From: Pirellulales bacterium | GTDB lineage: Bacteria; Planctomycetota; Planctomycetia; Pirellulales; JAICIG01 | Reading direction: 5' to 3' | Length of the DNA: 41,601 bases | Assembly: GCA_035533075.1 (NCBI GenBank) | Contig: DATLUO010000171.1 | Location: forward strand, 1 to 41,601 | Shown: one piece after another, positions 1 through 41,601 of the stretch | Numbering within the stretch: the first letter of the stretch is position 1 | Layout: each line of letters begins with the position of its first letter | Position numbers and translations under genes: made by a program | The notes under the pieces: generated by a model | Told to the model about the DNA's origin: nothing | Database searches by the model: none | The model's input: only the letters and a program-made list of their open reading frames with translations

Positions 1-2
1 GG

Positions 3-413
3 CGCTACCGATTGCCGACCGAGGCCGAGTGGGAGTACGCCTGCCGGGCCGGCAAGAGCGAGGCGTATCGCTGGAGCGCGCGGCGCACGCCCGACGACAA
101 GTCGGGCGAAGCGGCGGGCATCGAGCCGGCGCTCGCCGTGAGCAAGGTCGGGAGCTATCCGGCCAATGCGTTTGGGCTCCACGACATGCGGGGCAACGTC
201 TGGGAGTGGTGTGGCGACTGGTTCGATCGCACCTATTACGGCCGTTCGCCGGTGGACGACCCCCAGGGACCCGCCGAGGGCTACCTCAAGGTCGTCCGCG
301 GCGGCGACTGGATTTTTGTGGGCGAGCCATGTCGCATCAACTACCCCATCATGTCTCCCTGGCGAAAAAGCCCGTTCGTGGGCTTCCGCGTCGTGTGCGA
401 GGTGGGAGAATAG
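3..413 (+). CDS. SUMF1/FGE-type domain protein, C-terminal part (5' end outside window)
   Basis: The reading frame is open from the first bases and begins with a typical SUMF1 (formylglycine-generating-enzyme-like) motif, RLPTEAEWEYACRAG. It continues with GLHDMRGNVWEWCGDW and ends with VVRGGDW and GFRVV, the usual closing blocks of this fold. True FGE activates sulfatases by oxidising a cysteine with a pair of active-site cysteines near the C-terminus. Here only one cysteine (EPCR) is visible in that area, so a non-catalytic or differently acting SUMF1 paralogue is more likely than a real sulfatase activator. Only about 136 residues are present. The true start and any N-terminal kinase or signal region lie upstream of the window. 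Confidence 0.85.
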   Translation, partial: RYRLPTEAEWEYACRAGKSEAYRWSARRTPDDKSGEAAGIEPALAVSKVGSYPANAFGLHDMRGNVWEWCGDWFDRTYYGRSPVDDPQGPAEGYLKVVRGGDWIFVGEPCRINYPIMSPWRKSPFVGFRVVCEVGE

Positions 414-429
414 ACTTCACGCCATGGGT

Positions 430-567
430 GGTAAAGCTTCGCCGAACCCGGTACGCAGGCGCCGGACACCAACCCGAAGCGCCAGCGAGGAACGTGAAAA
501 GGCGGCAAAACCTCGCTTGCGCTTCGGGTTAGTGTGAAAATGGGAACGGGTTCGGCGAAGCTTTACC
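430..567. repeat. Nested palindromic element (MITE/REP-like)
   Basis: The outer arms, 430-450 and 547-567, are perfect 21-bp inverted repeats beginning GGTAAAGCTTCGCCGAACCC. Inside them lie near-perfect 20-bp arms (471-490 and 511-530) reading AACCCGAAGCG and its complement. The inner arm recurs as a single copy at 3082-3106. The element fills the gap between the SUMF1 gene and the next gene, whose ATG follows the right arm directly. Confidence 0.8.
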
Positions 568-798
568 ATGACTGAAGAGAGGCCCGAGCAAGAACATGAA
601 CTGACGCCGCGGGAAGTCCGGCAGTGGGCCGAATTTTGCTGCTGGACCACGCTGGCGCTGGCCCCGTTTCTCTACTGGGTCAACGGTCCCGCCGTTTCCA
701 CGGACCAGTTCGTCGTCAGAACGGCGCTTGTCGCGCTGGCGGCCGCGGGCGCCGGCACGCTTCGGCTCTTCGCCTGGCGCAATCGAGGCCGCAAGTAG
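568..798 (+). CDS. Small two-helix membrane protein, unknown function
   Basis: This 76-residue protein has an acidic N-terminus (MTEERPEQEHELTPREV) and two hydrophobic stretches at about residues 27-40 and 48-65. It ends in a basic tail (RNRGRK), which suggests a small inner-membrane protein. No family is recognised. The ATG abuts the right arm of the palindromic element, so any ribosome-binding site would lie within the repeat; the start is therefore uncertain. A strong hairpin terminator follows at 932-961. It could also be a chance frame, but its composition is protein-like. Confidence 0.5.
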   Translation: MTEERPEQEHELTPREVRQWAEFCCWTTLALAPFLYWVNGPAVSTDQFVVRTALVALAAAGAGTLRLFAWRNRGRK

Positions 799-931
799 GC
801 AATCGAGGGCCCGACAATCGGGCGTGCTCGACCTGAGAGATCAGCACCCATTGCTCCTCGCCTGTTGCCGCTCTTGATCGTCGTATCATGAGTCACATCA
901 CCGCAGCAATTCGCGCACCATGCATTGCGTT

Positions 932-961
932 GCCCCGGTGGTCGCTCACCGGGGCGTTTTC
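932..961 (+). terminator. Rho-independent terminator
   Basis: A 9-bp GC-rich stem, GCCCCGGTG (932-940) with CACCGGGGC (947-955), has a 6-nt loop and is followed by GTTTTCT. It fits the plus-strand gene ending at 798. It overlaps the stop codon of the convergent minus-strand gene, which lacks a T-run on its own side. Confidence 0.7.
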
Positions 962-2988
962 TCCCGGCCCGTTGCGCCAGGGACGTGGGCCTTCGGTGGC
1001 CAGGCAAACGTGAACAGATAGCCCTGCGTCGTCATGAAGTACGCTTCGCCGCGTTCGTCCTCGCCGAACGAGAACACCGGCATGACGTTGCCGGCGATCG
1101 GCCGATTGGCCGTCACCTGCTTCTTGGCCTCGTCGTACCACAGCGCATAGACTTTGCCGGTGATGTAGTCGGCGTAAAGATACGCGCCCGCTAGTTCAGG
1201 CACGCGCTTGCCGCGATACACGTGCCCGCCGGTGATCGACTTGCCGACGTCGTGGTGATACTCGAAGATCGGGTCGATCAAGTCGCGTCGCCCAGCGGCG
1301 CCCTTGGGCCGAAACGGGTGCTTCCCCTCGCGCAGGTTCCAGCCGTAATTGCCGCCGCGCTCGATCAAATCGACCTCTTCCCAAATATCTTGGCCGACGT
1401 CGGCGGCCCACAGCGTGCCCGTCTGGCGGTCGAAGGCCATCCGCCAGGGGTTCCGCACGCCATAGGCCCAGATTTCGCCGCGGGCGTCCTGGCGGCCGAC
1501 GAAGGGATTGTCTTTGGGGATGGAATACCGCTTGTCGCCCTGGCGGCGATCGACGTCGATCCGCAAGATCGATCCCAGCAGCGTCGCCAGGTTTTGGCCG
1601 TTGCCTTGCGGGTCGTCGCGCAGGCCGCCGTCGCCCAGCCCGATGTAAAGGTAACCGTCGGGTCCGAAGACCAGCGTCCCGCCGTTGTGGTTCCAATACG
1701 GCTGCGGGATGCGCAGGATCTCTTCTTCGGTCGCCGCGTCGGCCCGGTCCGGGTTGTCCTTCGACACGCGGAAACGCGAGACGACCGACGTGTGCGGCGT
1801 GTCGGTCGTGGTGTAATAAGCAAAGAACTCGCCGTTCGACTTATAGCGCGGGTGGAAGGCGAGTCCCAAAAAGCCCTCTTCATTCTCCTTGTCGTCGTAG
1901 CGGACGCGCGACTCGATATCCAAGAACACGCCCGGCCTGGCCGCGCTCTGCTTGTTGCCAAACACAAACACTTTGCCAAGCTGCGAGGCGACGAAAACGC
2001 GGTCCGTGCCGTCGCCCGCGTGCGTCAGTACCAGCGGCCGATTGAATTCCAGCCGCGGAAACGCCCGTTCGATCATCACGTCGAGCGGGCGTTCGTCGAG
2101 CTCCACGGCGGGAATGCCGGAAAGCTTGATCTCCGAAAGCGTGCCGGCTTTCATGTCGGGCACGAGCAATCGGCCGTGTGCCTCGTCGAGACAGAGATCG
2201 GCGGCCGACTCGAACTTGCCGATTTGCGTGGGGGCGTGGCTTTCGCGTCCGAGCACCGAGATTTCGCCCGTCGACCATTGGCTGATGTAAAGCTTGCCGT
2301 TCTTGTCGCGTGCCAGTCCGTCGCCGCCGGGATAGCCCGCCGCCTGCCGCACCATCTTGCCGTCGGCCAGGTTGATTCGCTGCAATTCGCCGGAGCCGAA
2401 ATCAAGCATCAAGAGGTGTTCCGGGCCGTCGCACAACAGGCCGTTGGGCCCGTTCAGGCCTTTTGCCCGCGAGGTATCGGTAACGACCGACACCTTTCCG
2501 TCGGACGAAATCCGCCACACGGCCCCTGCGCCGCCTTTCAGATCGCCCGAATCGGAGACATAGAGCGCGCCGGATTCGTCGGCACACAGATCGTTGAGAA
2601 ACCGCGGCCTGACGGGAAACTGGCCCACGCCGACGAACACGGTGGCCTGACCCTTGTCGTCGATTTGCCAGACGCCCCGTTTGTCGGCGACGAACAAGGC
2701 GTTGTTGGCGAAGACCATTCCTTTGGGATCGTCGAGGCCCTTGGCAAAGGACCTGGCCGTGTTGCCGGCAAGCACCATGACCGCCCCATCGCCGTCTTTG
2801 TCAAACTCGCCGAGGGTGGTGACGTAGATGCGGCCCTCCCAACCGAGCGCGACTGACTCGGGGTTCTTCAGTCCTGTTGCCAGCACGGCGGCGGGCGACT
2901 CAGCGGCTAGGACCTGCGAGCCGTTCAAACAGAGCACGATCAAGAAGCTGAACTTGCAAAAATGCGACAGAAACTTCGGGCGATTCAC
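946..2988 (-). CDS. Secreted PQQ-dependent sugar dehydrogenase-like protein with N-terminal SMP-30/NHL-type propeller
   Basis: The protein has about 680 residues. The chosen GTG start gives VNRPKFLSHFCKF and a hydrophobic signal peptide ending near LAAES; an ATG at 3075 would add 29 residues coded by a repeat. Residues of about 35-290 form an SMP-30/gluconolactonase-like propeller (NGPNGLLCDG, GDGLARDKNGKLYIS). The C-terminal half is a glucose/sorbosone dehydrogenase domain, with EGFLGLAFHP, the catalytic-type NHNGG, GPDGYLYIGLGDGG, GSILRIDVD and GVRNPWR. The family oxidises sugars or related substrates with pyrroloquinoline quinone in the periplasm. The fusion of two propellers is seen directly; the substrate is unknown. 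It is transcribed away from the metal island. Confidence 0.85.
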   Translation of the reverse strand: MNRPKFLSHFCKFSFLIVLCLNGSQVLAAESPAAVLATGLKNPESVALGWEGRIYVTTLGEFDKDGDGAVMVLAGNTARSFAKGLDDPKGMVFANNALFVADKRGVWQIDDKGQATVFVGVGQFPVRPRFLNDLCADESGALYVSDSGDLKGGAGAVWRISSDGKVSVVTDTSRAKGLNGPNGLLCDGPEHLLMLDFGSGELQRINLADGKMVRQAAGYPGGDGLARDKNGKLYISQWSTGEISVLGRESHAPTQIGKFESAADLCLDEAHGRLLVPDMKAGTLSEIKLSGIPAVELDERPLDVMIERAFPRLEFNRPLVLTHAGDGTDRVFVASQLGKVFVFGNKQSAARPGVFLDIESRVRYDDKENEEGFLGLAFHPRYKSNGEFFAYYTTTDTPHTSVVSRFRVSKDNPDRADAATEEEILRIPQPYWNHNGGTLVFGPDGYLYIGLGDGGLRDDPQGNGQNLATLLGSILRIDVDRRQGDKRYSIPKDNPFVGRQDARGEIWAYGVRNPWRMAFDRQTGTLWAADVGQDIWEEVDLIERGGNYGWNLREGKHPFRPKGAAGRRDLIDPIFEYHHDVGKSITGGHVYRGKRVPELAGAYLYADYITGKVYALWYDEAKKQVTANRPIAGNVMPVFSFGEDERGEAYFMTTQGYLFTFAWPPKAHVPGATGREKTPR

Positions 2989-3081
2989 GTAGACGTCCCT
3001 CGTAGGGTTGAACAACGGTGCAAGTGACGAGCGTAACCCGCCAACCCGTCCTCCGCCAGAGGGCATCGGTGGCATGACTTG

Positions 3082-3106
3082 CCTCGCTGACGCTTCGGGT
3101 TAGTGT
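3082..3106. repeat. Single copy of the CTTCGGGTTAGTGT repeat
   Basis: The sequence CCTCGCTGACGCTTCGGGTT plus AGTGT matches 511-535 with two differences and matches 468-490 in inverse orientation. It lies just upstream of the sugar dehydrogenase gene and explains why an upstream-extended start is doubtful. Confidence 0.7.
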
Positions 3107-3211
3107 CTTCAAAAACCCCACGCACCGCGGCAACCTTGGGCGATACTTGACTGCTGTGTTGCCAAAGGCTATTCTGTCGGGCGTGTACAGTCGACTTCAC
3201 GGCGGTGAAGA

Positions 3212-3649
3212 ATGAGGTGTGTTCGGCCAATTCGCATTTCCGCGCTGGGCGTCGTGTGCTTGGCAGCCAATTGGTTGGCCGAAGCGACGGTGCTGGCGAG
3301 TTGCGGCGATTACGTGATGGTGGGCGGCCATGCTCAACACGGCCACTCGCCCGCGGGACATTTCGCGCCCGTCTCCACCGGCACAGACGGTCACGCCGCC
3401 GCCGGTCATCGCGGCGAGCGGTTGCCATGTCACGGGCCAAATTGCTCCCGCCGCTCGGCTCCCGACCCCCAGCCGCCGGTTACGCCGCCCACCCATCATC
3501 ACGATTGGGGTTGGACGACGGACGCGACCCCGGAGGTTATCGTCAAGCCGCTCGGCTTCGTTATCTGGCAGCCAATCCCTGCCACGCTTCTTAGGACCGA
3601 TCTGGTCTTTCGCCCACCTCGGCGCACGGGTCATGCCGTCGTTGGCTGA
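3212..3649 (+). CDS. His/Cys-rich secreted protein with CGDYVMVGGH motif (copy 1)
   Basis: This 145-residue protein has a signal peptide (MRCVRPIRIS, a hydrophobic core, then a cleavage-like LAS). The mature protein begins SCGDYVMVGGH, runs into a His-rich stretch (HAQHGHSPAGH, DGHAAAGH) and has a CHGPNC block followed by Pro-rich and HHH sequence. A paralogue at 5191-5559 shares the signal region, CGDYVMVGGH and CHGPNC. No characterised family is recognised. The clustering of His and Cys suggests metal binding outside the cytoplasm, an inference supported by the downstream CusBA-type genes. Its last 60 residues do not match copy 2. Confidence 0.7.
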   Translation: MRCVRPIRISALGVVCLAANWLAEATVLASCGDYVMVGGHAQHGHSPAGHFAPVSTGTDGHAAAGHRGERLPCHGPNCSRRSAPDPQPPVTPPTHHHDWGWTTDATPEVIVKPLGFVIWQPIPATLLRTDLVFRPPRRTGHAVVG

Positions 3650-3793
3650 CCTGTTTTGACAGTCACGATACCGACGGTGCTCGGATACTCCTAGATCGCG
3701 TCCCTGCGCGTCCCCGACGCGCTGGCGCGCGTACGCCCGTTTGAGGCTGCGCTTCGCATTGGTTCTTGAACTCACGGAACTTCCACCCCAGGC

Positions 3794-3830
3794 CCCGCCG
3801 CGCACGCGTGCGGCGGGAATGAGCTTTTTA
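3794..3830 (+). terminator. GC-rich hairpin with T-run ahead of the DUF1559 gene
   Basis: CCCGCCGC (3794-3801) pairs with GCGGCGGG (3810-3817) and is followed within a few bases by CTTTTTATTCTTT. It could terminate transcription from the His/Cys-rich gene or act as an attenuator in the DUF1559 leader, since the next ATG is only 27 bases further on. Confidence 0.5.
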
Positions 3831-3856
3831 TTCTTTCGATCTTATATGGTGCAATC

Positions 3857-5047
3857 ATGCCACGTTCTCGTCATGCTTTTACCCTCATCGAACTGTTGGT
3901 CGTCATCAGCATCATCGGCATGCTGATTGGTCTCTTGCTCCCCGCCGTGCAGCAGGCCCGCGAGGCCGGCCGCCGCAATACCTGCAACAACAACCTGCAC
4001 AACCTGGGCATCGCCCTGCAGAACTTCGCCAGCAAGAGCGGCGGGCGGCTGCCCGGCTGGCGCGAGAATATGACCTTGGCGCCCGAGCCGGTGCTCCAGG
4101 GGAATTCCATTCCGCAATATCCGGTGAGCTGGGTCGTGCCGCTGTTGCCATTCGTCGAACGAACGGACCTTTATGCTCTCTGGCGCAACGGCAGTTTTCT
4201 CACGGCCAATCCGATGGGTTCGTCGCCGAATCCATCGATCGATCCGACGATCCAAGGCTATCTCACGCTGCTTGTTTGCCCGAGCAACCCGGCGACGCAG
4301 ACTATTCCGCCGCCCTGCGCCTACGTGGTGAACGCCGGGCAAAAGGACACCGAGGCCATGTTTGCGGGCGGCATGGGCGGGATGCAAACGATGGCGGTCT
4401 CGGCCGATTACGCGGCCAACGGCGTGTTCTTCGACTGCTTCCAAGACTCGATGCAGTCGATGATGCTCGACATTCCCATGGCCCAGACGTGCAACATGGG
4501 CCCGCAGGTCGACATGACCATGGACTATCTCACGGTGCATGACGGCACGTCGCTGACCTTGATGCTCTCGGAGAACCTCAACGCGGGCAGCTATTGCGAT
4601 CCCAACGCTCAAGGACTGGCCGACTCGAGCATGGGCGGCGGCGGAATGGGCGGCATGGGGAGTAATCTGCCGTTCGCCGTGCTCGAACCGCTGCAAGGCT
4701 TCGTTTGGTGGGGCGACATGGACGCGGGCGGCAACACCACGCCACCTTACGCGGCGGGCGTGCAATATGGCCGGATCAACGGCCCGTCCGATGTGGCATC
4801 GAACAATAACCCAAACTACCCCTATACGAATGCCCGGCCCTCCAGCAATCATCCCAGCGGCGTGAACATGCTCTACTGCGACGGCCACGGCCGTTTCATG
4901 TCGCAGGACGTCGATTACCGGGTTTTCTGCCTGCTGATGAGCAGTTGGGGCCGGCAGGCGATGCCGCCCGGAGCGATGGCCGCACCCAACACGACCGTTT
5001 GGAACTACCTGCGCACCGCCGTCGTCGACGAAAGCGCGGTCCAATGA
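3857..5047 (+). CDS. DUF1559 pseudopilin-like protein, Met-rich
   Basis: The 396-residue protein starts with a type IV prepilin-like signal ([20 protein letters not shown]), the planctomycete DUF1559 hallmark. The body has the usual family blocks, such as [16 protein letters not shown], and the closing [22 protein letters not shown]1559 proteins are thought to be assembled or exported like pseudopilins; their roles are mostly unknown. Unusually, residues of about 168-268 hold some 16 methionines in clusters ([22 protein letters not shown]) plus several cysteines, reminiscent of Met motifs that bind Cu(I) or Ag(I). It follows the His/Cys-rich gene and precedes a second copy of the same gene pair. 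Confidence 0.9.
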
Positions 5048-5190
5048 ATGTCGCCATTCTCCAAAAAAAGGGTTCCGGCCGCTTGATTTGTGCAAATCCG
5101 TTTGTTAGGATGGCGGGCGAAATCGGGTTTCTCTTTCGATCTTGGTTGGGCCTTCCATCGGCCCCGCGTGCGATGCTTGTCGGCAAACCA

Positions 5191-5559
5191 ATGCGACTGG
5201 GGCAGCTTGTGCGGATGAGTGTCGTGCTCGCCGCGGCGGTCGCGTTGTCGACGTCGTTCGATGCCAAGACCGCCGTTGCAAGCTGCGGCGACTACGTGAT
5301 GGTCGGCGGCCACGGGCATGCCAACCACGACCATTCGATGCCCGGCACACCTACCTGCCACGGCCCGAACTGTCACCGGCAGGCACCGTTGCCCGTGCCG
5401 CCCACGAAGGGGTTGCCGAACATGCCGCCGGCCGATGCAGCGTGCTGGCGGCAGGGCGATGGTCCATCGCGACCGCCGTTGTGCGGCCGGCTTATTGAGG
5501 AGCGTCTTTCTTTGGCAGACGGGCATTCTCTGCCGCTGCTGCGGCCTCCGTGTCTCTGA
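5191..5559 (+). CDS. His/Cys-rich secreted protein with CGDYVMVGGH motif (copy 2)
   Basis: This 122-residue protein starts at MRLGQLVRMS, chosen because this signal peptide lines up with that of copy 1; in-frame ATGs also exist at 5044, 5110 and 5173. The mature part begins SCGDYVMVGGHGHANHDHS and contains CHGPNCH. It is Pro-rich and ends with a Leu/Arg-rich tail. A further shared patch (TTTGAGGCTGCGC) lies downstream of both copies, at 3741 and 5596, indicating duplication of more than the coding region. A metal-binding role is inferred from the clustered His and Cys and from context. Confidence 0.65.
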   Translation: MRLGQLVRMSVVLAAAVALSTSFDAKTAVASCGDYVMVGGHGHANHDHSMPGTPTCHGPNCHRQAPLPVPPTKGLPNMPPADAACWRQGDGPSRPPLCGRLIEERLSLADGHSLPLLRPPCL

Positions 5560-5828
5560 TCGATCGCGCGTCTGGGCCCGTTTAGCCAACGCCGTTTGAG
5601 GCTGCGCGCTAGACCATGCTCCGTCGCGGGAGCCCTTTCAAACGTGTGACGGCACGCCATCTTCGGCTGCCGCAGCACGGCTGATGCGAGGTGCCTCGCG
5701 CGTTTGTGTAGCCGCCCGGACCCATCTGCCGTAACTCTGCGCCAGCGGGCGCAGCGTCGCGAGCGCACGCCGCGCTCGCGCATCGATCGAATTCAAGACA
5801 CCCATCCTATTCGAAAGAGAGACGTTTT

Positions 5829-6158
5829 ATGCCTCGTTCCCAACGACGTCCGGCCGTGGCGGCTACCTACGCCGGCGTGCTGGAAAAGCTGCTGCCGCGA
5901 CTGGAGGAGTTGCTCTGCGGCCGACTCCAACGGCTGGAAGCCAAAGTGGCCGTGCATGAATCGCGGCACGGTCTGTCCGCGGTCTGCGCAGATTCGCAGG
6001 CCATGATGAAAACCCGATGCCCCGTCGACGCCGACCTCGGCGCCGGCACTCCCTCGGTCATTGTACTTGGCGCGCGGCTCAGGTCCGACCAGCGATATTG
6101 TCGCACCTTGATTTATCGCGTGGCCACGATCTTCCGTGCCAAGCTGAAACGCGCGTAA
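5829..6158 (+). CDS. Small hypothetical protein
   Basis: This 109-residue basic protein starts MPRSQRRPAVAATYAGVLEKL. It has an amphipathic Leu/Glu-rich helix at about residues 18-40 and four scattered cysteines. There is no signal peptide or recognisable domain. A purine-rich GAAAGAGAGA stretch before the ATG could serve as a ribosome-binding site. It lies between copy 2 of the His/Cys-rich gene and the second DUF1559 gene, a place with no gene in copy 1. A hairpin terminator follows directly. It may be a real lineage-specific gene or a chance frame. Confidence 0.4.
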   Translation: MPRSQRRPAVAATYAGVLEKLLPRLEELLCGRLQRLEAKVAVHESRHGLSAVCADSQAMMKTRCPVDADLGAGTPSVIVLGARLRSDQRYCRTLIYRVATIFRAKLKRA

Positions 6159-6169
6159 AAACCGGCCTG

Positions 6170-6212
6170 AAAACCGGCGGTTGCGGTGCGCTCCGCCCGG
6201 CCGCCGGTTTTC
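6170..6212 (+). terminator. Hairpin with 11-bp stem and TTTT
   Basis: AAAACCGGCGG (6170-6180) pairs with CCGCCGGTTTT (6201-6211) around a 20-nt GC-rich loop. It follows the small gene at 5829-6158 and sits in the leader of the second DUF1559 gene, as the hairpin at 3794 does in the first module. Confidence 0.6.
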
Positions 6213-6275
6213 GGGGTGGCACTGATTCGAACGGTCCCTCATACCCAGAGTTTTTTTGAAGACAAGGTGATTCGT

Positions 6276-7322
6276 ATGTTGCGTCATCGAAACGGTTTTA
6301 CCCTGGTCGAGTTGCTGGTGGTCATCGCCATCATCGGCATTTTGATCGCTTTGTTATTGCCGGCGGTGCAGGCCGCCCGCGAATCGGCCCGACGCGCCCA
6401 GTGCGTCAACAACCTCAAGCAGATCGGCATCGCCATCAACAACTACCACGACATTCACAAATCCTTGATGTTCGGCAAGGGCCCCAGTTGGCCCGCCCCC
6501 ATACCCGTCTACGCACGCTGGTCGCAGCACGCCATGCTGCTGCCGATGATCGAGCAGCAAGCACTGTATGACAGCCTCGACTTCCGCTGGCCGCCGGCGA
6601 CGCCGGGCATGGCCGGCGTGATCAATTTCATGCCTCCCTACTCCAATCCCAACGGCATCAACAACCTGGCCTGTACGGTGCGCGTGCCCGGCTTCTTCTG
6701 CCCCTCCGATGGCACCCAGGTGAATCCAAACTGGCCGGGTCAGAATAACTATGCGGCGAACCAGGGAAGCTGGCTCTGCGACCGTCTCGACGACCAAGAC
6801 CCGAACGCCATCATCGCGCCCGGCGAGGCGCAATCGGGCATCTTCGGCTATTTGAGCCATGTTCGCTTTGCCGCGATTCTGGACGGGCTGAGCAACACGG
6901 CGCTGTTCAGCGAAAAGATCCGCGGCAACGGATCTCCGAACCCGCGCAGCGACATGTTCATTATCCCTAACCAGACGTCGCTGCTGGCGACCTGGCAGAC
7001 CTGCAATGCCATCGTTCCGGCGACCGCCACGCCCCTGACGAGCAAATGGGGGGCGAGCTGGTGCATGGGTGAAAACTGCTGCACGCAGTACAACCACGTG
7101 GCCGGGCCCAACCAGTTTACCTGCGGCGGCATCGGCTTCCCCGGCACGATGAGCAACATGTCGATGCAGGTCTCGCCGGGAAGCCGTCATCCGGGCGGGG
7201 TCAATCTGTGCATGGTCGACGGCTCGGTGCGGTTCGAAAGCGAGAACGTCGACGTATGGACCTGGCGGGCCATCGGGACGCGCGCCGGAGAGGAAGCCCT
7301 CAACCTGGCATCGCAGCCCTAG
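6276..7322 (+). CDS. DUF1559 pseudopilin-like protein (second copy)
   Basis: The ATG at 6276 has a good AAGGTGA Shine-Dalgarno at 6264-6270. The 348-residue product begins MLRHRNGFTLVELLVVIAII, then the family blocks AARESARRAQCVNNLKQIGI and, near the C-terminus, SPGSRHPGGVNLCMVDGSVRF. It is a standard-length DUF1559 protein without the methionine clusters of its relative at 3857. The lipoprotein gene starts 20 bases after its stop, so it is likely the first gene of an operon running into the CusBA-type genes. Its function is unknown; a surface or periplasmic structural role is inferred. Confidence 0.92.
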   Translation: MLRHRNGFTLVELLVVIAIIGILIALLLPAVQAARESARRAQCVNNLKQIGIAINNYHDIHKSLMFGKGPSWPAPIPVYARWSQHAMLLPMIEQQALYDSLDFRWPPATPGMAGVINFMPPYSNPNGINNLACTVRVPGFFCPSDGTQVNPNWPGQNNYAANQGSWLCDRLDDQDPNAIIAPGEAQSGIFGYLSHVRFAAILDGLSNTALFSEKIRGNGSPNPRSDMFIIPNQTSLLATWQTCNAIVPATATPLTSKWGASWCMGENCCTQYNHVAGPNQFTCGGIGFPGTMSNMSMQVSPGSRHPGGVNLCMVDGSVRFESENVDVWTWRAIGTRAGEEALNLASQP

Positions 7323-7342
7323 CGCAGCTTGGAGGTGACGAG

Positions 7343-7837
7343 ATGACGCGGCGATGGTCGATCGTGGAATTGGCGCTGGCGGCGCTGCTGTTGCCTTGCG
7401 TGGCGGCGTGCGGCCGGCCATCGGGCTACGAGCGCTACGTGCCCAGCGCCGAACGGGCTCAGGAGGCGCTCGACCAGGTGTTGGCAGCCTGGAAGAGTGG
7501 TGAAACCGTGGAACCGCTGACGTTGAAATCGGCGCCGATCACCGTTCGCGTGGCCGACTCGACTCGGCGACCGGGTCAACGTTTGGTCGCCTACGATCTC
7601 TTGGGCGAGGTGTCTGGCGAAGGCCCGCGGACGTTCGTGGTGCGGCTCAATCTCGACGATCCCAGCGACGAGCAAGAGGTGCGTTATTACCTGGTCGGGA
7701 TCGACCCTCTATGGGTCTTTCGTCAGGAAGACTACGACGCCGTGGCCCACTGGGACGCTTGCGCGGGGGCGGAGGAGGGAGCGAGAGAGACGGAGCGAAG
7801 GAAAGACGGAGAAAGGGGGAGAGAATCTACGAGATGA
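7343..7837 (+). CDS. Small lipoprotein, relative of the one at 13854
   Basis: GGAGGTGAC at 7331-7339 is a near-ideal ribosome-binding site. The 164-residue protein has a lipoprotein signal (LLPCVAACGRP) and the blocks YVPSAERAQEALDQ, LAAWKSGE, LVAYDLLG and GIDPLWVFRQEDY. The lipoprotein at 13854-14246 carries the same blocks, so the pair are paralogues flanking the CusBA-type genes. The last 20 or so residues are low-complexity Glu/Arg coded by a purine-rich tract that looks like an addition. Its TGA overlaps the ATG of the adaptor gene (ATGA), indicating translational coupling. An envelope role linked to the exporter is inferred. Confidence 0.8.
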   Translation: MTRRWSIVELALAALLLPCVAACGRPSGYERYVPSAERAQEALDQVLAAWKSGETVEPLTLKSAPITVRVADSTRRPGQRLVAYDLLGEVSGEGPRTFVVRLNLDDPSDEQEVRYYLVGIDPLWVFRQEDYDAVAHWDACAGAEEGARETERRKDGERGRESTR

Positions 7838-9441
7838 ACATACCATCGACACGTACGGCGGAAAAACCCGCACATCGCTCCCTCCCTCCTTCGCCTCCTC
7901 CCTCATTCTCCGCACGGTGGGTGTTGCGCGTCGCCCAGGTTCGGCTGCGTTTTCTGTTCGTGCTGCTGGCCGCATTTTTGATCGTCGGCAAGTGGCACGT
8001 GCTGCGCAATTATTGGGACACGCTTACCATGCCCAGCCCGAGCAAGATGCTCAGCGGCGGCATCAACGGGGAGACGGAGTATTTCTGCCCCATGTGTCCC
8101 GGCGTGATCTCCGGCTGGCCGACGAAGTGTTCGGTGTGCAACATGCCGCTGGTCCGCCGCAAAAAAGGCGGCGCTCAGCAGCTTCCCGACGGCGTGCTGG
8201 CGCGGATGCAGATTTCGCCTTATCGCGTGCATTTGGCAGGCATCCAGACCGCGCCGGTTGAATATCGCCCGCTGGCGCGCGAGGTCGTGGCGCGGGGCAT
8301 GGTGGCTAAGGAGGCGTCAGGGGCGGGCGAGGATGCGTCAGGCGCAACCGGATTGGATGACGCCGTGGCCACGATCACTGCGGAGATCGATCAGCGAGAG
8401 ATTCCCTTCGTGACAGCGGGCGCGACCGCGACGGTTGTTGCCGATGGGGAACTGGCCGGTGAGCCACGCGAAGGCCGTGTAACGCAGGTCGCCCCCAAGG
8501 TCTCGCCCCAAACGCACCGCGTACACGTGGAGCTGGCGGCGGCCAACCCGCGTGGCGAGCTTTGGCCGGGCATGCAGGTGACGGTGCAGATTCGCCGGCC
8601 GATCTGCGAGCTGGAACCGTTTCGTTCGCTGCCCGCCGACCCGCCGCCGCCGGCCGAAGGGGAGTTGCGAAAGTTGTACATCTGTCACGAGCATCCCAGC
8701 CTGCTGCGCGAAAAGAGCGGGCGATGCCCCGAAGACAACAATTTGCTCATGGACCTGCCGCTCGCGGACCTTCAGCGTGTGGCTTGGTGGTGTCCGATGC
8801 ACCCCGACGTCACCGCCAGCGAGCCGGACAAGGTCTGCGAGGCGTGCAACGGCATGCGTCTCGTGCCGCGAATCGTACAGTATCGCCCGCCAGGCCAGGT
8901 GTTGGCGGTGCCCGAAAGCGCCGTGATCGACCTGGGCGATCGGCGCGTGGCGTATGTTGAGCAGATGCCCGGCATGTTCGATGCGTTGGAGGTCGTCGTG
9001 GGGCCGCGTTGCGACGGCTACTACCCGGTGGTCCGCGGCCTGCTGCCGGATCAACGCGTGGCTGCCACGGGCGCCTTCCTGCTCGACGCCGAGACGCGGC
9101 TGAACCCCAGCGTGGCCGCCGGTTATTTCGGCGCGTCGCTCGCGAGCGCGTCGTCGGCGGGCCCCTCGACGACGGCGGCGGCACCGTCCGGCAAAGAACC
9201 TTCCGCGAAAGAGGCGGCGGCAATTCGTGCCGCGCTCGACAAGCTTTCGTCGGACGACCGCGCGTCGGCCGAGCGGCAGAAACATTGTCCTATTACCGGC
9301 ATGCCGCTCGGTTCGATGGGCGCGCCAGTGAAGATCAACCTGAAAGCCCACACCGTCTGGCTCTGCTGTGCCGGTTGTGAAGCGGAAGCCTCGGAGCAGC
9401 CCCACAAAACCCTGGAAAAACTAAAACAGCGTAGCCGTTAG
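7834..9441 (+). CDS. CusB-like periplasmic adaptor of a heavy-metal RND exporter, with multiple metal-binding modules
   Basis: The 535-residue protein starts at the ATG overlapping the previous stop. A membrane anchor lies at about residues 36-54. A heavy-metal-binding (HMBD) module follows at about 82-108 (EYFCPMCPGVISGWPTKC). The central barrel has EIDQREIPFVTAG and LWPGMQVTVQIR, as in HlyD/CusB membrane fusion proteins. Two more Cys-rich modules follow near 281 (YICHEHPS, degenerate) and 317 (WWCPMHPDV, then CEACNGM). A C-terminal YHS-like piece (CPITGMPLGSMG, then LCCAGCEAEA) closes it. CusB-type adaptors link the inner-membrane pump to an outer-membrane channel and pass on Cu(I)/Ag(I). 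No channel gene is visible in the window. Confidence 0.9.
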   Translation: MNIPSTRTAEKPAHRSLPPSPPPSFSARWVLRVAQVRLRFLFVLLAAFLIVGKWHVLRNYWDTLTMPSPSKMLSGGINGETEYFCPMCPGVISGWPTKCSVCNMPLVRRKKGGAQQLPDGVLARMQISPYRVHLAGIQTAPVEYRPLAREVVARGMVAKEASGAGEDASGATGLDDAVATITAEIDQREIPFVTAGATATVVADGELAGEPREGRVTQVAPKVSPQTHRVHVELAAANPRGELWPGMQVTVQIRRPICELEPFRSLPADPPPPAEGELRKLYICHEHPSLLREKSGRCPEDNNLLMDLPLADLQRVAWWCPMHPDVTASEPDKVCEACNGMRLVPRIVQYRPPGQVLAVPESAVIDLGDRRVAYVEQMPGMFDALEVVVGPRCDGYYPVVRGLLPDQRVAATGAFLLDAETRLNPSVAAGYFGASLASASSAGPSTTAAAPSGKEPSAKEAAAIRAALDKLSSDDRASAERQKHCPITGMPLGSMGAPVKINLKAHTVWLCCAGCEAEASEQPHKTLEKLKQRSR

Positions 9442-9448
9442 CCGCCGC

Positions 9449-9516
9449 ATTTTGGATTTTCGATTTTGGATTTTGGATTGTCCGGAATCCAAAATCGAAA
9501 ATCCAAAATCCAAAAT
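9449..9516. repeat. TTTTGGATTTT inverted repeat between adaptor and pump genes
   Basis: Two 31-bp arms (9449-9479 and 9486-9516) made of ATTTTGGATTTTCGATTTTGG-type units are complementary except at two positions, with a 6-nt loop. The AT-rich palindrome occupies almost the whole gap between the two genes. It resembles interspersed repeats often seen in planctomycete genomes (general recollection, not checked). Confidence 0.85.
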
Positions 9517-9534
9517 CTGTCACCCCGAACCCTC

Positions 9535-12500
9535 TTGATCGACTGCATCATCGAACTCTCGGTCCGTCACCGCTGGGCGGTGATCGCCGCCGCGGTCGTG
9601 CTTGCGCTGGCGGGCGTCTACGCCGTTTACCACACGCCGATGGACGCCATTCCCGATGTGTCGGAAGACCAGGTGCTGGTCTTCGCCGACTGGCCGGGCC
9701 ACAGCCCCCGTGAGATCGAAGATCAGGTCACGTATCCGCTTTCGAGCGGCTTGCAAGGTTTGCCGGGGGTGCGCGTGGTGCGGTCGTCGAGCGAGTTCAA
9801 CTTCGCATCGATCAGCGTTATTTTGCAGGACGGCGTCGATTTCTATTTTGCCCGGCAGCAGATCGGCGAACGATTGCTGCGCGCCGGCGAGTCGTTGCCC
9901 TCCGGAGTCAAGGCATACCTTGCTCCCGACGGCGCCGCGACCGGCCAGATCTTCTGGTACACGGTCGAAGGCGAAGGCTACGACCTGGCGCGGCTGCGAT
10001 CGATCCAGGACTGGTACGTGCGCGGCCAGTTGGCCGGCGTGCCCGGCGTGGCCGAGGTGGCCAGCGTCGGTGGCCGCGTCATGGAATACCAGATCGAGCT
10101 CGACCCGCGGCGATTGGCCGAGTCGGGTCTCACGCCGGGCATGGTCACGCGCGCCGTGGCCGAGGCCAACCAGTCCGTCGGCGGGCAAGTCATCGAAAAG
10201 GCCAACGCCGAGTACTTGGTGCGCGGAGTCGGCTGGCTCGGTAGCCGATTGGTGGGAGAGAGCGAGGGAGAGAGCGAGAGAGGGAGGAATACGGCGGACC
10301 TCGTCCGCCACGATCTGGAAGAGGTTTTGATAACGTCGGCCAGCGGGCAAGCGGTGCGGCTTGCGGACGTGGCTGCGGTGTCGGTGGGATCCAATTTCCG
10401 CCGCGGCGTGTTCGAGATGCACGGCAACGAGGCGGTCGGAGGCGTCGTACTGATGCGCTACGGCGAGAACCCGCTGGAAGTCACCCGCCGGCTACGCGGC
10501 AAGATCAGCGAACTATCGACCGGACTGCCGCCGGGCGTGCGCATCATACCGGTCTACGACCGCACGCCGCTCATCACCAGTGCCGTAAGCACGGTCACGA
10601 GCGCCCTGCTGGAAGCGATCGTCACTGCCAGCCTCTGTGTGTTGCTGGTGCTCTGGCACGTCCGCACGTCGTTGGTGATTGCCGTTACGCTGCCGCTGGC
10701 CGCGCTGTCGTCGTTCGTGGCCATGTGGCTCTTGCGGCGGTTGGGAATCATCGACGTCCAGACCAACATCATGTCGCTGGCCGGCATTGTGGTGTCGCTG
10801 GGCGTGCTGGTCGACTCGTCGATCGTGATGGCCGAGAACGCCATGCACACGCTGCGAGGCCATTTCGGCGACCGGCCGGTGCGGGGCGACGTGCGGTGGC
10901 TGGTGCTGCCGGCCTGCCGCACGGTGGGCCGACCGATTTTTTTCTCGGTCGCCATCATGCTGGTCAGCTTCTTGCCGGTGTTTTGCCTGGGCGGCATTCA
11001 GGGCAAGATGTTTCAGCCGCTGGCGCTCACGAAATCGCTGGCGATGCTGGCCGTCGCCGTGCTGTCGATCACGCTGGTGCCGGCCCTGGCCAGCGTTTTC
11101 ATTCGCGGCCGGCTTCGCGATGAACGCTCCAACTGGCTGGTACGCGGCTTCGCGGACGTGTACCGGCCGGTGCTCGACTACTGTCTCAGCCATCCGGCGC
11201 CGTTGGTGTGGGTGCTCGCCGCTACGTTTCTCATCGGCTGTGCCCCGTTCGGGCATCGGGGCCTGCTGCTGGCGGTGCTGTTCGTTTTCATCGTGCTCTT
11301 GGGCGCCATGACGAAAACCTGGCGCGCGGCCGTCGGCTGCACGGTCAGTCTGGCGCTGGTGGCGCTGGTGGCCGAACAGAATATGCGGCCCTTGCTCTGG
11401 CAGAAGATGCCGCCCTTGAATGAAGGCATGGTGATGGACATGCCGATCACCGTGCCGCGCGCGTCGATCACCGAGGCCGCCGATGACCTCAAGGCCCGCG
11501 ACATGGTACTCTGCCGGTTTCCCGAAGTGGCGATGGTAATGGGCAAGGCCGGCAGGGCCGAGACGCCCACCGATCCCGCGCCCGTCGACATGATCGAGAC
11601 GATGGTCGAATTCCGCCCGCACGGGTTGTGGCCGAAGCGCCGGCTGACCGAACGCGATGCCCGGCGGCAGACCCAGGCCGTGCTGGCGGCACTGGTTGCC
11701 GAGGGAATGATCGAACCGCCGGCCGACGGGACGGCACAGGCGGCGCTGGTCGATGAAGCGACCAGCGAAGCGCTCGGCCGATTTGACGGCCTGATGCGAG
11801 AATACGCCTATCTGCGCAACGCCGAGTTCGAGGAGTCGCTGCCGCAAAAACTGGCAAAATGGCTGGTGGACGGCCTGGTCGCCCGACTCCAGCGGCAGGG
11901 CGTGTTTGAGCGCCCGCCGAGCGACGGCGAAATCGCCCAAGTCGCGCAGCGGCTGGTGCCCCATGCCGACCACCACCTGGCCGTTTCGCCACGGCTCGAC
12001 GACGTGACGCTTTTGGCACGGCACGCCGGACACAACCTTGCCGCGCTGGGACTGGTGCAGCCGGACGCTCAGCTCTTCGACGACCGGCCGCCGCTGGGGC
12101 AGCGTGCGTTCGACTTGGCCGCACGCGCCCTGGGCAAAACGCCGCCGACTTTTTTCACGCGCTTGACCAAGGATCTGCTGGCACATTACGCCGCGGCCTG
12201 GAGCGAGCACGTGCGCGAGCTGAACGCCCAGTTGTTTGCTCGCGGGACGGAGAGTTATACGCGGCTGGCCATCGAAGAAGTGCTGGGCCGCTCGACGCTG
12301 CGCGATGCGAAGCTGGCCGACTACCTGGCGCAGGTCCGCCGCTTTCGCTCTCGTCCGCCGCCGCAACACCGCTCCCATCACCACGTCGGCAGCTCGATGA
12401 ACATGCCACCGCCGCCCGACGTCGCGCCGCAACCCAAGTTGAAGGCCGTGCAGGAAAGCCTGGCCGCTTCCATGCGTTGGCGGGCACTCTTGTGGCGCTG

Positions 12501-13851
12501 CGAGCCGGCGGATTTGTCCGATCCCGGCGGAGAGCTGGACCGAGCGCTGCAGATGCCCGGCTGGGCGAATGTCTGGACGCGGCCGATTCAGAACCGCGTC
12601 GACATGTTGTTTACGGGCGTGAACACCGATATCGGCGTGCGCGTGCTGGGCCGAGAGCTCGACGATGTGATTCGCGCGTCGGAAGAAATCGCCGCCGTGT
12701 TGATGGGGGTTTCGGGAACGGAGTATGTCATGGCGGAAGCGGTCCGCGGCAAGGGCTATCTGGAGATTTGCGTCGATCGTGACAAAGCGGCGCTGCTCGG
12801 AGTCAGCATCGGCGAGGTCAACGACGTGATCGAGACGGCGGTGGGCGGCAAACTGGCCACGTCGACGGTTGAGGGCCGCGAGCGTCACGGCGTGCGCGTG
12901 CTTTACCCGCGCAACTGGCGTGAAGACGAAGAGACCATTCGCAGCTTGCCGGTGCCGCGACGGGCGACGACTGCCGACACTCTCCGCTCTGTAGGGAACG
13001 CACTCCGTGGCGTTCCGCGGCGGCAGGGTCGGCCTTCTCTCGCCATTCGCGGAACGCCACGGAGTGCGTTCCCTACAGACACCCTTCCGCTGGCCGAGGT
13101 GGCCGACGTGCGGATCGTGCAGGGGCCGGCCTCGATCAAAAGCGAGAACGGGCTGTTGCGGAATTACGTGCGACTGAACGTACGCGGACGCAGCGCGACG
13201 GACTTTATCGACGAGGCGCGGCGGACCCTTGCCGACCGGGTGACCTTGCCGTCGGGGGTGTATGTGGAGTGGACCGGGCAATTCGAGCATGACGCGCGGG
13301 CCATTCGCACGCTCGCCTTCGTGCTGCCGCTGGTGATCGCCTTGATTCTGCTGATTCTCTACTGGACCTATCACGATCTGGCCGACGCTCTGTTGATGTT
13401 GCTGGCGGTGCCGGGTGCGCTGGCCGGAGGCGTAATCTTTCAATGGCTGCTGGGCTACGATTTTTCGGTCACGGTGCTGGTGGGCTATATCGCCTGTTTC
13501 GGCATGGCCACGTCGACGGGCATCATCATGCTGGTCTACCTGCGCGAGGCGGTGGCCAGGCGCGGCGGGCTGGAGCAGATGAACCTCGCCGAGCTGCGCC
13601 AGGCGGTGATGGAAGGCGCCGTCCATCGCCTGCGGCCAAAGCTGCTCACCGAAGGCACGACGGTCCTCGGTCTGGCGCCTCTGCTATGGGCGACCGGCAC
13701 CGGGGCGGAAGTGATCAAGCCCATGGCCGCCCCGGTGCTGGGCGGCATTTTAATCGCCGACGAAGTCATCGATCTGTTGTTGCCGGTGCTGTTTTATTGG
13801 GTCCGCCGTTGGCGGAAAACAGGCGGCCTTTGGCCTTCGACACCAAGGTAA
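9535..13851 (+). CDS. CusA-like heavy-metal efflux RND pump with large extra periplasmic segment
   Basis: The TTG at 9535 gives LIDCIIELSVRHRWAV, the usual CusA start; the frame upstream is repeat sequence. The product is about 1438 residues against roughly 1040 for CusA. Family marks include MDAIPDVSEDQVLV, the proton-relay-type GVLVDSSIVMAEN at about residue 423 and GKAGRAETPTDPAPVDM near 670. Porter blocks from about 1007 (MPGWANVWTRPIQNRVDM) and GTGAEVIKPMAAPVLGG near the end follow. It exports metal ions from the periplasm using the proton gradient. Oddities: about 285 extra residues near 718-1003, an apparent extra membrane pair near 555-620, a Glu/Ser insert near 241-252 and a repeat-coded stretch at 1152-1181. 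Confidence 0.9.
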   Translation: MIDCIIELSVRHRWAVIAAAVVLALAGVYAVYHTPMDAIPDVSEDQVLVFADWPGHSPREIEDQVTYPLSSGLQGLPGVRVVRSSSEFNFASISVILQDGVDFYFARQQIGERLLRAGESLPSGVKAYLAPDGAATGQIFWYTVEGEGYDLARLRSIQDWYVRGQLAGVPGVAEVASVGGRVMEYQIELDPRRLAESGLTPGMVTRAVAEANQSVGGQVIEKANAEYLVRGVGWLGSRLVGESEGESERGRNTADLVRHDLEEVLITSASGQAVRLADVAAVSVGSNFRRGVFEMHGNEAVGGVVLMRYGENPLEVTRRLRGKISELSTGLPPGVRIIPVYDRTPLITSAVSTVTSALLEAIVTASLCVLLVLWHVRTSLVIAVTLPLAALSSFVAMWLLRRLGIIDVQTNIMSLAGIVVSLGVLVDSSIVMAENAMHTLRGHFGDRPVRGDVRWLVLPACRTVGRPIFFSVAIMLVSFLPVFCLGGIQGKMFQPLALTKSLAMLAVAVLSITLVPALASVFIRGRLRDERSNWLVRGFADVYRPVLDYCLSHPAPLVWVLAATFLIGCAPFGHRGLLLAVLFVFIVLLGAMTKTWRAAVGCTVSLALVALVAEQNMRPLLWQKMPPLNEGMVMDMPITVPRASITEAADDLKARDMVLCRFPEVAMVMGKAGRAETPTDPAPVDMIETMVEFRPHGLWPKRRLTERDARRQTQAVLAALVAEGMIEPPADGTAQAALVDEATSEALGRFDGLMREYAYLRNAEFEESLPQKLAKWLVDGLVARLQRQGVFERPPSDGEIAQVAQRLVPHADHHLAVSPRLDDVTLLARHAGHNLAALGLVQPDAQLFDDRPPLGQRAFDLAARALGKTPPTFFTRLTKDLLAHYAAAWSEHVRELNAQLFARGTESYTRLAIEEVLGRSTLRDAKLADYLAQVRRFRSRPPPQHRSHHHVGSSMNMPPPPDVAPQPKLKAVQESLAASMRWRALLWRCEPADLSDPGGELDRALQMPGWANVWTRPIQNRVDMLFTGVNTDIGVRVLGRELDDVIRASEEIAAVLMGVSGTEYVMAEAVRGKGYLEICVDRDKAALLGVSIGEVNDVIETAVGGKLATSTVEGRERHGVRVLYPRNWREDEETIRSLPVPRRATTADTLRSVGNALRGVPRRQGRPSLAIRGTPRSAFPTDTLPLAEVADVRIVQGPASIKSENGLLRNYVRLNVRGRSATDFIDEARRTLADRVTLPSGVYVEWTGQFEHDARAIRTLAFVLPLVIALILLILYWTYHDLADALLMLLAVPGALAGGVIFQWLLGYDFSVTVLVGYIACFGMATSTGIIMLVYLREAVARRGGLEQMNLAELRQAVMEGAVHRLRPKLLTEGTTVLGLAPLLWATGTGAEVIKPMAAPVLGGILIADEVIDLLLPVLFYWVRRWRKTGGLWPSTPR
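12988..13079. repeat. Perfect 32-bp inverted repeat inserted in the RND pump gene
   Basis: The arms 12988-13019 and 13048-13079 are exact complements (starting TCTGTAGGGAACGCACTCCG) separated by 28 bp. The element is translated within the pump as SVGNALRGVP and, on the other arm, RGTPRSAFPTD, without breaking the frame. It looks like a REP/MITE-type insertion. Confidence 0.9.
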
Positions 13852-13853
13852 AT

Positions 13854-14246
13854 ATGCGACGCATCTTGTTCCTAAGCCTGTTCGTCTTCGTTGCTCCTCC
13901 CGGTTGCCAACGCGCCGACGTGAAGGATTATGTGCCCGCCGACGAAGTGGCCCGCCAAGCGCTGACGACGGCGCTCGATGCCTGGAAGGCGGGCAAGACC
14001 CTCGATCAGATCGGGGCCACCAGCCCGGCCGTCAACGTCCAGGACATCCAATGGCGCGACGGCAAGAAGTTGACGGCCTATGAAATCGTCGGCCCAGCGG
14101 CCAGTGACGATCAAAACCGGCGTTTTACGGTGAAGCTTACGTTTCAGGGGGCTGCCGCGCCGGTGGAAACGACCTACGTCGTGCTCGGCAAGGATCCGAT
14201 CTGGGTGTTCAGTGCCGAGAGCTACCAACGGACGTCCGGACTGTGA
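13854..14246 (+). CDS. Small lipoprotein, relative of the one at 7343
   Basis: The ATG lies 2 bases after the pump's stop codon, so it is surely co-transcribed. The 130-residue protein has a lipoprotein signal (LFVFVAPPGCQRA, lipid-anchored Cys near residue 18). It then shows YVPADEVARQALTTALDAWK, LTAYEIVG and GKDPIWVFSAESYQ. The same order of blocks occurs in the lipoprotein upstream of the adaptor gene. No known domain is recognised. Having one copy on each side of the pump and adaptor suggests a conserved accessory part of this exporter, possibly envelope-anchored, but no activity can be assigned. Confidence 0.85.
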   Translation: MRRILFLSLFVFVAPPGCQRADVKDYVPADEVARQALTTALDAWKAGKTLDQIGATSPAVNVQDIQWRDGKKLTAYEIVGPAASDDQNRRFTVKLTFQGAAAPVETTYVVLGKDPIWVFSAESYQRTSGL

Positions 14247-14399
14247 GGCGGGGGCGCGGATCCTCTTGGTCGAGGCAGACTCGATAAAGGTTTTCGTCGG
14301 CGGGCGGAGGACGTTTGTCGCGTCCAACCAGCCGCGCGGCCAATGCTTCGCAAGGCGGATGGTCGTCGAGAACGCGCGGCGGGAACCCCCACCCTTGGC

Positions 14400-14422
14400 C
14401 AACTGTCAGATTCTGACAGTTG
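14400..14422. promoter_or_regulatory. Perfect 23-bp palindrome (operator or hairpin)
   Basis: CAACTGTCAGA (14400-14410) and TCTGACAGTTG (14412-14422) are exact complements around one T. It lies in the gap between the convergent lipoprotein and kinase-like genes. There is no T-run on the plus side, so it may be a bidirectional hairpin or a dyad protein-binding site. Confidence 0.5.
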
Positions 14423-14464
14423 ATCCGGCGTTCCCGGTCCCGTCGGCGTCTGACTCGATCGCGG

Positions 14465-15190
14465 CTAAACGCGCGGGGGCGAGTTTTCAAGCTGGCGCAG
14501 GGCTTCGATAATCAATCGCGCGGATTCTTCGATCGAAAACCGCGACGTGTTGACAACGAGATCGTAATCGTGCGGGTCGCCGACGCTGTGGTGAAAAAGG
14601 TCTTTGACAAATCCTTCCCGGTGAGCGTCGTTAAAGCGGACGTGCTCGACGGCGGCAACTTTGGAGATGCCGAGCCGCTTGCAAACCCGCTCGGTGCGGT
14701 CGTCGAGCGCAGCGATCAGCCGCACGCGCAGCGAAGCCTTCAGCGGCACGAGCGACGTGCAGCCGCGACCGACAATGACGCAATGGCCGTGCGAGGCCAA
14801 CGCCAGGATCGTCTGGGCCAGGCGGTGGGCGTAGCTCGCCGCGCTCATCGGCGAAACGCGCGCGAACGACTCAAGAATCTCGGTCAGCCAATGCGAGCGT
14901 TTCTCATCGAGGCTTTCCAGCAACTCGGCGCGCAAGCCGACCTGGTCGGCGATCTGCTCCAGCAACTCGCGATCGTAAACGGGCCAGCCGAGCTGGCGTC
15001 CCAGCTCGCGCGCCACGGCCGCCCCGCCAGCCCCGCTCTCGCGGCTGATGGTGATCGTGTAAGCGGGTGCTGCGCTCTTGGTCTGCGCCGGGGCACGCCG
15101 CCATTGCTCGCGCGCTCGCTCAAAGGCCTCGGTGATCAGCGATCCTTCAACGGCCCGGGTCATTCCTTCGGTCGGAAGCTTTAAGGACAT
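14465..15190 (-). CDS. Cytidylate kinase-like family protein
   Basis: The 241-residue cytoplasmic protein contains TITISRESGAGGAAVARELG at about residues 45-64, the modified P-loop start of the cytidylate-kinase-like family (PF13189). WPVYDRELLEQIADQVG, HCVIVGRG and YDLVVNTSRFSIEE follow. Members resemble nucleoside monophosphate kinases, but their real substrate is generally unproven; they often neighbour stress or signalling genes. Here the nearby plus-strand genes code for CBS, BON-like and cyclic-nucleotide-binding proteins, which fits. About 40 residues precede the P-loop. A secreted protein is encoded just upstream on the same strand. Confidence 0.88.
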   Translation of the reverse strand: MSLKLPTEGMTRAVEGSLITEAFERAREQWRRAPAQTKSAAPAYTITISRESGAGGAAVARELGRQLGWPVYDRELLEQIADQVGLRAELLESLDEKRSHWLTEILESFARVSPMSAASYAHRLAQTILALASHGHCVIVGRGCTSLVPLKASLRVRLIAALDDRTERVCKRLGISKVAAVEHVRFNDAHREGFVKDLFHHSVGDPHDYDLVVNTSRFSIEESARLIIEALRQLENSPPRV

Positions 15191-15226
15191 GTTTTGTCTC
15201 CCTCTGAATTGATCGTGTGAACGAGG

Positions 15227-15721
15227 TTACCGCTGGTTTGTGCTTCGCCCGGCCGGCTGTCGGCGCGCGGCCGGCTGGCGATAGGAACCGCTGCGCGGCG
15301 CGTAGATGGCGTTTTCGTAGTCGCCGCGACGGGCGAAATAGACGGCCCCTCGCTCGCCGAGCGGAGAGGAGCGGCCATCTTTTTCGATCCGCTGGGCGTC
15401 GCGGACCGCGCGTCCGCGTAGGGCGGCGTGGCCCGTACGTCGGCCCCGATTGGTGCCGCCGATGTCGCGCAACATGATGTCGGCCGGGTTCTCGTCGGCC
15501 CCGTCGACGCGGCCCCCGATGGCACGGCCGATGTGGGCGCCTGCAGAGCTGCCGTGATGATATTCCTCGAGGTCGCTGGCACTCCCCACGCCCGCGGGCA
15601 GGGTCGGGTTGGGATCCAGGCTTTCGACTTGCGCGTTCGCTGTGGCAGCCACGAAGAGAAGAGAGCCACTCGCGGCGATGGCACCGACGACGCGAAGTAA
15701 CGATGAACGTCTCATGGTCAT
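15227..15721 (-). CDS. Small secreted protein, unknown function
   Basis: This protein of about 164 residues has a clear signal peptide (MRRSSLLRVVGAIAASGSLL, cleavage near ANAQ). The mature part is Gly/Arg-rich and polar (HHGSSAGAHIGRAIGG, DIMLRDIGGTNRGRRTG). The second ATG, at 15715, is better spaced from the GGAGCA Shine-Dalgarno than the first at 15721, so the real start may be two codons later. It lies 36 bases upstream of the kinase-like gene on the same strand. No domain is recognised. Confidence 0.7.
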   Translation of the reverse strand: MTMRRSSLLRVVGAIAASGSLLFVAATANAQVESLDPNPTLPAGVGSASDLEEYHHGSSAGAHIGRAIGGRVDGADENPADIMLRDIGGTNRGRRTGHAALRGRAVRDAQRIEKDGRSSPLGERGAVYFARRGDYENAIYAPRSGSYRQPAARRQPAGRSTNQR

Positions 15722-15931
15722 TTGCTCCGTGATAATCTGACGCCGCGAGTTGAGAGGCGCTTCTTATCGAAGGCAACTCGTGCGCCGCCGCCGAGAATGG
15801 CGTTTTTTCCGGCAATTTTTTGGGTGCGGCAGCAGACGCAGCCACGGACCGATGCGCTTTTCGCTCACTGCGCGCGGAAGTGCGCGCCATCGCGAGGCTT
15901 GCTTATGCGGCTGTGGCGGCGCGCGAATGTC

Positions 15932-16141
15932 TCAAACTTGGTCGGGTATTCTTCGTGGAGCGGCGGAGCAGCGCTCGTAGCAATCCCGCGAGCAGACGTA
16001 GATCCCTTCGGCCTTATGGAACCAACTTGTTGCTCCGCCGCAATAGGCGCATTCGCTCCGTTGCCCGGATCCCTTCATAAAAAAGCCGTCGGCGGTCGTG
16101 AAATGGGGGAACGCTTCCGGATGTTCTTCGTCCAACGTCAT
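15932..16141 (-). CDS. Small zinc-ribbon-like protein
   Basis: The 69-residue protein carries CAYCGGATSWFHK followed by YVCSRDCYERC, that is CxxC and CxxxC pairs about 18 residues apart, a plausible treble-clef or zinc-ribbon site. It is short and soluble, without a signal peptide. A GGGGG run lies about 10 bases before the ATG. Proteins of this kind may bind nucleic acid or a protein partner, but no specific role can be given. The gap of about 200 bases to the secreted-protein gene below shows no clear gene. Confidence 0.55.
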   Translation of the reverse strand: MTLDEEHPEAFPHFTTADGFFMKGSGQRSECAYCGGATSWFHKAEGIYVCSRDCYERCSAAPRRIPDQV

Positions 16142-16461
16142 GGGTTTGTGCCCCCAGCACTTGGAGTGGCTCGACTCGCAGCGGCTCGAACGCCAGCGGT
16201 TATTCTAGCCAGACGGCAGGGCGGTTTTCAAGCGCACGCCTGCGTTACGTGCGTTATAGCTCGCCCAGTCCGGCTTCGCACATGCCGCCGCCGACGTCGC
16301 GCGGGCGAAATTGTGACAGGGCCTGCCGATTCCGGAGTTATGCCGGCGATTTCGGGCGGCTACGCGCGTCCGCATCGAACCGGCGCACGATGTGCATTAA
16401 CAGGCGTGCGCCCGCACCGTCGCGGGTCTTGACCAAAGATCGATTCACGGAGCACACAAGT
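16142..16461. other. Non-coding gap, nothing definite
   Basis: These 320 bases separate the zinc-ribbon-like gene (minus strand) from the CBS gene (plus strand) and must contain both promoters. No convincing gene, hairpin terminator or repeat is seen. The only clear signal is a GGAG at about 16449, which serves the CBS gene. Confidence 0.5.
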
Positions 16462-16890
16462 ATGAACCTGGGAGAACTCTTTCGTAGCGAGGTCGTAACG
16501 GTGTCGCGCGACGACACGATTTCCACGGCGATGAGCCGGATGCACGAGAAGAACGTCGGCGCCGTGGTGGTTGTTCGCGACCGCGCGGTCGTCGGCATCA
16601 TCACCGATCGCGACGTGGCGATGGCCCTGGCCCTCGATAGCGCGACCCCCGCCACGCCGGTAAGCGAAGTGATGACGCGCGACGTGATCACCATTTGGGA
16701 AGACCAAGGCGTGTTCAACGCCACGCAATACATGCAAGGGCACCGGATCCGGCGCTTGCCGGTAATCAACCGCGACAACGAATTGGTGGGCATGGTCACG
16801 CTCGACGACGTCGTCGCGCTGCTCGGTCAAGAACTGCGAAACCTGAGTACGGCGATCTCGCCGGCACTGAACGAGAAATCGTTCGTCTGA
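16462..16890 (+). CDS. Two-CBS-domain protein
   Basis: The 142-residue protein consists almost wholly of a tandem CBS pair. The first has FRSEVVTVSRDDTISTAM, VGAVVVVRD and VGIITDRDVAMALA; the second has VSEVMTRDVITIWED, HRIRRLPVINRDNELVGMVT and LDDVVALLG. CBS pairs bind adenine nucleotides and sense energy state or regulate partner proteins; free-standing versions are common regulators. The start is the ATG with GGAG about 9 bases upstream. It opens a short cluster of small regulatory genes on the plus strand. Confidence 0.92.
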   Translation: MNLGELFRSEVVTVSRDDTISTAMSRMHEKNVGAVVVVRDRAVVGIITDRDVAMALALDSATPATPVSEVMTRDVITIWEDQGVFNATQYMQGHRIRRLPVINRDNELVGMVTLDDVVALLGQELRNLSTAISPALNEKSFV

Positions 16891-16988
16891 TTGCACGCCG
16901 CTCGGTTTCGAACCAGGGTCCGCCTTTCGACAACAATTGGCTCGTTCGCCCTTCACCGTGTCACTACCGAAGGAGGAGTTACGATTCG

Positions 16989-17195
16989 ATGCGACCACGA
17001 CCGCGACCGAATGTTGAGACCTATTGGCCCACCCCTGACGAAATCGCCGCACGCGCGGCGGCGGTCCGCTCCACCTGGAGTCCCCACCAGCTTCGGGTCC
17101 GTGCCGGATTGTCGCCCGAAGAGAACGCCGTGGAGATCGCGACGGTGACGCCCGGCGCCCTCGATGGCCGCCGCCGCTCGATCGATTTCGGTTGA
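16989..17195 (+). CDS. Small hypothetical protein with strong ribosome-binding site
   Basis: AGGAGGAG at 16971-16978 precedes the ATG by 10 bases, strong support for translation. The 68-residue product is MRPRPRPNVETYWPTPDEIA followed by ARAAAVRSTWSPHQLRVRAG and a polar tail. The PTPDEI...STWS pattern resembles short, uncharacterised planctomycete proteins with a helical EIxxRxxxIxxxWS core (recollection, unchecked). No enzymatic motif is present. It is probably co-transcribed with the CBS and BON-like genes. Confidence 0.6.
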   Translation: MRPRPRPNVETYWPTPDEIAARAAAVRSTWSPHQLRVRAGLSPEENAVEIATVTPGALDGRRRSIDFG

Positions 17196-17254
17196 AAGCG
17201 TGGGTTGCCTTGAGAGCGCGCCCCGAAGAATCCAATCAGCAAAGGAGCCTAGAC

Positions 17255-17536
17255 GTGTATCGAATCGAGTTCCGCGACTCCGCGGAAGAGATCGAGGCGG
17301 CGATCAAGAGCCAAATCCGCTGCCGCCTTGGCCAGTGCGTGAGGGCCTTAAGAGTCGATGTGCGGGAGGAGTGCCTGGTGCTTAGCGGCCTGGCGCCGAG
17401 CTATTATGCCAAGCAACTCGCGCAGCACATTGCCATGAACGTTTCGAGCCTGCCGCTGGCCAACGAAATCGAAGTCGGCCAGGCCGGCGCGGCTTCGTCG
17501 CCAATCGCGAGGACCATTCCCCATGTCAACCCTTGA
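17255..17536 (+). CDS. BON-like small domain protein
   Basis: The GTG start at 17255 is chosen because AAAGGAG lies 7 bases before it. The 93-residue product has a BON-like alpha/beta pattern: IKSQIRCRLGQCVRALRVDV, LVLSGLAPSYYAKQLAQHIA, then NEIEV. In BON domains the beta strand VxVxxGxVxLxG is followed by a helix and a VxxVxNxI strand, roughly matched here. It lacks a signal peptide, so a cytoplasmic role is expected. Its 3' end overlaps the next gene by 14 bases, implying coupled translation. Confidence 0.65.
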   Translation: MYRIEFRDSAEEIEAAIKSQIRCRLGQCVRALRVDVREECLVLSGLAPSYYAKQLAQHIAMNVSSLPLANEIEVGQAGAASSPIARTIPHVNP

Positions 17537-17993
17537 GCCGGTGCTGGCCCGGCACCCCTTCTTCAAAGACCTGGAACCGCAATACTTGCAGTTGCTCGTC
17601 GGCTGCGCCGGAAATGTGGTCTTCAAACCGGGCGAGACCATCGCCGCGCACAATGAAGAAGCCGACCGGTTTTATCTCATCCGGGAGGGTAAGGTCGCGG
17701 TCGGGTTCCATTCCCCCGAGCGCGGCGCGATCACGATCCAGACGCTGACGCAGGGCGACATCCTCGGTTGGGACTGGCTGCTACCGCCTTACCGCTGGCA
17801 CCTCGACGCTCGCGCCGTCGAAACGACCCGTGCCATCGGGCTCGACGGCCGTTGTTTGCGGCAAAAGTGCGCCGCCGATCATCACTTGGGCTATGAGTTT
17901 TTGATGCGGTTCACGCCGGTCGTCGTGCAGCAGCTCGAAGCGACCCGCTTTCAGCTCTTGGACGTCTTCCGGGCACCGGGCAGCGGAAACTAA
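17523..17993 (+). CDS. Cyclic nucleotide-binding domain protein without DNA-binding domain
   Basis: The 156-residue protein has a CRP/FNR-type sensory barrel: HPFFKDLEPQYLQLLVG, FKPGETIAAHNEEADRFYLI, REGKVAVGF, ITIQTLTQGDILGWDWLLPP, then a C-terminal helix (RFTPVVVQQLEATRFQLLDV). It stops before the helix-turn-helix of Crp-type regulators, so it must act by binding a ligand or partner rather than DNA. Proteins of this length occur near hydrogenase or redox-stress genes in other bacteria. Here it accompanies CBS and BON-like genes and a ppsA fragment. Confidence 0.85.
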   Translation: MSTLEPVLARHPFFKDLEPQYLQLLVGCAGNVVFKPGETIAAHNEEADRFYLIREGKVAVGFHSPERGAITIQTLTQGDILGWDWLLPPYRWHLDARAVETTRAIGLDGRCLRQKCAADHHLGYEFLMRFTPVVVQQLEATRFQLLDVFRAPGSGN

Positions 17994-18030
17994 TACGCCA
18001 AGCAACAAGTTGCCTTACCAGATAACGGTC

Positions 18031-18047
18031 GACGCGACAATCGCGTC
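18031..18047. terminator. Small hairpin between the CNBD gene and the ppsA fragment
   Basis: GACGCGA (18031-18037) pairs perfectly with TCGCGTC (18041-18047) around CAA. There is no T-run, so termination is only possible, not shown. It lies 38 bases after the cyclic-nucleotide-binding gene. Confidence 0.3.
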
Positions 18048-18176
18048 AGCCGCAAAACAAAACGTACATTGCTGGAGCCTGTGCTATGTCAGCGAGAACC
18101 TGGGTCGCAGGAAAGTCTGAGGGCAGCCACAGCGACTTGCAGGCACGACTCCAAGGGAAGGAACAAGGATAAGACC

Positions 18177-18437
18177 ATGCCCGCCGCACTCACACAGACC
18201 GAATACGTTCGTTGGTTCGCAGACATCGGGCTGGAAGACATCCCGTCGGTCGGCGGCAAAAACGCTTCGCTGGGAGAGATGTATCAAACGTTGCGCAGCC
18301 AAGGCGTTCAGGTGCCGAACGGCTTTGCCATCACGGCTGACGCCTATCGGCATTTTCTGCGTGCCGCCGGGACGGACCGAACTGCCGCCGGTCGTCCTGG
18401 AATGCATCAAGGTGGGCAATCCGGTTCAGTAGCCTGA
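18177..18437 (+). pseudogene. ppsA: Phosphoenolpyruvate synthase, N-terminal fragment only
   Basis: The ATG is preceded by AAGGAACAAGGA. The first 66 residues match the start of PEP synthase closely: YVRWFADIGLEDIPSVGGKN, ASLGEMYQTLRSQGVQVPNG, FAITADAYRHFLRAAG. PpsA is normally about 800 residues and turns pyruvate into phosphoenolpyruvate. Homology stops at about 18375. The frame then runs through unrelated sequence to a stop at 18435. In another frame the next bases read TELPPVVLECIKVGNPVQ and a stop, which looks like the tail of a different gene. This is therefore a rearrangement break, not a functional enzyme. Confidence 0.85.
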
Positions 18438-18456
18438 AGCGAAGTAGCCTTCAGGG
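18433..18456. terminator. Hairpin after the ppsA fragment
   Basis: CCTGAAG pairs with CTTCAGG around CGAAGTAGC. There is no strong T-run. It lies between the two oppositely oriented gene fragments. Confidence 0.3.
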
Positions 18457-18497
18457 TACTGCCCAGTTAAAACACCGCAATGGTGAAGGAACGGGGT

Positions 18498-18999
18498 TCA
18501 TTGGAAACGAAAGCGCCGCGCCGCCAACGCGCCAACGAGGAGGGTAGCTAGGAACAGTACGCACACGTGCGGCAGGGCGCTTGCGGCGGTCGAGCGAAAA
18601 CTTACCAGGCGGTGCATCGCATCCATAGCCCACCCCGAGGGGAGGCAAATCGCGAGCGATTGCATCCATTTCGGTGCAATCTCGATCGGCCACCAGCACC
18701 CACCCAAGGCTCCTAATGCGTTGCCCGTGAGCATGCCGATCGCCACCGCCTGGCCTTCCGTCGACACCAGGCTTCCCAGAAGCAAGGCCAACGACGCGCA
18801 GAGTCCTCCCCACCCTGCGAGAACGAGCACGACCATCGGCAGGTTTGTCCCCCATTTCATGCCGAACAGCACACTGCCCGCAATCATGGCGAAGCCGATT
18901 TGCACGAAGCTCATCATCAGCCGGCAGCCCCACTTGCCCAGCACGATGTTCCCGCGAGAGATCGGAGTCGAGGCCAGGCGCCGCAGCACGCCGAGCCGT
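18498..18999 (-). pseudogene. ABC-2 type transporter permease, C-terminal fragment
   Basis: The frame reads RLGVLRRLASTPISRGNIVL, then four to five hydrophobic segments (SFVQIGFAMIAGSVLFGM, LPMVVLVLAGWGGL, VAIGMLTGNALGALGG, VCVLFLATLLVGAL) and a natural end at RRFRFQ. The LRRLxxTPISR cytoplasmic loop is typical of ABC-2 permeases of drug or polysaccharide exporters. The N-terminal half, with the first membrane segments, is missing. At the upstream edge the sequence switches at about 18999 directly into a nagA-like gene in a different frame. It may still be translated from an ATG at 18989 but cannot form a normal permease. Confidence 0.8.
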
Positions 19000-19803
19000 C
19001 AGGTCGGCCGAAAGGTGCTTGCCGTCGGCAATCACCTCGGTCGTCAGCTCGTCGAAGTAGAGCGTCGCCTCGAGCACGCCGCCGCGCATCGGATAGGCCT
19101 GCTCTTGGCGGAGCTTGGCTTTATCGGACATGGCACAAAACAGGTGATCGACGTGTCGCACTCCCCAGCCGACGGCCGCGGCCATTTGGTCGAACGTGGC
19201 GTGACTATGGCCGGCGCCTGCCCGCACGCCGCGCTCCACGCAGTTCCGCACGAACGGTTCGGCGCCCGGCAGTTCGGGCGCCACCGAGGCCGTGACCACC
19301 AGGCCATCGGCAAGATACTGTTGATACTCCGCGGCGTCGGGCGGGCGAATCGGGCCGCCGGGATGGCAGCCTCGTGCCTCGCGGCGGAAATAGGGGCCAT
19401 AGAGGTGTACGCCCAACAGTCGCGCTTTGCCCGGCTGGGGATGCCCGCGGTGGTGCCGGCAGGCGGCCAGCATGGCCATGATCGACTCGTGTGTGGCGGC
19501 CGTCGTCGTGGCCAACAAGCTTGTCGAGCCGTGCCGCAGGTGCGCCGCTAGCGAGCAGCCCACCGCCTCGCAACTGTCGTCCATGAAATCGGCGCCCGCT
19601 CCGCCGTGGACGTGAAGGTCGACATAACCGGGCGCAATGTAGCCGTCACCGGCATCAACCATCGCCGCTCCGGCCGGCGCGGCCGAATGGCCAGTTCGCT
19701 CGACGACCTCGCTGATCCGTCCGTTGCGGACGTGGACCTCACCCTCGACAACCCGGTCGGGCAGAACAATTTTGCCGCGGAATACGGTGCTGTCAGCAAG
19801 CAT
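19000..19803 (-). pseudogene. nagA: NagA-like amidohydrolase, 3'-truncated
   Basis: The product (MLADSTVFRGKIVLPDRVVE) matches N-acetylglucosamine-6-phosphate deacetylase: GYIAPGYVDLHVHGGAGADF, GSTSLLATT, AGHSHATFDQM, VDHLFCAMSD, FDELTTEVIADGKHLSADL. After that the frame runs into permease sequence, so about the last 90 residues, with the catalytic Asp region, are lost. The usual HLEGPF metal-binding motif reads HLYGPY here, losing the Glu, which may mark a variant subfamily. An alternative ATG at 19878 would add 25 residues. NagA removes the acetyl group from GlcNAc-6-P. In this state the gene is probably inactive. Confidence 0.8.
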
Positions 19804-19921
19804 CCGCTGATCGTACTGCGGATAGGGAACCGCGGACAGGGGACACTTAACCGCACCGCCGCGATATGCTACATTCATGCCACCTTCAACGCCCGCATTT
19901 TTTTCGTCAGGAAACTAAGAG

Positions 19922-21235
19922 ATGACGCGACTGTCGTGGACCGCTGTTTGCCTTTTTGCCGTATGGGTGTCTGCCGTAAGCGCACAGAACAAAAGTACCG
20001 CCCAGAAATCGAATCCGAAAGTGGCGGGTGCGAAGAGCGGCGGACCGGCGGCCAAGAAACCGGAGGCGGCCAAGAAACCAGAGGCCGCTAAGAGCGAGAA
20101 GCCGGCGGATAAGGCCTCGCCCGAGGCGGCGAAGTCAGACGACTCCGCCGTGGCCGAGTTCGAGACGATCTTCGCCGACTGGAAAGAGTTGCTCAGCAAA
20201 ATGGAAGATCTGCGCAACGAGTATGTAGCCACGCCGCGCGGCCCCCAGCGCGAGCCGCTCAAGAAGAAATACGCAGACCTGGTGGCCGAAGGCGAGAAGA
20301 TGGAGCCCAAGGTCGTCAAGGCCGCGGAAGCCGCCTTCGCCGCCGCCGGCAATCAAGAGTCGGAGGCCGCCAAATTTCTGGCGGCCATGCTCAAGTACGA
20401 AGTCGAGCACGACAACTATGAACCCGCCGTGCCGATCGCCCGAACGCTGATCGACAACAACTACGACAACCCGCGTGTGTATAACTACGGCGGCATGGCG
20501 GCGTTCTTCACCAACGACTACGCAGACGCCGAGAAGTGGTTGAAGGAGGGCGACAAGCATTCGGTCCTCGAAGTGGATGCCAAGCAGTATCTCAGCCACA
20601 TCGGCCAATATGAGGAACTCTGGGACACCGAGCAAAAGCTGCGGGAGGCCGAGGCGGAGGCCGACGACCTGCCTAGGGTGCTGCTGAAGACCTCCCAGGG
20701 CGACATCGTGGTGGAATTGTTCGAGAACGAGGCGCCCAACACCGTGGCCAACTTCATTCACCTGGTGGAAGAGGGATTTTACAACGGCCTGAAGTTTCAC
20801 CGCGTGCTCGAACACTTCATGGCGCAAGGGGGCGACCCGAACGGCGACGGCACCGGCGGTCCGGGCTACACGATTCCCGACGAGATCGATCGGTCTGACT
20901 ACCGCAATCACTTTCGCGGCGGCTTGAGCATGGCGAAGACCGAGGCGCCGAACAGCGGCGGCTCGCAGTTTTTTTTGATGTTCCGGCCATCGGGACCGGG
21001 GGCCGGCTACAACCTGAACGGCAAGCACACGGTTTTCGGCCGCGCGATCGAGGGCATGGACGTCTTGTCGCGCATCCAACGGATCGACCCTGAAAAGGCC
21101 CAGCCGGGTCAAAAGCCGGACAAGATCATCGAGGCCAAGGTGCTTCGCAAGCGCAAGCACGACTATGTGCCCAAGAAGGTGGGCGACGAGCCGGAAGAGA
21201 AACCGGACGAGACAAGCGGAGCGAAGAAGAAGTAG
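19922..21235 (+). CDS. Secreted cyclophilin-type peptidyl-prolyl isomerase
   Basis: The 437-residue protein has a signal peptide (MTRLSWTAVCLFAVWVSAVS, cleavage near AQN). A Lys/Ala/Pro-rich linker reaches to about residue 65, and a helical middle to about 245 has NNYDNPRVYNYGGMAAFFTN. A cyclophilin domain lies at about 252-415. Its marks are LLKTSQGDIVVELFENEAPN, TVANFIHLVEEGFYNGLKFHR, FMAQGGDPNGDGTGGPGY, MAKTEAPNSGGSQFFL and GKHTVFGRAIEGM, covering the FHR and QFF active-site positions. It should assist proline isomerisation during folding outside the cytoplasm. It ends in a charged Lys/Glu tail. It diverges from the nagA fragment. Confidence 0.92.
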   Translation: MTRLSWTAVCLFAVWVSAVSAQNKSTAQKSNPKVAGAKSGGPAAKKPEAAKKPEAAKSEKPADKASPEAAKSDDSAVAEFETIFADWKELLSKMEDLRNEYVATPRGPQREPLKKKYADLVAEGEKMEPKVVKAAEAAFAAAGNQESEAAKFLAAMLKYEVEHDNYEPAVPIARTLIDNNYDNPRVYNYGGMAAFFTNDYADAEKWLKEGDKHSVLEVDAKQYLSHIGQYEELWDTEQKLREAEAEADDLPRVLLKTSQGDIVVELFENEAPNTVANFIHLVEEGFYNGLKFHRVLEHFMAQGGDPNGDGTGGPGYTIPDEIDRSDYRNHFRGGLSMAKTEAPNSGGSQFFLMFRPSGPGAGYNLNGKHTVFGRAIEGMDVLSRIQRIDPEKAQPGQKPDKIIEAKVLRKRKHDYVPKKVGDEPEEKPDETSGAKKK

Positions 21236-21272
21236 TCGACGGCCTGGGAAGGCCAGCCACCTTGTTGGCTGG

Positions 21273-21426
21273 GGTGGCTGGGGCAGAGCTTGGCCGTTGG
21301 CGGCGCGACCTTCAGAATACGCGATGCGGCCAAGCGATGCCCCGGCTTGGCGCGCCGGGGCATCGCTTGGCCGCAGAGCGTGTCGTCAATTCGGGCCATA
21401 ACTGGCCAAGCTCTGCCCCGGCCACC
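21273..21426. repeat. Nested palindromic element between cyclophilin and esterase genes
   Basis: The outer 23-bp arms (21273-21295 and 21404-21426, GGCAGAGCTTGGCC type) differ at one position. The inner perfect 21-bp arms (21325-21345 and 21355-21375, GCGGCCAAGCGATGCC type) enclose 9 bp. The arrangement parallels the element at 430-567, with different sequence. It accounts for most of the 273-base gap. Confidence 0.85.
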
Positions 21427-21508
21427 TCTCCTTGTGGAAATAGCGCTCGGGGGTGATTACACTAACTCCCACGACCTTGCTTTTCACCCTGCGCCCCAAG
21501 GACCCGCC

Positions 21509-23074
21509 ATGATTCGCCCGAAACTCGTTCGTCTGACGCCCGCTCTCGCCGTTGCCGTCTCCCTTTCGCTGCCGAGCTTGGCTGCGGCCGACGTCAAGTT
21601 GCCGGCCATCTTCGGCAGCCACATGGTGCTACAGCAGGGACAAAAAGACCGCGTCTGGGGCACGGCCGATCCGGATGAAGAAGTCACAGTCGAAATTGCC
21701 GATCAAAAGCAGACGGCCAAGGCCGGGCAAGACGGCAAGTGGTCGGTCACGCTCGAACCGCTGGCCGTGGGCGGACCGCACCAAATGAAAGTCAAAGGCC
21801 GCAACGAGATCGTGTTCGATGACGTGCTGGTGGGCGAGGTCTGGATCTGCTCGGGCCAGTCGAACATGCAGTGGGAAGTGGGCAACGCCAACGACCCCGA
21901 TCTGGAAACGCTGACCGCGAAGTTTCCCAAAATTCGCCTGATCTCGGTGCCGCAGGTCGGCACGCAGGAGCCGCAGTCGGATTTCCGCGGTCAATGGGAG
22001 ATCTGCACGTCGGAGTCTGCCCGGCATTTTTCGGCGGTCGGCTATCTCTTTGGCCGGCAGTTGCAGCAAACGCTCGACGTGCCGGTCGGACTGATCGACG
22101 ACGCCTGGGGAGGTTCGGCCTGCGAAGCGTGGATCCGCCGCGACCTGCTGGCAGCCGACGAGCGCTATCAGCCATTGCTGGCCCGCTGGGCCGCGATCGA
22201 AAAACGTTTCCCGGAGGAGAAGGCCGCCTACGAGGCGAAGCTCGCCGAGTGGAGAACCGCGGCCGGAAAAGCCAAGAGCGAAGGGAAAGAGCCGCCGCGT
22301 CAACCGCCGAATCCGGAGAACCAGATGCGCGGCAATTCGCGGCCGGGCAACATCTATAACGGCGTGCTCAAACCGACCATCGGTTACGGCATCCGTGGGG
22401 CGATTTGGTATCAGGGTGAATCGAACGCCGGCCGTGCCTATCAGTATCGCGATCTGTTTCCGCTGATGATTTCGACTTGGCGTCAGGAGTGGGGCATCGG
22501 CGACTTTCCGTTCTATTGGGTGCAGTTGGCCGATTTCCGGGCCGAGAAGCCCGAACCCGGCGACAGCGATTGGGCCGAGCTGCGCGAGGCACAGACCATG
22601 ACCATGAGCAAGCTGGCCAATACTGGCGAAGCGGTGATCATCGATCTGGGTGAGGCCCAGGACATCCATCCGCGCAACAAGCAAGACGTGGCCAAGCGGC
22701 TGGCCCGGTGGGCGTTCGCCCGCGACTACGGCATCGACGTCCCCTATCACAGCCCGCAGGTGAAGTCGTCGGAGAAGAAGGACGGCAAGATCGTGCTCAC
22801 CTTCGACCACGTCGGACCGGGGCTGCGGGCGTTCGATGTACCGGAGGTGCGGGGCTTTGCCATTGCGGGCGACGACAAGAAATTCGTCTGGGCGCAGGCC
22901 AAGATCGTGGATAAAGACAAGATCGAAGTCTGGTCCGATGAGGTGAAAGAGCCGGTGGCGGTGCGTTACGCCTGGGCCGACAACCCCGTGTGCAACGTCT
23001 ACAGCCGCAACGGCCTGCCACTCACGCCCTTCCGCACGGACGACTGGCCGGGCGTGACGGCCGACAAACAATAG
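21509..23074 (+). CDS. Sialate O-acetylesterase family protein
   Basis: The 521-residue secreted protein has a signal peptide ([20 protein letters not shown], cleavage near LAAAD). [20 protein letters not shown] begins a beta-rich domain. The SGNH-type catalytic blocks are [13 protein letters not shown] near residue 115, [19 protein letters not shown] near 297 and [20 protein letters not shown] near 379, holding the nucleophile Ser and the Asp/His pair. The family removes acetyl groups from sialic acids or from other acetylated sugars such as xylan. The mannose-6-phosphate isomerase gene begins 15 bases downstream, so they are likely co-transcribed for sugar use. Confidence 0.92.
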
Positions 23075-23089
23075 GGTGGGACCATCCCC

Positions 23090-24070
23090 GTGCCACGGAT
23101 GACACCGCTCTATCCACTACGATTTGAACCGATCCTGCGGCGCTATATCTGGGGCGGCCGCCGGCTGTGCCACGTGCTCAACAAACCGCTGGGCGAGGGC
23201 GACGATTACGCCGAGAGCTGGGAAATCTGCGATCGGCCCAACGATCAGACGGCCGTGGCCGCCGGGCCGTTGCGCGGCGCGACGCTGGGTGAGCTGGTGC
23301 AAACGCGCGGCAGCGAGCTGCTCGGCCGGCATGCGCCTCAGCCGCGCTTCCCGCTGTTGTTCAAGTTTCTCGATGCCCAAAAAACGCTCTCCGTGCAGGT
23401 GCATCCGGACGACAATCGGGCACAGCGACTGACGCCGGCAGACTTCGGCAAAACCGAGGCCTGGGTGGTGCTCGATGCACAACCGGGCAGCCTGATCTAC
23501 GCCGGGTTGAAGCGAGGTTTCGATCGTCCGGCGCTGGAGCGCGAGCTGGCCCGCGGCACCTGCGAGCTTTGCCTGCACAGCTTCGAACCGCAGCCGGGCG
23601 ACTGCATCTTCTTGCCGGCGGGCGTGGTCCATGCCATCGGCGCGGGCCTGCTGATTGCCGAGATCCAGCAGTCGAGCGACGTCACCTATCGCCTGTTCGA
23701 CTGGAACCGTCTGGGACCGGATGGCCGCCCGCGACCGCTGCACATCGAACAAGCGCTCGACGCGATCGACTTCGCCCACGGCCCCCGCACGCCGCAGACG
23801 CCGCTAGCGACCGGCCAGCCGCACGTCGAGCGTCTCGTCGAGTGCGACAAGTTCATCCTCGATCGCTGGTCGATCGCGTCGCGGCAAACCATCGGTGGCG
23901 ACGACCGTTGCCATCTGCTGGCGGTGATTGAAGGCGAGCTGATGATCGCCGGCGATCCGTGTGCCACTCCGCTAAGACGTGGCGAGAGCGTCTTGCTGCC
24001 GGCATCGCTCGGTGCCCGCGAACTGGAGCCACGTGCCACGGCCGTGGTTCTCGAGGCGTATCTGCCCTGA
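23090..24070 (+). CDS. manA: Mannose-6-phosphate isomerase, class I
   Basis: The 326-residue protein starts at GTG 23090 (ATG 23099 is possible). Typical type I PMI blocks are visible: YPLRFEPILRRYIWGGRRL, ESWEICDRPND, LFKFLDAQKTLSVQVHPDD (zinc-binding His), GKTEAWVVLDAQP (Glu), FLPAGVVHAIGAGLLIAEIQ (His) and SDVTYRLFDWNR. The enzyme interconverts mannose-6-P and fructose-6-P in the cytoplasm, feeding mannose into glycolysis or GDP-mannose synthesis. It follows the sialate O-acetylesterase closely and precedes a sugar-type oxidoreductase, so a sugar-catabolism operon is inferred. Nothing looks broken. Confidence 0.93.
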   Translation: MPRMTPLYPLRFEPILRRYIWGGRRLCHVLNKPLGEGDDYAESWEICDRPNDQTAVAAGPLRGATLGELVQTRGSELLGRHAPQPRFPLLFKFLDAQKTLSVQVHPDDNRAQRLTPADFGKTEAWVVLDAQPGSLIYAGLKRGFDRPALERELARGTCELCLHSFEPQPGDCIFLPAGVVHAIGAGLLIAEIQQSSDVTYRLFDWNRLGPDGRPRPLHIEQALDAIDFAHGPRTPQTPLATGQPHVERLVECDKFILDRWSIASRQTIGGDDRCHLLAVIEGELMIAGDPCATPLRRGESVLLPASLGARELEPRATAVVLEAYLP

Positions 24071-24182
24071 AATCGACAGGAGGGTGTGGCAAACGGCGGG
24101 CCGACGGGGTATGCTGGCAACGTACCGGCAGCAGCACGTTTGCCCGGTCAACGCCCTTCGTTCTACGATCAGGAGATTAGTC

Positions 24183-25466
24183 ATGTCGAAGAAGGTGTCG
24201 CAACTTCATCGGCGTCGGTTTTTGAAAACCGCCCTAACGGCCGGGGCCGCAGTGGCGGCCCCGACGATCATCCCCGGCTCGGCCCTGGGCCTCAACGGCG
24301 TCGTCGCCCCCAGCGAACGGGTCATCGTCGGCGGCATCGGCATCGGCAACCGGGGAACTTATGACCTGGGTTGCTTCCTGCAACAGCCCGACGTGCAGTT
24401 CGTGGCCGTCTGCGACATCAAGCAGGCCCGCCGCACGGCCGTCAAGAAGATGGTCGATGAGCGCTACGGCACGCAGAGCTGCGACACCTATCGCGACTTC
24501 CGCGAGTTGCTGGACCGCAACGATATCGACGCCGTGCTGATCGCCACCGGACCGAACTGGCACGTCACGGCCGCCACCTACACCGCCAAGGCCGGTAAGG
24601 ACATGTATTGCGAGAAGCCCTGCACCAAGAACATCGCCCAAAGCCTGTCGTTGGCCGAAACCATGCGGCGCACGGGCCGCGTGTTCCAGGCCGGCACGCA
24701 GCGGCGAAACCTGCCGCACTTCGCTTTCGCCTGCGAGCTGGCCCGCACGGGCAAGCTCGGCAAGCTCAAGCGGGTCTACGCTCATCCGGCCGGCATGCAG
24801 GCCATGATGAGCGGCTGGCTGCCCGCCGAAACGCCGCCGGATAAAGAGGTCGTCGATTGGGACATGTATCTCGGCCCGGCTGCCTGGCGGCCCTTCAACC
24901 AGGCGCTGCTCGATGGCTTCAACTTCGAGAAGGGCGGCGGACTGGTGGGCGGCGGCGTGCTGGAATGGGGATCGCATTGCGTCGATCTTTGCCAGTGGGC
25001 AGTGGGCGACGTTCCGCCCCCGGTCGAATACGACCCGCCGAAGGACGGCGAGCTGGTGGCACGCTATGAAAACGGCGTGGAGTTGATCTTCCGTGAGAAG
25101 GGCTGGATTCCGCTCGGTTCTTGCCCGGTGCGGTTCGAAGGCGAGACCGGCTGGGTCGAAGCGGGCGACAGCGGCAAGCTGGTGCTCAGCTCGCCGGAGT
25201 TGCTCGCCGGCCGAGAAGTGGCCGAGATCGGCGGCTATCCGGCGACGTTCCACGTCCGCGATTTCCTCGACTGCGTGAAGTCGCGCAGCCTGCCCAAGGG
25301 GAACGCCGACGCGGCCTGCTTCGCTCACATCGCCTGCCATGCCGCCAACATCGCGCTGTTCCTCAATCGCCGCGTGAAGTACGACCTCAAGAAGAACGAG
25401 TTCGTCGGCGATGACGAGGCCAACCGCCTGCGATCGGAGGCCCTGCGTGAGCCGTGGAGACTTTGA
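24183..25466 (+). CDS. Gfo/Idh/MocA family oxidoreductase, Tat-exported
   Basis: The ATG at 24183 has AGGAG 7 bases upstream. The 427-residue protein begins with a twin-arginine signal (HRRRFLKTALTAGAAVAAPT). The NAD-binding Rossmann start is VIVGGIGIGNRGTYDLG. VCDIKQARR, VLIATGPNWHV and the family CEKPCTKN motif follow, then KRVYAHPAG and the C-terminal domain (GGGLVGGGVLEWGSHCVDLC). Such enzymes oxidise or reduce sugars and sugar alcohols with bound NAD(P). Export with the cofactor pre-bound explains the Tat signal. Planctomycetes carry many paralogues, so the substrate cannot be named. The next gene starts 56 bases downstream. Confidence 0.93.
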   Translation: MSKKVSQLHRRRFLKTALTAGAAVAAPTIIPGSALGLNGVVAPSERVIVGGIGIGNRGTYDLGCFLQQPDVQFVAVCDIKQARRTAVKKMVDERYGTQSCDTYRDFRELLDRNDIDAVLIATGPNWHVTAATYTAKAGKDMYCEKPCTKNIAQSLSLAETMRRTGRVFQAGTQRRNLPHFAFACELARTGKLGKLKRVYAHPAGMQAMMSGWLPAETPPDKEVVDWDMYLGPAAWRPFNQALLDGFNFEKGGGLVGGGVLEWGSHCVDLCQWAVGDVPPPVEYDPPKDGELVARYENGVELIFREKGWIPLGSCPVRFEGETGWVEAGDSGKLVLSSPELLAGREVAEIGGYPATFHVRDFLDCVKSRSLPKGNADAACFAHIACHAANIALFLNRRVKYDLKKNEFVGDDEANRLRSEALREPWRL

Positions 25467-25522
25467 GAATTGTCTTGATCGTGTGACGTTCATCCCTTCG
25501 ACCCGTTTTTCGCCGCCCAGCC

Positions 25523-27670
25523 ATGCCCACCACCCGACGCTTAACCTGTTTTGTCGTTTCTTTTCTTTCCGCACTTGCGGCGATGGCCGCCATGCCGGCG
25601 TCGGCCGCCGACGCGCCAAAGACCCCGCCCGCAAAAGAGCCGGAACTGATCGCCGTGCTCCGCTCCGACGCGCCCAAGTCGGAAAAAGCGATCACCTGCA
25701 AGCGGCTGGCAGTGTACGGCAGCAGCGAGTCGGTGCCGGAGCTGGCCAAGTTATTGAGCGATGAGCAGCTTGCTTCGTGGGCGCGGATCGCGCTGGAAGC
25801 GATTCCCGGTTCCGCCTCCGACGAAGCGCTTCGCAAGGCGCTCGATTCGCTGCACGGCAAGCTGGCAGTGGGCGCGATCAATTCGATCGGCGTTCGCCGC
25901 GATGCCTACGCCGTCGATGCCTTGGCGGCGCGCTTGAAGGATCCCGACGTTGAGGTCGCATCGGCCGCCGCGGTGGCCCTGGGCCATATCGGCGGACCGA
26001 GCGCGACTCCTGTTTTGCGGCGGTCGCTGGCCGGCGCTACGGCGAAAGTCCGCTCGGCCATCGCCGAAGGCCTGGTGCTGTGCGCCGAGCGGTCCCTTGC
26101 GGAAGGCCGCGATGCCGAGGCGGTCGAAATCTTCGACGAGGTTCGCAAAGCCCAGGTTCCCAAACAGCGAGTCTTGGAAGCGACCCGCGGCGCTATCCTG
26201 GCCCGAAACGAAAAGGGAATCGCGTTGCTCTCGGAGTCGCTCCGCTCGCCCGAAAAAGCCCTGTTTCAACTTGCGCTGACGACGGCCCGTGAGTTTCCGG
26301 GCCGGCAGATCGACGAAGCCTTGGCCGGCGAGTTGAGCAGTCTCTCGCCCGATCGGGCGGCGCTGGTCATCCAAGCCATGGCCGATCGCAAAGAGACGGT
26401 CGTGTTGCCGGCCGTGTTGCACGTCGCCGGCAGCGGTCCCAAGGAAGTGCGTATCGCTGCCATCGCCGCTTTGGGGCGCGTGGGGAATGCCTCGTGCGTT
26501 TCCACGCTGCTGGACGCGGCCGTCCAGTCCGATCTCGACCTGGTGCAGGCCGCCAAGGCCGCCTTGGCCGACATACCGGGCGACGCCATCGATCGCGACA
26601 TTGTGGCCCGCCTCTCGCAGGCACAGGGCAAAACCTACGCTTTGCTGATCGATGTCGTCGGAGAGCGGCGTCTGAAGGCCGTGCCGGAGCTGTCGAAGGC
26701 GCTCGGTAATTCTGATCCGGCAATTCGTGCCGCCGCCCTGCGATCGCTGGGCGAAACGGTGGGGCCGAACGAACTGCACTTGCTGACCTCGGAAGTGGTG
26801 TTCCCGAAGCACGCGGAAGACGCGGCGGCGGCCCAACAGGCATTGAAAGCGGCCAGCATCCGCATGCCCGACCGCGAGGCGTGCGCGCAACAGCTCGCCG
26901 CGGCATTGGAAAAATGTCCCGCTGCGACGAAGCCGACGCTGTTGGAAATCCTGGGCGCGGTGGGTGGAACGAAAGCCCTGGCGGTGCTGGGCACGACGGC
27001 GAAGAGCGGCGACGACCGGCTTCAGGACGTGAGCAGCCGCCTGCTGGGCGAGTGGATGACGATCGACGCGGCTCCGGTGCTGCTCGATCTGGTGAAGACC
27101 GCGCCCGGCGACAAGTATCAGGCGCGTGCGCTGCGGGGTTACATCCGCATCGCCCGGCAGTTCACCATGTCGCCACAAGAGCGCGACGCGATGTGCCGGG
27201 CGGCCTACGACGCTTGCCGGCAGCCCGCCGAACAGAAGCTCGTGCTGGAAGTGCTCAAGCGTTATCCGAGTGAAGCAACGCTGAGGCTCGCCGTGCAGGC
27301 CGCCGAGGTTCCTCCGTTGAAGGACGATGCGGTGGCCGCGGTGTTGGCCATCGGCAAAAAGCTCCCCGGACACGAGAAGGAGATTCGGGCGGCCCTCGAC
27401 AAGGCCGGGGTCGAAAAAGTGAACGTGGAGATCGTCAAGGCCGAATACGGCGCGGGCAGCAAGCAGAAAGACGTGACGGCCGCCTTGCGGAAGCAGGTGG
27501 TCGGCGTGCCGTTGATTTCGTTGCCGGCGCCGGATTACAACACGGCCTTCGGCGGCGATCCCGCGTCGGGCACGCCCAAGAAGTTGAAGATTCAGTACCG
27601 CATCAACGGCAAGGCCGGCGAAGCGACCTTCGACGAAAACGCCCCCATCGTGTTGCCGCCGCCCAAGTAG
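25523..27670 (+). CDS. Secreted HEAT-repeat protein with a DUF3395-like C-terminal domain
   Basis: The 715-residue protein has a signal peptide (MPTTRRLTCFVVSFLSALAA, cleavage near ASAAD). About 600 residues of HEAT-like helical pairs follow, such as PDVEVASAAAVALGHIGGPS, VRIAAIAALGRVGNASCV and DPAIRAAALRSLGETVGP. The last 90 residues change to a beta-type domain: VEIVKAEYGAGSKQKDVTAA, then GDPASGTPKKLKIQYRINGK and ENAPIVLPPP. This pattern (YGxxxxxxDVTxxL, then DPxxGxxKxLxVxY) resembles DUF3395 (PF11875), a resemblance I could not test by search. HEAT arrays act as protein scaffolds. Its partner in the envelope is unknown. Confidence 0.85.
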   Translation: MPTTRRLTCFVVSFLSALAAMAAMPASAADAPKTPPAKEPELIAVLRSDAPKSEKAITCKRLAVYGSSESVPELAKLLSDEQLASWARIALEAIPGSASDEALRKALDSLHGKLAVGAINSIGVRRDAYAVDALAARLKDPDVEVASAAAVALGHIGGPSATPVLRRSLAGATAKVRSAIAEGLVLCAERSLAEGRDAEAVEIFDEVRKAQVPKQRVLEATRGAILARNEKGIALLSESLRSPEKALFQLALTTAREFPGRQIDEALAGELSSLSPDRAALVIQAMADRKETVVLPAVLHVAGSGPKEVRIAAIAALGRVGNASCVSTLLDAAVQSDLDLVQAAKAALADIPGDAIDRDIVARLSQAQGKTYALLIDVVGERRLKAVPELSKALGNSDPAIRAAALRSLGETVGPNELHLLTSEVVFPKHAEDAAAAQQALKAASIRMPDREACAQQLAAALEKCPAATKPTLLEILGAVGGTKALAVLGTTAKSGDDRLQDVSSRLLGEWMTIDAAPVLLDLVKTAPGDKYQARALRGYIRIARQFTMSPQERDAMCRAAYDACRQPAEQKLVLEVLKRYPSEATLRLAVQAAEVPPLKDDAVAAVLAIGKKLPGHEKEIRAALDKAGVEKVNVEIVKAEYGAGSKQKDVTAALRKQVVGVPLISLPAPDYNTAFGGDPASGTPKKLKIQYRINGKAGEATFDENAPIVLPPPK

Positions 27671-27686
27671 ATGTTTCGGAAGTCGA
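27671..27686. repeat. 16-bp direct repeat, copy 1
   Basis: ATGTTTCGGAAGTCGA is repeated exactly at 28351-28366 inside the 5' end of the DUF433 gene. Read on the minus strand, the surrounding bases give MGKFDFRNI, close to the DUF433 start MQKIDFRNI. This is probably a remnant of a second DUF433 gene. Confidence 0.65.
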
Positions 27687-27763
27687 ACTTGCCCATGACT
27701 GCATTTCGCGAAATCGGAATCGAACTTTGCGCGATCGACAAGTGGCCCTTGGTGGCGAATGGC

Positions 27764-28095
27764 TCACGGCGTCTCCATCAATTCGTGCCAGCTTGCGGCA
27801 TGCGGGGCCTCGAGCGCGATTCGTTTAAGACGCGGTAGATCCGCGATGCTTTTCAGAGTCGCCGTGACCGATTCGTCGGGAGAACCCAGCCAATCCTTGT
27901 GTAGCGCGCAGAAATCACGCGTATTGAAGGTCACAATGGCTCGGCCCTGCTCGTGGCACCACTCAAGGTGAGTGGTTCCGGCTCGCTCAAACGACCGGCT
28001 TCAGGCGTTGAAACAGCGTCGAAGCCGTTTGCACGCAATATCTCCGCCAACTCGCCGTGAACGTCCTCGTCAGTAAAGAATGAAATATCGCTCAT
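27764..28095 (-). pseudogene. DUF5615 PIN-like toxin gene, frameshifted
   Basis: The ATG overlaps the stop of the DUF433 gene (ATGA), as in VapBC-like pairs. The first frame reads MSDISFFTDEDVHGELAEIL, RANGFDAVSTPEAGRL, then goes out of frame near 27980 and stops at 27931. Another frame carries on with LEWCHEQGRAIVTFNTRDFC and ALHKDWLG, the expected DUF5615 continuation with its acidic PIN-type TFNxRDF motif. A single indel thus separates the halves. The last 40 residues (SVTATLKSIADLPRLKRIAL) do not look like DUF5615. DUF5615 proteins are presumed RNases. This copy is probably inactive unless the indel is a sequencing error. Confidence 0.7.
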
Positions 28096-28376
28096 GTGCG
28101 ACCCGGGCCACCGGGATAAAGTCGCTTCACCGTTTCCTCAGCGTTGGCGGCGATCTCTTCTTCCATCTCGACCGGGTGATCGTAGGCGTACGCCAGAGCG
28201 TCATGCACGTCGGACGGCCGCAAATGGGGATATTGCTGCACGATCCCCTCCACCGTCATCCCCATGCGATACCAGCCCAGAATCAAGCTCGCGCGGATTC
28301 GAGTGCCCGCAATTACGGCCCGGCCACCGCAACGGTCGGGGACTTTTTCAATGTTTCGGAAGTCGATTTTTTGCAT
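28092..28376 (-). CDS. DUF433 antitoxin-like protein
   Basis: The 94-residue protein starts MQKIDFRNIEKVPDRCGGRA and contains IAGTRIRASLILGWYRMGMT, VEGIVQQYPHLRPSDVHDAL and AYAYDHPVEMEEEI. This is the standard DUF433 winged-helix-like core (GTRIxV...ILxxxxxGxSxxEIxxxYPxLxxxDVxxAL). DUF433 genes commonly sit directly before DUF5615/PIN-type toxin genes and act as the antitoxin and repressor. That arrangement is present here, with a 4-base overlap. The gene appears intact. An extended -10 promoter lies just upstream. Confidence 0.88.
   Translation of the reverse strand: MQKIDFRNIEKVPDRCGGRAVIAGTRIRASLILGWYRMGMTVEGIVQQYPHLRPSDVHDALAYAYDHPVEMEEEIAANAEETVKRLYPGGPGRT
28351..28366. repeat. 16-bp direct repeat, copy 2
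   Basis: This is an exact match to 27671-27686. It lies in codons 4-9 of the DUF433 gene, so the two copies bracket the toxin-antitoxin-like pair. Confidence 0.65.
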
Positions 28377-28410
28377 GGTTCAAGATCCGAAGTCAGGAAT
28401 GCACGATGCC

Positions 28411-28419
28411 ATTATACCA
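28411..28419 (-). promoter_or_regulatory. Extended -10 promoter for the DUF433/DUF5615 pair
   Basis: On the minus strand the sequence reads TGGTATAAT, an extended -10 (TGnTATAAT) about 35 bases before the DUF433 ATG. It overlaps the stop codon of the acetyl-CoA synthetase remnant. No good -35 is visible. Confidence 0.45.
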
Positions 28420-28650
28420 GGGTTCGGCCGGTGGGCAGCGCCACTTCTTCTTCATCACTCCTCAACTTCGCCAACACGCTGTAATCCTCCAGCGTAGTCG
28501 TGTCGCCGATGGTCTCCTTGCCGGCGGCGATGTCGCGGAGAAGGCGGCGCATGATCTTGCCGCTGCGGGTCTTCGGCAAGGCGTTGGTGCCGCGGATGTC
28601 GTCAGGCTGGGCCAGGGCGCCGATCCGCGCCGATCTCCTTGCGAAGGCGC
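28412..28650 (-). pseudogene. acs: Acetyl-CoA synthetase, C-terminal remnant
   Basis: The last 65 or so codons of acetyl-CoA synthetase are clear: [55 protein letters not shown]. The SGKIMRR lysine is the conserved site acetylated in Acs. The remaining 580 or so residues are absent. Upstream, [10 protein letters not shown] appears in another frame, and a 10-bp near-tandem duplication (28617-28626 and 28627-28636, GCGCCGATC) explains the shift. Acs makes acetyl-CoA from acetate and ATP. This fragment cannot do so. Confidence 0.85.
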
Positions 28651-28684
28651 TTAATCGGGGCATGCAACGGTTGCGGTTGCGCAA

Positions 28685-28984
28685 TTACGGCGTTTCCAGC
28701 AATTCCCGCCAACTGTCGCCGGTCAGCGCGCGCTCCATCGGAGGCAACCGCACGACTTAGTTCGCGCGGCCCTGAGGTCGGCCGCATCGCGGTTTTGCAA
28801 AAAGCGCTCTAGGCCCGCATCGGCGATTTGGGTAAGGTTTGCAAACTTTACAAAGCCCGGTCCGGTTTTTATCGCGGCTGCGTGAAGTTTTGACTGTGGC
28901 CCACGGTTTGCTTAGAGGCCGTGGCCAGTGCGATTCGCAGTGGACGTGGATCGCTTTTGCGCATGGATTGCCGGAGTCGAGAGC
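28685..28984. other. Gene-poor gap with a possible gene-tail fragment
   Basis: About 300 bases lie between the acs remnant and the peptidase gene. On the minus strand a short tail reads RLPPMERALTGDSWRELLET, P, stop at 28685, recalling the tail SWHELMETP of the DUF5615-type pseudogene. A hairpin with arms CCACGG (28901-28906) and CCGTGG (28919-28924) lies in the peptidase leader. Nothing else is supported. Confidence 0.4.
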
Positions 28985-30013
28985 ATGGAAGCTCGTCTTG
29001 TTTCTGCCGCCGTCGTGGCGGTCGCGTTTTGTTCGTTGGGGGCCAGTCACCGCACCGCCAACTTCGTCGTTCGGGCCGCCACGGGCGAAATCGCCCACGA
29101 AGTCGGCCAGGCCGCTGAAAAATACCGTCGGGAGCTGGCCATCGAATGGCTCGGCAAGGAGATGCCCAACTGGTTTCAGCCTTGCCCGATCACGGTTGAG
29201 GTCGGACCGCAGCTCGGCGCCGGCGGCGCCACCAGCTTCATCTTCGACCACGGCGACGTGTTCGGCTGGCAGATGTCGATTCAGGGTTCGCGTGAGCGCG
29301 TGCTCGATTCGGTGCTGCCGCACGAGGTGACGCACACGATTTTCGCCAGCTATTTCCGGCGGCCCTTGCCGCGTTGGGCCGACGAGGGGGCCAGCAGCAC
29401 CGTGGAGCACGACAGCGAGCGGCGCAAGCAGCAGCGCATGCTGGTGCAGTTCCTGCAGACCCGCCGCGGCATCGCCTTCAACGACATGTTCGCCATGAAG
29501 CAGTATCCTCGCGACATTCTGCCGCTCTATGCCCAGGGCCATTCGCTGGCCACCTTCCTGATGGCCCAGGGCGGCAAACGCAAGTTCCTGCGCTATGTGA
29601 AAGAGGGGACCGATACCGACGATTGGACCACGGCCACGCAGGCCCATTACCGCTTTGCCAGCCTGGGTCAACTGCAAATGGCCTGGCTCGACTGGGTGCG
29701 CGGCGGCAGCCGATTGCCGCCGGCGAATCCGGCCCTCGAAGAGGCGGATATGAAGGAGCTTGTGGTCGCCGACGATGCCCGACAGCCCCGACCGACCGGC
29801 GATCTCATCCACCGCGAGCCGTCAACGGAGAGGCTGGCGGTGGCGCGGGTGACGCCGGCGGAAGACTTCGACGCCGAAACAGCGCCGGGACCCGTCACCA
29901 CGCAGAGCAGCCGGCCGCCCTCGGTCGAGCCTGCCCGGACCATCATTCTGGAATGGGCACCGCCCGCTTCGCCGGCGACGAAGGCCGCGGGCCAGTCGAT
30001 CTACCGCCGGTAG
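28985..30013 (+). CDS. Putative secreted zinc peptidase (gluzincin, MA-like)
   Basis: The ATG at 28985 gives a signal peptide (MEARLVSAAVVAVAFCSLGA); a GTG at 28928 would add 19 residues. The 342-residue protein has LPHEVTHTIFASYFRRPLPR and WADEGASSTVE. This is an HExxH zinc motif at residues 113-117 with a downstream Glu at 134, the arrangement of MA-clan gluzincin peptidases. YAQGHSLATFLMAQGGKRKF and ASLGQLQMAWLDWVRGG are typical of the following helical region. The C-terminal 100 residues are Pro-rich and disordered. It probably cleaves peptides in the periplasm or at the surface; the substrate is unknown. Confidence 0.82.
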   Translation: MEARLVSAAVVAVAFCSLGASHRTANFVVRAATGEIAHEVGQAAEKYRRELAIEWLGKEMPNWFQPCPITVEVGPQLGAGGATSFIFDHGDVFGWQMSIQGSRERVLDSVLPHEVTHTIFASYFRRPLPRWADEGASSTVEHDSERRKQQRMLVQFLQTRRGIAFNDMFAMKQYPRDILPLYAQGHSLATFLMAQGGKRKFLRYVKEGTDTDDWTTATQAHYRFASLGQLQMAWLDWVRGGSRLPPANPALEEADMKELVVADDARQPRPTGDLIHREPSTERLAVARVTPAEDFDAETAPGPVTTQSSRPPSVEPARTIILEWAPPASPATKAAGQSIYRR

Positions 30014-30115
30014 CGCAGGACCGGCAAAAAAGCTTGCGCTGTGCCTCGACATCGGATAGAATGCAATCAAGTGTCGGGCCCATGCTAGGCATCATGGCTG
30101 GAAATCGGTTCACCA

Positions 30116-30379
30116 ATGGATGATCCTGAACGGGCCATTCACGATCTCTGGCCCGAACCCTGGGAAGGCTTGCCTGGAGATGAGGGCGCTGTTAATTGGG
30201 ATGAAGAAAGTCGCCAAAGGAATGGCCGCACCAAGAACCCTCCTGACGCGAAAGGCAAATGGTGGCGATGGTACTTCGTATATCACAAGCCGACTTGCCA
30301 GCGGATTAAGATCAGCGCCGATCAAGACCCAGAGACAGGTCTTTGGTTCAACCCGCACTCGTCATCCGGCGACAATTGA
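30116..30379 (+). CDS. Small unknown protein, possibly a toxin-type C-terminal domain
   Basis: The 87-residue acidic protein starts MDDPERAIHDLWPEPWEGLP. It contains a compact Trp/Tyr-rich block, KWWRWYFVYHKPTCQRIKIS, then ADQDPETGLWFNPHSSSGDN. No family is recognised. Base composition is visibly less GC-rich than the neighbours, and the next gene follows after 6 bases. The pairing of a short Trp/His-rich domain with a second small cytoplasmic protein resembles orphan toxin-immunity modules, but that is only a guess. An overlapping frame at 30120-30389 looks less protein-like. Confidence 0.5.
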   Translation: MDDPERAIHDLWPEPWEGLPGDEGAVNWDEESRQRNGRTKNPPDAKGKWWRWYFVYHKPTCQRIKISADQDPETGLWFNPHSSSGDN

Positions 30380-30385
30380 CATGCC

Positions 30386-30769
30386 ATGAGCGAACAACCG
30401 ACCAATGTGCTGACCGAGACGAAGCGCCTACGTCATCGAATAAAGCGGCTGTACGACCTCTTGAACGAGCGTAAATTCGACAAATGCTTTGAAATTGTTG
30501 ACCCTCGCCTAAGAACGGCAGGCAAGATCACGCTGGAGTTATATCAAAGCTCTTTGTCGCACTTTATCGAGAAATACGGCCCTTTGCACGTGCTACGAAT
30601 AGACGGCCTTAAGCTGCATATCGACGTGCCAGCAAGAAATGAGGACCGGGATTTTGCCTACGCGCTGGTCGTCGCACAGGACGCGAAGGGGCGAGAGATG
30701 GCGTTTCGAGAGCGCTGGGTGAGAGAATCCGACGGGTTTTGGTACACGCGGAAATTGGGCCTTGTATAG
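30386..30769 (+). CDS. Small unknown protein, possibly NTF2-like or immunity-type
   Basis: The 127-residue protein (MSEQPTNVLTETKRLRHRIK) begins with a basic helical segment. RLYDLLNERKFDKCFEIVDP, LSHFIEKYGPLHVLRIDGLK, FAYALVVAQDAKGREM and ESDGFWYTRKLGLV follow. The helix, then curved beta sheet ending in GFWYTRKLG, recalls NTF2-like folds (recollection, not a search). There is no signal peptide or catalytic motif. It is probably co-transcribed with the gene 6 bases upstream and shares its lower GC content, suggesting the pair arrived together. Confidence 0.6.
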   Translation: MSEQPTNVLTETKRLRHRIKRLYDLLNERKFDKCFEIVDPRLRTAGKITLELYQSSLSHFIEKYGPLHVLRIDGLKLHIDVPARNEDRDFAYALVVAQDAKGREMAFRERWVRESDGFWYTRKLGLV

Positions 30770-30781
30770 CCGAAAATCGCG

Positions 30782-31534
30782 CTAGGGTATCATCGCCCGG
30801 CCGCCGGACGAGACGACCGTTTGCCCGGTCATGAAGCTCGATTCTTCGCTGAGCAGGAAGCGAATCACGTTGGCGATCTCGTCGGGTTGCCCGATCCGGC
30901 CCAGCGGCGTTTCGCTGACCACTTGGCGGATGGTCTGTTCCGGCAAGACGTGCGCCATTTCGGTTTCGGTCAGGCCCGGCGCGACGCAGTTCACCCGCAC
31001 GTGCGGAGCAAACGCCTCGGCGCAGCAGCGCGTGAGCGCGATCACGCCCGCCTTGGCCGAGGCGTAATGAATTTGCATTTTTCGCGGGCGAAGCGCCGCA
31101 ATCGACGAAACCGTGACCATGCGGCCAAAACCACGCCGGAGCATTTCGTCTTTGACGGCGAACACCACCAGGAACGTCCCGTTGAGGTTCACGTCGATCG
31201 TCTCGCGCCACTGCTCGTAAGACAGCTCCGCGTGGCTGGCAATGTTGCTGATGGCTCCGCAATGCGCCAGCAGGTCGATGGGACCAATCTTCGTTCGGGC
31301 CGCGCTCACGAGCCGTTCCACGTCGTCGGGCTTCGAGACATCGCAAGGGGCACAGACCGCGCGGCGGCCCAGCGAGCGGATTTCGCCCACGACGGCCTCG
31401 GCGGCGTCGGTCCGCGACGCGTAGCTGATGGCCACGTCGGCCCCTTCCCGTGCCAGCCGCAGCGCCGTGGCCCGGCCGATTCCTCTTGAACCGCCCGTCA
31501 CCAGTGCCACGCGGTTTGCGAATGCTTGGTCCAT
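30782..31534 (-). CDS. SDR-family oxidoreductase (FabG-like)
   Basis: The 250-residue protein has the classical short-chain dehydrogenase layout: nucleotide-binding TGGSRGIG at 13-20, CDVSKPDDVERL near 64, DVNLNGTF near 114, and the catalytic Ser-144, Tyr-157 and Lys-161 (TVSSIAALRP, HYASAKAGVIALTR). VRVNCVAPGLTETEM and FMTGQTVVSSGG follow at the C-terminus. The usual NNAG motif reads AHCGA. Members reduce ketones using NAD(P)H; FabG itself reduces 3-oxoacyl-ACP. The role here is open because no fatty-acid genes are nearby. Its start overlaps the end of the upstream truncated gene on the same strand. Confidence 0.92.
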   Translation of the reverse strand: MDQAFANRVALVTGGSRGIGRATALRLAREGADVAISYASRTDAAEAVVGEIRSLGRRAVCAPCDVSKPDDVERLVSAARTKIGPIDLLAHCGAISNIASHAELSYEQWRETIDVNLNGTFLVVFAVKDEMLRRGFGRMVTVSSIAALRPRKMQIHYASAKAGVIALTRCCAEAFAPHVRVNCVAPGLTETEMAHVLPEQTIRQVVSETPLGRIGQPDEIANVIRFLLSEESSFMTGQTVVSSGGRAMIP

Positions 31535-32697
31535 GTTTGTTTACCTCGCTGAATAGGTTGTCCTGGGCGAAAGCGGCGCAGCCCCTGCTCGAACACGTGC
31601 GGCGTGATGTAGCGGGTGTGATAGTTTTGCCAGTCTTGCCGATGGTGACGGAAGACCCGATCGTCTTCGAGCTTGCCGGGTGGTGTGGTGTACTTGTTCA
31701 TGCCGTGGGCCGGCAAAGGTAAAACCGTCTTTCCAAAACGTGTATTGTAATCGCCGTCTTTCACCCAGCCGTCCGAGATCCAGACAAAATCTCGTTTCCA
31801 GCCGGCTGCCGGTTCAGGCGGAGCCGCAAACTTAAGGACGATCTCGTCGCCGGCGGTAACGATGGCGTAGCGGTCGTCGATGGCTGCCAGCAGCTCGCGA
31901 ATGTCGCCATGTCGCGTGTGGTAGCCAATCAAGTCGCGCCAGTGCTGGCCGACCGAAACAAGCTGATCATAGTCGGGCAACTCCGGAGAGCTGCGGTTTG
32001 CCTGGGTCATCGCCACAATGCCGCGGAAACGCAAATCGGCCGTCTGCGGCGCCAGTTCTCGCCGCTTGACCGCCGCATCGTCTCGCCCCAGACCATAAGC
32101 CAGCCAGTCCCAATAAACCTCCATATTGGTCCGCAGGCGAAAGCGACGCGCCACGCCGGAACCGCGGGACTCGTCCAGTCCATCGAGTCGGATCAGCATG
32201 GTTTTGTTTTTGCCGGCCGGAAAACCGAGCCGCTGTACGGCCTTGACGGCCTTGTCGATCGGCGTATCAAACTCCGCCTGAAACGTGCCGTTGGGCCAGA
32301 CAATGCGCAATACATCCGCTCGCTTCCGTTCGCCCAGACCGAAATGGACCACCGGCGCGTTGATCGGTTGTTTGACTACGTGGGTGCCGGTACGCAGCTC
32401 GATTTCGCCTCCAACGCCGAAGGAATTGATTCGATTATCGCCGTCGGCCTTCTCATCCGTGGCCAGCGGACGGACATTCTGCCAGGGCACAAAACTGGCC
32501 GAGCGTTCGTTAGCGAAGACGTGCAGGTGGCCGCTTTCGTCCAGCAACGCCGCGTCTGGTGCGCCGTCATAATCGAAATCAGCCCAAGCAAACCATTGCG
32601 GTCCCTTGGCGTCTTCAAAAACCGGCCGCCTGTTTTGGGAGCTACAGCGACTAGGCGCGTCCGACGGGGACGACCGGCGTAACACTGCGGCGATCAC
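31498..32697 (-). pseudogene. ASPIC/UnbV-type secreted protein, 5'-truncated
   Basis: The 399-residue frame opens inside the gene. From about residue 22 it reads RPVFEDAKGPQWFAWADFDY, a VCBS/FG-GAP-type calcium-binding strand (DFDYDGAPDAALLDESG). It then has the ASPIC/UnbV block (NSFGVGGEIELRTG, HFGLGERKRADVLRIVWPNG) and a long C-terminal domain ending DWQNYHTRYITPHVFEQGLR. Intact relatives have many FG-GAP repeats and a signal peptide at the N-terminus. Here the frame has a stop just above 32697 and none of these, so the front of the gene is lost. It overlaps the SDR start by 37 bases. Confidence 0.7.
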
Positions 32698-32772
32698 ATA
32701 GCCTAGGTGGATGTCAAATTAGGGAACAGCGGCCTCTGGTGGGCCAACAATTGTGAGTTGCTGTACTGGCCG

Positions 32773-33411
32773 TCAGCCCTTGGCCCGCTTCTTGCCGATG
32801 AACACGCGCTCTTTGGGAGCGTCGCCGAACGCCTGCCGCGGCATGTTCAAGGTCGATGCAAAAACTCCTGTCGATCCACCCGCCACCCACTCACTCAGGT
32901 TCACGGTGGTGAATTCGGCGTGGTTATGAATCAGCATCAGCTTGGCCGTCATACCACCCACGTTTTCGACGTAATGCCCGAACCCCTGAGGGACGAAAGC
33001 GACGTCTTCGGGGCCGCAGTCGAACAGCGACGGCACTCCCTGTCCGTCGACGATTGTCATACGGATTTCGCCGGCCATCACAAACAGCCACTCATCCGAG
33101 TTCGGATGCCAGTGAGGCTCGCGCAGATCGCCGGCGGAAAGGTCGATCAAACTGGCCGAGATGGATGCCGAAATCGGGAAGTCGTGAAGCTTGTGCTCGC
33201 GGATGGAACTCTCGCCGTAGCGGTGGACCGGCGCCTTTCCCATGCGGAATTTGTAGATAGAGTCAGTTTGGCCGGCCGCGGGCCGGTCTGGTTCAGGACC
33301 CGCCTTTTCGCCCGCGAATTCGCCGTTCGATCGCGCCTTCGCGCCAACCACTCCACTGGCCACGGCGCCCGCCGCAATCCCAATAACGCTTCGACGACTA
33401 ACGCCCTTCAT
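32773..33411 (-). CDS. Tat-exported cupin, oxalate decarboxylase-like
   Basis: The ATG at 33411 gives a twin-arginine signal (MKGVSRRSVIGIAAGAVASG). The 212-residue protein has a single cupin barrel with the metal-binding HWHPNSDEWLFVMAGEIRM (His-100, His-102, Glu-107) and FVPQGFGHYVENVG (His-146), a complete four-ligand set, probably for Mn or Fe. The spacing and DEWLFVxxGxxR resemble one half of oxalate decarboxylase and related bicupin proteins, but only one domain is present. It probably acts in the periplasm on a small organic acid or as a sugar-binding cupin. A 9-bp-stem hairpin lies in its leader at 33441-33475. Confidence 0.85.
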   Translation of the reverse strand: MKGVSRRSVIGIAAGAVASGVVGAKARSNGEFAGEKAGPEPDRPAAGQTDSIYKFRMGKAPVHRYGESSIREHKLHDFPISASISASLIDLSAGDLREPHWHPNSDEWLFVMAGEIRMTIVDGQGVPSLFDCGPEDVAFVPQGFGHYVENVGGMTAKLMLIHNHAEFTTVNLSEWVAGGSTGVFASTLNMPRQAFGDAPKERVFIGKKRAKG

Positions 33412-33440
33412 GAAACCACTCCCATAGACGAAGATTAATG

Positions 33441-33475
33441 CGGCCGGCGACTTAGCGTGGCGCGAGCGCCGGCCG
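33441..33475. promoter_or_regulatory. Leader hairpin upstream of the cupin gene
   Basis: CGGCCGGCG (33441-33449) pairs with CGCCGGCCG (33467-33475), with a 17-nt loop, 30 bases upstream of the cupin ATG. No T-run is adjacent. Its function is unknown. Confidence 0.3.
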
Positions 33476-33551
33476 GCGATCGGGAATACACCGCGATTGA
33501 TCTTATTCCGGACCGCGGGCGTTCCGCAAGGCGGCCAAACACCTGACATTC

Positions 33552-33578
33552 AAAACCCGACCGCCGACATGGCGGTCG
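33552..33578 (-). terminator. Rho-independent terminator of the GTPase gene
   Basis: On the minus strand an 8-bp stem CGACCGCC / GGCGGTCG with a 5-nt loop is followed by GGTTTTG. It lies 25 bases after the stop codon at 33603. Confidence 0.6.
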
Positions 33579-33602
33579 AGAAGCCTCATTCGCCGTACCG
33601 CA

Positions 33603-35447
33603 CTACGCGGAACGAAGCGCGTCGAGGGCCAGCTCGACTTCGCGAAAGGGCGGCGCGTGGACGAGGTCGGCGCCGGCGCGCAGGGGGGCCAGCAGCTTGC
33701 CCAGCAGCTCGCGCTCCAGCCAATCGGCCAGCCATTGGGCACGCATTTCGGCGTAGCGAAGCTGCAAGCGACGGAAGAGACGGGCGGCCGCCTGCGTCAC
33801 GCCCTCGCCCGTCACGGTCACCACGGCCTCGCCGCCGACCGTCGTGCCGCCGGCAATCATGGCCTCGGTTGCCAAATGACTGGCCGTCTGGCCGGCCAGG
33901 TGCGCCGCCGCGTGGCCCACGACGTCGCCGGCCAGAATCCAGCCGCTGACGGCCAGCGTGACCGTGATCGCCGGCCTGGCCACCGCGGCCGCGTTGTCGA
34001 GCGACCGCAGCACGTTGATGGCGCCGGGGTTCCCTTCGCTCCAACGATCGAGCTCGCTCCGCAGGAAGGCGCGGTAGTCGTCGTCGAGCGCCGGCAACGC
34101 CGCGTGGGCCGCGGCCAGCCGTGCCAACAACGCCTCACGCGCGGCCCCGCCCAACATCGCCGCCAGCCGCGGCCGCAGCACGTCGTTGCCGATCTGCGAA
34201 AGGCGGTCGAGCTCGGCCAGCAGTTTTTCCAAGGCTTCGACAATCGCCTGCCGCTCACGGGCGCGAAACGTCTCCTGCGGCGGCTCGGCGTCGCCCCGCG
34301 CCGTCCGCCACGCCTCGCGCACCGGCCAGGAAACGCCCTGACCCACGACGCGATAGAAGGCGTGAATCTTGCGCGACCAGCCGCTGCGCCGGGCGTCCCA
34401 CCAGGCACGGACTTCATCGACCAGCAAACGTGGCGGCAGCGTCGGCCAGTCGACGCGGGCCATCTGCGCCGCGTTCAACGTCTTGTTGGCGGCCGCAAAC
34501 TCGGCACTCGCCTCGCGCAACTGCCAGAGCCAGGCCGGCACGCCGCCGTCGCGGTCGAGCAACCGGGCCAACGCCCCGCGGAATGTGCGGACCTTGATGG
34601 CGTCGAAATGGAGCTGAGCCAACTCCGCCTGCAACGATGCGGGTCCACCGAGCGGGGCATGGCCATCGGGTCCGACTTCGCAAAACGGCAATCGCAGGTG
34701 GTTGGCGGCCGCGCGGTCGTAAGGCACGACGTACACGTGGTCCGGGCGAGCGCCCGTTTCGGCCGTAAACGTGGCCAGCCACTGCGGCCAATAGTCGCGG
34801 TCTTCGGCCAGGTCGCACTGGTTGAAGACCACGATCACCGGCTTGTCGGCCTCGGCGGCCTTGCGGAAGAACTGCTTCACCGCCGCGTCGTTGTACTTCT
34901 GCTGCGTGAGCACGGCGATCAGCACGTCGGCCGAACGGCGGATCTGGTCGGCACGCAGCCAGTTCACCGCCGCATCGGAATCGACGTCGGGCGTGTCGAG
35001 CAGCAACAGCCGCGGAGGCACGCTTTCGGCCAGCCGCCAGAAGAGGAGATGCTCGGCGCAGTCGGTCAGCGAGTCGGCGGCCGACTGCCACTCGCGCAGC
35101 TCGAAGCCTTCGAACAGGCGCGCGAGGAGCCGGGCGTCGTCGAAGCCCGGCGGCACAAGGCAGATGGGATGCCGGGTGCCGGCGGCCAGCGGACTGACGG
35201 CGCTGGCGTTTTGGCCGGCCAGGTGGTTGAATATCACCGACTTGCCGATGTTGGTGCCGCCCACGACCGCCACGACCAGGGCGGGTTTGATACCGAGTTG
35301 GGGCAACAGCTTGTGCTTGAGCAGCTCGGACCACTCCTGATTTTCGGGCGTGGGCATGCCCAGCGTGGCCGCGGCCGCGGCCAGCTCGTCGAGCGCGCAG
35401 TGCAGCCGTTGGATTTGTTCCGCCCAAAGATCGAAAGCGACGCTCAT
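33603..35447 (-). CDS. Dynamin-like / ribosome-binding-type GTPase
   Basis: The 614-residue protein starts at MSVAFDLWAEQIQRLHCALD; upstream in-frame codons belong to repeats. The GTPase motifs are G1 VVGGTNIGKS (63-70), G3 LLLLDTPDVDS (about 147-157) and G4 VFNQCD (NQCD at 209-212, where NKxD is usual). A long Ala/Leu/Arg-rich helical C-terminus contains a hydrophobic stretch (AITVTLAVSGWILAGDVVGH) that may bind membrane. Together these suggest a dynamin-superfamily or MMR-HSR1-type GTPase acting at the membrane. It stands alone; the neighbouring genes give no clue to its partner. Confidence 0.85.
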   Translation of the reverse strand: MSVAFDLWAEQIQRLHCALDELAAAAATLGMPTPENQEWSELLKHKLLPQLGIKPALVVAVVGGTNIGKSVIFNHLAGQNASAVSPLAAGTRHPICLVPPGFDDARLLARLFEGFELREWQSAADSLTDCAEHLLFWRLAESVPPRLLLLDTPDVDSDAAVNWLRADQIRRSADVLIAVLTQQKYNDAAVKQFFRKAAEADKPVIVVFNQCDLAEDRDYWPQWLATFTAETGARPDHVYVVPYDRAAANHLRLPFCEVGPDGHAPLGGPASLQAELAQLHFDAIKVRTFRGALARLLDRDGGVPAWLWQLREASAEFAAANKTLNAAQMARVDWPTLPPRLLVDEVRAWWDARRSGWSRKIHAFYRVVGQGVSWPVREAWRTARGDAEPPQETFRARERQAIVEALEKLLAELDRLSQIGNDVLRPRLAAMLGGAAREALLARLAAAHAALPALDDDYRAFLRSELDRWSEGNPGAINVLRSLDNAAAVARPAITVTLAVSGWILAGDVVGHAAAHLAGQTASHLATEAMIAGGTTVGGEAVVTVTGEGVTQAAARLFRRLQLRYAEMRAQWLADWLERELLGKLLAPLRAGADLVHAPPFREVELALDALRSA

Positions 35448-35479
35448 GCAGCAGTAGATGGTAGGCCGCGGGGGGGAGG

Positions 35480-35505
35480 AATTGCAAATTGCAAATTGCG
35501 AATTG
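35480..35505. repeat. AATTGCAAATTGC short tandem units
   Basis: GAATTGCAAATTGCAAATTG is followed by CGAATTG, about three tandem 8-bp units in an AT-rich island within GC-rich sequence. It is probably another interspersed repeat family. Confidence 0.5.
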
Positions 35506-35518
35506 ATAATCAGCGAAT

Positions 35519-35617
35519 GTAAGGTGGGACCAGCGAGCTTGCGAGCTCTGGCCAACCGCGAAAGACGTCGTTGCCAACGGTGGGCCGGCGCTCGCAAGCT
35601 CGCTGGTCCCACCTTAC
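35519..35617. repeat. Perfect 28-bp inverted repeat
   Basis: The arms 35519-35546 and 35590-35617 (GTAAGGTGGGACCAGCGAGC type) are exact complements around 43 bp. It lies between the GTPase gene and the Sir2 remnant. TAGGGTGGGAGCG at 40971 may be a partial copy. Confidence 0.85.
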
Positions 35618-35659
35618 GACTCGCCAGCCAGCGCCTGAACCCCGAACCCTGAACCTTGC

Positions 35660-35908
35660 ATGCCGGTTGCCTCGCCGATCATTGAAGTCGCCGCCTGGCT
35701 GGCCGAGTGCCAGCGGGGTGCGGCTTTCACCGGGGCGGCCATCAGCACCGAAAGCGGCATCCCCGACTTCCGTTCGCCCGGCGATCCGACGCCGCTCGAT
35801 GGCATTGCCGATTTCGTGATTCACGAACCGATCGGCCAGACGCTCGCGGCCATCGAAAACGAGCTGCAGCGAGCGACATCACAAAAAGAAGAAAGAGAGC
35901 CACGATGA
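35660..35908 (+). pseudogene. Sir2-type NAD-dependent deacylase with internal deletion
   Basis: The 82-residue frame joins the two ends of a Sir2 protein. It opens with IIEVAAWLAECQRGAAFTGA and AISTESGIPDFRSPG (the GAGxS...GIPDFRS NAD-binding motif, here GAAIS). It then passes straight to DPTPLDGIADFVIHEPIGQT and LAAIENEL, the usual C-terminal end. The roughly 150 residues between, with the catalytic His, the NAD Rossmann body and the zinc cysteines, are missing, yet the frame is kept. It cannot be an active deacylase. Its stop overlaps the ATG of the hydrolase gene (ATGA), so it may now act only as a leader reading frame. Confidence 0.8.
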
Positions 35909-37005
35909 GATTCCGGCATGGGGTGCCATTGACTCCGGTTCTATACTGCCTCGCGGCGGCTTCGCTGCTGCCGGCCGCCGAGCCGCGCCTGCCGCGCGAC
36001 AATTTGCTGGTCTATCGCGGACCGAATGGCGGGCCGCTGCCTGTCCGCACCACGGCCGACTGGCTGAAACGGCGGGCCGAGATCCTGGAGGGCATGCAGT
36101 CGGTCATGGGCCGCTTGCCGGGCGACGAGAAGCGCTGCCCCCTCGATATGAAGGTTGAAGAAGAAGTCGACCGCGGCCAGTACGTGCGGCGACTGATTAC
36201 GTATAGCTCTGAGCCGGGCGGCCGCGTGCCTGCTTACCTGTGCATTCCCAAAGCGGCCCTGGCCAAGGGCGCGGCGCGCGTGCCCGCCGTGTTGTGCCTG
36301 CACCCGACGGACAACGTCGCGGGGCATGGGGTGGTGGTCGGCCTGGGTGGCAAGGCGAATCGCAGTTATGCCGCGGAGCTGGCCGAGCGAGGTTATGTGA
36401 CGCTTTCGCCCAGCTATCCGCTGTTGGCCGAGTATCAGCCCGACCTGAAGGCGCTCGGCTGGGAGAGCGGCACGTTGAAGGCGGTTTGGGACAACATCCG
36501 CGGCCTCGACTTGCTGGCGTCGCTCGGCTTTGTGCGGCCTGACGCCTTTGGTGTCATCGGCCATTCGCTGGGCGGGCACAATTCCGTATATACCGCGGTG
36601 TTCGATGACCGCATCAAGGCGGTGGTGTCGAGCTGCGGCCTGGACTCGTATCTCGACTACATGGGCGGCGACGAAAAGGTCTGGTTCCCCGAAAAGGGCT
36701 GGTGTCAGACCCGTTACATGCCAAAGCTGGCCGGCTATCGCAACCGCCTGGCTGAGATCCCGTTCGATTTCTCGGAGATGATCGGTGCCTTGGCGCCGCG
36801 GCAGGTGTTGATCGTGGCGCCGCTGCATGACAGCAACTTCAAGTTCGACAGCGTCGATCGGCTGGCCGCGGCCGCGCGCGAGGTGTTCAAGCTCTACGGC
36901 CAAGGCGACCATCTTCGCGTCGAGCATCCCGACTGCGAGCACGACTTTCCCGACGCGATGCGAGACGAAGCATATCGGCTGTTCGACGCGGTGCTGCGTC
37001 CGTAA
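35905..37005 (+). CDS. Secreted alpha/beta hydrolase (acetyl xylan esterase / dienelactone hydrolase type)
   Basis: The 366-residue protein has a signal peptide (MRFRHGVPLTPVLYCLAAAS, cleavage near LPAAE). RVPAVLCLHPTDNVAGHGVV precedes the nucleophile elbow VIGHSLGGHNSVYTAVFDD (Ser near 221). The catalytic Asp is likely in VLIVAPLHDSNFKFDS and the His in HPDCEHDFPDAMR. This is the layout of acetyl-xylan-esterase or dienelactone-hydrolase-like enzymes common in planctomycetes. A polysaccharide-deacetylating or small-ester-cleaving role outside the cytoplasm is inferred. Its start overlaps the stop of the Sir2 remnant, and GAAAGAGAG before it could bind the ribosome. Confidence 0.87.
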   Translation: MRFRHGVPLTPVLYCLAAASLLPAAEPRLPRDNLLVYRGPNGGPLPVRTTADWLKRRAEILEGMQSVMGRLPGDEKRCPLDMKVEEEVDRGQYVRRLITYSSEPGGRVPAYLCIPKAALAKGAARVPAVLCLHPTDNVAGHGVVVGLGGKANRSYAAELAERGYVTLSPSYPLLAEYQPDLKALGWESGTLKAVWDNIRGLDLLASLGFVRPDAFGVIGHSLGGHNSVYTAVFDDRIKAVVSSCGLDSYLDYMGGDEKVWFPEKGWCQTRYMPKLAGYRNRLAEIPFDFSEMIGALAPRQVLIVAPLHDSNFKFDSVDRLAAAAREVFKLYGQGDHLRVEHPDCEHDFPDAMRDEAYRLFDAVLRP

Positions 37006-37020
37006 CCTCACGCGCCCGCA

Positions 37021-37026
37021 TATAAT
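37021..37026 (+). promoter_or_regulatory. Possible -10 box for hrpA
   Basis: A perfect TATAAT lies about 38 bases upstream of the helicase TTG start, just after the hydrolase stop. No good -35 is seen, so support is limited. Confidence 0.3.
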
Positions 37027-37063
37027 AGCGGCGAGGGCGGGCAACTTCTGATGGGCGGGCCGG

Positions 37064-40000
37064 TTGGCCGAAATTTTTTCAATATCGGAACTGGGGGCCA
37101 GAATCGGCGACGCACTGTTCGCCGATCGCTGGCGGCTGCGCCGGCAATTGCGAGATATCGAACAGGCCGAACAACGCGGTCGGCCCACCGACCAGCGGCT
37201 TTCGCGGCTGGCCGATGAACTGGAGAAGTCGGCGGCCCTCCGGCAGGCACGCCGGGCGAACGTGCCGCACGCGCGGTACGACGATGCGCTGCCCGTCGCC
37301 GCCCGGCGGGGCGAGATCGCCGCCGCCATCCGCGAACATCAAGTGGTGATCGTCTGCGGCGACACCGGTTCCGGCAAGTCGACGCAGCTTCCCAAAATCT
37401 GCCTGGAGATCGGCCGCGGTCTGGAAGGTTTTATCGGGCACACCCAGCCGCGACGCATCGCCGCCCGGAGCGTGGCGGCCCGCATCGCCGAAGAACTGGG
37501 TTCGCCGCTGGGCCAGGCCGTCGGCTACAAGATTCGCTTCACCGATGCCACGAACCCGCGGACCTACGTCAAGCTGCTCACCGACGGCGTGCTGCTGGCC
37601 GAATCGCACCACGACCGGTTTCTCAACCAGTACGACACCATCATTCTCGACGAGGCGCACGAGCGGTCGCTGAACATCGACTTTCTGCTCGGATACTTGA
37701 AGCGGTTGCTGCCCAGCCGCCGCGATCTGAAGCTGATCGTGACGTCGGCCACGATCGACGCCGAACGCTTCGCGCGGCACTTCGAATCGGTGGCCGGCGA
37801 CGTGCCGGTGATCAGCGTGTCGGGCCGCACCTATCCGGTCGAAGTCCGCTATCGACCGCCGATCGCCGAGAAGGAAGGCGAAGAGCCCGATATGGAACGG
37901 GCTGTCTTGGCCGCGGTCGACGAACTGGCCCGCGAGCAACCGGGCGACATCCTGATCTTCATGCCGACCGAGCAGGAGATTCTGGCCACGGCCAAAGCGC
38001 TGCGGGCGCATCGCATTCCCGGCGACCAGCCCGGACGCGCGACGGAAGTGCTGCCGCTGTATGCACGGCTTTCGACGGCGGAGCAGAACCGCATCTTTCA
38101 GCCCCATCAGGGTCGTCGGATTGTGATCGCCACGAACGTCGCCGAGTCGAGCCTGACGGTGCCGGGCGTGCGATCGGTGATCGACAGCGGCACTGCGCGA
38201 ATCAGCCGTTATGCGGCCCGCTCCAAGGTCCAGCGGCTGCCGATCGAGCCGGTGTCGCAGGCTTCGGCCGATCAGCGAAAGGGGCGTTGCGGCCGGTTGG
38301 GGCCGGGCATCTGCATTCGGCTGTATCGCGAAGACGACTTTCTCAGCCGCGAGCGTTATACGCCGGCCGAGATTTTGCGCAGCAACCTGGCGGCCGTGGC
38401 TTTGCAGGCCAAGGCGTTGCGGCTGGGCGAGATCGAGGACTTTCCGTTTCTCGATGCCCCGCGGCCCGAATCGGTGAGCGACGCCTACCGCACGCTGTTC
38501 GAGCTTGGGGCGACGGACGAGCGGCAGCAGTTGACCGAGCTGGGGCGGCAGCTCAGCCGCTTGCCCGTCGATCCCCGGATCGGGCGCATCATTATGGCGG
38601 GCGTGCGCGAGAACTGCCTGCACGAGATTCTGATCATCGCCGCGGTGCTGGATCTGCACGACCCGCGTGAGCGGCCCTCCGACCAGCAGGAGGCGGCCGA
38701 TCAGGCCCACGCCCGGTTCGCCGACGAGCAGTCGGATTTTATCGGCTTCTTGAGGCTGTGGGATTTTTACCACGAGCTGAAGGGGCGGTTGTCGCGCAAT
38801 CAGGTGCGCAAGGCCTGCCGCGAATTCTTTCTGTCGCACAACCGCATGCGCGAGTGGCTGGAGATCCATCGGCAGCTTTTGAAGTTCTGCGGCCAGGCGG
38901 GCTTCGAGCTGCATCCGCGCCGCAACGACTATGAGCGGATTCACCGGGCGTTGTTGGCCGGCTTCTTGTCGAGCATCGCGTATCGCAGCGACCCCTATGA
39001 ATACACGGTGGCCGGCGGACAAAAAGCGATGCTGTGGCCCGGCTCGGCGGCCTACCAGCGGCGGCCGAAGTGGGTGATCGCCGGCGAGGTGCTGGAGACG
39101 AACCGCCGCTACCTGCGCACGGCCGCCCGCATTCATCCGCGCTGGATCGAGCCGCTCGCCGAGCACCTGGTGAAGCGCAGCCATCGCGATCCGCACTGGG
39201 ATCCGTCGGTCGGCGCGGCGATGGTCGTGGAAAACGTCTCGCTGTTCGGCCTGCCGATCGCGCGCGAGCGGCGTGTGCCGCTGGCCGCCGTCGATCCGGT
39301 GTACGCGCGGGAGCTGTTCATCGAACACGGGCTGGTGCATGGCGGCTGCCCCACGCGGGCCAAGTTTCTGGCGCACAATCAACAGTTGCTGGCAGAATTG
39401 GAGCGGTTGCAGCGGAAGGTGCGGCGATACGGCCTGGTGCGCGGCGAGCACGCCCGCTTCGGCTTTTACGACCGGCGGCTGCCGGAAGAGGTGGTCGATG
39501 CGGCCAGCTTCGAGCGTTGGCGGCGCGAGGCGGAACACCAGCAGCCGGGCTTGCTCTTCATGTCGCCGAAAAACCTGCTCGCCGACCCGCTCGTGGAGAA
39601 GGATGCGGAGGCGTTTCCCGACGCCATCAGCGTCAGTACCATGCGGCTGCCGCTCGACTATTGCTTCGAGCCGGGCACCGAGCACGACGGCGTCACCATC
39701 ACGGTGCCGAAAGAAGGCTTCCACCAGCTCGACGCGCGGCGGCTGGAGTGGCTCGTGCCGGGGCTGGTCGAAGAGAAGGTCGTGGCGCTGATCAAATCGC
39801 TCCCCAAGACGGTGCGGCGCGGGCTGGTGCCGGTGCCCGACACGGCGCGGCGTGTGCTGGCCGAGTTGCACTATCCCGAAGGCTGCTTGCAGGCGGCGAT
39901 GGCCCACGCCTTGACCCGCATCGTCGGCACGCCGATCTCGGCCGAGGCCTTTCGCCTGTCGCGCGTGCCCGACCATTTGCGGATGCGGATTCGCGTGGTC

Positions 40001-40972
40001 GATTCGACCGGCCGGGCGTTGGCCGTCGGCCGCGATGTGGCCGGCGTGTGCAAGCAGCTTTGGACCGATACTCGGCCGACCTGGGGCGCGCTCGAGGACG
40101 CACGCTTTAACCGGCGAGACGTCACGAGTTGGGACTTCGGCGACTTGCCCGAACGCGTCGAAGTGAGCCGCGGAGGGATGGTGCTGGCGGGTTTCCCAAC
40201 GTTGATCGACGCGGGCACCAGCGTCTCGTTGCGGCTGGCTGGCACATTGGAAGCGGCCACAGCGCAGACGCGTGGCGGGGTGCGCCGGCTGGTGGTGCTG
40301 GCGGCGCATAGCGACATCGAGCCGCACATCGAGTGGCTGCCCGGTCTGGGCGAGTTGGCTGCGTTGGGCAGCGATTTGGGCGACCGAAGTTATTGGAAGG
40401 AGCAGCTTATCGAGCTGGTAGCCGATCGGGCCTTTCTCGACCGGCCGTTGCCCCGCAGCCAGGCGGAGTTCGAAGCGATGCTCGCCGCCGGCCGCGAGCG
40501 GACCGGCGTAGCCGTGCAGGATGTGGTGCCGCTGGTCGCGCTGATTTTGGAGAGCCATTCGGCCGTGCGGCGCAGCTTGCAGCAAGCGACCAACACACAG
40601 TGGCTGTATGCCGTCACGGACATCGAGAGCCAGCTTGGCGAGTTGTTCCGGCCCGGTTTTTTGACTTCGACGGCCTGGCAGTCGTTGCAATCGTATCCGC
40701 GCTATCTGCGGGCAGTTCAGATACGGCTGGAACGGCTGGCGTCGGGGGGCATGGCCCGCGACCGCCAGTTGTTCGAAGAACTGGAAGGCCGTTGGCTGGC
40801 CTATCTCGATCTTGCCGCGCAATATGCTCGCGAAGGCATCTACGACGCGGCGTTGGCCCAATATCGCTGGCTGATCGAGGAGTTTCGCGTATCGCTGTTT
40901 GCCCAGCAGTTAGGGACGCTCACGACGGTTTCCACCAAGCGGCTCGATCAGCTTTGGGCGAAGTTGGTGTAG
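37064..40972 (+). CDS. hrpA: ATP-dependent RNA helicase HrpA
   Basis: The 1302-residue length matches HrpA (about 1300). The TTG at 37064 is the only start after an in-frame stop at 37049. Motifs: I GDTGSGKSTQLPK near 97, Ia TQPRRIAARSVA, II DEAHERS near 197, III TSATIDAERF, then IV-VI (NVAESSLTVPG, SQASADQRKGRCGR, where QRxGRxGR is usual). The HA2/ratchet and OB regions follow (QVRKACREFFLSHNRMREW), then the DUF3418 C-terminal block (ALEDARFNRRDVTSWDFGDL, PERVEVSRGG). HrpA is a DEAH-box helicase that handles mRNA and rescues stalled or collided ribosomes in other bacteria. It appears intact. Confidence 0.95.
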   Translation: MAEIFSISELGARIGDALFADRWRLRRQLRDIEQAEQRGRPTDQRLSRLADELEKSAALRQARRANVPHARYDDALPVAARRGEIAAAIREHQVVIVCGDTGSGKSTQLPKICLEIGRGLEGFIGHTQPRRIAARSVAARIAEELGSPLGQAVGYKIRFTDATNPRTYVKLLTDGVLLAESHHDRFLNQYDTIILDEAHERSLNIDFLLGYLKRLLPSRRDLKLIVTSATIDAERFARHFESVAGDVPVISVSGRTYPVEVRYRPPIAEKEGEEPDMERAVLAAVDELAREQPGDILIFMPTEQEILATAKALRAHRIPGDQPGRATEVLPLYARLSTAEQNRIFQPHQGRRIVIATNVAESSLTVPGVRSVIDSGTARISRYAARSKVQRLPIEPVSQASADQRKGRCGRLGPGICIRLYREDDFLSRERYTPAEILRSNLAAVALQAKALRLGEIEDFPFLDAPRPESVSDAYRTLFELGATDERQQLTELGRQLSRLPVDPRIGRIIMAGVRENCLHEILIIAAVLDLHDPRERPSDQQEAADQAHARFADEQSDFIGFLRLWDFYHELKGRLSRNQVRKACREFFLSHNRMREWLEIHRQLLKFCGQAGFELHPRRNDYERIHRALLAGFLSSIAYRSDPYEYTVAGGQKAMLWPGSAAYQRRPKWVIAGEVLETNRRYLRTAARIHPRWIEPLAEHLVKRSHRDPHWDPSVGAAMVVENVSLFGLPIARERRVPLAAVDPVYARELFIEHGLVHGGCPTRAKFLAHNQQLLAELERLQRKVRRYGLVRGEHARFGFYDRRLPEEVVDAASFERWRREAEHQQPGLLFMSPKNLLADPLVEKDAEAFPDAISVSTMRLPLDYCFEPGTEHDGVTITVPKEGFHQLDARRLEWLVPGLVEEKVVALIKSLPKTVRRGLVPVPDTARRVLAELHYPEGCLQAAMAHALTRIVGTPISAEAFRLSRVPDHLRMRIRVVDSTGRALAVGRDVAGVCKQLWTDTRPTWGALEDARFNRRDVTSWDFGDLPERVEVSRGGMVLAGFPTLIDAGTSVSLRLAGTLEAATAQTRGGVRRLVVLAAHSDIEPHIEWLPGLGELAALGSDLGDRSYWKEQLIELVADRAFLDRPLPRSQAEFEAMLAAGRERTGVAVQDVVPLVALILESHSAVRRSLQQATNTQWLYAVTDIESQLGELFRPGFLTSTAWQSLQSYPRYLRAVQIRLERLASGGMARDRQLFEELEGRWLAYLDLAAQYAREGIYDAALAQYRWLIEEFRVSLFAQQLGTLTTVSTKRLDQLWAKLV

Positions 40973-41010
40973 GGTGGGAGCGTCATGCGCTGGCCCGCCT
41001 CCGTTCTTAG

Positions 41011-41483
41011 GAGTTTTGCCGGGTCTATGACATCGACGAGGTGGAGGGCCAGCACTTTCTGTCGATGGAGTTTATCGACGGCGAAGATCTGAAAGGTTTG
41101 CTGCGCCGCATCGGGCGTTTGCCCAGGGACAAGGGCCTCGAGATCGCCCAGCAGCTTTGCGCGGGTCTGGCGGCGGCCAACGAGAAGGGGGGTGTTGCAC
41201 CGGGACCTGGAGCCAGCCAACGTCATGATCGATGGCCGGGGCCAGGCGCGGATCACCGACTTCGGCCTGGCACGCCTGGAGCACGGTGCCAGTGGCGTCG
41301 GCGAGATTGCCGGCACGCCGGCCTACATGGCGTCGCGAACGGTTGGCGCGCGGCGAGACGACGATCCAGAGCGACCTCTACTCGCTGGGGCTGGTCCTCT
41401 ACGAAGCGTTCGGCGTGCTGCCTACTTCCCTCGACCGAGAAAGGGGAAAGCCTTGCGACGGGCAGGCGCGCAATCGCTACTAG
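41011..41483 (+). pseudogene. Ser/Thr protein kinase (PknB type), truncated and frameshifted
   Basis: Parts of one kinase domain are spread over three frames. Frame 1: CRVYDIDEVEGQHFLSMEFI, DGEDLKGLLRRIGRLP. Frame 2, after an extra G in the G-run at 41187-41192: VLHRDLEPANVMIDGRGQAR, ITDFGLARLE, AGTPAYMA. Frame 3: ERLARGETTIQSDLYSLGLV, LYEAFGVLP. A stop at 41008 lies just before the homology, so the N-lobe with the ATP-binding loop and its Lys is missing. The catalytic loop HRDLKPxN has Glu in place of Lys. This is a decaying remnant of the large planctomycete kinase family. Confidence 0.82.
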
Positions 41484-41500
41484 TTGCCTTGTGTTACACG

Positions 41501-41544
41501 CGGATAGAAATGTCCCCTGTTTCTGACGGATAGAAATGTCCCCT
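41501..41544. mobile_element. Direct repeats resembling an insertion-sequence end
   Basis: CGGATAGAAATGTCCCCT occurs at 41501-41518 and again at 41527-41544. GATAGAAATGTCCCC-type units repeated at one end recall the multiple terminal repeats of IS21-like elements (recollection, unchecked). No transposase gene lies within the window; it would be expected beyond 41601. The last 57 bases show nothing else. Confidence 0.5.
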
Positions 41545-41601
41545 TGGGTGTTCCTACTCCCGCTGTGGGGTTGGACTGCGTAGCGCAGGGAGCGCAGCGA
41601 C

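Follow-up and report, generated by a model that had tools for sequence, protein, structure and literature searches.

A predicted helical arm at the cleft rim of a planctomycete branch of CusA-type RND metal pumps

A CusA-type pump of a Pirellulales bacterium carries a large additional segment in its periplasmic part. The insert is real and conserved. It is predicted to form a long helical hairpin, built into the cleft rim in a planctomycete branch of CusA-type pumps. Our tentative reading, for which we would stop a little short of an even chance, is that the arm gathers metal for an RND pump which has departed from the tripartite scheme of CusCBA; this function is one that we infer.

The pump is encoded in the window, the whole stretch of DNA analysed here (41.6 kb). 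It scores 870.4 bits against TIGR00914 (CusA/CzcA heavy-metal RND; curated cut-off, 701.45), and its best match among PDB sequences is CusA (E 6.5e-202). The open reading frame is continuous, as the initial annotation had stated, and is called from a TTG at 9466, with the true start possibly slightly downstream. A palindromic repeat also lies in the gene, outside the arm. The features of the pump, with residues placed by alignment to CusA, are as follows.

9466..13851, forward strand: CusA-type HME-RND pump with the arm, 1461 aa (TIGR00914 and CusA PDB match)
11257..11379, forward strand: extra TM helix pair after TM7, residues 598-638 (hydrophobicity; AF2 helices here)
11440..11442, forward strand: Met659, equivalent to CusA M573 of the Cu(I) triad
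11590..11598, forward strand: Met709 and Glu711, equivalent to CusA M623 and E625
12604..12606, forward strand: Met1047, equivalent to CusA M672, the third triad Met
13513..13515, forward strand: Ser1350, replacing CusA Glu939 of the proton relay

The monovalent-metal triad M573/M623/M672 and E625, whose roles have been described (PMC8092243), are all present, and the triad reads MMM across all aligned rows. The pump is of the copper/silver type, with Cu(I)/Ag(I) as putative substrates. Of the proton relay D405-E939-K984, in which E939 is essential to CusA, the Asp and Lys equivalents are kept in this pump and throughout the aligned arm pumps, while E939 is Ser1350 here. The region after TM7 is 45 residues longer than in CusA and holds three hydrophobic segments versus one. 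An AF2 model of the C-terminal half places helices at this position. Its closest structural matches are RND pumps, as expected, but its pTM is 0.45 and its PC1/DC (porter) part is poor, and it was left out of the geometry. The pump is thus predicted to have 14 TM helices rather than the 12 expected for a CusCBA-type pump, and nearly all arm pumps have the extra pair.

In alignment to E. coli K-12 CusA, residues 724-1022 (299 aa) replace CusA 638-647 (10 aa), which lengthens the protein by about 289 residues. The initial annotation had placed about 285 extra residues at 11690-12545, where CusA was thought to have about 25. Its count agrees closely and the insert itself stands, with its aligned extent shifted to 11635-12531; the CusA figure was slightly high. 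An insert-only AF2 model gives a confident helical arm (pLDDT 87.7, pTM 0.81), with 206 of 305 residues (68%) in helices, in line with the earlier description as largely helical. Base composition is normal, as had also been noted (insert GC 0.681 and GC3 0.80; remainder of the gene 0.647 and 0.82). The parts of the arm are listed below, with length derived from helix lengths only (1.5 A per residue).

11635..12531, forward strand: inserted arm domain, residues 724-1022, 299 aa (CusA alignment; AF2)
11728..11895, forward strand: first long arm helix, 56 aa, straight length about 84 A (AF2)
11923..12129, forward strand: tip module made up of short helices; arms of planctomycete family f22 lack it (AF2, comparison)
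12151..12288, forward strand: second long arm helix, 46 aa (AF2)
12364..12420, forward strand: His/Met-rich low-confidence loop QHRSHHHVGSSMNMPPPPD at the arm base (pLDDT 50-59)
12433..12483, forward strand: return helix from the His loop to the cleft rim (AF2)

In CusA numbering, the arm enters between R637 and E648, and thus between the Cu(I) triad residues M623 and M672. This point is three residues ahead of N651, a marker of cleft opening in published simulations (PMC8092243). By homology, the arm would therefore stand at the rim of the cleft by which metal enters from the periplasm, between Met709 and Met1047. This position supports the earlier suggestion that it is close to the metal path.

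We found a homologous arm in 61 named loci, and all loci with an assigned phylum are Planctomycetota. The segment spans about 190-390 aa, and dozens of independent genomes carry it at this position; a paralogue in the same genome (L016) has it as well. A confident fold, and conservation at an unvarying position across many genomes, bear out a true domain insertion. Neither E. coli CusA nor the ordinary CusA-like pump of this genome (L007) has the arm, so it is not a common feature of well-described HME-RND pumps. The full arm set offered no stretch conserved enough for a contig profile scan. A closer arm subset was used instead, which under-represents the sub-clade of the window's pump and may overlook divergent arms from other phyla. 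Near-invariant positions are few in the arm alignment.

Two other origins were considered. A known domain is not supported: the arm has no convincing match in Pfam, NCBIfam or PDB sequences, and fold searches gave nothing clear, with Foldseek PDB hits at E 0.6 or worse, a best VIA Z of 5.1 over 105 residues and no match in a viral structure library. A mobile-element origin was rejected on scans of viral contigs and plasmids, which returned no arm match; the palindromic repeat is outside the arm. In the open-access papers searched, no such insert, 14-helix HME-RND or associated gene cassette is described.

The window's pump belongs to a sub-clade with 100% support in a tree built by a quick method without the insert columns. 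The His/Pro/Met patch of the initial annotation (residues 967-985) marks this sub-clade and is not a random run. HH occurs in the arm loop of 17/17 members and in 0/61 other arm pumps; the loop is His(-Met) in character throughout the sub-clade. Its distance to the core is nearly constant despite strong divergence of the linker. The E939 position is Ser or Ala in every readable member, and E939 is also replaced in two arm pumps outside the sub-clade (L074, L076). Most members have a shorter arm that lacks the tip module. The sub-clade is common in f22, a planctomycete family other than that of the window, where 29 of 45 genomes carry the short adaptor described below.

The neighbours of the pump also distinguish the sub-clade.

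6276..7322, forward strand: DUF1559 pseudopilin-like protein of the cassette (PF07596 and N_methyl)
7337..7837, forward strand: small putative lipoprotein of the cassette (no Pfam match; homologue-based)
7711..9441, forward strand: CusB-like adaptor lacking the lipoyl and alpha-hairpin domains (Pfam, alignments)
8671..8880, forward strand: Cys-rich double HMBD-type insertion in the adaptor, about 70 residues, ends approximate (alignments)
13860..14246, forward strand: lipoprotein paralogue directly after the pump (34% identity, E 3e-20)

In Pfam, the adaptor matches HMBD twice and HlyD_D23 only at profile positions 147-213 of 214. Just 8 of the 113 residues of the lipoyl/hairpin segment align. 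This segment is lost in all sub-clade adaptors and kept in the others, bar one short mis-called ORF (L188), and the extra HMBD pair is present in all sub-clade adaptors except L185. The tree and arm comparison indicate that the arm is older than the adaptor loss. No outer-membrane channel gene lies in the window. Among sub-clade loci of 12 kb or more, 0/16 have an OMF-like gene versus 23/44 other arm loci (Fisher p 1.5e-4, relatedness ignored). Channel genes do exist elsewhere in these genomes, including that of the window, and might supply a channel in trans.

A DUF1559 neighbour that is 53-67% identical accompanies the pump in 18/19 sub-clade loci, as does a lipoprotein homologue (18/19); each is found in 0/66 other arm loci. 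DUF1559 genes are numerous in these genomes, but at one per 69-155 kb they are too sparse to account for 18/19. The cassette protein conserves C268-C269, C283 and M292/M295/M297 in 18/18 cases. We also considered 'CGDYVMVGGH' peptides, rich in His and Cys and close to DUF1559 genes of the window, as part of the system, and dropped them on not finding them in sub-clade relatives. The extra TM pair, the Glu939 loss, the shortened adaptor and the co-conserved neighbours were not in the initial annotation. Each sub-clade trait probably arose once, which makes their association a strong pattern but weak independent evidence.

How might such a pump work? The arm would be a docking and metal-gathering element that brings metal donors to the cleft, whether the Cys-rich HMBD/YHS-like domains of the adaptor or further carriers in the periplasm. 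In the sub-clade, the flexible His/Met loop at the arm base may act as a lure for Cu(I)/Ag(I) or similar ions near Met709/Met1047. An adaptor without lipoyl and hairpin domains, through which adaptors normally extend to an outer-membrane channel, no linked channel gene and the replaced Glu939 place the sub-clade off the CusCBA plan. There, pump, short Cys-rich adaptor, lipoprotein and pseudopilin-like protein would most likely form a local system for moving metal or passing it on inside the periplasm, rather than a closed duct across the outer membrane.

Long helical hairpins often act as braces, and the arm could be purely structural or an assembly element, bracing the trimer or clamping the adaptor, with no direct metal role and the His loop a later, minor addition. 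We take this as a serious possibility, though well below even. Few arm residues are near-invariant, and most of the arm clade pairs the arm with ordinary tripartite adaptors and has no His loop. The same distribution speaks against the metal-gathering reading, and the basic role of the arm need not be metal capture. A brace explains less well why the insertion is at a moving cleft rim, beside metal-binding residues, and why the loop keeps its distance to the core through strong linker divergence. An artefact, be it a frame error, a mis-assembly or a neutral expansion of low complexity, has practically no chance: nothing points to it save the separate palindromic repeat elsewhere in the gene, and it is contradicted by a same-site arm in dozens of assemblies, a confident fold and normal composition.

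Two further readings concern the sub-clade. Loss of proton coupling with Glu939 would leave a metal sensor or scaffold in place of a transporter. CusA point mutants at D405, E939 or K984 show no transport (PMC8092243), E939 is Ser or Ala across the sub-clade, and adaptor domains and channel linkage are gone. We nonetheless find this rather improbable, given that all aligned pumps keep the Met triad and counterparts of D405 and K984, that E939 is also replaced in L074 and L076, and that full length is kept in most genomes of a family, which is unlikely for a degenerate pump. Alternatively, the arm could substitute for the lost adaptor alpha-hairpin and reach a channel encoded elsewhere, leaving the system tripartite. 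The hairpin is lost where the pump has an arm, channel genes are present in the genome, and Borrelia BesA is a hairpin-less RND periplasmic adaptor in the tripartite BesABC pump (PMC3807786). But the arm predates the adaptor loss, is shorter and without its tip in most members, and branches from the cleft rim instead of the docking domain atop the pump; the lipoyl domain is lost too, and no channel gene is linked. The chance of this arrangement seems slim.

RND pumps are usually described as the compact block of a closed two-membrane duct, with a cleft freely open to the periplasm. Two planctomycete lineages may hold a new kind of RND metal system: a 14-helix CusA-like pump with a cleft-side arm and His loop, no outer-membrane duct, a short Cys-rich adaptor, a lipoprotein and a dedicated DUF1559 protein that receives or sheds metal. 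We regard this as possible but doubtful. If true, a domain added at the entry rim, a dropped duct part of the adaptor and a replaced proton-relay residue would show how far RND design can drift, and provide a natural experiment on whether an outer-membrane channel is required for RND metal export. The sub-clade pump may handle metals differently from known pumps. The cassette also gives a first context for one member of DUF1559, a large planctomycete protein family.

Compared with known systems, the window's pump shares with E. coli CusA the TIGR00914 assignment, M573/M623/M672 with E625, the D405 and K984 equivalents and an operon with a CusB-like adaptor. Unlike it, CusA is armless (10 residues at the site), has no extra TM pair after TM7, has Glu939, and works with a lipoyl and hairpin adaptor and a channel whose gene, cusC, belongs to the operon. 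Closer are the planctomycete arm pumps with full adaptors (the L016 paralogue; L085-L145), of which the literature search found no published description. They have the same-site arm, the extra TM pair and an HMBD-bearing adaptor, but keep Glu939 and the adaptor's lipoyl and hairpin domains, lack the His loop and the DUF1559/lipoprotein cassette, and often have a channel gene nearby. BesA resembles the sub-clade adaptors in being hairpin-less (PMC3807786). It differs in that it keeps its lipoyl domain and serves a drug pump with the channel BesC, whereas the sub-clade adaptors lost lipoyl and hairpin together and usually gained Cys-rich metal motifs. Finally, the cassette DUF1559 protein has the N-terminal methylation motif and PF07596 of pseudopilin-like planctomycete proteins. 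The other such protein in the window (3857-5047) is without the C-C...C...M-M-M pattern; the cassette member, unlike others, travels with the pump.

By sequence, the window pump is a member of the CusA/CzcA family. It scores 870 bits on TIGR00914 (cut-off 701), and its top PDB match is E. coli CusA. The initial annotation had claimed about 285 extra residues in normal base composition. Both points held: in the alignment, 299 residues replace the 10 of CusA 638–647, and the base composition and GC3 of this segment, the arm, are like those of the remainder of the gene. Window coordinates are as follows:

9466–13851, + strand: ORF of the CusA/CzcA-type heavy-metal RND pump, 1461 residues
11635–12531, + strand: arm, residues 724–1022, from alignment to E. 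coli K-12 CusA
12988–13079: perfect 32-bp inverted repeat with a 28-nt spacer, in frame within the pump gene

The third entry is a palindromic repeat element within a coding gene. It encodes VGNALRGVP...RGTPRSAFP at the site of a Met/His-rich loop in relatives. Genome-wide, the half-site is present 173 times (0 for the reversed control).

The Cu(I)-binding residues of CusA, M573, M623, E625, and M672, are all retained (Met659, Met709, Glu711, and Met1047). In CusA, PC1 and PC2 bound the cleft, M672 lies on a horizontal helix that shifts as the cleft opens, and N651 has served as a marker of that opening (PMC8092243). The arm aligns between CusA R637 and E648. Homology therefore places it at the cleft rim, between the second and third triad methionines in sequence.

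Modeled alone from a 55-sequence alignment, the arm gave a pTM of 0.81 and a mean pLDDT of 87.7. The predicted order is long helices (56 and 46 residues) flanking short helices, then a loop with the His/Met patch (low confidence), and a last helix running back to the pump core. From this order and these lengths, we infer a hairpin formed by the two long helices, with the short ones at its tip. The tip module is optional, being absent from arms of f22, another planctomycete family. Searches found no sequence family or PDB relative of the arm, no outstanding fold match (Foldseek E 0.6 or worse), and no fold match in a viral library. The best Z in the VIA fold comparison was 5.1.

The nearest member of the family (61% identical) and a paralogue from the window's own genome share the insertion, which is missing from that genome's ordinary CusA-like pump (L007). 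At order level, whole-pump matches passed a strict threshold in 30/297 genomes and 25/122 genera, with the insert verified in alignments. Elsewhere in the phylum, 24 of 392 genomes from other classes matched the arm profile. Two arm motifs, scanned against 84,980 bacterial and archaeal species, returned 61 loci, all Planctomycetota wherever assigned (three lacked assignment). The window's genome shares its order with the named Pirellulales members. Viral contigs and plasmids yielded no arm. Five loci (L113, L121, L124, L143, and L114) have arm pumps in open frames of 1600–2100 codons; some of these arms reach about 390 residues, and others of the five are possibly fusions or late starts.

Between TM7 and PC1, the window pump is 45 residues longer than CusA, the addition forming two more hydrophobic helices. 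Such an extension occurs in 74/78 arm pumps scored and is larger in the paralogue:

L016 4889–9673, contig C194 of the same genome: paralogous arm pump, 1594 aa

After TM7 this paralogue gains about 141 residues, with more hydrophobic segments. Its arm is also longer, its adaptor is normal, and the pump carries a loop rich in Met and His between DC and PC2. The arm and the helix pair are separable because basal pumps L071, L073, and L083 have the arm alone. Their arms are shorter, about 227 aa, possibly an early stage.

In a quick maximum-likelihood tree of the pump core, with insert columns left out, 100% support joins the window pump to three other loci (L054, L038, and L066) and same-class f22 pumps. 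Some branches are long, so the inner order of this clade is unsure. Clade pumps have a His(-Met) loop at the arm base, with HH in 17/17 of them and in 0/61 other arm pumps. The essential proton relay of CusA includes Glu939 (PMC8092243). Every clade member covering this site has Ser or Ala there, and the residue is also replaced outside the clade, in L074 and L076.

The lipoyl and alpha-hairpin segment has been lost from clade adaptors, and in all but that of L185 about 70 residues bearing two additional HMBD-type Cys motifs have been gained. The short adaptor occurs in 29/45 f22 genomes. An outer-membrane channel gene was found in 23/44 other arm loci but in none of 16 clade loci spanning at least 12 kb. 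Among the matches listed, the nearest channel gene lies hundreds of kilobases from clade pumps in near-complete genomes, and at 3–9 kb from three full-adaptor arm pumps.

A DUF1559 pseudopilin-like protein and a small putative lipoprotein adjoin the pump in 18/19 clade loci and 0/66 others. These DUF1559 neighbors are 53–67% identical over full length and keep a CC...C...M-M-M residue set in 18/18. Chance does not explain this adjacency, since DUF1559 genes occur about once per 69–155 kb in these genomes. The clade traits probably arose once each, and the counts thus measure constancy, not many independent gains. Two small proteins related to each other, both secreted-looking and His- and Cys-rich (ASCGDYVMVGGH...CHGPNC), each lie near a DUF1559 gene; neither was found in clade relatives:

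3212–3649: small His/Cys-rich protein
4945–5559: small His/Cys-rich protein

Beyond its observed anatomy, conservation, and co-occurrence, the arm may act in docking and metal gathering where the cleft opens to the periplasm. In the clade it would bear a His/Met lure, and the system would operate without a standard outer-membrane duct. Alternatively, the arm could be a structural brace, or could stand in for the hairpin that clade adaptors have lost. With Glu939 replaced, the clade pump might also be uncoupled and sense metal.

Searches of openly available literature found neither the arm, nor the extra helix pair, nor the cassette of DUF1559 and lipoprotein genes described. Unlike a CusCBA-type tripartite system, the window system has a pump that lacks the proton-relay Glu and is predicted to exceed 12 helices, and its adaptor is not full. 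Borrelia BesA is a hairpin-less adaptor that keeps its lipoyl domain (PMC3807786), whereas clade adaptors have lost both.

Follow-up and report, generated by a model that had tools for sequence, protein, structure and literature searches.

The question raised by this locus is how a perfect palindrome has come to lie inside a pump gene that stays open to translation through it. The window, that is, the whole stretch of 41,601 nucleotides analysed here, comes from the draft genome of a Pirellulales bacterium (G000, 8.54 Mb in 296 contigs) and contains at 9466..13851 on the forward strand a CusA/CzcA-type RND pump gene, identified by ORF calling, Pfam and alignment with a CusA structure, and adjoined at 7711..9441 (+) by an adaptor-type gene with heavy-metal-binding and HlyD domains. 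The pump ORF starts with TTG, encodes 1461 aa and matches the Pfam family ACR_tran (E=4.8e-190) and the structure of E. coli CusA, 3k07 (E=6.5e-202); its start is uncertain, the first ~20 codons being repeat-like. The palindrome occupies 92 bp at 12988..13079 (+) and consists of a left arm (12988..13019, +), a spacer of 28 nt (13020..13047) and a right arm (13048..13079, -), the arms being 32 nt each and 100% complementary in an inverted-repeat search. As the sequence-only reading had claimed, the translation runs through it uninterrupted: codon 1175 starts at 12988, and the element encodes 30 full residues and two bases of the next codon, adding to the pump the peptide SVGNALRGVPRRQGRPSLAIRGTPRSAFPT. 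A second frame is open as well, and the third is shut by TAG within a GTAG tetranucleotide. The very stable hairpin expected in the coding part of the mRNA is also predicted by folding, which gives -80.5 kcal/mol where shuffled versions average -37.4 (z -12.1).

The anatomy of the palindrome is that of GTAG-tagged REPs, each arm consisting of TCT, GTAG and then a hairpin. In the left arm, which is a forward REP, CT lies at 12989-12990 and GTAG at 12991-12994, followed by GGAACGC...GCGTTCC, an imperfect palindrome with the tetranucleotide at its base; the right arm is an inverted REP with CTAC at 13073-13076. Two inverted REPs and their spacer form one long hairpin, so the element is a REPIN, and it is inserted in frame into a protein gene in the manner of Rickettsia palindromic elements. 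The explanation which we prefer, with a probability of roughly 85%, is that a RAYT (TnpA-REP) transposase spreads a GTAG-type REP family in this genome, that the pump element is one of the family's REPINs, and that purifying selection sifted the insertions afterwards, this one being tolerated in a permissive loop of the protein.

The family is dispersed over the source genome in high copy number. BLAST with the pump element gave 90 matches, the REP pattern with up to two mismatches gave 195 (104+91), and 45 exact REPINs were found, each on both strands, while the control searches, with the reversed pattern in the case of the REPs, gave 0+0 and 0, respectively. These counts, together with the fact that 0/200 shuffles were as stable as the element, place the palindrome far beyond chance. 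When 100 listed REP matches out of the 195 and all 45 exact REPINs were assembled into 74 element groups, 48 were simple doublets and 26 were of other forms, among which single REPs and tandem arrays were common. Furthermore, at up to one mismatch the REP occurs in 18/196 sampled genomes, namely its own and 17/195 others, the sample being composed of the own genome, one of the same family and a remainder listed as the same order; the nearest relative, G001, has 105+112 matches at this threshold. Among the matches listed, named records with the REP are mostly Planctomycetota (Pirellulales, Gemmataceae, Pirellula, Planctomicrobium), the others including Desulfobacterales, Clostridia, Ruminococcus and Armatimonadota. 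That the palindrome is native coding sequence which happens to be symmetrical, or an error of assembly, has in its favour the draft state of the genome in 296 contigs, but with the same family spread across this genome and 17/195 other sampled genomes, orthologues that do not have the residues and a frame that is intact across both joins, this is scarcely credible.

The ends of the elements are well defined. Reading outward from GTAG at 128 ends, the preceding bases are T in 126, C in 125, T in 116 and then C in 77, beyond which conservation drops, so that a CT dinucleotide directly precedes GTAG at nearly all ends (C 125/128, T 126/128). TnpA-REP enzymes of E. coli and Stenotrophomonas maltophilia are described as cutting at CT beside the REP in PMC8266576. 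No target duplication was detected, the flanks of 53 REPINs scoring a mean of 5.45 vs 5.49 for shuffled pairs. This bears on another reading, in which the element would be a classical MITE: a shortened DNA transposon that has terminal inverted repeats, depends on a DDE transposase and leaves a target duplication. Inverted-repeat ends, short length and many copies agree with a MITE, but the flanks without duplication, the common single REPs and tandem arrays (26/74 groups are not simple doublets), and the GTAG/CT anatomy with its RAYT linkage make it very unlikely.

The RAYT linkage was found by searching the source genome for Y1 transposases, which gave 12 loci. One of them (L042) has a 191-aa ORF that sits among GTAG REPs, bracketed by 3 forward and 2 inverted REPs of the pump-element family, and no such REPs were found at the other 11 Y1-transposase loci. 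The ORF on its own scores 22.5 bits against the Pfam model Y1_Tnp, just under the cut-off of 23, and 23.6 bits together with its neighbours. The orthologue in G001 (L302), 75% identical, is enclosed by 3 forward and 5 inverted REPs; a candidate RAYT gene with REPs of the matching family on both sides, the REPtron layout, is thus present in two genera, which have kept a likely cognate transposase. A strict pairing of one RAYT with this family is contradicted by its distribution: matches to the candidate at E<=1e-8 occur in only 3/18 REP-positive genomes and no REPs of the family were found beside the weaker RAYT matches in REP-positive genomes; other RAYTs may serve those genomes which have no close match to it.

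The pump gene of G001 shows the site without the element. Its product is 70% identical to the pump described here up to residue 1164 and 85% identical from residue 1207, and between them it has three residues (AGG) where the REPIN-bearing pump has 43. The stretch replacing these three residues (~12955..13083, +; residues ~1164-1206) consists of the REPIN and, net, about 28 nt of other sequence, the net difference being 120 nt (92 + 28). The residues are therefore foreign, as supposed in the sequence-only reading, and none of the orthologues examined shares them; their presence in an orthologue free of the palindrome would have spoken for native coding sequence. The second porter region, which had been named as the site, can be stated more precisely as the CusA loop bounded by residues 796 and 804 in the 3k07 alignment, a loop of seven residues (797-803) in the E. 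coli protein; the region around it we take to be a porter or docking domain. Among 20 aligned homologous fragments, 12 have a short turn at the site, 7 have unrelated linkers and one is the AGG of G001, and a pump paralogue in the own genome has yet another linker there. In an AlphaFold model of residues 1016-1290 (pTM 0.54, the first 40 model residues poor too), the insert (model residues 151-190) lies between strands 147-149 and 191-193 with a mean pLDDT of 50-61, and the core (41-150 and 191-260) is mostly at 80-96. Given the varying length of the loop among homologues and the low confidence of the modelled insert, this place probably tolerated extra sequence already when the REPIN arrived. 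Since the element keeps the frame and falls into a flexible loop on the surface, the pump protein is probably still functional, and most likely the pump works with about 40 extra residues in that loop.

A decaying gene, that is, an inactive pump whose frame stays open through the element by luck, should be weighed here. A 92-bp REPIN is open in 2/3 frames per strand, so that finding the frame open would not be surprising in itself; however, codon use is of the coding type on both sides of the element (in a survey whose training data included the window) and the net change in length can be divided by three. Decay is thus quite unlikely. Under the preferred explanation, the pump copy persisted because the surface loop was already variable in length, there was no stop in frame and the net change was a multiple of three.

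How the frame was kept is a related matter. It had been proposed that a 92-bp element needs a 1- or 4-base addition, so that insertion and target duplication may be tuned, and this found no support. The comparison with G001 gives a net 120 nt, so that besides the element 28 nt of other sequence differ and no addition of 1 or 4 bases can be read from it. In addition, the lengths of the REPINs vary (92 nt in 21/53, 93 in 8, 94 in 8), the commonest length, which is also that of the pump copy, cannot be divided by three, and the flanks show no duplication; an insertion length tuned to the frame is thus unsupported. Among the 48 simple REPINs, lengths divisible by three occur in 3/6 within genes vs 6/42 of the others (Fisher p = 0.07), where two of the six (L024 and L248) are counted as in genes by codon bias and open frame only, with no orthologue. 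For unselected REPINs, as computed from 48 of them, 57% of strand-frames would be open, but only 10.8% would combine an open frame with a length divisible by three. Selection after insertion explains in-frame survival better: single-strand cutting and joining by a RAYT would have placed the REPIN in the pump gene of this lineage, and purifying selection would then have removed frame-breaking insertions, leaving in-frame ones in loops, which makes tuned insertion unnecessary.

The pump gene is not the only one that is interrupted in this way. The flanks of the 74 element groups were fetched, 20 spanning ORFs were scanned with Pfam, and G001 was searched with composite queries around 15 in-frame elements and two loci with a frame change. 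At least five further in-frame elements, six including that of the pump gene, have a clear, continuous orthologue in G001 that does not contain the element; the genes encode a Ser/Thr kinase (L010), a DUF7133 protein (L237), an S9 peptidase (L256), MnmA (L267) and an Lhr-type helicase (L027). Since these cases were chosen for their open ORFs, they demonstrate the occurrence of in-frame insertions and not their rate or a frame bias. In G001, nothing matching the flanks on both sides was found for L024, L248, L050, L257, L258, L262 (a REP in a DnaE-type gene according to Pfam) or L269, L239 has a weak downstream match only, and L259 was left out of the count with a G001 match of only 35%.

A rough codon-bias survey of the 74 groups, the training set of which overlaps some of the test loci, called 10 as coding on both sides in the same frame, 5 on the same strand in another frame and 1 on opposite strands, with 58 groups having no two-sided coding call, and no gene broken by an element was found among them. 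The candidates for broken genes were rejected: in L002, L064 and L247 a stop separates the element from the coding stretch upstream, in L236 the element falls between two genes, which in G001 are distinct, and in L264, which has no G001 match, it lies just before an apparent gene start, presumably that of hflK. Likewise L003 was rejected as an in-gene copy, its REPIN being at the junction of two genes separate in G001; the locus (G000:C133, ORF 319-3090 minus) has one open frame across both genes, a possible fusion or read-through. In other genomes, a rough scan of the loci from named records and sampled genomes with the codon table of G000 gave two translated REPs, an underestimate because this table is unsuited to other genomes. 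In JAICLL010000067.1 (L110, position 4365) a REP lies within a very long open frame, with 1410 codons on one side and 1042 on the other, so that genome, too, seems to have translated REPs.

The window and the source genome also contain other repeats. A second repeat family (GTAAGGTGGGACCAGCGAGCTTGCGAGC...) forms an inverted pair resembling a REPIN at 35519-35617, right after ORF 33657-35522; its core pattern has 344+365 matches in the genome against 0+0 in the control. This family is translated as VGWDQRACERRPT...GGPALASSLVPPY at L027, L236, L257, L258 and L262 (Lhr-type, DnaE-type and other ORFs). In L262 (G000:C116; DnaE-type ORF 630-3026 minus) a linker of about 80 residues includes GFRVQGSGFR, the REP and the second family, all translated. 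In L010, L259 and L262 and at the start of ORF 9466, simple repeats that translate as NPKSKIQN or GFRVQGSG turn up in loops and near gene starts.

It is also conceivable that the element has been exapted, the hairpin or the loop now serving, for example, to make ribosomes pause while the pump folds, to control the stability of the mRNA or to provide the efflux complex with a new contact. Perfect 32-bp arms are present in only 7/48 simple REPINs, the RNA hairpin, which may slow ribosomes, is predicted to be very stable and the frame is intact, all of which would suit exaptation. Nevertheless, the same family lies in unrelated genes, relatives do without the element, the insert is modelled with low confidence and perfect arms may merely reflect a recent copy, so that exaptation is unlikely. 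A wider proposal is that in this lineage RAYT-driven repeats keep furnishing proteins with new loops: simple repeats and members of at least two REP families would enter the same permissive linkers repeatedly, and some inserts, perhaps including the pump loop or hairpin, would be kept for changing folding, pausing or complex assembly; at present it should be regarded as a rather long shot.

Several known systems resemble this one. In PMC3733652, GTAG-tagged REPs are described as in-frame doublets coding for 20-30 residues in many unrelated genes, many of them repair genes, loops are suggested as the sites tolerating REPs in genes, and a GTAG REP superfamily is reported in Planctomycetes. The GTAG tag, the translated in-frame doublet and the loop site are common to those REPs and the present one, whereas here the site is seen empty in a relative and a cognate RAYT is proposed; neither GTAGGGAACG nor the planctomycete genus names looked for are present in the main text of that paper. 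With the Pseudomonas REPINs and RAYTs, according to PMC3116915, the mobile unit of two inverted REPs plus spacer and its linkage to a RAYT are shared, but those REPINs are nearly all extragenic, unlike the translated pump copy. REPs inside tnpA-REP genes, as given in PMC6006769, have in common with it a frame-keeping insertion in a peripheral region of the protein, but the hosts here are unrelated genes (pump, kinase, helicase, MnmA). The classic case is that of the Rickettsia palindromic elements, which are likewise palindromes that sit in unrelated protein genes, keep their frame and are translated; the host phylum is different, and the likeness considered here is that of in-frame palindromes (PMC10969869, PMC3733652). 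In-frame REPs inside genes having been published already, the translated pump REPIN belongs to a known kind of event. In the literature listings on in-gene palindromic elements, on REPINs and RAYTs, on planctomycete REPs and on in-frame REPs, and in the papers cited here, no report of this REP family in a pump gene was found.

The pump gene and the five other genes are clear cases, each with an element-free orthologue, of REPs turned into protein sequence in a planctomycete-like genome. For annotators, peptides like VGNALRGVP or RNATEGVPY should be read as repeats, not as domains. Together with the likely cognate transposase kept in two genera, these cases allow one to ask whether selection alone, as against the chemistry of insertion, keeps the frame, and at what rate new protein loops arise from selfish repeats.
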